From the NCBI GenBank assembly GCA_030605125.1, contig JAUWBD010000019.1, forward strand, positions 1-40,649: 40,649 nucleotides of DNA, written 5' to 3'. Under the pieces are notes generated by a model that worked only from the letters and a program-made list of their open reading frames with translations, searched no databases and had not been told where the DNA came from. The position numbers and the translations under genes were made by a program. Source of the stretch: Verrucomicrobiota bacterium (GTDB lineage: Bacteria; Verrucomicrobiota; Verrucomicrobiia; Opitutales; Opitutaceae). The number at the start of each line of letters is the position of its first letter. Position 1 is the stretch's first letter. Shown here one piece after another: positions 1 through 40,649 of the stretch.

Positions 1-1614
1 ATCATCGTCCTCGACCCCCGCCGCACCGAGACCGCCCAGTGCGCCACCCACCACCTCCCGCTCGCGCCCAAGTCCGACCTCACCCTCCTCTACGGCCTCG
101 CCAATCGCGTCCTCGAACTCGGCGGCGCCGACGAGGCCTTCATCGCCGCCCACACCGAAAACTTCGAGGCCTTCCGCGCCTTCCTCGCCGACTACCCGCT
201 GACCCGCGCCGCCGAGGCATCCCGCCTTCCGCTCGCGCAGCTCGAGGAGGTCGCCGCCCTCCTCGCCGACCGCTCCAAACGCGTCTCCTACTGGTGGACC
301 ATGGGCGTCAACCAGGGCCATGAATCCACCCGCACCGCCCAGGCCCTGATCAACCTCGCGCTCATGACCGGCCAGATCGGCAAGCCCGGCACCGGCGCCA
401 ACTCCATCACCGGCCAGTGCAACGCCATGGGCTCGCGCCTCTTTGGCAACGTGACCTCGCTCCTCGGCGGACACGACTTCGCCAACCCCGCCCACCGCGA
501 AAAAGTCTCCCGTATCCTCAACATCGATACAGCCCGCATTCCCACCGAGAAAAGCTGGGCCTACGACCAGATCCTCGACGGCATCGATCGCGGGGACATC
601 CGCGGCCTCTGGGTCATCGCCACCAACCCCGCCCACTCCTGGGCCAACCAAAACCGTGTCCACGCCCTGCGCGACAAGCTCGACTTCCTCGTTGTGCAGG
701 ATCTCTACGCCAGCACCGAGATGGCGCAGATGGCCGACCTCGTCCTCCCCGCCGCCGGCACAGGTGAGAAGGAGGGCGTGCTCATCAACTCCGAGCGCCG
801 CCTCGGCGTGATCCGCAAGGTCCGCCGCGCCCCCGGCCAGGCCCTCGCCGACTTCGCCATTTTCAAGCTCATCGCCGAGGCCTGGGGCTGCGGCGATCTC
901 TTCCGCCAATGGTCATCACCGGAAGCCACCTTCCGCCTGCTCCGAGAGATCAGCCGCGGCCAGCCCTGCGACTTCACCGGCATCGAAGGCTACGACCACC
1001 TCCAGCGCGAAGGCGGCATCCAGTGGCCGGCGCCGGAAGCGCCGGCCACTGGAATGACCAATGACCAATGTCCAATGACCACTGGCACGCCCGCGGACCC
1101 GGTAACGCCTCCGACACATTGGTCATTGGGCATTGGTCATTCGTCATTCGGCGCGTCACGTCCGCGGGAACGGCGTTTGTTCGAGAACGGAGAATTCTAC
1201 ACCGCAAGCAAACGAGCCGCGTTCATTTTCGACGCGCCGCGCCCCTCCCCCGAGCTCCCCTGCGCCGACTACCCGCTGCTCCTCAACACCGGCCGCGGCA
1301 GCTCCGCGCAGTGGCACACGGGCTCGCGCACCGACAAGAGCGCCATTCTTCGCAAACTCGCCCCGACGACCCAGATCATCGAGCTGCACCCGACCGACGC
1401 CACCCGCTTCGGCCTGCGCGACGCCCAGCGCGTCCGCGTGCGTTCCCGCCGCGGCGAGGCCTCCGCCACCGTCGCGATCACGTCCACCGTCCAGCCCGGC
1501 CAGGTCTTCATGCCGATGCACTTCGCCGAGATGAACCGCCTCACCTTCCCCGCGCTCGATCCCCACAGCCGCCAGCCGAGCTACAAAGCCTGCGCCGTCA
1601 CCCTGATCCCGTAG
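1..1614 (+). CDS. nasA: NasA-type molybdopterin nitrate reductase, 5'-truncated by window edge
   Basis: The reading frame is open from base 1, so the gene starts outside the window; 537 residues are visible. It looks like the catalytic subunit of an assimilatory nitrate reductase, a molybdo-bisPGD enzyme reducing nitrate to nitrite. Visible family signatures are WWTMGVNQGHEST, LALMTGQIGKPGTG, NSITGQCNAMGSRLFGN, WVIATNP, ADLVLPAAGTGEKEG and NSERR. A C-terminal dinucleotide-binding domain follows (LLNTGRGSSAQWHTGSRTDK, IELHPTDATRFGL, FMPMHFAEMNRLT, PSYKACAV). The N-terminal Fe-S site and the molybdenum ligand are not in view, so location and Tat status cannot be judged. An in-frame repeat insertion (1020-1148) adds about 40 residues before the ERRLFENGEFYT segment. 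A different member of the DMSO-reductase family is possible, but the NasA motifs are strong. The assimilatory role is inferred. Confidence 0.86.
   Translation: MIVLDPRRTETAQCATHHLPLAPKSDLTLLYGLANRVLELGGADEAFIAAHTENFEAFRAFLADYPLTRAAEASRLPLAQLEEVAALLADRSKRVSYWWTMGVNQGHESTRTAQALINLALMTGQIGKPGTGANSITGQCNAMGSRLFGNVTSLLGGHDFANPAHREKVSRILNIDTARIPTEKSWAYDQILDGIDRGDIRGLWVIATNPAHSWANQNRVHALRDKLDFLVVQDLYASTEMAQMADLVLPAAGTGEKEGVLINSERRLGVIRKVRRAPGQALADFAIFKLIAEAWGCGDLFRQWSSPEATFRLLREISRGQPCDFTGIEGYDHLQREGGIQWPAPEAPATGMTNDQCPMTTGTPADPVTPPTHWSLGIGHSSFGASRPRERRLFENGEFYTASKRAAFIFDAPRPSPELPCADYPLLLNTGRGSSAQWHTGSRTDKSAILRKLAPTTQIIELHPTDATRFGLRDAQRVRVRSRRGEASATVAITSTVQPGQVFMPMHFAEMNRLTFPALDPHSRQPSYKACAVTLIP
1020..1148. 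repeat. composite inverted-repeat element inserted in frame in nasA
   Basis: Two hairpins lie side by side. The first is a perfect 14-bp inverted repeat: 1020-1033 pairs with 1039-1052, with a 5-nt loop. The second has 28-nt arms (1053-1080 and 1121-1148, 26 of 28 matching) built from the heptamer TTGGTCA or its complement. The element has no stop codon in the nasA frame and translates as a linker containing MTNDQCPMTT and HWSLGIGHSSFG. Copies of the same heptamer array occur at 13157-13188 and 31907-31935 outside coding sequence. Confidence 0.85.
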
Positions 1615-1635
1615 GGCCTTCGCTCGTCGAAGGCC
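1615..1635. terminator. hairpin directly after the nasA stop
   Basis: An 8-bp perfect stem (GGCCTTCG 1615-1622 with CGAAGGCC 1628-1635) has a CTCGT loop and begins at the base after the TAG stop. No T-run follows, so it may act as an mRNA 3' end stabiliser or a dispersed palindrome rather than an intrinsic terminator. The next 74 bases up to 1709 show nothing recognisable. Confidence 0.45.
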
Positions 1636-1709
1636 GCGCCTGCCTTTCCGCGACGCCGAGCCTGGAATTTTCCCGCTAAGAAACCCGCTCCTTCGCGTGT
1701 TCTCTTGGC

Positions 1710-2378
1710 ATGAGCCCCTCACGTCCCCGCTTCCCTGCCCGCCGCGCCGCCGGTTGGGTTTTCAACGCCGTCGTCATCACGCTCACGCTCCTCGTCCTCG
1801 CCGCGATCATCATCCCGACGTTTGGAAAAACCCGCCACGGTTGCCGTCGCCATCCCGACTCCTCCAACCTCCGCCAAATCGGCCAGGCCAGCCTCATCTA
1901 CGCGAGCGAACATAAGGACCAGCTCCCGCAGACCGACAACGTCACCGACTTCGCCGCCGCCCTCGCCCGCGATGGCGGCCTCAACGACGCCACGATCTGG
2001 ATCTCGTTCACCGAGGCCTCCCTCCCCGCCAACCGCTCCCTCTCCACCGTCCTCACCGCCGACCGCTCCGGCCCCACGCCCGAGTTCCAGCGAGCCCGGC
2101 TGGCCTTCACCGTCGTCGCCCGCGGCCTCCACGCCAACCTGCCCGCCACCACGCCCATCGCCTGGACCCGCGGTCTCCAGCCCGACGGCACCTGGTCCAA
2201 GGACAGCCCCTACGGCGGCGACGGCGGCCACATCGTTTTCCTCGGCGGCAACGTCACCTTCTACCGCAACCTCGTCTCCGCGCCGCTCGCCCGCTTCGAC
2301 GATCCCAAGCTCACCACGACCGACATCCGCCCAGCCCTTCCTCCCGACGCCCTCGTCGCCGAGCCCGCCTTAAACTAA
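1710..2378 (+). CDS. pseudopilin-like / DUF1559-like exported protein
   Basis: 222 residues. A short basic N-terminus (MSPSRPRFPARRAAG) precedes one hydrophobic helix at about residues 18-38 (FNAVVITLTLLVLAAIIIP). A segment SNLRQIGQASLIYASEHKD follows, which is typical of the verrucomicrobial and planctomycete family of type II pseudopilin-like proteins. The end carries GGDGGHIVFLGGNVTFYRN, resembling the C-terminal signature of that family. The canonical prepilin peptidase site (G/A-FTLxE) is missing, so processing is uncertain and the protein may simply stay membrane-anchored. Function is unknown. It stands alone between nasA and the permease gene, 60 bp before the latter. The ATG at 1710 is the only start that keeps the hydrophobic helix and basic tail together. 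Confidence 0.7.
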   Translation: MSPSRPRFPARRAAGWVFNAVVITLTLLVLAAIIIPTFGKTRHGCRRHPDSSNLRQIGQASLIYASEHKDQLPQTDNVTDFAAALARDGGLNDATIWISFTEASLPANRSLSTVLTADRSGPTPEFQRARLAFTVVARGLHANLPATTPIAWTRGLQPDGTWSKDSPYGGDGGHIVFLGGNVTFYRNLVSAPLARFDDPKLTTTDIRPALPPDALVAEPALN

Positions 2379-2438
2379 CACTCCGTCTCTTCACCTTCTT
2401 GGCTTCATCCTTCGCGACTTCGCGCTAAAAAATTCTTC

Positions 2439-3194
2439 ATGCCCGAACTCGTCTGGTTGCTCCCCGCCTTCCTCCTCGTCGCCGCCCTCTACGGCAGCGT
2501 GGGCCACGGCGGCGCCTCCGGCTACCTCGCGCTGATGGCGTTGCTCTCCTTCGCCCCCGAGACGCTCCGCCCCACCGCGCTCACGCTCAACATCGCCGTC
2601 TCCGCCCTCGCCACCGTCCTCTTCTTCCGCGCCGGCCACTTCCGCGCCGCGCTCTTCTGGCCCTTCGCCGCCGCCTCCATCCCCTGCGCCTGGCTCGGCG
2701 GCCGTCTCGACCTCCCGCCCGCCGCCTTCAAGCTCCTCCTCGGCTTCACCCTCGCCTTCGCCGCCCTTCGCCTGCTCCTGCCCGACCGCCCGCGGAGCGA
2801 ACCAGCCACCACCACGACCGCACGCCCGCCGCATCCGCCGCCGCTCTCCGCCAGCCTGCCGCTCGGCGCCCTGCTCGGTCTCCTCTCCGGGCTCGTCGGC
2901 GTGGGCGGCGGCATTTTTCTCACGCCGCTGCTCATCCTCGCCCGCTGGGCCGACGCCCGCAGCGCCGCCGCCGTCTCCGCGCCCTTCATCCTGGTCAACT
3001 CCGCCGCCGGTCTCGCCGGCCAGGCGCGCGTGCTCGAACGCCTGCCCGCCGCCTGGCCCTGCCTCGTCGTCGCCGTCCTGCTCGGCGGCTTCGCCGGCGC
3101 CTGGTGGGGCAGCCGCCACGCCACGCCCGCCGCCCTGCGCCCGGCGCTCTCGCTCGTGCTCGTCGTGGCGAGCCTCAAACTGATCGTCGGCTGA
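2439..3194 (+). CDS. TauE/SafE (TSUP) family membrane permease
   Basis: 251 residues, strongly hydrophobic, about seven or eight membrane segments. Two repeated halves each have the glycine-rich family signature: GSVGHGGASGYLALMAL near residue 15 and GLLSGLVGVGGGIFLTPLLI near residue 145. The TSUP family moves sulfite, sulfoacetate, sulfur or other small anions across the inner membrane. The substrate here cannot be read from sequence. The neighbours are nitrate-reduction genes, so an anion exported from or imported into that pathway is possible but is inference. The stop codon (3192-3194) abuts the stop of the convergent Rrf2 gene with no base between them. Confidence 0.88.
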   Translation: MPELVWLLPAFLLVAALYGSVGHGGASGYLALMALLSFAPETLRPTALTLNIAVSALATVLFFRAGHFRAALFWPFAAASIPCAWLGGRLDLPPAAFKLLLGFTLAFAALRLLLPDRPRSEPATTTTARPPHPPPLSASLPLGALLGLLSGLVGVGGGIFLTPLLILARWADARSAAAVSAPFILVNSAAGLAGQARVLERLPAAWPCLVVAVLLGGFAGAWWGSRHATPAALRPALSLVLVVASLKLIVG

Positions 3195-3644
3195 TCACGC
3201 GGCGCTCGTTTTCCTGCGCCTCGCCCCCGCGCGCTCCCCGCGCTGAAACACCGCCAGCGTCGTCTCGCGCAGATAACGCGTCCAGTCCTCGTCGATCCGC
3301 ACCAGCTCGTTATGCATCGGACAAGGCTCACCGTTGCCGCACCAATTCGGCCCGAAGGGACACATCACGCGCGCGTCCTGCCGCTCAAACTCCTCCACGA
3401 TGTCGAGCAGCGAGATCTCGCCCGGCGGCCGCTTCAGCCAATAGCCGCCGCCCGGCCCGCGCGTGCCGTCCACCAGCCCGAGCGACGACACGATCGTGAG
3501 CACCTTCGCCACCACCGGCTGCGGCAGCTCGCGCCGCTCCGCGATCTCGTGCGAGCTGAGCTTCGTCTTGCCGCCGTCATATACCTCCGCGAGCAGGCTC
3601 ATCGCGGAAACGGCGGTCTGGGCGGTTTTGCCAAAGCGAATCAT
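3195..3644 (-). CDS. Rrf2-family transcription regulator, possible NsrR/IscR-like sensor
   Basis: 149 residues. The N-terminal winged helix-turn-helix shows the Rrf2 pattern (KTAQTAVSAMSLLAE, LSSHEIAERRELPQPVVAKVL, GLVDGTRGPGGGYWL). Three cysteines, C95, C102 and C108, sit in the position where IscR and NsrR bind an Fe-S cluster (CPFGPNWCGNGEPC, spacing C-x6-C-x5-C). The spacing differs slightly from the classical C-x5-C-x5-C, so the cluster is inferred. It is the last gene of the minus-strand operon, 7 bases after the NrfD-type gene. This suggests it regulates that operon and perhaps the divergent nap operon in response to NO or Fe-S status. A candidate operator lies at 6532-6555. Confidence 0.85.
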   Translation of the reverse strand: MIRFGKTAQTAVSAMSLLAEVYDGGKTKLSSHEIAERRELPQPVVAKVLTIVSSLGLVDGTRGPGGGYWLKRPPGEISLLDIVEEFERQDARVMCPFGPNWCGNGEPCPMHNELVRIDEDWTRYLRETTLAVFQRGERAGARRRKTSAA

Positions 3645-3651
3645 GGGATCT

Positions 3652-4938
3652 TCAGGTGGACTTGGCGTCAGCCCTAGGCGCCGCCTCCACCGTGTGCGAG
3701 GCCTTTTCCCTCTCCGGATGCGGCTCGCGGAGAATCGGCAGCGCGATCTTCAGCGCCACCGTCAAAATCAACAACCCCCAGGCCCAGATGCCCGCCGACA
3801 CCTGCCACTCCACCAGGCTCGGGAAATACTCCACGATCTCATGCAGCGACGAGGGAATGAAGGCCGGCACGATCAAGCCCATGCCCTTCTCGATCCAGAT
3901 ACCCGTGAAGGCCAGCGCGCAGGCCACCGTCAGCCACACCGGATGCGCCACCACGCCCGGCCGTAGAAACATCACGGCCGACACCACGCCCATGCCGACC
4001 GCCGTCCAGATCCACGGCACGAGCGCGTTCGCGCCGTTGAGGCCGAAGAACAGATAGTGCCCCGAGGCCGTGCGCGCCCCGCCGCCGTAGAGTTCCGTGA
4101 ACAACTCCGAGACCACCATCAGCAGATTGATGAGCAGCGTCACGCGGACCACGTTGACCAGGATCTCCAGCGGCCGCCGCGCCACCGGCACGCCTCCCAG
4201 CCGCCGCAGCACGAAGAGCACCACGATGATGAAGGCCGGCCCCGCGATGAAGGCCGTCACCAAGAAACGCGGCGCGAGCAACGCCGTGTTCCAGAGCGGA
4301 CGCCCCCCGAGGCCCGAATACAGAAACGCCGTCACCGTGTGGATCGAGATCGCCCAAAAAATCGAGAGATACACGAAGGGCACATACCAGCGCGGGTTGG
4401 GCCGCTCGCCGAGGAAACGCTTGTAGAGCAGGTAGCCGCAGATGTGCAGGTTGAGCGCGAGGTAGCCGTTCAGCACGATCACGTCCCAGGTCAGCATCGA
4501 GACCGGAAAGTTGAACCGCCCCACGAAGGGAAACATGTGCCAAAAGCGCTCCGGCCGCCCCATGTCCACCACGACGAAACAAATGCACATCACGATCGCC
4601 GCCACCGCGAGCAGTTCGCCCACGATCGTCAGGTCGTGCATCTCGTGGTCGTGGTAAAGGTAGGCCGGGATCACCATCATCACGCCGCCCGCCGCGAGGC
4701 CGACCATGAAGGTGAAGTTCGCGATGTAGAGCCCCCACGAGACGTGGTCGTTCATGCCCGTCACCGCCAACCCGTCGCGCATCTGCACCGCCCACGCGTG
4801 CAGCCCCACCAGCGCCAGCGCCGTGAGCAGGATCATCCACGCGTAGAACCATGCCGAACCCTCGGTCGCATCGCGCGCCGCCTGCCAAAGAAAGCGTCGA
4901 TAGCTCGTCGCCTGTTTTCTGAGAGCGGCCTTATTCAT
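3652..4938 (-). CDS. NrfD/PsrC-type integral membrane quinol-interacting subunit
   Basis: 428 residues with about ten hydrophobic helices. NrfD-family features include FYAWMILLTALALVGLHAW near the start, HVSWGLYIANFTFMVGLAAG, VVDMGRPERFWHM, SMLTWDVIVLNGYL and YSGLGGRPLWNTALLAPRFL. These proteins sit in the inner membrane, exchange electrons with quinones and pass them to a partner Fe-S subunit. The start overlaps the end of the Fe-S gene by 8 bases (ATGAATAA arrangement), indicating translational coupling. With the Fe-S protein and the tetraheme cytochrome it forms a complete quinone-to-periplasm electron route. Whether it serves Nap, as context suggests, or another acceptor is not shown by sequence. 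Confidence 0.92.
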   Translation of the reverse strand: MNKAALRKQATSYRRFLWQAARDATEGSAWFYAWMILLTALALVGLHAWAVQMRDGLAVTGMNDHVSWGLYIANFTFMVGLAAGGVMMVIPAYLYHDHEMHDLTIVGELLAVAAIVMCICFVVVDMGRPERFWHMFPFVGRFNFPVSMLTWDVIVLNGYLALNLHICGYLLYKRFLGERPNPRWYVPFVYLSIFWAISIHTVTAFLYSGLGGRPLWNTALLAPRFLVTAFIAGPAFIIVVLFVLRRLGGVPVARRPLEILVNVVRVTLLINLLMVVSELFTELYGGGARTASGHYLFFGLNGANALVPWIWTAVGMGVVSAVMFLRPGVVAHPVWLTVACALAFTGIWIEKGMGLIVPAFIPSSLHEIVEYFPSLVEWQVSAGIWAWGLLILTVALKIALPILREPHPEREKASHTVEAAPRADAKST

Positions 4939-5860
4939 CGAAGAAATAGAAGAAACTGGGCTGCGTGCCGACGTCCTCCTTCAGCACGAAGACGCGTTTG
5001 TTTTTCAGCACCCAGCGGATCTCGGACTCCGGATCGAGCAGGTTGCCAAACACCCGCGCCCCCGTCGGGCAGGCCTCCAGACAGGCGGGCAGCTTGCCCT
5101 GACGCGTGCGATGCAGGCAGAAGGTGCACTTCTCCATCACGCCCTGCGGACGGATCCGGTTGGAGAGATAGCCCTGGTCGGGATTGATCTCCGCCGCCGG
5201 GATCTCCGGTTTTTTCCAATTAAAACGCCGCGCGTGGTAAGGGCAGGCCGCCTCGCAATAGCGGCAGCCGATGCACCAGTTGTAATCCACCACCACGATG
5301 CCGTCCGTCTCCTTCCAGGTCGCCTCGACCGGGCACACCGACACGCAGGGCGGCTTGTCGCACTGCTGGCACTGCACCGGCAGGTAAAACTTTTCCGGAT
5401 TCGGCACCGGGCCGGAGTAGTTCACCCGCCCCTTCGCCAGGTCCATCGAGCCCTTCTGCATCTCAAGCACGCGGATGTAGCTGTTGCCCGAGGGACGGTC
5501 GTGGTTGTTCTCCACATGGCAGGCCTGCGCGCAGCGACGGCAGCCCACGCAGATCGAAAGGTTCAGCGCGTAGCCGAACTTCACGCCCGGCTGCGGCCGA
5601 TAGTCGCCGATGTGCACCTCCACGCCGGTCTCCTCCTTAGTCCGCTGCTCCAGCCGCGCGATCACCATCGCGAGGTCCACGGGCGAAAGCTCCTTGTAGT
5701 GCTTCTGCAAATACTCGTCCACCGACATGTCCGCCGCCCACTCGGTCAACGGGGCGATCGCCTGCGCGAAGGCCGCCGCGCCGAGCGTGGCGCCCAGCGC
5801 CTTGAGCGCGGTGCGCCGGCTCATGCCCTCTTCTGTGGATGTTTGCGGGGCCTCATTCAT
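4931..5860 (-). CDS. Tat-exported four-cluster [4Fe-4S] ferredoxin subunit (NrfC/DsrO/PhsB type)
   Basis: 309 residues. A twin-arginine signal (MSRRTALKALGATLGAAAFA, from residue 13) indicates export of a folded protein. Sixteen cysteines form four binding sets: CVGCRRCAQAC; CQQCDKPPCVSVCP; CIGCRYCEAACP; and CTFC paired with CLEACP. This is the classic beta-subunit layout of DMSO-reductase-type and NrfCD-type complexes, which shuttles electrons between the NrfD membrane subunit and a redox partner. The start overlaps the cytochrome stop by 8 bases (ATGAATGA) and the stop overlaps the NrfD-type start by 8 bases, so the three genes are tightly coupled. No molybdoenzyme catalytic subunit is in this operon; the nearest is NapA across the divergent promoter region. 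Confidence 0.93.
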   Translation of the reverse strand: MNEAPQTSTEEGMSRRTALKALGATLGAAAFAQAIAPLTEWAADMSVDEYLQKHYKELSPVDLAMVIARLEQRTKEETGVEVHIGDYRPQPGVKFGYALNLSICVGCRRCAQACHVENNHDRPSGNSYIRVLEMQKGSMDLAKGRVNYSGPVPNPEKFYLPVQCQQCDKPPCVSVCPVEATWKETDGIVVVDYNWCIGCRYCEAACPYHARRFNWKKPEIPAAEINPDQGYLSNRIRPQGVMEKCTFCLHRTRQGKLPACLEACPTGARVFGNLLDPESEIRWVLKNKRVFVLKEDVGTQPSFFYFFDE

Positions 5861-6494
5861 GACGATGGTGGCGTTGCTCGCGTTCGGCTTGCTGGCGTGC
5901 GGCCGCGTCGCGCGGCGCGAAAACCGGGATCAAGGCCGGGTAGGCCGGCGCATGCGGGTCGTGGCAATCGATGCACGCGTTGCGCACCCGCCCGCCGCGG
6001 CTCTTGTCCCAATAGCCCGTCATGCCGCCATGCGAGCCGTTCAGATAGTCGCGCGTCTGCGGGCCGTGGCACTGCGCACAGAGCTGCTGCGAATCCCGAA
6101 AGGCCAGCTTGCGCCCGTCCGCCAGCCGCAACGAATCGTAGTCGTCCGCATGGTGGCAGCTCAGGCAGCTCATGCCCGCATGCGCGAAGGCGAGCCCCTG
6201 GTGAAAAGTCTTCGGCAGCGCTCCGCCCAGTCCATTCGCCCGATCCGGCTCCCGCGTGCTGTGGCAGGTCATGCAAGAGACGCCCGCCTCCACTCCATGA
6301 TAATCCACCAGCCCCGCCGAGACGCGCGGCGCCGTTCGGGCGATCACGGCCGCATCGCCCTCGGCGTCGGCACGGACCTCCCTTGCGCCGCCCCGCCCCT
6401 CCAGCGACGCGCCCCCTCCGATCATCCACTGCCCGGCCAACGCGACCGAAACCAGCGCGACACCGATGAGAATTGGGGCGGCTCGAAGCATCAT
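5853..6494 (-). CDS. membrane-anchored tetraheme cytochrome c
   Basis: 213 residues from the ATG at 6494, where GGCGAG a few bases upstream could serve as a ribosome site; an ATG at 6491 is an alternative. A hydrophobic N-terminus (residues 3-23) is a signal anchor. Four CxxCH heme sites follow: CMTCH (C74), CLSCH (C110), CAQCH (C139) and CIDCH (C174). Extra histidines between them (HQGLAFAHAGM, HHADD, GSHGGMTGYW) could be distal ligands. The open frame continues upstream to 6629, but that would run through the divergent promoter region and the napD start, so the shorter start was chosen. As first gene of the operon it is the likely periplasmic electron carrier between the Fe-S/NrfD pair and an acceptor, plausibly the NapB-like cytochrome (inference). 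Confidence 0.88.
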   Translation of the reverse strand: MMLRAAPILIGVALVSVALAGQWMIGGGASLEGRGGAREVRADAEGDAAVIARTAPRVSAGLVDYHGVEAGVSCMTCHSTREPDRANGLGGALPKTFHQGLAFAHAGMSCLSCHHADDYDSLRLADGRKLAFRDSQQLCAQCHGPQTRDYLNGSHGGMTGYWDKSRGGRVRNACIDCHDPHAPAYPALIPVFAPRDAAARQQAEREQRHHRHE

Positions 6495-6531
6495 CTCGCC
6501 AACGAACAAAACCACTCGCCGCGCCAAAATC

Positions 6532-6555
6532 AAGATAACTTTGTCTTTTATTCTT
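6532..6555. promoter_or_regulatory. candidate NsrR/Rrf2-type operator between divergent operons
   Basis: The 94-bp divergent gap (6495-6588) holds an AT-rich core in otherwise GC-rich DNA. The left half AAGATAACTTT (6532-6542) and the reverse complement of 6544-6555 (AAGAATAAAAGA) form an imperfect inverted repeat. It resembles the known NsrR pattern of two 11-bp AAGATGCATTT-like halves with a 1-bp centre, here one base longer. CAAGA (6531) and TCTTG (6556) close the arms. Clear -35/-10 hexamers could not be assigned on either strand. An adjacent gene encodes a three-cysteine Rrf2 protein. Confidence 0.45.
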
Positions 6556-6588
6556 GTTATACCCTCGCCCGGACGCCACAGTGCCTGC

Positions 6589-6846
6589 ATGGAAACGCCC
6601 GAGCCCGCCCTCAGCTCGTTGATCATCACCCTCGCCGAGGATCCCGCGCTTCGCGCCTCCGCCCTCGCCAGGCTCTCCGCCCATCCCGGCCTGCGCCTCG
6701 GCGAACTCGGCGGCTCCTGGCTCCCCGCCGTGCTCGACTCCGACGATCCCTACGGCGCCTTCCGCCAACTCGAGGCCATCCCCGGCGTCACCCTCGTCGA
6801 GGTGGTCTTCGTCGAACTCCCCTCCACCGCCCCCAACCCCGCCTAG
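6589..6846 (+). CDS. napD: NapD-like chaperone for periplasmic nitrate reductase
   Basis: 85 residues from the ATG at 6589; longer in-frame starts would enter the promoter core. NapD proteins are small ferredoxin-fold cytoplasmic chaperones that bind the NapA Tat signal and hold back export until cofactor loading. Visible family pattern: SSLIITLAEDP near residue 9 (equivalent to the ISSLVV strand of NapD), a middle HPGLRLGELGGSWLPAVLDS and a closing EAIPGVTLVEVVFVEL, matching the usual (I/L)xxIPGVxxxxLVY end. It is the first gene of the plus-strand operon, 60 bp before napA, which is the expected arrangement. Confidence 0.82.
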   Translation: METPEPALSSLIITLAEDPALRASALARLSAHPGLRLGELGGSWLPAVLDSDDPYGAFRQLEAIPGVTLVEVVFVELPSTAPNPA

Positions 6847-6906
6847 CCCGGACTCTTCGGCTCCTCGCCCCCTCGACTCCTCGACCAGCCCTCCGCCCTT
6901 CGCCCC

Positions 6907-9339
6907 ATGCAACGCCGCGACTTCCTCCGCTCCACCGCGCTCGCCGCCGCCACCGCCGTGGTCGCCCGCCGCCTCGGCGCCGCCCTTCCCGAGGGCCTCC
7001 CCGCCTACGCCACCTCGCCCAGCGCCACCGTCACCGCCGACGGCGTCCGCTGGGACAAAGCCCCCTGCCGCTTCTGCGGCACCGGCTGCCACGTCCGCGT
7101 GGGCGTGAAGGACGGCCGCGTCGTCGCCATCCAGGGCGACCCCGAAGCCGAGGTAAACAAGGGCCTGCTCTGCATGAAGGGCTACCACGTCGGCGGCATC
7201 CTCTACGGCAAGGACCGCCTCACCACCCCGCAGCTCCGCCGCAACGGCCGCCTCGAGCCCATCACGTGGGAAGAGGCCATCGAGATCATGGCCCGGCGCG
7301 TCATGAAAAACCCCGCCGGCTTCGCCATCTACGGCAGCGGCCAGTGGACCATCCCCGAGGGCTACGCCGCGCAGAAGCTCATGAAGGCCGGCCTGGCCAA
7401 CAACCACATCGACCCCAACGCCCGCCTCTGCATGGCCTCCGCCGTCACCGCCTACCTCTCGGTCTATGGCGTGGACGAGCCCGCCGGCTGCTACGACGAC
7501 CTCGACGTCGCCGACGTCGTCATCCTCTGGGGCAACAACCCCGCCGAGATGCACCCCGTCCTCTGGTCGCGTATCATCGACCGCCGCACCCGCGGCGAAA
7601 AGGTGATGATCATCGACCTCGGCACGCGCCGCACCCGCTCCACCGCCTACGCCGACCACTACCTCGAGTTTCGCCCCCAGAGCGACCTCGCCATCGCCAA
7701 CGGCATCGCCCACCTCCTCCTCGCCAACGGCACCTGGGACCGCGACTTCGTCTCGAAGCATTGTAATTTCCGCACGGATACGTCGCCCGTCACCCTCAAC
7801 GGCCAGGCCTCCACCTTCGAGGCCTACCGCGAATCCCTCGCCCCCTACACGCCCGAGCGCGTCGCCGAGATCTCCGGCGTCCCCACCGAGAAGATCCGCT
7901 TCCTCGGCGAGCTCTTCGGCAATCCCAAGCTGCGCATCACCAGCCTCTGGTGCATGGGCATGAACCAGCATACGCGCGGCACCGCCGTGAACCGCCTCGT
8001 CCACGGCATCCACCTCCTCTCCGGCCACTGGGGCCGCCCCGGCGACGCGCCCACCTCGCTCACCGGCCAGCCCTCCGCCTGCGGCACCGCCCGCGAGGTC
8101 GGCACCCTCTGCCACGCCCTCCCCGGCGGTCTCCTCGTCGCCAACGCCGAGCACCGCGCCGAGTGCGAGGAGCTCTGGAACCTCCCCGCCGGCCGCATCA
8201 ACCCCAAGCCCGGCTACCACACCATGCTTCTCTGGGAGAAGTTTTGCACGCCCACCGACAAAGGCGGCGACATCCACACCGTCTTCGTCCAAGTCACCAA
8301 CCCCGGCCAGACCCTCCCCGACCTCCACCGCACCTTCAACGGCAAGGCCGGCCTCGAGGACAAGTTCCTCATCGTCTCCGACGTCTATCCCACCGCCACC
8401 ACCGCGCTCGCCGACCTCGTCCTCCCCGCCGCCATGTGGGTCGAGAAAAACGGCATCTACGGCAACTCTGAGCGCCGCACCCAGCAGTGGTTCAAGCAGG
8501 TCGAGCCCCCCGGCCAGGCCCGCCCCGACGCCTGGATCACCCTCGCCCTCGCCCGCCGCCTCTTCGAGTTCGGCCACCCCGGCATGCGCGACCGCGACGG
8601 CAAGTTCCTCTTCCAGTTCCGCGACGCCGCCGGCCGCGAGGTCCCCGCCTGGGATTTCGCCCACTACTACGACATCAACACCGACCGCGCCCTCTACGAG
8701 GAGTATCGCCGCTTCACCTACCACAAGCACAAGCACGTCGCGCCCTACGACGAGCTCGTCAAATCCCGCGGCCTCCGCTGGCCCGTCGTCGAGCAGGCCG
8801 ACGGCTCCTACCAGGAGACGCGTTTCCGCTTCATGGAATTCAGCGACCCCTTCGTGAAGAAAGGCGCCGGCATCCAGTTCTACCACTCCGTCACCAAGGA
8901 CAACCGCGCCCTCATTTGGTTCTGCCCCTACGAGCCCGCCACCGAGGAGCCCGACAAGGACTACCCCTTCTGGCTCTGCACCGGGCGCGTCATCGAGCAC
9001 TGGCACTCCGGCACCATGACCATGCGCATCCCGCAGCTGCGCGGCTCCATGCCCAACGCCTACGTCGAGCTCCACCCCGAAGACGCGCGCGCCCTCGGCC
9101 TCGCCAACGGCGACATGGCCACGCTCGAGACCCGCCGCGGCCGCCTCGACCTGCCCGTCTGGCTCGACGGACGCGGCCAGCCCCCGCGCGGCTCCGTCTT
9201 CGTGCCCTTCTTCGACCAGAATCTTCTCATCAACAACATCACGCTCGGCGACGTCTGCCCGATCTCCAAGGAGCCCGACTACAAGAAGTGCGCCGTCCGC
9301 GTCCTGCGCCGCACCTCCGCCACCGTCGTCGCGACATGA
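6907..9339 (+). CDS. napA: periplasmic nitrate reductase catalytic subunit NapA
   Basis: 810 residues, close to the usual length of about 830. A Tat signal starts at the first residues (QRRDFLRSTALAAATAVVA). The N-terminal [4Fe-4S] ligands are C54, C57, C61 (CRFCGTGCHV) and C89, followed by the conserved lysine in CMKG. The molybdenum-ligand cysteine is C175 (NARLCMASAVTAY). Bis-MGD binding motifs follow: WGNNPAEMHPVLW, GMNQHTRGTAVNRLVHGIHL, ADLVLPAAMWVEKNG and the C-terminal CTGRVIEHWHSGTMTMR with EPDYKKCAV. The enzyme reduces nitrate to nitrite in the periplasm. The stop overlaps the cytochrome start (ATGA), so it is co-translated with its electron donor. NapC, NapG and NapH are not found beside it. 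Confidence 0.95.
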   Translation: MQRRDFLRSTALAAATAVVARRLGAALPEGLPAYATSPSATVTADGVRWDKAPCRFCGTGCHVRVGVKDGRVVAIQGDPEAEVNKGLLCMKGYHVGGILYGKDRLTTPQLRRNGRLEPITWEEAIEIMARRVMKNPAGFAIYGSGQWTIPEGYAAQKLMKAGLANNHIDPNARLCMASAVTAYLSVYGVDEPAGCYDDLDVADVVILWGNNPAEMHPVLWSRIIDRRTRGEKVMIIDLGTRRTRSTAYADHYLEFRPQSDLAIANGIAHLLLANGTWDRDFVSKHCNFRTDTSPVTLNGQASTFEAYRESLAPYTPERVAEISGVPTEKIRFLGELFGNPKLRITSLWCMGMNQHTRGTAVNRLVHGIHLLSGHWGRPGDAPTSLTGQPSACGTAREVGTLCHALPGGLLVANAEHRAECEELWNLPAGRINPKPGYHTMLLWEKFCTPTDKGGDIHTVFVQVTNPGQTLPDLHRTFNGKAGLEDKFLIVSDVYPTATTALADLVLPAAMWVEKNGIYGNSERRTQQWFKQVEPPGQARPDAWITLALARRLFEFGHPGMRDRDGKFLFQFRDAAGREVPAWDFAHYYDINTDRALYEEYRRFTYHKHKHVAPYDELVKSRGLRWPVVEQADGSYQETRFRFMEFSDPFVKKGAGIQFYHSVTKDNRALIWFCPYEPATEEPDKDYPFWLCTGRVIEHWHSGTMTMRIPQLRGSMPNAYVELHPEDARALGLANGDMATLETRRGRLDLPVWLDGRGQPPRGSVFVPFFDQNLLINNITLGDVCPISKEPDYKKCAVRVLRRTSATVVAT

Positions 9340-10118
9340 AACTCGTCGCCCGCAAGCTCGCCGTCCTCGCCGCGCTCGCCGCCTTCACCGCCGGCCTGAG
9401 CGGCTACTTCATGGCCCGCCTCCAAGTCGCGCGCTCCGCCGAGGCGCTCCGCGCATCTCAAATTTCAGATCTCAAATTTGAAATCCCCGCCGCGTCGCCC
9501 GACGCGGCGCACGCCCCCCTCGCCCCCGTTTACGCCGCGCTCCGCTCGCGCGAGCACCAGCCCAACCACGGCTGGCGCAGCTCCCTCGCCACCCTCCCGC
9601 CCGCACCCGCCTTCACGCCCGACACGCCGCCGCTATCCCCGGCCGAGCTCGCCCAGCTCCTCGGCACCCGCGAGGCCCGCCGCGCCTACGCCGGCGCCCC
9701 GCCGACCGTCCCGCACCCCATCGACCAGGTGCACTCCGCTTCCTGCCTCGCCTGCCACGGCCAGCCCACCCGCATCGGCACGCGCGACGTGCCGCAGATG
9801 AGCCACGCGCCCTACAGCCAGTGCATCCAGTGCCACGCGCCCTCCGTCGGCCCCGGCGGCGGCGCCTTCGCGCCTGTCTCCGTGACCAACAGCTTCGCGG
9901 GCCTCCCGCCCGCCGCCCGTGGCACCCGCGCCCACCCCGACGCGCCGCCCACCATCCCGCACGGCACCCACCTGCGCCAAAACTGCCTCTCCTGCCACGG
10001 CCCCGGCGGCTCCAGCGCCATCAAAACCACCCACCCCCACCAAACGAGCTGCCTCCAGTGTCACGCCACCGACGCCGCCCGCGAAACCCACCCGCCCGTG
10101 CTGCGCACCACATCATAA
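9336..10118 (+). CDS. napB: tetraheme NapB-like cytochrome c with duplicated diheme domain
   Basis: 260 residues; the ATG overlaps the napA stop by 4 bases. An N-terminal hydrophobic segment (about 7-27) is a signal or anchor. Ordinary NapB has two hemes after an APPxIPH motif. Here that unit occurs twice. APPTVPHP (121-128) is followed by CLACH (C137), CIQCH (C163) and a VTNSF end. APPTIPHG (203-210) is followed by CLSCH (C217) and CLQCH (C239). The protein should donate electrons to NapA. A short AT-rich palindromic repeat is inserted in frame at residues about 42-50 (QISDLKFEI), in the linker between anchor and heme domain. The assignment to NapB rests on motif and position; the four-heme form is unusual. 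Confidence 0.85.
   Translation: MKLVARKLAVLAALAAFTAGLSGYFMARLQVARSAEALRASQISDLKFEIPAASPDAAHAPLAPVYAALRSREHQPNHGWRSSLATLPPAPAFTPDTPPLSPAELAQLLGTREARRAYAGAPPTVPHPIDQVHSASCLACHGQPTRIGTRDVPQMSHAPYSQCIQCHAPSVGPGGGAFAPVSVTNSFAGLPPAARGTRAHPDAPPTIPHGTHLRQNCLSCHGPGGSSAIKTTHPHQTSCLQCHATDAARETHPPVLRTTS
9459..9480. repeat. AT-rich palindromic repeat inside the NapB-like gene
   Basis: A 22-bp near-perfect palindrome centred on AGATCT (CAAATTT arms at 9459-9465 and 9473-9479), surrounded by further TCTCAAATTT and GAAATC units (9456-9485). It is far more AT-rich than its surroundings and encodes QISDLKFEI in frame. It looks like an inserted short repeat tolerated in a linker. Confidence 0.6.
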
Positions 10119-10119
10119 G

Positions 10120-10155
10120 TCCCATCCCTCCCATTCTTCCCATCATTCCCATCCC
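10120..10155. repeat. four tandem 9-bp TCCCATnnn repeats ending at a start codon
   Basis: Four consecutive 9-mers (TCCCATCCC, TCCCATTCT, TCCCATCAT, TCCCATCCC) fill the gap between the cytochrome stop and the next gene. They end exactly one base before the ATG at 10156. No Shine-Dalgarno sequence is present in that gap. Confidence 0.8.
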
Positions 10156-10599
10156 ATGTCCGCCCCAGCTCTCACCCGCCGCGACTTCCTCACCGCCTTC
10201 CGCCGCCCGGCTCCGCCCGCCCCTCCCATGTCCGCCCCTCCCGCCACCTCCTCCTCCGAGCCGCTCCGCCTGCCTCCGCTCCAGCAGACCGTCCTCGACG
10301 TCGCCACCACCGAGGCCCTTTTCCGCGACCTCGCCGCCTGCACCCGCGTCCAGGCCGTGTTGCCCAAATACGCCCGTAACCAGCATACCGGCCCCGAATC
10401 CCTCACCCTCGAACAAGCCCGCGTGCGCCTCGCCGCCGGCCTCCTCCTCGGCGTGCAAATCCGCTACGCCTACGACGGCGACACCTGGTGCGACACCCTC
10501 CTGCGCCGCCCCGCCGGCCTCACCCTCGTGCGTATCCGTGAAACGGATATCCACGCCTCCGTCGCCCACGACCACGCGCCGGCCGCCGCCGCCGCCTGA
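10156..10599 (+). CDS. uncharacterised Nap-operon protein with twin-arginine N-terminus
   Basis: 147 residues; not recognised. The N-terminus has LTRRDFLTAF, a twin-arginine-like motif, but no hydrophobic stretch follows: the next residues are RRPAPPAPPMSAPP. Export by Tat is therefore unlikely, and the motif may instead be bound by a Tat chaperone such as NapD. After a proline/serine linker comes a folded-looking domain (about 40-130) with LPPLQQTVLDVATTEALFRD, ARVRLAAGLLLGVQIRYAYD and GDTWCDTLLRRP. The end is His/Ala-rich. Only one cysteine is present, so it is not an Fe-S protein. Its place between the cytochrome and the multipass membrane gene suggests a role in nitrate or nitrogen-oxide handling. 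Confidence 0.72.
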   Translation: MSAPALTRRDFLTAFRRPAPPAPPMSAPPATSSSEPLRLPPLQQTVLDVATTEALFRDLAACTRVQAVLPKYARNQHTGPESLTLEQARVRLAAGLLLGVQIRYAYDGDTWCDTLLRRPAGLTLVRIRETDIHASVAHDHAPAAAAA

Positions 10600-10614
10600 G
10601 TTGCTCCGTCCGCC

Positions 10615-11814
10615 GTGGATCTCGCCGCGCCCACCCTCGCCTTTCGCGCCGCGCTCGTCGCCCTCTTCGGCGCCGCGCTGCTCGGCGTCGGCCTGCGCGC
10701 CTTCCCCTGGCTCTCCGCCGAAGGCTTCGATTACCGCAATATCCTGCACGCCCACTCGCACCTCGCCCTCCTCGGCTGGGTGGGCAACGCATTCCTCGCC
10801 CTCGCCGCCGCGCTCTTTCTCGACGCCTCCGCCCGCCCCGCCCTCGCCCGAATTTTCATCATCCTCCAAATTGCCCTCCTCGGCATGGTCCCGAGCTTCG
10901 CGCTCTCCGGCTACTCCGCCGTCAGCATCGCCCTCTCTACCCTCCACCTCGGCGGCACCGTCTGGCTCGCCTTGCTCCTCTGGCGCGCGCCTCGCGCCCA
11001 CCCGATCGCCCGCGCCTTCCTCCGCGCCGGCATCGTCTGGCTCTTCGCCTGCGGACTCGGCCCGCTCGCCCTCGCCCCCCTCGCCGCCCTCGGCCTTCGT
11101 GGCGAGCCGCCCTACCAGCTCGCGCTCTACTTCTACCTCCACGGCCTCGCCAACGGCTGGTTCACCTTCTTCCTCCTCGCCGCCGGCCTCCAACACCTCG
11201 CCCCGCGCGCCGACGCCGCCTTCCCCTCCGAGGCCCGCCGCGCGCTCGCCTGGCTCTTGACCGGCTCCGTCCTCACCTACGCCCAATCCACGCTCTGGCT
11301 CGATCCGCCCGCCCCGGTCCGCTTCGTCGCCGCGCTCGGCGGCCTCGCCCAGCTCGTCGGCGCCTTTCTCCTCGCCCGCGCCGCGCTCCGCTCGCGTCCC
11401 TTCTTCGTCACCACCCGCTGGATACGCCTCCTTCTCGTCGTCGCCACCGGCGCCTGGGCGCTCAAGCTACTCCTGCAACTCCTCGCCGCCCTGCCCGTCC
11501 TCGCGCCGCTGGCGAACCACCCCTTCGTCATCATCGCCTTCCTCCACCTTTTCTTTCTCGGCTCCGTCACGCCCGCGCTCTTCGCGGCCGGCTTCGCGCA
11601 AGGCTGGTGCCGCCTCGGTCTCGCCTCCACGGGCGGCGGCACGCTCTTCCTCGGCGGTATTCTTGCCAGCGAGCTGCTTCTCGTCGCCGTCGCCCTCGGC
11701 CGCGCCCCGACCGCGCTCCCTCTCTGGCTGCTCCTCTCCACCCTTCCGCTCCTCCTCGGAGCGAGCGCCCTGCTCTCCTCCTCCGCGCTCCGCCCGCGGC
11801 TCGTTTCCTCATGA
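10615..11814 (+). CDS. multipass His-rich membrane protein, heme-copper-oxidase subunit I-like or NnrS-like
   Basis: 399 residues, very hydrophobic, about 11-12 membrane helices. The only sensible start is GTG at 10615, 15 bases after the previous stop. Histidines inside helices fit metal or heme ligands: H45, H47 and H49 in ILHAHSHLALLGWVGNAFLA, one in YLHGLANGWFTFFLL, and two in HPFVIIAFLHLFFLG. HAHSHLALLGWV resembles helices of cbb3/NorB-type subunit I and NnrS-like proteins, but the full catalytic ligand set was not confirmed. A role in nitric oxide tolerance or heme/copper handling fits the operon and is inferred. Its stop overlaps the CopD-like start (ATGA). Confidence 0.65.
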   Translation: MDLAAPTLAFRAALVALFGAALLGVGLRAFPWLSAEGFDYRNILHAHSHLALLGWVGNAFLALAAALFLDASARPALARIFIILQIALLGMVPSFALSGYSAVSIALSTLHLGGTVWLALLLWRAPRAHPIARAFLRAGIVWLFACGLGPLALAPLAALGLRGEPPYQLALYFYLHGLANGWFTFFLLAAGLQHLAPRADAAFPSEARRALAWLLTGSVLTYAQSTLWLDPPAPVRFVAALGGLAQLVGAFLLARAALRSRPFFVTTRWIRLLLVVATGAWALKLLLQLLAALPVLAPLANHPFVIIAFLHLFFLGSVTPALFAAGFAQGWCRLGLASTGGGTLFLGGILASELLLVAVALGRAPTALPLWLLLSTLPLLLGASALLSSSALRPRLVSS

Positions 11815-12260
11815 TCTTTTGGCTCCTCTTTCTCCACCTTCTCGGCGCCGCCATCTGGACCGGCGGGCATCTCGTGCTCGCCCTCGGCGTGCTGCCGCGC
11901 GCGCTGCGCCGCCGCGAGCCCGGCCTCATCCAAGCCTTTGAGGAGCGCTACGAACCCATCGGCATCGCCGCGCTCGTCGCGCAGGTGCTCACCGGCTTCG
12001 AACTCACCCGCCGCTATTTCCCCGGATTCCGGGGTCTCTTCGACCTCGACAGCCCTCTCGCCGTCGCCGCGCTCGCGAAGATCATCCTCCTGATCCTGAC
12101 CGTGAGCCTGGCCCTCGACGCCCGCCTGCGGATCATCCCGAAGCTCGGCCGTGACAACCTTGGCGCCCTCGCCTGGCACATCATCCCGGTGACGATCCTT
12201 TCCGTCGCCTTCGTCTATGTCGGCCTCCGCTTCCGTTTCGGCGGCCTCCCCCTCCCCTGA
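11811..12260 (+). CDS. small CopD-like membrane protein
   Basis: 149 residues with four predicted helices. LFLHLLGAAIWTGGHLVLAL near the start, with histidines H9 and H20, is typical of the CopD copper-resistance domain. A later segment KIILLILTVSLALDARLRI and a histidine in LAWHIIPVTIL continue the pattern. CopD domains are linked to copper uptake or to heme-binding membrane proteins. It starts within the stop codon of the preceding membrane gene, so the two are co-translated and perhaps form one complex. Another four-helix heme-binding membrane family remains possible. Confidence 0.68.
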   Translation: MIFWLLFLHLLGAAIWTGGHLVLALGVLPRALRRREPGLIQAFEERYEPIGIAALVAQVLTGFELTRRYFPGFRGLFDLDSPLAVAALAKIILLILTVSLALDARLRIIPKLGRDNLGALAWHIIPVTILSVAFVYVGLRFRFGGLPLP

Positions 12261-12272
12261 CCCACCTACAAT

Positions 12273-12292
12273 TGTAACCACCGGTGGTTACA
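12273..12292. promoter_or_regulatory. perfect 20-bp palindrome, candidate operator of the cupin gene
   Basis: TGTAACCACCGGTGGTTACA is a perfect dyad 13 bases after the CopD-like stop and 90 bases before the cupin ATG. It lies in a locally AT-richer stretch. The size fits a dimeric helix-turn-helix regulator (GntR, TetR or MarR type); the factor is unknown. A second weaker dyad with TGTCACC and GGTGCCA arms lies at 12340-12358. Confidence 0.55.
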
Positions 12293-12382
12293 TTACCCAG
12301 CCACACAACGCGCCACGCGACCCCGCCACGCCACCTAAATGTCACCCGATTGGTGCCACTGTCCCCACGCCCCCCGCTGCCC

Positions 12383-12718
12383 ATGGCCACCTCTGTCTTC
12401 CATCCCGAAACCGCCGAGCCGCTCACGCTCGCCTCCCTCGCCACGCCCAGCGCCGCCGGCATCACCAGCCGCACGCTGCTCAAGACCAAAGGAGGCAAGT
12501 CCGTGCTCTTCGCCTTCGACGCCGGTCAGGAGCTCACCGAGCACACCAACCCCAACCACGCCCTGATCCAGGTCCTCTCCGGCACGCTCCAGCTCACGCT
12601 CGACGGCCGCCCCGAGACGCTCACGCCCGGCCAACTCCTGCACATGCCGCCGCAGCTACCGCACGCCGTCCGCGCCGAGGAACCCGCCACCTTCCTGCTC
12701 ACCCTCCTGAGCCCCTGA
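12383..12718 (+). CDS. cupin-domain protein
   Basis: 111 residues. A single cupin beta-barrel is visible: GKSVLFAFDAGQELTEHTNP carries motif 1 (G-x5-Hx, with E and H as candidate metal ligands), ALIQVLSGTLQLTLDGRPETL the middle strands, and LTPGQLLHMPPQLPHAVRAEE motif 2 with its histidine. The function is not predictable from fold alone; small cupins of this kind often lie beside nitrogen-oxide respiration genes. The ATG at 12383 was preferred because the longer open frame runs into the palindromic leader. It begins after the 20-bp dyad and may form its own unit with the DUF2249 gene 49 bases downstream. Confidence 0.82.
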   Translation: MATSVFHPETAEPLTLASLATPSAAGITSRTLLKTKGGKSVLFAFDAGQELTEHTNPNHALIQVLSGTLQLTLDGRPETLTPGQLLHMPPQLPHAVRAEEPATFLLTLLSP

Positions 12719-12767
12719 GCAGCCGCCCCCACCTAATCGTAAATCATCAATCCCAGATCATAAATTT

Positions 12768-13100
12768 ATGCCCACCATCCATCCCGCCCTCGCCCTTGTT
12801 CCCGGCTCCGAGATCCTCGACGCCCGCGACATCCCTTGCTCACGCAAGCACCCGATGATCCTGCAACGCGCCCACGAGCTGCCCATCGGCTCCGGCTTCG
12901 TGCTCGTCAACGGCCACGCGCCCGAGCCCCTCCGCTACCAATTCGAGGCGCTGTTTCCCGGCTGCTTCCGCTGGGACTACCTCGTCGCCGAGGAGGATCT
13001 CGCCGCCGTGCGCATCACCCGCGTCAACCCCACCCCGCCCGAGTGCCTGGAGCGCCTCGCCACCGCCCCCAGCCCCGGCGGCTGCGGGCACCATGGATGA
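12768..13100 (+). CDS. DUF2249 protein
   Basis: 110 residues. The DUF2249 core is clear: EILDARDIPCSRKHPMILQR near residue 15, then ELPIGSGFVLVNGHAPEPLRY, FPGCFRWDYLVAEED and VRITRV. These small TusA-like-fold proteins are frequent in nitrate, nitrite and NO reduction clusters, but no reaction has been established. The C-terminus GGCGHHG has a Cys/His cluster that could bind metal. The 49-base leader contains imperfect AT-rich repeats (ATCGTAAATC, ATCATAAAT), and no strong ribosome site is seen before the ATG. Confidence 0.85.
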   Translation: MPTIHPALALVPGSEILDARDIPCSRKHPMILQRAHELPIGSGFVLVNGHAPEPLRYQFEALFPGCFRWDYLVAEEDLAAVRITRVNPTPPECLERLATAPSPGGCGHHG

Positions 13101-13156
13101 ACCGCGTGCGCGGTTTCCGTGAGTAATCTTCACCGTCCCCGCGCTCCTCCGTGGCA

Positions 13157-13188
13157 CATTGGTCATTGGACATTGGTCCTTGGTCATT
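13157..13188 (+). repeat. TTGGTCA heptamer array upstream of moaA
   Basis: Four tandem TTGGTCA-like heptamers, two of them exact and two with one change, form a single-orientation array that ends 12 bases before the GTG start of moaA. The array is the same family as the arms in nasA and the copy before xylA. It is open in the moaA frame (VIGHWSLVI), which gives a false N-terminal extension. Confidence 0.85.
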
Positions 13189-13200
13189 TCAATCCACCCC

Positions 13201-14172
13201 GTGACTGATCCCTTCGGCCGCACCATCGACTACCTGCGCATCTCGGTCACGGACCGCTGCAACGAGCGCTGCCTCTACTGCATGCCCGAGGGCTACAAGG
13301 GCTGGGCGCAAAAGGCCGACCACCTCTCGGCCGCCCAGCTCGTCGCCATCGCCGCCGCCGCCTCGCGCCTCGGTTTCAAAAAATTCCGCCTCACCGGCGG
13401 CGAGCCCCTCATCCGCGCCGACTTCCTCGAAATCGCCCGCGGCATCGGCGCCCTGCCCGGCCTGTACTCGCTCGGCGTATCCACCAACGGCCTACGCCTC
13501 GCCGCCATGGCCCGCGACCTCGCCGCAGCCGGCGTGCGCTCCGTCAACGTCTCCCTCGACGCGCTCGACCCCGCCCGCTACCGCCGCATCACCGGCGGAG
13601 ACCTCGCCGCCGTCCTCGCCGGCATCCGCGCCGCGCAGGCGGAAAACCTCTTCGTGAAGCTCAACTGCGTGCTCATGCGCGGCGTCAACGAGGAGGACTA
13701 CCGCCCCCTCGTCCGCCTCTCCGCCGAGCTCGGCGCGCCGCTCCGCTTCATCGAGCTGATGCCGCTTTCGAGCACCGACGTGCTCACCGGTCAAAACTTC
13801 CTCTCCGTCGCCGAGCTGCGCCGCCGCCTCGACGCCGAGTCGCCGCTCGAACCGCTCACCGACTACCGCCCCGGCCACGGCCCCGCCCGCTACTGGCGCG
13901 ACCGCGCCACCGGCGCGCACGTGGGCTTCATCGGCGCGCTCACCACCACCGATTTCTGCGCCACCTGCAACAAGCTGCGCCTCACCGCCGACGGCAAACT
14001 CCGCCCCTGCCTCGGCCGCCACGGCGAGCTCGACCTCAAGTCCGCCCTCGCCTCCGGCGCGCCCGACGCCCTCGAAAGCCTCCTCGCCCGCGCCATCGCC
14101 GAAAAGCCCGAGAACCACGAGTTCACCGACAACTACCAACCCGCGCGCCCCATGACCGCCATCGGCGGGTGA
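13201..14172 (+). CDS. moaA: GTP 3',8-cyclase MoaA (molybdenum cofactor synthesis)
   Basis: 323 residues from the GTG at 13201. This radical-SAM enzyme starts molybdenum cofactor synthesis by converting GTP to 3',8-cyclo-GTP. Visible: the SAM cluster motif CNERCLYCMPEG near residue 20; KKFRLTGGEPLIRADF; STNGLRLA; VNVSLDALDP; and the C-terminal cluster CATCNKLRLTADGKLRPCLG. The conserved C-terminal double glycine is the last two residues (MTAIGG). The GTG start gives VTDPFGRTIDYLRIS, aligned with known MoaA starts; an upstream TTG would translate the repeat array and is rejected. Placement after the nap genes fits supply of the NapA cofactor. No other moa genes are in the window. Confidence 0.95.
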   Translation: MTDPFGRTIDYLRISVTDRCNERCLYCMPEGYKGWAQKADHLSAAQLVAIAAAASRLGFKKFRLTGGEPLIRADFLEIARGIGALPGLYSLGVSTNGLRLAAMARDLAAAGVRSVNVSLDALDPARYRRITGGDLAAVLAGIRAAQAENLFVKLNCVLMRGVNEEDYRPLVRLSAELGAPLRFIELMPLSSTDVLTGQNFLSVAELRRRLDAESPLEPLTDYRPGHGPARYWRDRATGAHVGFIGALTTTDFCATCNKLRLTADGKLRPCLGRHGELDLKSALASGAPDALESLLARAIAEKPENHEFTDNYQPARPMTAIGG

Positions 14173-14202
14173 GCGTCCCGATCGGCCGCCTTTCCGCCGC
14201 CC

Positions 14203-15282
14203 TTACCTCGCCTCGATCACCGTCGGCTCGCCGCCCGCGCGGCGGCCCACGCCGAGCGTCTCGGCAAACTCCAGCGTGCGGATCGTGTCCGGCACCGCTT
14301 TAAAACCCGCCGCCTGTCGCGCCGCGTTGATGCGCTCCAGCATCAGCGCGTCCATCCACACCGGATCCGTGCCGAGCCAGAGCCGCGGCTCGCCGCGCGT
14401 GTAGAGCGAGTTGAAGGCCGGCCCGCCCACGAATTGCCAGCGCGCGAGCGACACCAGCGTGAAGGCCCAGGTCTGCCGCAGCTCGGGGATCGCCGCCATC
14501 TCGGCCACCGCCGCCGGCGCGCTGCGCGTGCTGCGGAAGAAGCGCGAGGTGTTGGACGCGTTCCACAGCGTGGCGTTGGCCAGCGCGCCGTTCACCCCGA
14601 GCGACTCGTGGTCGGTATAGACCGGCAGGTTGATCCAGAAATCCGCGTCGAGAAAAAGCGGCGTCGCGAGAAAACTCTTCCGGTCCGCCTCGGCGTCGAT
14701 CTTCAGCGTGGGATCCGCCGGCGCGAGACGATCCAGGTCGAAGTTCGGCGCCTGGTCCTGCCGCCCCGAGAGGATGGGATCGAAGCGCGAGGGCAGCGGG
14801 CTGTCGTAGAACCACACCGGGTCGTAGTAGCGCCCCGATTCGAGCACGAAAAACGGATGCCCCGCGAAGGGCGGCGCCACGCGCGGATCGGTGGGCAGGT
14901 AGCCGGTGAGGCGCAGCCGCAGGTGGTTGAGCCCGACGAGGAAAATATTCTCCCGCTCGTAGCCGCGCCGCACCAACGCATCGATCACCGCGCGCACCAG
15001 CGGCTGCGGCGTCGCCAGCCCCGGCCCCGATTCGGCGTAGAGTTTCAGGCCCACCTTGCCCTTCTCGCCCGGCGTGAGGCGCTGGCCGATCTTGGCCTCC
15101 AAGGCCTGGATCAACGCCTCCACGCCCTCCGCGTAGCGACCGGGCTCCGCCGCCGCCCCCGCCGCGTCCGCCGCCGGCAGCCGCACCTCCCAGAGCGCGG
15201 CGGGAAGCACCGCCTCCGCCCGCGCGCCGAGCGCGGCGGGAAGCAGCAAAAACAAGCAGGTGATAAACGCGCGGAGCGACAT
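14203..15282 (-). CDS. exported DUF362-like protein
   Basis: 359 residues from the ATG at 15282. A signal peptide is plain (MSLRAFITCLFLLLPAALGARA). The mature part has KVGLKLYAESGPGLATPQPL, LVRAVIDALVRRGYERENIF and WINLPVYTDHESLGVNGALA, and resembles DUF362-domain proteins, whose role is unknown. The end carries RLWLGTDPVWMDALMLERIN. No cysteine cluster for an Fe-S site is present, unlike many DUF362 proteins. It is convergent with moaA (31-base gap) and divergent from dnaG (57-base gap). The open frame extends far upstream antisense to dnaG; the signal peptide fixes the start. Confidence 0.72.
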   Translation of the reverse strand: MSLRAFITCLFLLLPAALGARAEAVLPAALWEVRLPAADAAGAAAEPGRYAEGVEALIQALEAKIGQRLTPGEKGKVGLKLYAESGPGLATPQPLVRAVIDALVRRGYERENIFLVGLNHLRLRLTGYLPTDPRVAPPFAGHPFFVLESGRYYDPVWFYDSPLPSRFDPILSGRQDQAPNFDLDRLAPADPTLKIDAEADRKSFLATPLFLDADFWINLPVYTDHESLGVNGALANATLWNASNTSRFFRSTRSAPAAVAEMAAIPELRQTWAFTLVSLARWQFVGGPAFNSLYTRGEPRLWLGTDPVWMDALMLERINAARQAAGFKAVPDTIRTLEFAETLGVGRRAGGEPTVIEAR

Positions 15283-15339
15283 GGGGCGGAACCCTTGACA
15301 GACCCCGGCCCCGCCCGAAAGTGCAAACCCGCCCGCTCG

Positions 15340-17259
15340 ATGCCGCGCCTCAAGGAAAGCTGCAAACAGGACCTGAAACTGCGCATCAACATCGTGGACG
15401 TGATCTCCCGCGTGGCCACGCCGCGCCGCGCCGGCGGCAACCGTTTCAAGGCCCTCTGCCCCTTCCACCAGGAAAAGACGCCCTCCTTCCACTTCGATTC
15501 CGCCAAGGGCTTCTACAAGTGCTTCGGCTGCGGCAAATCGGGCGACATTTTCTCCTTCGTCCAGGAAACCGAGGGGCTCAGCTTCACCGAATCCGTCGAG
15601 GCCCTCGCCCAACGCTTCAACGTCCCGCTCGAATACGAGGAAGGCGGCGGCGGCCCCTCCCGCGAGGAGCGCTCCCTCCGCCAGGAACTTTTCGATCTGC
15701 ACGAGTTCGCCACCGAACACCTGCACCAGGCTTTTAAAGCCAACTCCGACCACGGCGCCTGGATGCGCGACTACTGGGTGAAGAAGCGCCGCTTCGCGCC
15801 CGAGCTCGCCGAGGAGTTCAAGATCGGCCTCGCCGACCCCGCCGGCTCCGGCCTCGCCGCCGCGCTCATGCGCAAGAAATTCTCGGAAAACGCGCTCCGC
15901 CAGTGCGGCCTGTTTTTCATCTACGAGGATCAGCTCCTCACGCTCCAGACCCTGCGCCCGCGCTTCCGCGGCCGCCTGATGATCCCGATCCGCGACCACC
16001 AGGGCCGCGTGGTCGCCTTCACCGCCCGCCAGACCGACCTCACCCCGCAGGACGACCCCGCGCACGAGGCGAAATACGTCAACTCGCCCGAGACGCCGAT
16101 TTTCTCGAAGAGCAATCTCCTCTTCAACCTCGACCGCGCCCGCGCCCACGTCGGCGAGGGCAAGCCCTTCGTGATGGTCGAGGGCCAGCTCGACGCCCTC
16201 CGCTGCTGGTCCGTCGGCCTAAAGACCGCCATCGCCCCGCAAGGCACCTCGATCACCGAGGGCCAACTCATCCTCATGCGGCGCTACCACTCCGAGCTGG
16301 AGTGCTTTTTCGACAGCGACAACGCCGGCCAAAAAGCCGCCCTCCGCCTCCTGCCGCTCGCACTCAAGACCGGCATCGAGGTGCGTTTCCTCACCCTCGC
16401 CGGCGCCGGCAAGGTGGACCCCGACCTGCTCTTCCTTGAAAAAGGCCTCGCCGGCTACGACGAGGTGAAGCGCGGCGCCTTCGGCGGCATGCAATTCATG
16501 CGCCGCTACGTGCTGCCCGACGCGCGCAACGCCACCGCCGAGCGCACCCAGGCCGCCGTGCGCGAGATCTACTCGGTCATCGCCGCCGCCGATTCCGAGC
16601 TGCTCCGCCGCCGCCTGCTCGGCGAGATCGCCCCCGCCCTCGGCGCCCTCCAAGTCACGCCCGACGTCTTCGAGCGCGACTTCGCCCAGTTCCTCGCCCG
16701 CGGCGGCCGCCCCGCCGCCCAGTCCGCGCCTCCTCCGCCCGCCCTCACTCCCTCCTCCTCCACTTCCTCACTCCCTTCGTCCGCGGCGCCCTCGGCGCCA
16801 GCCGCCGACGACCCCACCGCCCCCGAGCGCGACCTGCTCCTCGTCCTGCTCCACTTCGACGTCGCCCTCGGCAAAACGCTCGCCGCCGCTTGCCCGCACG
16901 AGTGGATCGACGACCGTCTGCTCTCCGGCGTGCTGCTCAACCGCTTCCTCGCCGAGATCCTTCACGGCGATTGGCCCGGCCGCGACCACCTCGACCCGCT
17001 CCTCGAAACCGACGCCGAACGCGCCCTCGTGGCCTCCATCCTCTTCGAAACCCCGCTCATCGACGATCCCGCCAAAGTCGCCCTCGAAGGCCTTCGCCGC
17101 CTCCGCGACCGCTCCCTCGCCCCCCGCCTCCGCCAGATTGATACCCTCCTCGCCCAGGCCTCCAGCGACAACAGCATTGACGCCATCGCTTTGCTGAAGG
17201 AGCGCTCAGAGCTGCAACGCCAGTTGCGCTCCCCCCTTGCGCTCACCGCCGTCGCCTGA
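15340..17259 (+). CDS. dnaG: DNA primase DnaG
   Basis: 639 residues. It makes RNA primers at the replication fork. The zinc-binding CHC2 domain is at the N-terminus with ligands C40, H43, C61 and C64 (CPFHQEKTPSF, YKCFGCGKSGD). The catalytic core follows with GRLMIPIRDHQGRVVAF and AKYVNSPETPIFSKSNLLFN. The Toprim acidic residues are E281 in VMVEGQLDAL and D325/D327 in FFDSDNAGQKA. A low-complexity Pro/Ser/Ala linker (about residues 463-490) separates the core from a C-terminal helical domain expected to bind the DnaB helicase. It lies 63 bases before rpoD, the common dnaG-rpoD pair, but no rpsU precedes it. Confidence 0.96.
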   Translation: MPRLKESCKQDLKLRINIVDVISRVATPRRAGGNRFKALCPFHQEKTPSFHFDSAKGFYKCFGCGKSGDIFSFVQETEGLSFTESVEALAQRFNVPLEYEEGGGGPSREERSLRQELFDLHEFATEHLHQAFKANSDHGAWMRDYWVKKRRFAPELAEEFKIGLADPAGSGLAAALMRKKFSENALRQCGLFFIYEDQLLTLQTLRPRFRGRLMIPIRDHQGRVVAFTARQTDLTPQDDPAHEAKYVNSPETPIFSKSNLLFNLDRARAHVGEGKPFVMVEGQLDALRCWSVGLKTAIAPQGTSITEGQLILMRRYHSELECFFDSDNAGQKAALRLLPLALKTGIEVRFLTLAGAGKVDPDLLFLEKGLAGYDEVKRGAFGGMQFMRRYVLPDARNATAERTQAAVREIYSVIAAADSELLRRRLLGEIAPALGALQVTPDVFERDFAQFLARGGRPAAQSAPPPPALTPSSSTSSLPSSAAPSAPAADDPTAPERDLLLVLLHFDVALGKTLAAACPHEWIDDRLLSGVLLNRFLAEILHGDWPGRDHLDPLLETDAERALVASILFETPLIDDPAKVALEGLRRLRDRSLAPRLRQIDTLLAQASSDNSIDAIALLKERSELQRQLRSPLALTAVA

Positions 17260-17322
17260 TAGCGTCTCCGTTTTTCGCCTCACCACGCCCGCCCCGTTTC
17301 GCCCTTTCCTGTCACCATCCTC

Positions 17323-19125
<1,803 letters not shown>

Positions 19126-19132
19126 TTTGGAG

Positions 19133-19152
19133 GGACGGCGTCCTCGCCGTCC
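19133..19152. repeat. GC hairpin after rpoD
   Basis: A perfect 8-bp stem (GGACGGCG 19133-19140, CGCCGTCC 19145-19152) with a TCCT loop, 7 bases after the rpoD stop. No T-run follows. It may end the dnaG-rpoD transcript or be one of the dispersed GC palindromes also seen at 1615 and 20335. Confidence 0.5.
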
Positions 19153-19169
19153 GCTTCGGTCTCGCCTCC

Positions 19170-19577
19170 ATGCCCACGCCCCGCCGTCGCCTCTCCGTCG
19201 CGCCCGGGGCGTTTTTCTTTGGCGCCCTCGCCGCGCTGCTCCTCCTCGCCGGCTGCGCGAGCAATTCCGGCCGCCGCGAGTCCCGCGCCGCGCGTTTCGC
19301 CGCCGAGCCCACGCTGGTCGCCCCGCGCCACGTCGAGCTCGGCCGTATCCTGGGCTACGATGCCGCCGACCAGACGGCGGTGATCGAGTTTGTGCCGCAC
19401 TACCGGCCCGATCCCTTCCTCGCCGGCACGCCGCTGATCGCGCGTCGTCTCGACACGCTGCAGCCGACCGCGCGCCTCGTCGCCGCGCCCTACCAAAGCG
19501 GCCGTTTCCTTGGCGCCTACGTCGAGGAAGGCACGCCGGGCATCGACGACGAAGTCGTTGTCGCACCGCGCGAGTAG
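19170..19577 (+). CDS. small predicted lipoprotein
   Basis: 135 residues. A basic start (MPTPRRRLS), a hydrophobic stretch and a lipobox LLAGC at about residues 25-29 predict lipid attachment at the cysteine followed by SNS. The mature part is a compact domain with HVELGRILGYDAADQTAVIE, FLAGTPLIARRLDTLQPTAR and GRFLGAYVEEGTPGIDDEVV. This pattern suggests a small beta-rich fold. No family was recognised. It is convergent with the YiiX-like gene, and a short hairpin with CCCCG/CGGGG arms at 19616-19628 lies between them. Confidence 0.75.
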   Translation: MPTPRRRLSVAPGAFFFGALAALLLLAGCASNSGRRESRAARFAAEPTLVAPRHVELGRILGYDAADQTAVIEFVPHYRPDPFLAGTPLIARRLDTLQPTARLVAAPYQSGRFLGAYVEEGTPGIDDEVVVAPRE

Positions 19578-19637
19578 CGCCCTCCCGCGGCACGTCCCCG
19601 CGCCCTCCTGATCGGCCCCGGGTCGGGGTTCTTCGGT

Positions 19638-20279
19638 TCAATACACCTTCACCAGCTCGGGGCTCCGCGTCACGCCCACCGGGGTGATCATCGGCCGGCC
19701 CAGCGGCAGGGCGCCGTTTTCCATCTCGCGGATGAATTTCTCGAAGGGCCGCCAGTTCAGGTCGCCCAGATTCTCCCACTCGCCCAGCTCCACCCCGAAA
19801 GCGTCCCGGTAGGCCTTGAAAACCAGCTCGGAGCAGTAGATCTCGTCGTCGCCGGGCGCGTAGCGGAAATCGTAGGGCTTTCCTGAATACCGGTTCAGCG
19901 CCGTCCGCAGCGCGGCGAGATCCCGCCCCTCGATGTCGCGCCACCGCCATACGTCGAGCCGCGCGCCCCGGCCGCGCACGATCCACAGGTAAAGCGGCGT
20001 CTCGCGCACCACGCCCATCGCCTCGTGCACCACCCAGCGCCCGTCGGCGTCGCGCATCACCACGCCGCAATGCGAGAGCGGCGAGTTCGTCACGCCCTCG
20101 ATCGCGTCCACCAGCTCGCCGCGCGGAAGCGATTGGAAAACCACGTCGCCTTCGCGCGGCGCATAGCTCGCGAGGTGCGCGAGCCCGTGGACGTTGAACT
20201 TCCACACCGCCGCGGCCAGCACCACGAAAAAACCGATCGCACGAACCCAGGCCCATCGACCGCGCGGCAAAAACTTCAT
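19638..20279 (-). CDS. YiiX/YebB-like permuted papain-fold cysteine hydrolase
   Basis: 213 residues from the ATG at 20279. One N-terminal membrane helix (about 14-28) indicates a signal or anchor. The permuted NlpC/P60 catalytic pattern is present: GDVVFQS with histidine H70 in SPLSHCGVVMRD first, then nucleophile C149 in DEIYCSELVFKAYRDAFG. Members act as amidases or thioesterases on peptide or lipid substrates; the real substrate is unknown. An upstream in-frame start at 20384 would translate the GC hairpins at 20335-20376 and was rejected. It follows gltX on the same strand at a distance of 120 bases. Confidence 0.85.
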   Translation of the reverse strand: MKFLPRGRWAWVRAIGFFVVLAAAVWKFNVHGLAHLASYAPREGDVVFQSLPRGELVDAIEGVTNSPLSHCGVVMRDADGRWVVHEAMGVVRETPLYLWIVRGRGARLDVWRWRDIEGRDLAALRTALNRYSGKPYDFRYAPGDDEIYCSELVFKAYRDAFGVELGEWENLGDLNWRPFEKFIREMENGALPLGRPMITPVGVTRSPELVKVY

Positions 20280-20334
20280 GGCCGCAGCCTGGGTCGGGAG
20301 CAGGACCGAGGCAATCCTCCGACCACGGAAGGGC

Positions 20335-20376
20335 GGCGGACCGAGGTCCGCCGTCGCAAGCGGAGCCGAGGCTCCG
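20335..20376. repeat. two GC hairpins sharing a CGAG loop
   Basis: Stem 1 is GGCGGAC-CGAG-GTCCGCC (20335-20352, allowing for the loop). Stem 2 is CGGAGC-CGAG-GCTCCG (20361-20376). They lie between gltX and the YiiX-like gene. The shared loop and spacing suggest a dispersed palindromic repeat; a role in transcript ending after gltX is possible. Confidence 0.6.
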
Positions 20377-20399
20377 CGCTCCAAAAGCCCGACGCGCGC

Positions 20400-21788
20400 C
20401 TACAGCGTTGCCACGAAGCGCTCCAGGCGCGCGAGCACGCGCTCGCGGCCCAGCAGGCGAAGGATGCTCGTCAGGCTCGGACCCGCGCTCAGGCCGGTCA
20501 CGGCGATGCGCGCCACGCCCTGGTAGTCGCCAAAGCCCAGCCCGCGCGCCTCGGCGAGAGACTTGATCAGCGCCTCCAGCGCCGTGTCGGAAGCGAAGTC
20601 CGCCGCGGGCGACCGCAGCGCCTCGATCAACTCGGCGAGACGGGCCTTGGGCTCCCCCTTGGCGAGCGCCTTGGCCTTCGCCTTCTCGTCGGTCGGATAG
20701 TCCTCGCCCCAGAAATAGGCGGTGTAGGCGGGCAGTTCCTCGATGCCCTTTATCTTCGGCTGCGCGAGGGCCATCACGGCCTCGAAATAGGCATCGTCGG
20801 CGCCGCCCGTGGCGACCTTCCGCGCCTCGAAATAGGCCCGCGCCTTGGCCGTGAACTCCGCCGGCGGCAGGGCCAGCAGGTAGAGCATGTTCATGTGCGC
20901 CATCTTCTTGTCGTCGAAGCGCGCGTTGCTCTGGTTGACCGCCGGCAGGTCGAAGAGGCGCACGATCTCCTCGATCGGCATCTTCTCGCGGTCGCCTCCG
21001 GGATTCCAGCCGAGCAGCGTGATGAAGTTGACCACCGCCTCCGGCAGGTATCCACGGCGCTGATACTCCTCGATCAGCGCGCCCTGGTCGCGCTTGGACA
21101 TCTTGCCCGGGCCGTTCTGCTTCAGGATCAGCGGGATGTGCGCGAAGACCGGCGGCTTCACCCCGAACGCCTCGAAGAGGGCCACGTGCTTGCTCGTGTT
21201 GGAGAGGTGGTCCTCGCCGCGGATCACGTGGGTGATCTTCATCGCGATGTCGTCCACCACGTTCACGAAGTGGAAGACGGGGTTGCCGTCGGAGCGGAAG
21301 ATCACGAAGTCCTCGTCCTCCACGCGCTCCACGCGGCCGCGGATCGCGTCGTCGATCACCATCGGGGCGGTCTTCACCTTCTCGACCTCCTTCTTGCGGT
21401 GCTCGTCAAACACCGTGTGGCGCTCGCCGAGCAGCTTGAACCAGGTGGCGCCGTCCTTCTCGTAGGTGCGGCCGGCGGCGCGGAGTTTCTCCAGATACTC
21501 GCGGTAGATGTGCGCGCGCTCGCTCTGCCGGTAGGGGCCGAAGTCGCCGCCGCCGTTGGCGCCGACACGCGGGCCCTCGTCCCAGTTCATGCCGAGCCAG
21601 GCGAGCGAATCGTAGATCACGCGCAGAAACTCGTCCGAGTTGCGCTCCTTGTCGGTGTCCTCGATGCGCAGGATGAAGGTGCCGCCGGTGTGGCGCGCGT
21701 AGAGCCAGTTAAAGAGCGCGGTGCGGGCGCTGCCGATGTGGAAAAACCCGGTGGGACTCGGGGCGAAACGAACACGGACTGGGCTCAT
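20400..21788 (-). CDS. gltX: glutamyl-tRNA synthetase
   Basis: 462 residues from the ATG at 21788 ([14 protein letters not shown]). It charges tRNA-Glu in the cytoplasm. The class I signature is [13 protein letters not shown] (HIGH-type, residues 16-28), followed by [29 protein letters not shown] and the KMSKR loop ([12 protein letters not shown]). The C-terminal anticodon-binding region is shorter than in some relatives but complete to the stop. The frame is open upstream to 21887 but without family similarity. The 177-base gap to the divergent pseudopilin gene contains a GGTGGTTAC half-site (21813-21821) identical to one arm of the 12273-12292 dyad. Confidence 0.96.
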
Positions 21789-21965
21789 GGCGAAAAGGGA
21801 TCGTGGGACGGTGGTGGTTACCAAACCGCCCACCTTGCCCGCCCGCGCCCCCGCCCCGCAAGCCCACGCTGCGCAGGACGGGACCATCGGCCCGCCGCCC
21901 CGGGACTCTCGGCCGGGACCAACTGCCCTACGGAAACAGGCCCGTTTTCCCTATGCTCCCGGGCG

Positions 21966-22523
21966 ATGCACACCTTCCGCTTCCCCGCCCCGCGAACCCG
22001 CGCCGGGCGGCCCGCCTTCACCCTCGTCGAGAGCATGGTCTCGCTCGGGGTCTTCACCGTCGTGTGCGCCGGCATCTTCGCCGTCGTGCTCCAGATGCGC
22101 CGCCTCGCGGAGAACAACGTGCACGAGAACACCGCGCTCACGATGGCGCAGGGCTACCTCGAGCAGCTTCGCAGCCTGCCCTACAACGACCTCGTCACCG
22201 CCGCCAACTCCGGCTCCGCCCACCTCCGCCTCCTCAGCGCCAACGGCGGCGGCGCGCTGCTCACCGACGCCTCCGGCGGCCTGCTCAACGCCGGCGAGTG
22301 GACCCGCGAGACCGTGTTTCTCGACCGCGACGCGGCCGGCCGCGATTCGCAGCCCATGGTCTTCCGCTTCCGGGTCGATCTCACCGATCTCCGCCCCGTC
22401 ACCACGATCCAGGCCAACGGCGTCGAGATCACCCTCGCCTACGAAATCACCCTGCCCGACGGCCGCGGACGCACCCTTCGCCGCAGCCTCCGCACCGTCC
22501 GCTCCGTCGTGCCCAACTACTGA
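21966..22523 (+). CDS. PilV-like minor pseudopilin
   Basis: 185 residues. A basic leader ends in RPA, followed by the prepilin motif FTLVESMVSLGVFTVVCAGI (glutamate five residues after the cleavage point) and one hydrophobic helix, which marks a type IV pilin-like or type II secretion pseudopilin. Alanine precedes phenylalanine at the cleavage site instead of the usual glycine. The rest shows ALTMAQGYLEQLRSLPYNDL, characteristic of PilV-like proteins. It is the first of three genes with 17- and 38-base gaps, likely one operon. The role is probably priming or tip assembly of a pilus-like fibre; no pilus ATPase, platform or major pilin gene is in the window. Confidence 0.85.
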   Translation: MHTFRFPAPRTRAGRPAFTLVESMVSLGVFTVVCAGIFAVVLQMRRLAENNVHENTALTMAQGYLEQLRSLPYNDLVTAANSGSAHLRLLSANGGGALLTDASGGLLNAGEWTRETVFLDRDAAGRDSQPMVFRFRVDLTDLRPVTTIQANGVEITLAYEITLPDGRGRTLRRSLRTVRSVVPNY

Positions 22524-22540
22524 TCCCCCTCGCGCCCGCC

Positions 22541-23419
22541 ATGCCCTCCCCTTTCGCCCGCGCCCGCCGCGCCTTCACGCTCAGCGAGCTGCTCGTCGCC
22601 CTCTCCATCACCGGTCTCACCGTCGCCCTGGTGCTCCCGTTTTTCCTCTTCAACCTCCGCTCCCTTTTCCACGGCGAGCAAAAGCTCCTCATCAACGGCG
22701 ACATCCGCGCGCTGACCAACGCCATGATGGAGAACGCCCGCGAGGCCAACTACTTCGTCCTCTACCAGGGCTTCCACGCCCACAGCTACCTGCGCGACAT
22801 GAACGGCGACGGCGTGCGCAACAACGCCGACCGCTCCCTCGGCGGCGAAGTCAGCGTCTCCCGCGACGCCAACGGCGACGGCAACGTCGATTCGCTCGAC
22901 CGCCGCGTCGCCGGCGACACCGGCGACGTCCTCCTCCTCGTCTTCACCCGCAACAACGCCATCTACGACTCGCGCTTCTACGACGGCATCGTCGGCAACG
23001 AGCCCGCCAACACCAACCAGGTCGTCCGCCTCGTCGGCTACTGGCTCGCGCCCAACCGCACCCCGCCTTCCCGCGGCGAACCCGCCGATCGAGTCGCCCT
23101 CTACACCTTCGACACCGATCGCGCCAAGCCCACGCCCTCCGCCACCAGCTGGACCACGCCCTGGGGAGCCATCTTCCCCGTCACGCTCGGTGGCGCCACC
23201 ACGCTCGAATCCCTGCTGCCGCCCGCCAGCGCGAGCGCCGCCACCGACGCCGCCTACACCGACATCCTGGTCCAAAATCTCGACGGCCTCACCGCCCCGG
23301 GAAACTGCTTCCTCAACTTCGGCAACAAGACCGCCGTCGTCCAGGCGCGCGTCCTCCACGGCAACCGCGCGAAACGCGTCACCAACACCTACAACTTCGC
23401 GATCACCCCGCGCGGTTGA
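22541..23419 (+). CDS. PilW-like pseudopilin with two dockerin-like calcium loops
   Basis: 292 residues. Prepilin motif AFTLSELLVALSITGLTVAL at residues 11-30, again with alanine before phenylalanine. Two 12-residue loops follow: D86-M-N-G-D-G through D97, and D109-A-N-G-D-G through D120. They match the D-x-N-x-D-G-x5-D calcium-binding pattern of dockerin type I and EF-hand loops. The C-terminal half is a beta-rich domain of unknown role (VVRLVGYWLAPNRTPP, TDILVQNLDGLTAP). Calcium may stabilise assembly, as it does in some secretion pseudopilins (inference). Confidence 0.82.
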   Translation: MPSPFARARRAFTLSELLVALSITGLTVALVLPFFLFNLRSLFHGEQKLLINGDIRALTNAMMENAREANYFVLYQGFHAHSYLRDMNGDGVRNNADRSLGGEVSVSRDANGDGNVDSLDRRVAGDTGDVLLLVFTRNNAIYDSRFYDGIVGNEPANTNQVVRLVGYWLAPNRTPPSRGEPADRVALYTFDTDRAKPTPSATSWTTPWGAIFPVTLGGATTLESLLPPASASAATDAAYTDILVQNLDGLTAPGNCFLNFGNKTAVVQARVLHGNRAKRVTNTYNFAITPRG

Positions 23420-23457
23420 TCCGCCCACCCATCGCTCCGTCCGCCGCCCTCCCCGCC

Positions 23458-25698
23458 ATGCATCGCCACCCTCTCGCCCGCTCCACCCGCGGATCCACGC
23501 TCGTGATGGTCACGCTCGTCGCCGTCTGCGTGTCGCTCATCATCGGCTCCCTCCTCAGCTACGCGCTCGTCGAGGCGCGCATCAACCGCTCCAACGTCCT
23601 CCGCCTCGAGGCCAAGAACGCCGCCGAGGCCGCCCTCGAGTTTGGCGCCGCCGAGCTCGCGGTGCGCTTCCAGTCGAACCGCAACTTCAACTCCAGCTCG
23701 CTCGTCTCCAACCCCGTCACCACCCACTCCACGCGCTTCGCCACGCTCTTCGCCGCCACCGCCGACTCGCCCTCCACGGTCGTGCCCGGCAGCGTCCGCC
23801 TCCACGTCAGCAACACCTCCAGCGGCATCTCCCGCCGCATCGACGCCCGCGATCCCGACAACGCCTTCGATCCGCTCCGCGGCCAGACCGTGAGCAGCCG
23901 CTACGTGCGCCTCCTCGCCACCGCCACCTCGCGCGCCGCCGGCCGCGAGCAGGTCGCCTACGCGACGCAGGCCCTCGAGGTGCGCGACTCCCAGCTCTTC
24001 AACTACGCCATCTTCTACAACCTGCCCATGGAGTTCCACCCCTCCCCGCCCATGGAGGTCTGGGGCCCGGTCCACTCCAACGAGAACGTCTTCCTCACCG
24101 CCGGAAACACCGTCCACTACTACGACACCTTCACCACCGCCGGCCGCATGCTCGCCGACGTCCTCTCGACCACCGGCCGCCCCGGCGGACGCTCCATCCA
24201 CTTCACCAACGGCGCCGACGCCAACGGCGACGGCCGCCCCGACACCGTCTCGCTCTCCGGCCACACCCTCCGCATCTCGCCCACCCAGACCGTCACCACC
24301 CACGTGGACTCCGACCTCTCCTCGCGCGCCGCCGGCCACACCTTCGCCGACACCGCCTCGCAGCTCTGGCGCGGCAACGCCCAGGACGTCTCCCTCGGCG
24401 TCGAACGACAAAACCCGCCCGGCGTGCTCACCCCGGCCGACGCCCGCAAGCTCATCGAGCCGCCCGACACCTCCGCCTCGGCCAACGCCTCCATCGAGGC
24501 GCAAAAATTCTCCCGCCAGGCCGGCCTCTACATCGTCGTGGACAAGGTCGGCACCGCCCCGCGCGTCACCGTGTTCTCGAGCGCCACCGACGCCCTCGCC
24601 TTCAAATCCGCCACCAACCGCGCCACCTGGTTGACCAACAACCCCACCCGCGTCGTCACGCCGCCCACCGGCCTCATCAACCCCAACCGCCGCATGCGCG
24701 ACAACCGCGAGGAAAAGACGGTGAACATGATCGACATCGACCTCGGCAAGATGCGCGCCGCCCTCCGCGCCACCGCCTCCACCCCCGCCGACCAGAAGTT
24801 CCGCGTCGGCGCCAACGACTGGAACTACCGCGATGGCTGGACCGGCGCCGTGTATGTGGATGTGGACAACCCCAACACCGGCTTCACCACGACCAGCGAC
24901 ATCGCCGTCGCCTCCGCCGCCAGCTCCAGCAACGTCCACGGCGCCGGCAACGGCTCCGGCACCGCCACCGCCGTGCGCCTGCTCAACGGCAAACAACTGC
25001 CCTCGCTCGCTCCGACCGCCGCCCATCCCCGGCCGGAGCACGGCTTCACCTTCGCGACCAACGCCCCCGTTTACATCGCGGGCCACTTCAACGCCAACGG
25101 CGCCTTCGGCACCAGCGCCGCCCCCGACGGCTCCGAGCGCTCGCCCGACCCCAACTACCAGAACGGCACGCCCAACAATCTCGACAACCACACGGAAGTG
25201 CCCGCCCTCGTCGCCGCCGACGCCATCAACATCCTCTCCTCCGCCTGGGTGGACTCCTCCGGCAAGCCGATCGGCGACGGCCTCGAGAGCAACCTCACCA
25301 ACACCGCCAACAAGGGCCGCATCGCCGCCGACACCGAGATCTCCACCGTCTTCATGGGCGGCATCGTCAACACGCCCGCCGGCGGCGGAGGCTACTCCGG
25401 CGGCGTGGAGAACTATCCGCGCTTTCACGAGGACTGGGGCAGCGGCCGCACCATTCGCTACCGCGGCTCCATCGTCGCGCTCTTCAACAGCGCCCACGCC
25501 ACCGGGGTGTGGGGCAAGAACGCGGTCTATGGCGCGCCGACGCGGCGCTGGGGCTTCCACGACTTCCTGAAGAACGGCCAATACCCGCCCTTCACGCCCA
25601 CGCTGCGCACCTACCGCCGCATCGACTACCGCGACATCTCCAAGGCCGAATACGACGCCCTGCTCGCCGAGAGCGCCAACGGCTTCCGCGAGATGTAG
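23458..25698 (+). CDS. large PilX-like pilus assembly protein
   Basis: 746 residues. The N-terminus has a short basic leader and one hydrophobic helix (GSTLVMVTLVAVCVSLIIGS, residues about 12-31). AKNAAEAALEFGAAEL follows, the pattern of PilX-type proteins whose helix precedes an Ala/Glu-rich region. The exported part is large for this family. It contains VWGPVHSNENVFLTAGN, a calcium-type loop (D254-A-N-G-D-G to D262), HNTEVPAL-like strands and a Gly-rich APNTPAGGGGYSGG-like stretch. It probably decorates or caps a pilus-like fibre. It converges with the heparinase gene (18-base gap). Confidence 0.78.
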   Translation: MHRHPLARSTRGSTLVMVTLVAVCVSLIIGSLLSYALVEARINRSNVLRLEAKNAAEAALEFGAAELAVRFQSNRNFNSSSLVSNPVTTHSTRFATLFAATADSPSTVVPGSVRLHVSNTSSGISRRIDARDPDNAFDPLRGQTVSSRYVRLLATATSRAAGREQVAYATQALEVRDSQLFNYAIFYNLPMEFHPSPPMEVWGPVHSNENVFLTAGNTVHYYDTFTTAGRMLADVLSTTGRPGGRSIHFTNGADANGDGRPDTVSLSGHTLRISPTQTVTTHVDSDLSSRAAGHTFADTASQLWRGNAQDVSLGVERQNPPGVLTPADARKLIEPPDTSASANASIEAQKFSRQAGLYIVVDKVGTAPRVTVFSSATDALAFKSATNRATWLTNNPTRVVTPPTGLINPNRRMRDNREEKTVNMIDIDLGKMRAALRATASTPADQKFRVGANDWNYRDGWTGAVYVDVDNPNTGFTTTSDIAVASAASSSNVHGAGNGSGTATAVRLLNGKQLPSLAPTAAHPRPEHGFTFATNAPVYIAGHFNANGAFGTSAAPDGSERSPDPNYQNGTPNNLDNHTEVPALVAADAINILSSAWVDSSGKPIGDGLESNLTNTANKGRIAADTEISTVFMGGIVNTPAGGGGYSGGVENYPRFHEDWGSGRTIRYRGSIVALFNSAHATGVWGKNAVYGAPTRRWGFHDFLKNGQYPPFTPTLRTYRRIDYRDISKAEYDALLAESANGFREM

Positions 25699-25716
25699 CC
25701 CCGCCGCTCCGTGCGA

Positions 25717-27609
25717 TCAGGCTTCCTCCAGTGTGGCGCGCACCATGATCCCGCCCTCCGCGCGGGGCGGAGTCCGCAGCGCAATTTCGATGCGCGTCAC
25801 CCCCGGCAGGGGGCTGCTCACGCGGGGGTCCTGCAAGGCCTCCGCCGACTCAAGCCGCACGCCGGCCAACGCGCTCGTGCCCCGCGCCTGAACAACGAGC
25901 CGCAGCCCCCGCCCGCCCTGCTCCAAGCGCAGCTCGCGCTCGCCCATCCCCAGCACCCGGGCCTCGGTCAACCACTGGAAAACCGTGCCGGTCTCGCGGT
26001 CCAAGGTCCGCCACCGGTCCGTGATCTCGAGCCCGCCCGAGGGATCGATCTCAAAACACCGCTCCGCCGCGTCCACCTGCCCCGCATACACCTCGTCCAA
26101 CCACACCCGCAGCACCCCGCGCCCGCCGTGCCGCTCGCCCGTCACCGACGCCCGGCCGTCCACCCGCTGCGGCGCTCCATCGAAGCGGAGGATGTTGTGC
26201 CCCTCCGCGCCCAGCCTGAAGACGCTCCAGCGCCGGCTGCCCTGCGAGCAGTCGAATATCTCCCCTTGGGTGAAGCCGCCCTCGCGCAACACCCGGTAGT
26301 CATCACGCACCGGATCGATCGCCCACCGCACCCCGCCCGCCTCCCACACGAAGCCGCCCACGTCCATGTGCCCGTGCGAGTCCCCGGCCCGCCCGCCTTT
26401 GGTCGCCAACCACACCGGCTCGCCCCGCGCCGTGGCGCCGCGCAGCACCGCGAGCGGCTGCGGCCCCCGCGCAAGCCAAAGCTCCGGCCCCTCGGCCCGC
26501 TCCGCCTCGGCCGTATCGGCCGCCTCCGGCGGCGGCGAAAAAACCGCGCCCGGCCGCCACCAGATCAAGGCGAGCGGAAGCTCGCGGGTGTCCTCGGGAT
26601 GGAATTCCTCCGCCGCGGCCAACAGGGCCCGCCACTCGCGCCGCGCCTGCTCCGCACGCCCCTTTGCGCGCGCCAGCCGCAGCACCGCCGCCCTCGGCGT
26701 GCGGACGGGGTGATTGTCGGCGAAATTGAAAAACCTCCCGCTCGGGCCGGTGATCCACTCCAGGTGGTCCGCGCTTTCGAGAAAGCCGGGAAAGTCGTCC
26801 GTGCCGAAACTTTCGCCCAAGGCCACACGCAATGCGTCCGCCAGCACCAGGTGGAAGGTCGTGCCGTAAGCCCAGTAGGTAGGGCCTTCCGGATACGCCC
26901 CGTCAGGCGCATAGGCCGCCGCCGCGCGGGGCAGCGCCGCGATGGCGCGGTTCACCACATGCGTCGCGAGGTCCGCGTCGTGCTCGGCGAAAGAGAGCGC
27001 CGCGCAAACCAAGGCGCCATGGCACACCTGGCTCCAGTTGTGCCCGGCGTTTATCCATCCGTCCCGCCCCTCGGCCGCCAGCGAGGGCGCGAAGGCCTCG
27101 TCGCGCACCTTCTCATAAAGCGCGCGGCGCTCCTCCTCCGGCAGCTCCGAGTGCAGCCAATCATGGGCCAGCGCCACCGCGAAGGCCGCCTCCGCCACGG
27201 TGAGAAACACCTCCGGCGGCCAGCGCACCTCCGCCAGTCCGCGCAGCTCCCGCCGGGCCGCCGCGAGGAAACGAGGCTCGGCGCACAGCCGATAGGCCGC
27301 CGCGCAGACCAGCACCACCCGCTGCGCCTCGCGCACCGCGGCCAGCATCAGGCGCGGGTCGGCGGGGAAACGCGTGGGCTCGGCCGCGCACAGAAGCTCC
27401 GCCCGTCTTGCCAAGGCGCCGCGGATATCCCGCGGCCCGTCGCTCGCGTCCGCCCCGCCGGAGGCCGCGCGCCACGCCGCCCAGTCTCCCGCCGTGGCGA
27501 GCACGCGCGGATGCGGGCATGGCGAGGCGAGGCGCGCCCGCGCCACCGGCCGCTCCAGCCGCGCCGGCCTCGCGGGGTCGCCCTGCGATGTGCCGCCGCC
27601 CGGTTTCAC
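25717..27609 (-). CDS. heparinase II/III-type polysaccharide lyase, no signal peptide
   Basis: 630 residues from a GTG at 27609, which overlaps the preceding stop (GTGA). The alpha-helical toroid includes INAGHNWSQVCHGA (N191, H197) and YAPDGAYPEGPTYWAYG (233-249, candidate catalytic tyrosine). The beta-sheet domain has GDSHGHMDVGGFVWEAGG (about 409-426, H412 and H414, metal or base). These match the heparinase II/III superfamily, which cleaves uronic-acid polysaccharides by beta-elimination. No signal peptide is visible at this start and no later methionine offers one, so the enzyme looks cytoplasmic, which is unusual for a lyase. Its substrate is unknown. It is co-transcribed with a pyruvyltransferase. 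Confidence 0.86.
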   Translation of the reverse strand: MKPGGGTSQGDPARPARLERPVARARLASPCPHPRVLATAGDWAAWRAASGGADASDGPRDIRGALARRAELLCAAEPTRFPADPRLMLAAVREAQRVVLVCAAAYRLCAEPRFLAAARRELRGLAEVRWPPEVFLTVAEAAFAVALAHDWLHSELPEEERRALYEKVRDEAFAPSLAAEGRDGWINAGHNWSQVCHGALVCAALSFAEHDADLATHVVNRAIAALPRAAAAYAPDGAYPEGPTYWAYGTTFHLVLADALRVALGESFGTDDFPGFLESADHLEWITGPSGRFFNFADNHPVRTPRAAVLRLARAKGRAEQARREWRALLAAAEEFHPEDTRELPLALIWWRPGAVFSPPPEAADTAEAERAEGPELWLARGPQPLAVLRGATARGEPVWLATKGGRAGDSHGHMDVGGFVWEAGGVRWAIDPVRDDYRVLREGGFTQGEIFDCSQGSRRWSVFRLGAEGHNILRFDGAPQRVDGRASVTGERHGGRGVLRVWLDEVYAGQVDAAERCFEIDPSGGLEITDRWRTLDRETGTVFQWLTEARVLGMGERELRLEQGGRGLRLVVQARGTSALAGVRLESAEALQDPRVSSPLPGVTRIEIALRTPPRAEGGIMVRATLEEA

Positions 27610-28868
27610 CTCGTCACGAGCCGCGACGCCGCCGCGGCGAGCAGGCGCTCGCGCACCTTCGCCATCGAGGCTTCCTGGGCCTGGCGCACCCGCCCACGCG
27701 CGGCCTCCGCCTTGGCCCGCGCGCCCGCCGGATCGGCCGCCAGCGCCCGCACCGCCGGCACCAGCCGCGCCACGTCCGCCTCCTGGTCAAAGTCGAACAA
27801 CCACTCCTCCATTCCGAAGTCCCGCCACATGTAGCCCTTCGAGCTTTGCTCGGCCCAGCGCACCACCAGAGCCGGCACGCCCATGCCCACGCACAGGATG
27901 GGGCTGTGCATCTCGCAACCGAAAAGACCCGCGCTGCGCGCGTAGATCGAGCGCGCCTCGTCCACCCACCAAGGGCGCTCCCGCCACACCACCCGGGGGC
28001 GCACGTCCTCCGGCAGACGATCCAGCAGCCACGTCTTCCCGATCGGGATCTGCGTGATGTCCTCGTGGCCGATCAGCACCTTCATGCCCGTCTCCCGCAC
28101 CACCGCGGTGATCGCCTCGCGCAGCGGGGCGTGGTCATGCTCGGCCATCCGCTCGTTGTAGGTGTGCTTCTCCGCGTCAAACGGCCGGTTCTTGTGCACG
28201 TGCTCCCACATCGGGGTCACCCGATGCTTGGGCAGACACACCAGGAACGAGCCGGGCCGCAGGTCGTGGTCGCGCAGGTAGGCCTCCGCGCGCGCATCAT
28301 CCGCGACGTCACAGGCGAAGGCCGCGTCAGGCGCCTGCTCCAGCGTTCGCGCCTTCACGCCCTCGCCGCGCAGCCGGCCGAGCGACACCGAATCACGCAG
28401 GAAAAGAAACGCCGCCTCGTCCAACGCCGCCCGCTCCGGCGTCTCATAGAGCCCGTAGGTCACGCCATACACCCCGAAGTCGCGCCCGCCCTCGCGGCGG
28501 AAAGCCATCGCATCCGCCCAGGCCAGGGTCGCCGGGCCGGAGCCATGCAGGAAAAAATCCGCCTCCGCCATCGCCGCCGCGAGCTCGGGCGTGGAGGCCC
28601 GCCCCGCCGCGTCGAGCTCGCCGCGCACGATACCCACCGCGGGGAAACGCTGGCGGATCATCGCCACCTCCTCCTCCGGCAGGTGGCGATACCAGGGCCA
28701 AAAGACGACCCGGGCCTCCGGCACGTGACGCTCGAGCAAGGCGAGAAGGCCGGGCGTGTGCGCGACATCCCCGATGTTCTCCACCTGCCAGCCGGATCGG
28801 AGCAGCACGCGGGGTCCGTCGCCGGAACCGACGGCGAACGGGGAGGCGCAGGATTGGGCGGTGACCAT
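27606..28868 (-). CDS. polysaccharide pyruvyltransferase family protein
   Basis: 420 residues from the ATG at 28868. The family adds pyruvate ketals to sugars of exopolysaccharides or cell-wall glycans using phosphoenolpyruvate. Visible: N-terminal VENIGDVAHTPGLLALLE (NxGD near residue 31), the HGSG motif at 108-111, FGVYGVTYGLYETPE, the C-terminal part with ARSAGLFGCEMHSPILCVGM, and VPALVVRWAEQSSKGYMW. It is the first gene of a two-gene operon with the heparinase-type lyase, so the pair may process one cell-surface or imported acidic glycan. No sugar transporter or glycosyltransferase lies beside it. Confidence 0.85.
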   Translation of the reverse strand: MVTAQSCASPFAVGSGDGPRVLLRSGWQVENIGDVAHTPGLLALLERHVPEARVVFWPWYRHLPEEEVAMIRQRFPAVGIVRGELDAAGRASTPELAAAMAEADFFLHGSGPATLAWADAMAFRREGGRDFGVYGVTYGLYETPERAALDEAAFLFLRDSVSLGRLRGEGVKARTLEQAPDAAFACDVADDARAEAYLRDHDLRPGSFLVCLPKHRVTPMWEHVHKNRPFDAEKHTYNERMAEHDHAPLREAITAVVRETGMKVLIGHEDITQIPIGKTWLLDRLPEDVRPRVVWRERPWWVDEARSIYARSAGLFGCEMHSPILCVGMGVPALVVRWAEQSSKGYMWRDFGMEEWLFDFDQEADVARLVPAVRALAADPAGARAKAEAARGRVRQAQEASMAKVRERLLAAAASRLVTR

Positions 28869-28905
28869 GGCGAATAGCTCACGGATTTTGGCACGCCCCC
28901 TCAAT

Positions 28906-28929
28906 CCACCCGGTGGTTTATAGATAAAC
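28906..28929. promoter_or_regulatory. two adjoining dyads in a divergent promoter gap
   Basis: CCACC-C-GGTGG (28906-28916) runs directly into GTTTAT-AG-ATAAAC (28916-28929). They sit in the 163-bp gap between the pyruvyltransferase and comEC genes, the only AT-rich part of that gap. A shared regulator or promoter is inferred. The rest of the gap shows nothing clear. Confidence 0.4.
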
Positions 28930-29031
28930 AACGCGCGAGCCCGATGTCTGCGCCCACGCCACGTTATCGGCAGATCCACCATATCCCGAGAGGTTTGCGC
29001 TTGAGCCGCCCGCGCCCGTCTTCGCCAAATC

Positions 29032-30696
29032 GTGCGTTTGACACCGCGCAGCCTCACCCACCGAGCCCCCTTGCTCGGCCTAGTCGTCGCCTGGGCCGGC
29101 GGAGCCACCGCGGTCCACCTCGGCCTGCTCGCCTGGCCGTCGGCGGCCTGGGCCGGGCTGGCGCTGGGCGGACTCGCGCTGGCGGCCTTCGCGGTCATCC
29201 GCCCCCGCCGCTTCGCCACCGTCCTTTTCGCGCTCGGCCTCTTCCTCGCGCTCGCCGCCGCCGGCGCGCTCCGCACCGCCGACGAGCGCGCCCGCCTGCA
29301 TGATTGGGACGCCCTGGAGCTGCCGCCGCGCGAGGCCCGGCTCGGGCTGCGCGTCGAGCGCGTCTTCGCCTCCCGCGATCCCGGCCGCGCCTCGGGCCTG
29401 GCCCGCGTCGTGGACACCGACCCGCATCTGCGCGACCTCGTCGGGCAGCGTATTCAATTTTTCGTTACCTGGCCCGCCGATGGCGAGGCGCTTCTCCGCG
29501 GCGCCGGGTTCCGCGCCCGGGGCCTGCTCGCCCCCCTGCCTTTCGCCCCGCCCCCCGGCGGCTTTGATCGCTACCTGGCCGACGAAGGCGCGAACTTCAC
29601 CTTCACCCGCGCCCGCCTCGAGGAGCCGCCCCGCGCCGCCGGCCCCTGGGCCCGTTTCCGCGGCGCGGCGGCCGGCCGCTTCGAGTCAATCCTGCGCCGA
29701 GGCCTCGACGCGCAACCTCATCTCGCGGACCTCCACGTGGCCATGCTGCTCGGCCGCAAGGACGCCCTCGCGCGGGAGCAGCGCGACTGGTTCATCCGCA
29801 GCGGCACCATGCACCTCTTCGCCATCAGCGGCCTCCACGTGGCGGCCATCGCGGTGGCCTTCCACACCCTGCTCCTGCTCGCCCGCGTGCCGTCCCGCCC
29901 GCGCTTCTTCGCCGCCACCGCGCTGCTCTGGCTCTACGTCGAGATCACGGGCGGGCAGCCCTCCGCCGTGCGCGCCTTTTGGATGATCACCTGCCTCCTC
30001 GGCGCCCGCCAGCTGCGCGCCCCGACCAACAGCCTCTCCGCCCTCGCCATCTCCGCCCTCGGAGTCCTCGTCGTTTCTCCGCACCAGCTCTTTGGCGCCG
30101 GCTTCCAGATGAGCTACGGCATCGTCGCGGCGTTGCTCCTTTACGGGGTGCCCTTGCAGGAAAAATGGCAGGCGGCCTGGCAGCCTTGGGGCAATCTCCC
30201 GCCGGCGTCGCGGGACTGGCGCCACCACGCGTGGGAGGACGGCGTGCGCTTCGGCCTCGCCGCCCTCGCGCTCGGCCTCGCCGCCACGCTCGTGAGCACG
30301 CCCGCCACGGTCGGCTTCTTCGGCGTGTTCACGCCCGGCGGCTTCTTCGTCAATCTCCTCCTCGTGCCCGCCGCCTCGCTGGTGATCTTCTCCGGCGTGG
30401 CCTCGCTGCTCGCCGGCCTGCTGGGCCTTGGCGCGGCCTCCGTGCTCTTCAACCACTCCGCCGCCCTCGTGCTCTCGCTGATGGAAAGCGCCGTCGTCGC
30501 CGCCCTGCGCGTGCCCGGCGCCTCATGGACGGCGCAGTTTGCCCCGCCTTGGCTGGCCGCGGCCGCCGGCGCCGCCCTGCTGGCCCTGCTCGCGCTCGGC
30601 TACATCCGCCGTTGGCCGCTGCGCCCCGCGGGCGTGGTCGCACCCTACCTGGCGCTCGCCGCGCTCGTCGCCCTCGGCGTCACCTTCGCGCCCTGA
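29032..30696 (+). CDS. comEC: ComEC/Rec2 DNA-uptake channel without nuclease domain
   Basis: 554 residues, GTG start at 29032 (VRLTPRSLTHRAP). N-terminal helices (PLLGLVVAWAGGATAVHLGL) are followed by an OB-like DUF4131 region. The Competence domain has HLADLHVAMLLGRKDAL, FIRSGTMHLFAISGLHVAAI (the signature SGxHxxAI), EITGGQPSAVRAFWMITCLL, SPHQLFGAGFQMSYGIVAAL and TPATVGFFGVFTPGG. ComEC moves single-stranded DNA across the inner membrane in natural transformation. The usual C-terminal metallo-beta-lactamase-like domain is missing: the protein ends about 200 residues short after the last helices. Many ComEC homologues naturally lack that domain, so this need not mean loss of function. Confidence 0.92.
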   Translation: MRLTPRSLTHRAPLLGLVVAWAGGATAVHLGLLAWPSAAWAGLALGGLALAAFAVIRPRRFATVLFALGLFLALAAAGALRTADERARLHDWDALELPPREARLGLRVERVFASRDPGRASGLARVVDTDPHLRDLVGQRIQFFVTWPADGEALLRGAGFRARGLLAPLPFAPPPGGFDRYLADEGANFTFTRARLEEPPRAAGPWARFRGAAAGRFESILRRGLDAQPHLADLHVAMLLGRKDALAREQRDWFIRSGTMHLFAISGLHVAAIAVAFHTLLLLARVPSRPRFFAATALLWLYVEITGGQPSAVRAFWMITCLLGARQLRAPTNSLSALAISALGVLVVSPHQLFGAGFQMSYGIVAALLLYGVPLQEKWQAAWQPWGNLPPASRDWRHHAWEDGVRFGLAALALGLAATLVSTPATVGFFGVFTPGGFFVNLLLVPAASLVIFSGVASLLAGLLGLGAASVLFNHSAALVLSLMESAVVAALRVPGASWTAQFAPPWLAAAAGAALLALLALGYIRRWPLRPAGVVAPYLALAALVALGVTFAP

Positions 30697-30716
30697 CGCC
30701 GGGTTTGTTTGCCAGC

Positions 30717-30785
30717 TTTGTTGCACACTTTTTATACGATAAATACCCCTGCAACTCTCACGGTTCCTTTATTTGTTGCACACTT
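30717..30785. promoter_or_regulatory. direct repeats upstream of the LacI-type regulator
   Basis: TTTGTTGCACACTT occurs twice exactly (30717-30730 and 30772-30785), 55 bases apart, about five helical turns. An inverted half-site TGCAAC sits between them (30750-30755), and a partial copy TTGCACTTTT lies at 30790-30799. The surrounding DNA is AT-rich (TTTATACGATAAAT at 30731-30745) and probably contains the promoter. Binding by the adjacent LacI protein is inferred. Confidence 0.55.
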
Positions 30786-30843
30786 ACTCTTGCACTTTTC
30801 TGGGAGCCATGCCGTCTTCCCCGGCATCGCCCACGAGAGCCCC

Positions 30844-31890
30844 ATGCGCGCGCCCAGCCAGACTCTGCTTGCCCGTAAGCTCCGGCTTTCGCGCGCCACC
30901 GTCTCCCGGGCCCTGGCCAACCACCCCGCGCTGAGCGCCGACACCCGCGCACGGGTGCAATCTCTCGCCGCCGAGCTCGGCTACCGCGGCACGCCCGCCC
31001 GTTCCGTGCGCCGCGCCGCCGACGCCCCGCCGCTCAAGCTGGGCGTGCTCATCGGCACGCCCCTCGTCCCGGCCGACCAGATCACGCTGCCGCAGATCCT
31101 CGAGGGCATCCGCGGCCGCGCCCACATGGACCGCGCCGCGGTGGACATCCTGCCCTTCGCGCCCGAGGAGACCGCCCCGCTCGCCGGCCGCCGCCGCCTC
31201 TTCGGCCACATCCGGGCCGAAGGCTGGCGCGGCGCCATCCTCCTCTACCCTTTTCCGGAGGCGACCGTCTCCATGCTCGCCGAGAAGCTCTCGGTCGTCT
31301 CGGTGCTCCACGAATGCGCCGACGAACGTATCGACACCATCGATACCGATCACGGCGGCGTGCGCCAGCTCGTGGCGCGGCTCGTCGCGCTCGGCCACCG
31401 CAAGATCGGCTTCGCCACCTGGCGCTACCCGGCCGGCGGCCTCTGGGCCTCGCGCCGCTTCGCCGCCTTCGCCGAGGCGATGTTTCAACACGGCCTGCCG
31501 CTCGACCCCGGGCATGTGGTGAACCTCGGCCCCGCCTCCGCCGCCGCGGCCGATCCCGCCGCCCTCGCCGAGCTTGTGGCGCGCCGCATCCGCAAGGAGC
31601 GCGTCACCGCCTGGGTCTGCGCCGCCGACCACCAAGCCTACCAGCTCATGGCCGACCTGCGCGAACACGGCCTGCGCGCCCCCGCCGACTACTCCGTGAC
31701 CGGCTTTGACGGCCAGGAAGCCCCTCCGGGCCTGCCTCGCCTCACCAGCCTTGCCGTGCCCAACGCCGACCTCGGCGCCTCCGCCGTCGCCCGCCTCGTC
31801 GGCCGCCTCCTCCAGCCCTCCTCCCCGCGCCGCGTGACCCTCGTCATGCCCGCCTTGGTCGAAGGAGAAACCACCGCCCCGCCCACCTAG
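30844..31890 (+). CDS. LacI-family transcription regulator, possible xylose regulator
   Basis: 348 residues from the ATG at 30844. A DNA-binding helix-turn-helix and hinge ([38 protein letters not shown]) precede a periplasmic-binding-like sensor ([73 protein letters not shown]). The ligand is not readable, but the next gene is xylA, so xylose or a derivative is plausible. The upstream frame to 30709 is not used: it would translate the repeat-bearing promoter region. The regulator probably acts on the direct repeats at 30717-30785 and may also control xylA 103 bases downstream. Confidence 0.88.
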
Positions 31891-31906
31891 CCACCCCGCC
31901 CGCGCG

Positions 31907-31935
31907 ACATTGGTCATTGGACATTGGTCATTCGG
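31907..31935 (+). repeat. TTGGTCA heptamer array upstream of xylA
   Basis: Three tandem TTGGTCA/TTGGACA heptamers follow the lacI stop by 16 bases and precede the xylA ATG by 58 bases. The flank TTCGGCGC after the array is identical to that after the right arm in nasA (1147-1154). The array is open in the xylA frame, giving a false extension. Confidence 0.85.
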
Positions 31936-31993
31936 CGCCCGCGCTCCGCCCCGCTCCCCTCTCCCCATCCCACAAACCAAAACCTCCGTCACC

Positions 31994-33340
31994 ATGCCGA
32001 AAGCCAAAGCCCAAAAATCCGCCGAGCACTTCGCCGGCATCTCCAAGATCGCCTACGAAGGCCCGCAGAGCACCAACCCGCTCGCGTTCAAACACTACAA
32101 CGCCGACGAAAAAGTCGGCGGCAAGACGATGGCCGAGCACCTGCGCTTCTCCATCGCCTACTGGCACGCCTTCCGCGGCGCCGGCTCCGATCCCTTCGGC
32201 CCCGGCACCATCGTGCGCAAGTGGGAGTCCTCCTCCAAGGACCCCGTCTCCGTCGCCAAGGTGCGCATGGATGCCGCCTTCGAATTCTACCAAAAGATCG
32301 GCGCGCCCTTCTGGTGTTTCCACGACCGCGACATCGCCCCCGAGGGCGCCACGCTCGCCCAGTCCAACAAGAATCTCGACGCCATCGTCGCCCACGCCAA
32401 GCAGCTCCAGAAGGCCACCGGCGTGAAGCTCCTCTGGGGCACCGCCAACCTCTTCAGCAACCCGCGCTACATGTGCGGCGCCTCCACCAACCCCGACGCC
32501 CACGTCTTCGCCTACGCCGCCGCGCAGGTGAAGAAGGCCCTCGAGGTCACGCAGGAGCTCGGCGGCGAGAACTACGTCTTCTGGGGCGGCCGCGAAGGCT
32601 ACGAGACCCTCCTCAACACCGACCTCAAGCGCGAGCAGGACCACCTCGCCGCCTTCCTCGGCATGGCTGTAGATTACGCCAAGAAGATCGGCTTCAAGGG
32701 CCAGTTCCTCATCGAGCCCAAGCCGAAGGAGCCCACCAAGCACCAATACGACTTCGACTGCGCCACCTGCATCGGCTTCCTGCGCAGCTACGGCCTGCAC
32801 AAGCATTTCAAGTTCAACATCGAGACCAACCACGCCACCCTCGCCGGCCACACCTTCCAGCACGAGATCGAGGTCGCGGGCTCGGCCGGCATGCTCGGCT
32901 CGATCGACGCCAACACGGGCGACCTCCTCCTCGGCTGGGACACCGACCAGTTCAACACCGACGTGAAAGAGCTCACCCTCGCGATGATGAGCATCCTCAA
33001 GTTCGGCGGCCTCGGCAGCGGCGGCTTCAACTTCGACGCCAAGCTGCGCCGTCCCTCCATCGACCTCGCCGACCTCTTCCACGCCCACATCGGCGGCATG
33101 GACGCCTACGCGCACGCCCTCAAGCTCGCCCACCGCATCAACAGCGAGGGCGTGTTCTCCAAGAAGGTCGCCGCCCGCTACGCGTCCTACGATTCCGGAT
33201 ACGGCCGCGACATCGAAAAGGGCAAGGCGAGCTTCGAGAGCCTCGAGAAGCTCGTCCTCGGCCAGCTCGGCGAACCGACGCCGGTGAGCGGCAAGCAGGA
33301 GTATCTCGAAAACCTGCTCAACACCGAGCTCTTCCGCTGA
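31994..33340 (+). CDS. xylA: xylose isomerase
   Basis: 448 residues from the ATG at 31994. It interconverts xylose and xylulose in the cytoplasm, with two divalent metals. Catalytic and metal motifs are [13 protein letters not shown] (H110, D113), [35 protein letters not shown] and [20 protein letters not shown]. The length fits the class II enzyme (about 440). The KxNHA-type histidine and glutamate ligands are intact. It stands alone after the LacI gene; no xylulokinase or xylose transporter follows, so pathway partners lie elsewhere. A strong terminator follows at 33369. Confidence 0.97.
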
Positions 33341-33368
33341 GCCGCTCCCGAGCGCGCTCGTCCCCCGC

Positions 33369-33408
33369 CGCCCGGCCCGCGTCCCCCGCGCGCCGGGCGT
33401 TTTATTTT
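33369..33408 (+). terminator. intrinsic terminator after xylA
   Basis: A 7-bp stem (CGCCCGG 33369-33375 with CCGGGCG 33393-33399), with inner CGCG pairs possible, is followed by TTTTATTTT (33400-33408). It begins 29 bases after the xylA stop. Confidence 0.75.
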
Positions 33409-33472
33409 GGAGTGCGGAGCCTCGGCCCGCCGCCCCCGTCCGCGCCCGCTAACTAACCGCAGTTTCGATCCG

Positions 33473-33716
33473 ACCACGGATGGCACGGATTGCCACGGAT
33501 CAAACCAGATACGAACTAAGCGAACCTGGTAAACGGCTCACCCTGCGGGTGGGCTCCCGTTTTGTCCCAAGCTTCTGTCATCCGTGAGCATCCGCGCAAT
33601 CCGTGGTTCCAACCGCGAATTTAGGATCAATCAGACTTTTAGCCGCAGATTACGCAGATGGAGCGGATAAACCAGGATTTTGATTTATCCGCAGAATCCG
33701 CGAAATCCGCGGTTAA
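33473..33716. repeat. nested inverted-repeat block filling a gene-free gap
   Basis: The gap 33409-33762 has no gene. It holds two inverted-repeat pairs. Arms 33473-33500 and 33580-33607 match at 23 of 28 positions; each is three tandem ACGGAT-type 9-mers. Arms 33639-33671 and 33684-33716 match at 26 of 33 and are built from CCGCAGAT/CCGCGGAT units, with a 12-base loop. A small hairpin CACCC-TGC-GGGTG lies between the pairs. The pattern resembles dispersed repeats of PVC bacteria, although no transposase or terminal duplication is seen. The last 46 bases before aspS show nothing else. Confidence 0.75.
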
Positions 33717-33762
33717 AAAAGAGACGACCGCAGGGGTCAGATCTCAGCGGGCAACACCGCTC

Positions 33763-35577
<1,815 letters not shown>

Positions 35578-35751
35578 GGCGATTATGCGGGAGGGAGGAT
35601 CGAAAAACGTAAACGCCCAGCAAAGCCCGCCGCTCGCCCGCCGAGCAACTGGAATTTGGGCCGGAACCAAGGGTATTCGACCCTTGCCGGCATTAGCACC
35701 CGACGCTGCGTTTGTGCGCTGAGCCGCACGCTGTCGGCGTCATCCAACCAC

Positions 35752-36777
35752 ATGAAATCCCTGCTTCTTGCCTGTCTGGTCCTCCCCCTTGCCCTGACCG
35801 CCGCCACCTTTCGGGTGAACAACACGCCGGGCACATCCGCCGACTTTACCAGCATCAACGCCGCCATCTCCGCCGCATCCGACGGCGACACGATCCTCGT
35901 CGAAGGCTCCGTCTCCGCCTACGCGGCCTTCACTCTCAGCAACAAGCGGCTCAACATCATCGGGCCCGGCTACGGGCTAAACGCCAATCTCGGCACCCCC
36001 GCCAACAAGCAGGGCGCCGCGATTATGAATGGAACGAGCGTCGTGCAAACCACGGGCGGCCCCGGGGGCACCGCAAATGGCACGCTCATCATGGGCCTGG
36101 AGTTCGTGACCGGACTGACCATCCAAGGCGCCAGCAACGTCACGATCGCCCGCTGCTATTTCAACACGAACAACAACGCGAACATCCAGGTCAACGGGCC
36201 CAACAACCGCATCAGCCAGTGCTTCTTCGCCGGCACCAGCCAGCCGATCCTCCTCGGGTCTGGCGCGTCCGGCACCACAATCGAAAACTGCCTCTTCCCG
36301 CAGATCTCGGTCTCTACGTCCGCCGGCAGCCCTCTCTCGGTCATCTACTTTCGCAACAACCTTTCCGCCGGCTTGAGCGAATCTTCCTCCACCCCTGCGG
36401 TCGTGGAAAACAACATCTTCATCGGAGCCGTCACGCCCCAGGCCAACAGCAGCTACCGCAACAACCTCGCTTCCGGCTTTTTTGCTTCCCCCTCCAACGG
36501 CTCGGGCAACGTGGGCGGGGTAAATCTGAGCGGCGTGATGCCGGCCTTCTCCAGCTCCGGTGCGAGCTTCGACGGCAGGTATCTACTCCACACCACCGCC
36601 AACGCGGCGACCAACGCCGGCACCGACGGCACACACATCGGCCCCTTTGGCGGCGCCAATCCCTACATCCTTTCCGGAATCCCTCCCCTGCCCACCATCG
36701 ATGAGTTGTCCGTCCCGCAGTTCGCCTCGCCGGGCTCGCCGCTCATCATCCGCGTGAAGGTCAGCGAGCGTCCCTGA
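35752..36777 (+). CDS. secreted right-handed beta-helix protein
   Basis: 341 residues. A signal peptide (MKSLLLACLVLPLALTAA) is followed by FTSINAAISAASDGDTILVE, the usual start of a parallel beta-helix. Repeating short strands follow (LNIIGPGYGL, LTIQGASNVTIARCYFNTNN, NIQVNGPNNRISQCFFAGTS, TTIENCLFPQISV). Such folds occur in pectin lyase-like enzymes and adhesins; no catalytic residues are recognisable. The C-terminus is a short VPQFASPGSPLIIRVKV tail. Local base use is less GC-rich than the neighbours, in keeping with the Asn/Ser-rich product. It is 25 bases upstream of the next secreted protein gene, probably one operon. The 174-base gap to divergent aspS shows no clear promoter. Confidence 0.82.
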   Translation: MKSLLLACLVLPLALTAATFRVNNTPGTSADFTSINAAISAASDGDTILVEGSVSAYAAFTLSNKRLNIIGPGYGLNANLGTPANKQGAAIMNGTSVVQTTGGPGGTANGTLIMGLEFVTGLTIQGASNVTIARCYFNTNNNANIQVNGPNNRISQCFFAGTSQPILLGSGASGTTIENCLFPQISVSTSAGSPLSVIYFRNNLSAGLSESSSTPAVVENNIFIGAVTPQANSSYRNNLASGFFASPSNGSGNVGGVNLSGVMPAFSSSGASFDGRYLLHTTANAATNAGTDGTHIGPFGGANPYILSGIPPLPTIDELSVPQFASPGSPLIIRVKVSERP

Positions 36778-36802
36778 GGCCGAGCCCCGCGCCCGCCCGC
36801 CC

Positions 36803-38398
36803 ATGCCTGCCACGCTTCGCTCGCGGCTCACCCCGGCCCTTCTCAGTCTCGGCCTCCTCGTGCCCGCGCTCGTGCCCGCGCACGACGCGCCGGGAGAATA
36901 CTTCTTCAACACCGACCCCGGAATCGGAGCCGCCACGCCGCTCCCACTCCCCGACCCTCCGCCGGCGACGCTCGCCGAAATTGAGTCCCTGGAACTGCCG
37001 ATCCCCGCCGCGTCCGTCGGCGAACCCGCGCAGGCCATGCTCGGCCTCCGCTTCCGCAACGACAATGGCGAATGGGGCCCCACCCGGCTCCTGCAGCTCC
37101 ACCTCGTGCCCGGATTGCCCGAAGCGCCTCTCGCGCTCGCCTGGGGCTCCTCCCCCGCCACCAGCGCCACCCCGTCCGGCGATGGACTGCTGACCCTCAC
37201 CCGCCCCGCCTCCGCCTCCGGCGACGCCGATGCGCTCACCATCCGCACCCGTTTCGGCGACGCCTCCGGGCCGGCGACCATCCGACGTGTCTTCCCCTTC
37301 GGTGGCGCCACCGCGACCCTGGCCGTGGGCTGGGGCTCGGACACTCCCGTTGAAGTCGCGGTCGGCCCCGACGGCACCGCCACGTTCACCCGCCCCGTCT
37401 CCGCCTCGGGCGACGCCGACCAACTCGTGATCCGCACCCGTGCCGGCACCGGCGGCTATGAGGGCCCCGCGTTCTATACCTTCCGCGTGCACTCCGTGGG
37501 CACGGCCTCGCCCACCCGCCTCTACTACGCGCTCGATCAGACGCCCGATCCGGCCTCGTCGCCCTACGTCGAGATCAGCGACGAGCAACGCCTCGCTCCG
37601 GGCGCGCTGGAGCTCGACCTCGGCGACGCCGCCCCCGGCTTCCGCACGCTCCACCTCCAGCTTCATGACAGCGCGGGCGGGCGCACCCACGGCCTCCGCC
37701 ACCTGCACGTCACCGAGGGAGTGCGCGCGCTCGCCGGTCTCGCCTACTCCTTCAAGCCCGAGGGCCGCGAGCCCGCCCTCGCGGCCGATGTCGCTCCGCT
37801 CTACCCGGCGGCCGGTTACCAGGACGTCTCGCTCCTGCCGCCCGCGGAGCTTCCCCTCGGGGCCTACACGCTCGTTCTTCAACTCGCCGACCTCCACGCC
37901 GACCTGGGCTTCACCACGACCGCCGCGCTGTTTTTGGACAGCAGTTACGACTTCTGGGCCCGCTCCGCGCTCGCCGGACGCCCCGCCGCCGAGACCGGTC
38001 CGCTCGCCGACCCCGACGGGGACGGGATCGTCAACCTGCTCGAATACGCCTTCGGCCTCGATCCGCTCCAGCGCGACACTTCACCGCCCTACTTCATCCG
38101 CAACGAGTCCACCTCGGGGGGATCGCCGTTTTTCGTCGTCGAATACCGCCAACGCGAGGGCGGCACCGGCCAACCCGGCATCGACTACACCGCGGCCGGT
38201 CTTCGCTACGTGGTCGAAGGAAGCACCGACCTCCAATCTTGGACGGTTTTCACCGAGTTGCCCGGCCTCGCCCACCACCGCTCGACCGCGACCAACGGCG
38301 ACGGCACCGAAACCGTGCGCATGGAGATTTTCCACGGCCCGCTGCTCGAGACCGCCAAGCGGGGTTTTCTGCGCCTGAAAATCTCCGCCGTGCCTTGA
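36803..38398 (+). CDS. secreted multidomain protein with duplicated beta domain and PVC-type C-terminal module
   Basis: 531 residues. Signal peptide (LTPALLSLGLLVPALVPAHD) followed by a segment predicting extracellular beta structure. Two similar units of about 60 residues lie at about 105-165 and 167-225; each has LxLxWGS, then LTLTRPASASGDADALTIRT in the first and FTRPVSASGDADQLVIRTR in the second. Near the C-terminus D403-PDGDGIVNLLEYAFGLDP is a motif common in secreted Verrucomicrobiota proteins, followed by YVVEGSTDLQSW and a terminal GFLRLKI strand. The motif contains a calcium-type DPDGDG loop. Function unknown; it might bind or process surface polymers together with the beta-helix protein. 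Confidence 0.8.
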   Translation: MPATLRSRLTPALLSLGLLVPALVPAHDAPGEYFFNTDPGIGAATPLPLPDPPPATLAEIESLELPIPAASVGEPAQAMLGLRFRNDNGEWGPTRLLQLHLVPGLPEAPLALAWGSSPATSATPSGDGLLTLTRPASASGDADALTIRTRFGDASGPATIRRVFPFGGATATLAVGWGSDTPVEVAVGPDGTATFTRPVSASGDADQLVIRTRAGTGGYEGPAFYTFRVHSVGTASPTRLYYALDQTPDPASSPYVEISDEQRLAPGALELDLGDAAPGFRTLHLQLHDSAGGRTHGLRHLHVTEGVRALAGLAYSFKPEGREPALAADVAPLYPAAGYQDVSLLPPAELPLGAYTLVLQLADLHADLGFTTTAALFLDSSYDFWARSALAGRPAAETGPLADPDGDGIVNLLEYAFGLDPLQRDTSPPYFIRNESTSGGSPFFVVEYRQREGGTGQPGIDYTAAGLRYVVEGSTDLQSWTVFTELPGLAHHRSTATNGDGTETVRMEIFHGPLLETAKRGFLRLKISAVP

Positions 38399-38476
38399 TC
38401 CCCGCCGGCGGACCTTGCCGCTTGCGCCCCCGGGCCGGCGCGCCTTGTGCTTCGTGAGCACCCCCACCGCCCCCGC

Positions 38477-40090
38477 ATGTCCCACCGACTCCACGAAGCC
38501 TGGTCCGGCCGTCTCGGCGCCATCCTCGCCGTCGCCGGCAGCGCCGTCGGCCTGGGCAACTTCATCCGTTTCCCCGCGCAGGCCGCCCAATACGGCGGCG
38601 GCGCCTTCATGCTCGCCTACTTCGTCTCCTTCCTGGTGATCGGCATCCCGCTGTGCTGGTCGGAGTGGACGCTCGGGCGCATGGGCGGGCGCTCCGGCTT
38701 TCACTCCAGCGCGGGCGTGCTCCACGCCGTCCTCCGCCGGCCTTGGGCGAAATACGTCGGCGCGCTCGGCTTCATCGTCGTCACGCTGATCTACACCTAC
38801 TACGTCTGCATCGAGGCTTGGTGTCTCGGCTACGCGGTCAACGCCGCCGCCGGCACCTTCAACGCCGCCGACCTCGATTTCGGCGCCTTCTTCGGCCGCT
38901 TCACCGGCGCGGGTGAAAACGGCGCCTCGGTCGGCTTCGGCCTGCGGGAGATGGGGCTCTTCCTCGTGCTCACCTTCGCGCTCAATTTCTTCTTCATCTA
39001 CCGCGGCGTCTCGCGCGGCATCGAGTGGGTCTGCCGCTACGCCCTGCCCGCCTTGATCCTCCTCGCCCTGGTGATCCTCGTGCGCGTGCTCACCCTCGGC
39101 ACGCCCGATCCCGCCAAGCCCGACCAAAACGTGCTCAACGGCCTCGGCTTCCTCTGGAACCCCGGCAACGTCGCCGTCGATCTGCTCAACCCCCAGCTCT
39201 GGCTCGCCGCCGCCAGCCAGGTGTTTTTCTCCCTCAGCATCGGCATGGGCGTCATCATCACCTACGCCAGCTACCTGAAACCCAAGGACGACGTGGTGCT
39301 CTCCGGCCTCACCGCCGCCTCGGCCAACGAAGTCTGCGAGGTCGGCATCGGCGGCCTGATGACGATCCCCGCCGCCTACGTTTTCCTCGGCGCCGCCGGC
39401 GTGGCCGCGCTCGCGGGCAAGACCATCGGCCTCGGCTTCATCGCCCTGCCCCAGGTCTTCACCCAGATGCCCGGCGGGCAGCTTTTCGCGTTTCTCTATT
39501 TCAGCCTCCTCTTCCTCGCGGCGATCACCAGTTCGCTCTCGATGCTCCAGCCGGGCATCGCGCTGCTGGAGGAAGGGCTCGGGCTGCGGCGCCGCGCCTC
39601 CGTCACCACCCTCTGCGCGATCACCACCTTCGGCGCCGTCTTCGTCTGGTATTTCTCCAAGGATCTGAAGGCGCTCGACACGATCGATTTCTGGATCGCG
39701 AACGTCCTCATCTTCATCCAGGCCACGATGATCGTGGTCATCTTCGGCTGGGTGATCGGCATCGACCGCGGCCTCGCCGAGGCCCGCCGCGGCGCCCGCA
39801 TCGGCCTGCCGGCGATCTGGGGCCCCGTCATCAAATACCTTTGCCCGCTCTACCTCGGGACGATCTTCGCGCTCTTCCTGGTCAACAAGGTCGTCGGCTG
39901 GAACTTCCGCTTCGGCGCGGAGGCGAAGTTCATACGCAGCGACTACGTCACCGACCTCGTGGGGCCCGACGTCAATCCGGTGGCGATCGCCTCCGTCGCG
40001 ATCATCCTCGCGCTGGCCGTGGCGTCTTTCGTCATCGTGCGCGTCTCCGCCCGCCGCTGGGACGAAGCCTTGGCCAAACAGAAACCTTAA
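38477..40090 (+). CDS. NSS (SNF) family sodium-dependent amino acid symporter
   Basis: 537 residues from the ATG at 38477, about 12 membrane helices. The N-terminal family signature is clear: WSGRLGAILAVAGSAVGLGN then FIRFPAQAAQYGGGAFMLAY (helix 1, sodium and substrate site). Other marks are LCWSEWTLGRMGG, YTYYVCIEAWCLGYA, SQVFFSLSIGMGVIITYASY (helix 6) and LYFSLLFLAAITSSLSMLQP (helix 8, Na2-site type residues). The family moves amino acids or amines in symport with sodium. The next gene, a 55-residue helix protein, matches the small subunit of such two-part importers, which carry methionine or alanine in some bacteria; the exact substrate is unknown. Confidence 0.92.
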   Translation: MSHRLHEAWSGRLGAILAVAGSAVGLGNFIRFPAQAAQYGGGAFMLAYFVSFLVIGIPLCWSEWTLGRMGGRSGFHSSAGVLHAVLRRPWAKYVGALGFIVVTLIYTYYVCIEAWCLGYAVNAAAGTFNAADLDFGAFFGRFTGAGENGASVGFGLREMGLFLVLTFALNFFFIYRGVSRGIEWVCRYALPALILLALVILVRVLTLGTPDPAKPDQNVLNGLGFLWNPGNVAVDLLNPQLWLAAASQVFFSLSIGMGVIITYASYLKPKDDVVLSGLTAASANEVCEVGIGGLMTIPAAYVFLGAAGVAALAGKTIGLGFIALPQVFTQMPGGQLFAFLYFSLLFLAAITSSLSMLQPGIALLEEGLGLRRRASVTTLCAITTFGAVFVWYFSKDLKALDTIDFWIANVLIFIQATMIVVIFGWVIGIDRGLAEARRGARIGLPAIWGPVIKYLCPLYLGTIFALFLVNKVVGWNFRFGAEAKFIRSDYVTDLVGPDVNPVAIASVAIILALAVASFVIVRVSARRWDEALAKQKP

Positions 40091-40109
40091 AACCTTCCCC
40101 CTCTTCGCC

Positions 40110-40277
40110 ATGACCCTCGGCGGCTGGATCACGCTCACCCTCTCCCTCGGCTTCGTCCTCGGCCTCTTCGTCTGGTGCCTCCGCCGGCTCTTCTACGGCC
40201 GCTCGGCGCCCGACGAAAAACACCTGGCCCACATCGAGCTCGTGCACGAGGAGGACCGGCGGAAAAAGCGTCGCTGA
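40110..40277 (+). CDS. small single-helix partner of the NSS symporter (MetS-like)
   Basis: 55 residues, start ATG at 40110, 19 bases after the symporter stop. One membrane helix at about residues 6-24 (WITLTLSLGFVLGLFVWCL) is followed by a cationic-acidic cytoplasmic tail rich in H, E, D, R and K (KHLAHIELVHEEDRRKKRR). Very small one-helix proteins encoded directly after NSS symporter genes are known as MetS-type small subunits needed for transport. The assignment rests on size, topology and position. It is easy to miss because of its length. Confidence 0.75.
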   Translation: MTLGGWITLTLSLGFVLGLFVWCLRRLFYGRSAPDEKHLAHIELVHEEDRRKKRR

Positions 40278-40283
40278 TCCGGG

Positions 40284-40300
40284 GGCGGCGCTTCGCCGCC
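40284..40300 (+). terminator. GC hairpin after the symporter operon
   Basis: A perfect 7-bp stem (GGCGGCG, CGCCGCC) with a CTT loop starts 7 bases after the small-subunit stop. No T-run follows, so termination is uncertain. The next 106 bases are GC-rich imperfect repeats of CGGCGGAG and GGCGGTC type without a clear gene. Confidence 0.4.
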
Positions 40301-40406
40301 GCGGACGCCGCGCGGCGGTCGGCGGAGAGCCGACGGAGAGCCGGCGGAGGGGTCGGCGGCGAAATGTTTCCGACAAATTCCGCGTAGGATAGCGGTTTGT
40401 GGATTC

Positions 40407-40420
40407 CAAGCGGCCGCTTG
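40407..40420. promoter_or_regulatory. perfect 14-bp palindrome before the last gene
   Basis: CAAGCGGCCGCTTG is a perfect dyad 24 bases upstream of the ATG at 40445. The DNA before it (AAATGTTTCCGACAAATTCCGCG, in part) is AT-richer and could hold a promoter. It may be an operator or just a GC-rich palindrome. Confidence 0.35.
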
Positions 40421-40444
40421 ATAAACGGGGGCGCCCTTTTCGCC

Positions 40445-40649
40445 ATGCCCCCCATCGCTGCTTTCACGACGGCCGCGAACCACGACGGGATCTCCGTTTG
40501 GTTGATCGCGCCCTTCGCGCTCCTGATCCTGCTCATCGCGGTCATGCCGCTGACGCCCCACCGGTGGAAGCATCTCTGGGAAAAATACCATCCGGCGGTG
40601 GCCATCGGCCTCGGTGTGCTGGTCGCCGCGTGGTATCTGCTTCGCGTGC
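40445..40649 (+). CDS. probable sodium:proton antiporter-like membrane protein, 3'-truncated
   Basis: 68 residues are visible from the ATG at 40445; the gene continues beyond the window. Two hydrophobic segments appear: residues 16-34 (SVWLIAPFALLILLIAVMPL) and about 49-66 (AVAIGLGVLVAAWYLL). Between them lies TPHRWKHLWEKYHP. This short-helix, Trp/His-rich loop and second-helix arrangement resembles the N-terminus of citrate-transporter/NhaD-like sodium:proton antiporters of Verrucomicrobiota. The identification is tentative because most of the protein is outside the window. Confidence 0.5.
   Translation, partial: MPPIAAFTTAANHDGISVWLIAPFALLILLIAVMPLTPHRWKHLWEKYHPAVAIGLGVLVAAWYLLRV

Follow-up and report, generated by a model that had tools for sequence, protein, structure and literature searches.

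A four-heme NapB-like cytochrome with a doubled heme unit, encoded beside napA and an NrfD-type membrane module in Verrucomicrobiota

The window, that is, the whole stretch of DNA analysed here, comprises 40,649 nucleotides of a Verrucomicrobiota genome (contig JAUWBD010000019.1). On its forward strand, a napD-like gene (6589–6846) is recognized by its position and by its similarity to the frames found upstream of napA in relatives. The frame has no Pfam match; among eight related napD-like frames, PF03927 is over the cut-off in two (L037 and L043), below it in three and absent in three. The next gene, napA (6907–9339), encodes the catalytic Mo subunit, of 810 aa, which scores 891 bits with PRK13532 (cut-off 904), 867 bits with TIGR01706 (cut-off 930.55) and 753 bits against the NapA of C. 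necator. Its frame overlaps by 4 bases with the gene at 9336–10118, a single open frame whose translation of 260 aa is a tetraheme NapB-like cytochrome, here called NapB4. The small frame downstream of it (10156–10596) has no family match.

On the reverse strand, a divergent gene (5853–6494; frame open to 6629, likely start at 6494) encodes another tetraheme cytochrome, with four CxxCH motifs, which recurs beside NapB4. It is accompanied by genes for a DsrO/NrfC-like Fe-S protein with 16 Cys (4931–5860; DsrO model 185 bits, cut-off 200), an NrfD/DsrP-like membrane protein, presumed to be a quinol oxidase (3652–4938; DsrP model 414 bits, cut-off 350; PF03916 NrfD 124 bits), and an Rrf2-type regulator (3195–3644; TIGR00738 over the cut-off). 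The last possibly regulates the cluster; an Rrf2-type gene also lies near the NrfD gene in loci L033, L035 and L036. A pattern scan of positions 6441–6620 gave no FNR- or CRP-like sites.

Whole NapB4 passes the curated cut-off of the NapB family PF03892 (34.1 vs 25.1 bits), and this family matches all 11 aligned NapB4 members at E 0.1. The four CxxCH motifs start at C137, C163, C217 and C239, exactly where the first-pass annotation had placed them. The two APPTxPH motifs that it described are also present, with PPTxPH starting at residues 122 and 204, but they span 121–127 and 203–209, and the ranges given earlier (121–128 and 203–210) were one residue too long. The motifs fall into two units. 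Unit 1 (9678–9839; residues 115–168) would carry hemes 1 and 2, and unit 2 (9927–10067; residues 198–244) hemes 3 and 4; each is composed of PPxxPH, CxxCH and H-x5-CxxCH. The linker between them (9840–9926; residues 169–197) carries an N-x-F motif similar to that in the tail of NapB. A hydrophobic helix at the N-terminus (9354–9425; residues 7–30), conserved as RKLAVVA...SGYFMG in Opitutae-type relatives, is probably an uncleaved membrane anchor. In structure predictions, the mean pLDDT was 40.3 for whole NapB4 plus one relative and 45.6 for unit 1, the remaining units serving as alignment rows, so that the models speak neither for nor against the duplication; the N-terminus was the sole confidently predicted segment, with pLDDT of 77 and 80 for residues 1–20 and 67 for residues 21–30.

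When the two halves of NapB4 were scanned separately, NapB was the best Pfam family for the first (23.1 bits) and for the second (21.1 bits), and each half alone narrowly missed the PF03892 cut-off. Families of the c3/c7 type also match the second half, with 18.2 bits and lower, and heme motifs are short and common; the second heme pair could then be another multiheme domain, c3/c7-like, fused to NapB, the units being alike merely in their heme motifs. The ranking of the families, with NapB first for this half, goes against such a fusion, as do the profile comparisons. In hhalign, unit 1 scores 117 against unit 2, compared with 30–36 when the NapB4 units are set against unrelated heme pairs from the tetraheme cytochrome encoded nearby, and 24–43 for all control comparisons. 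Shuffled versions of unit 2 never reach the observed score: none of 200 column shuffles did, the maximum being 51.6 in the 100 of them that kept only CxxCH and 82.0 in the 100 that kept CxxCH, PPxxPH and the distal His. The NapB4 units are also closer to each other than to two-heme NapB (77 and 73); with the flanks included, two-heme NapB is closer to unit 1 (94.6) than to unit 2 (80.1).

The spacing of the distal His points the same way. The H-x5-CxxCH arrangement is found in both units of all 16 tetraheme proteins, and unit 2 has PPxxPH in the same 16; PPxxPH was a selection criterion for this set and the H-to-C spacing was not. Among six two-heme NapB, the spacing is H-x18 in five and H-x20 in one. 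In unit trees built on 72 columns, the 32 units of the tetraheme proteins are split from the two-heme units with branch support of 100/97, and unit 2 appears as one group with weak support (72/24). For three solved NapB chains the depositors give the name diheme, and four of the six two-heme comparison genes are annotated as NapB; the heme count of these six is no independent test, since the frames were chosen for exactly one PPxxPH and two CxxCH. The names and annotations agree with the first-pass statement that known NapB has one unit and two hemes. The main proposal of the first-pass annotation, a tetraheme NapB-like cytochrome made from a duplicated diheme unit, is supported by the half-scans, profile scores, shuffles, motif spacing and unit tree, while an unrelated origin of the second heme pair is largely refuted and seems highly improbable. 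These sequence comparisons show the duplication: NapB4 derives from NapB, whose entire heme unit (PPxIPH with its distal His, CxxCH, distal His, CxxCH) was doubled in frame long ago.

The duplicated form is common to 15 complete relatives, one of them encoded on a Flammeovirga plasmid. A frame was classed as tetraheme if it had two or more PPxxPH-like motifs and four CxxCH, no more and no fewer; one with exactly one such motif and exactly two CxxCH was classed as two-heme. All frames with two or more CxxCH were listed, so a two-heme relative would have shown; the selection rule lost no listed relative except the truncated L004 (G028), in which a contig edge lies inside the protein and leaves unit 1 only. 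This locus is excluded from the 16 proteins, and its neighbours (L034) are included in the linkage count. One scan of genome contigs gave one locus. In a sample of the phylum, a NapA match (E <= 1e-110, at most two candidates scored per genome) was found in 7 of 387 genomes, and NapB4 lies beside napA in all seven. Outside the phylum, a plasmid collection searched with the tetraheme proteins gave one record, that of Flammeovirga. Judging from these relatives, the duplication is old and shared, not peculiar to the source genome.

Several matches were rejected as NapB4 relatives: PF03892 matches in three of nine genomes (G366, G249 and G329), of which L011 lies opposite a 665-aa sensor-kinase-like frame and L012 and L015 contain no frame with two CxxCH or PPxxPH; L005, with five CxxCH and E 5.6e-4; and the profile matches L025–L029, which are multiheme proteins whose heme-bearing frames are without PPxxPH.

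The tetraheme cytochrome gene is accompanied by genes for an Fe-S protein of the DsrO/NrfC type and a membrane protein resembling DsrP/NrfD in 15 of the 15 testable related NapB4 loci, which do not represent 15 independent events, because the loci share ancestry; L031 and L032 (G009) end too early to be counted. The order of this module relative to the nap genes differs among loci, being divergent or co-directional. The suggestion that NapB4 accepts electrons from the divergent tetraheme cytochrome gains from this linkage as far as the genes go; the transfer itself we infer. The source genome (G000) has no NapC match and no NapH above the cut-off, and neither napC nor napGH was seen in the fetched NapB4 clusters, where frames were labelled by matches to a reference set. 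A NapC/NirT-family protein is encoded elsewhere in 8 of the 13 carrier genomes, and so NapC could still be the donor there.

NapC has one hydrophobic helix and four hemes. NapB4 presents the same combination in a source genome with no NapC match, as would be expected of a NapB-NapC hybrid that is itself the quinol dehydrogenase, drawing its electrons directly from the membrane. Nevertheless, the NapC family PF03264 does not match NapB4 at E 0.01 and matches a single one of the 11 aligned members (E 0.038), and the NrfD module adjoining NapB4 in 15 of 15 loci makes such a role unnecessary; we regard it as quite unlikely. It is also improbable, to a slightly lesser degree, that the additional heme pair turns NapB4 into a hub or electron store that serves another acceptor as well, for instance a multiheme enzyme that reduces nitrite. 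In G474, a cytochrome with eight CxxCH lies between napD and nrfD (hydrazine dehydrogenase model 60.8 bits, cut-off 900), but such a gene was noted in one of 15 clusters only, among genes labelled by reference matches.

The module could instead serve another enzyme, of nitrite or sulfur metabolism, and be a mere neighbour of nap. The NrfD-like protein of the window passes a model for DsrP of sulfate reduction, as do those of L030, L036 and L038, and a similar Thermosulfurimonas locus near nap was tentatively assigned to nitrite or sulfur compounds in the part of PMC5276818 available. This reading appears unlikely given the linkage to nap in all 15 loci in differing gene orders, and no other catalytic subunit recurs in the clusters among genes matching the reference set. 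The linked NrfD-type module is most likely the electron source of NapB4, and it would replace NapC or NapGH.

On the side of NapA, the equivalent of Tyr58 is kept in 15 of 16 proteins linked to NapB4, with Leu at this position in G173; D. desulfuricans NapA, an enzyme that lacks NapB, has Ser. Of the residues named as critical for the NapA-NapB heterodimer of C. sphaeroides, E47 is kept in only 7 of 16 linked NapA and S772 in only 1 of 16. The NapA tree was built without E. coli, and three of the NapA in it that are linked to two-heme NapB are partial. Docking on NapA most likely falls to unit 1, since this unit keeps the surroundings of NapB, with an arm before PPxIPH and an N-x-F tail after the second heme; nine of the 16 tetraheme proteins have this N-x-F in the linker, and all six two-heme NapB have it in the tail. 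The docking site would be near the Tyr58-equivalent tyrosine, and unit 2, the added part, is most likely the site of electron entry.

We propose that NapB4, with its duplicated NapB unit, is fed by the linked NrfBCD-like module and reduces NapA, a reading that we consider probable. Electrons would pass from quinol to the NrfD/DsrP-like protein, the Fe-S protein, the tetraheme cytochrome, unit 2, unit 1, NapA and finally nitrate; the docking, the order of carriers, the direction and the membrane anchoring are what we infer. That it constitutes a separate Nap type, in which NapB has four hemes and a quinol oxidase of the NrfD type stands in for NapC or NapGH, perhaps with energy conserved at quinol oxidation, is a more speculative and rather doubtful extension.

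In mostly uncultured bacteria, a small carrier that feeds NapA has been doubled from two to four hemes, and its gene adjoins an unusual membrane module, the probable supplier of electrons. As this arrangement accounts for all seven NapA matches in the 387 sampled genomes, nitrate reduction in the phylum probably runs on wiring other than that of the textbook. It offers a testable route for feeding NapA without NapC or NapGH. Annotation can hide the arrangement: in the one annotated record, that of Flammeovirga, NapB4 goes under the name "cytochrome c3 family protein", and the NrfD of the same cluster is labelled as the DsrP of sulfate reduction. The phrase "tetraheme NapB" was not found in the literature searched. 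Nitrate respiration linked to NapC is not known to be electrogenic. The NrfD family has been proposed as ion-translocating in the part of the NrfD review available (PMC8076601), so that, if this is true, nitrate respiration by NapB4-linked Nap could be electrogenic.

Like NapB (PF03892; C. necator 3ml1/3o5a, C. sphaeroides 1ogy, H. influenzae 1jni), NapB4 has the series PPxIPH-CxxCH-His-CxxCH and adjoins napA; it may form a complex with NapA and transfer electrons to it. It differs in having two units and four hemes, in the distal-His loop, which is H-x5-C in both units and H-x18/20-C in two-heme NapB, and in probably keeping an uncleaved anchor. NapM, the tetraheme cytochrome of napCMADGH clusters, is likewise a four-heme carrier linked to NapA, in clusters without NapB and with NapGH as far as described in the accessible parts of PMC5317091 and PMC5276818; these descriptions set NapB4, with its two NapB units, apart from NapM. 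In the portion available of a 2026 review (PMC13223375), the nap operon types are napEDABC, napDAGHB, napCMADGH and napAGHBFLD, and none of these four has an NrfD-like quinol oxidase. The window has napA in common with them, together with genes that resemble napD and napB, and departs from them in its NrfD module; napC and napGH were not seen in the fetched NapB4 clusters. The module itself resembles NrfBCD and DsrJOP, with a multiheme cytochrome, an Fe-S protein with Cys for four clusters and an NrfD-like membrane protein. In its main text, the review of NrfD (PMC8076601) uses neither "nitrate reductase" nor "Nap". According to the sections of the sources at hand, NrfB has five hemes (PMC12285233) and DsrJ three (PMC8076601); in contrast, the module described here is linked to a nitrate reductase and its cytochrome is tetraheme, with four CxxCH.

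NapB4, the tetraheme NapB-like cytochrome, is encoded by a single open frame (9336-10118, + strand; 260 residues in translation), and its start is overlapped by four bases (ATGA) by the stop of napA (6907-9339, +). CxxCH sites begin at residues 137, 163, 217 and 239 and PPTxPH motifs at residues 122 and 204, so the translation agrees with the first-pass annotation, which had claimed four heme sites (C137, C163, C217, C239) and two APPTxPH motifs. In NapB, each heme is ligated by a distal His. The whole protein passes the Pfam NapB model (34.1 bits; cut-off 25.1) and none of the NCBIfam models; its N-terminal helix suggests that it may stay membrane-anchored.

The duplication of the diheme NapB domain, also claimed in that annotation, is borne out by half-scans, profile comparisons, shuffles, a common loop and the unit tree. 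Scanned alone, the first 171 and the last 89 residues both have Pfam NapB as top family (23.1 and 21.1 bits, little below the cut-off), the runner-up for the second half being Cytochrome_C7 (18.2 bits). Profiles of unit 1 (residues 115-168, hemes 1 and 2) and unit 2 (198-244, hemes 3 and 4), built from 16 proteins, align with an hhalign score of 117; against six two-heme NapB the units score 77 and 73, respectively, and in the control against the heme pairs of the adjoining tetraheme cytochrome either scores 30-36. Part of the unit-unit similarity is owed to selection, because the segments were cut around PPxxPH; the two-heme NapB segments, cut likewise, nonetheless score below it. When the unit 2 columns were permuted (100 shuffles per scheme), none reached 117, whether CxxCH, PPxxPH and the distal His were kept (mean 63.7, maximum 82.0) or CxxCH alone (mean 39.7, maximum 51.6). 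The second heme follows an H-x5-CxxCH spacing in both units of all 16 proteins, against H-x18 in five two-heme NapB and H-x20 in the sixth; this shortened loop is common to both units and distinguishes them from two-heme NapB.

In the unit tree (72 columns), one branch (support 100/97) separates the 32 units from those of two-heme NapB; within the 32, the first units group together, as do the second units, both weakly (84/83 and 72/24). The simplest history suggested by these sequences is a single duplication predating the divergence of the NapB4 relatives. When the flanks are counted in, the score against two-heme NapB is higher for unit 1 (94.6) than for unit 2 (80.1). The N-x-F of the two-heme NapB tail (6/6) recurs in 9/16 proteins within the linker that follows unit 1, where three more have SDF and four a Trp; none of the 16 has it after unit 2. 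Unit 1 thus probably occupies the NapA-facing place, unit 2 being the added part.

Relatives were gathered from same-genus and same-family genomes, an Opitutaceae MAG, phylum and class searches, and a Bacteroidota plasmid (Flammeovirga kamogawensis, NZ_CP076130). Five of 57 same-genus or same-family genomes matched, the window's own included, and one match, a five-heme protein, was dropped. The MAG has one NapB4 locus, with NapA 86% identical to that of the window, which suggests that the window's genome is Opitutaceae-like. In the class search 11/286 genomes matched, eight being NapB4 carriers; G317, G371 and G425, with solely other multiheme proteins, were set aside. The Pfam NapB search of 387 phylum genomes matched nine, six tetraheme and three dropped as false, and found no two-heme NapB; it missed the NapB4 of G331, recovered by profile. 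NapA matched in seven of these 387 genomes, and NapB4, with its doubled motif and four CxxCH, adjoins napA in all seven. Genome bin G009 holds two different NapB4 genes (L002 and L006, contigs C338 and C13; 70% and 63% identical to that of the window); either this genome has two nap loci or the bin is mixed.

The window NapA is closest to NapA of known structure (C. necator, 753 bits) and scores below the cut-offs of both NapA models. According to the available text of a Nap review (PMC13223375), the C. sphaeroides heterodimer depends critically on E47 and S772, and Tyr58, adjoining heme II, is conserved in heterodimeric Nap. Among NapB4-linked NapA, Tyr58 is found in 15/16 (Leu in G173), E47 in 7/16 and S772 in 1/16; the residue corresponding to Tyr58 in D. 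desulfuricans NapA is Ser. A 100/100 branch separates NapB4-linked NapA from five two-heme-linked NapA, three of them partial. These results are compatible with, but no proof of, NapB4 contacting NapA close to Tyr58, with changed contacts at the sides.

In all 15 loci with enough contig, which are related by descent (the window, L007, L030, L033-L042, L043 with L068, and L044; NapB4 is cut at the contig end in L034 and NrfD at the locus end in L007), napA and NapB4 cluster with genes for a tetraheme cytochrome (window 5853-6494, -), a DsrO/NrfC-like Fe-S protein (4931-5860, -) and an NrfD/DsrP-like membrane protein (3652-4938, -). The gene set, motifs and linkage of this nap-NrfD cluster are direct observations. 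Orientation is divergent in the window, L007, L033-L036, L041 and L042, and single-direction in L030, L037-L040, L043 and L044. The cytochrome divergent from nap matches PF03264 (NapC/NirT) at 20.7 bits, below the cut-off of 24.1. NrfD beside nap passes the curated DsrP model in 4/4 tested (window, L030, L036, L038), and automatic annotation will therefore name it a sulfate-reduction subunit.

Other genes accompany the clusters. A 147-residue frame without Pfam match (10156-10599, +; starting MSAPALTRRDFL) follows NapB4, as do similar frames in several relatives; in L035 and L036 a ferredoxin-type protein occupies this place. An Rrf2-type regulator (3195-3644, -) adjoins the NrfD gene, with counterparts near NrfD in L033, L035 and L036, and is possibly a nitrogen-oxide or Fe-S sensor for the cluster. 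Between napD and nrfD of L043 (genome G474), an eight-CxxCH cytochrome (11021-12628, -) weakly matches hydrazine dehydrogenase (60.8 bits; cut-off 900) and may be a nitrite-reducing partner.

Comparison of the NapB4-cluster frames with the reference set turned up no NapC or NapH relatives. NapG was matched weakly by ferredoxin-type proteins of L035 and L036 and once more in L040, where the match overlaps the NapB4 frame. The window's genome (95.7% complete) has no PF03264 match, and for NapH a 22.3-bit match alone (cut-off 213). A NapC/NirT-family protein occurs elsewhere in 8/13 carrier genomes, and NapH above cut-off in 0/13. Most likely, the NrfD-like protein would oxidise quinol and pass electrons to the Fe-S protein, from which they would reach the tetraheme cytochrome, NapB4 unit 2, unit 1, and then the NapA Fe-S centre, Mo and nitrate; we infer every transfer step from the NrfBCD and NapAB families.

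No description of a tetraheme NapB appeared in the titles or abstract openings of the literature searched, which comprised neither subscription papers nor preprints. The terms 'nitrate reductase' and 'Nap' are both absent from the main text of an NrfD review (PMC8076601). As described in the available text for each, Caldithrix (PMC5317091) and Thermosulfurimonas (PMC5276818) lack NapB and use a separate tetraheme NapM. Near nap, the latter also has a locus with multiheme, NrfD and Fe-S genes, tentatively assigned to nitrite or sulfur compounds (PMC5276818); the proximity of Nap and NrfD genes therefore has some precedent in the literature. NapB4 clusters carry NrfD, whereas the four operon types set out in the available text of the Nap review (PMC13223375) do not.
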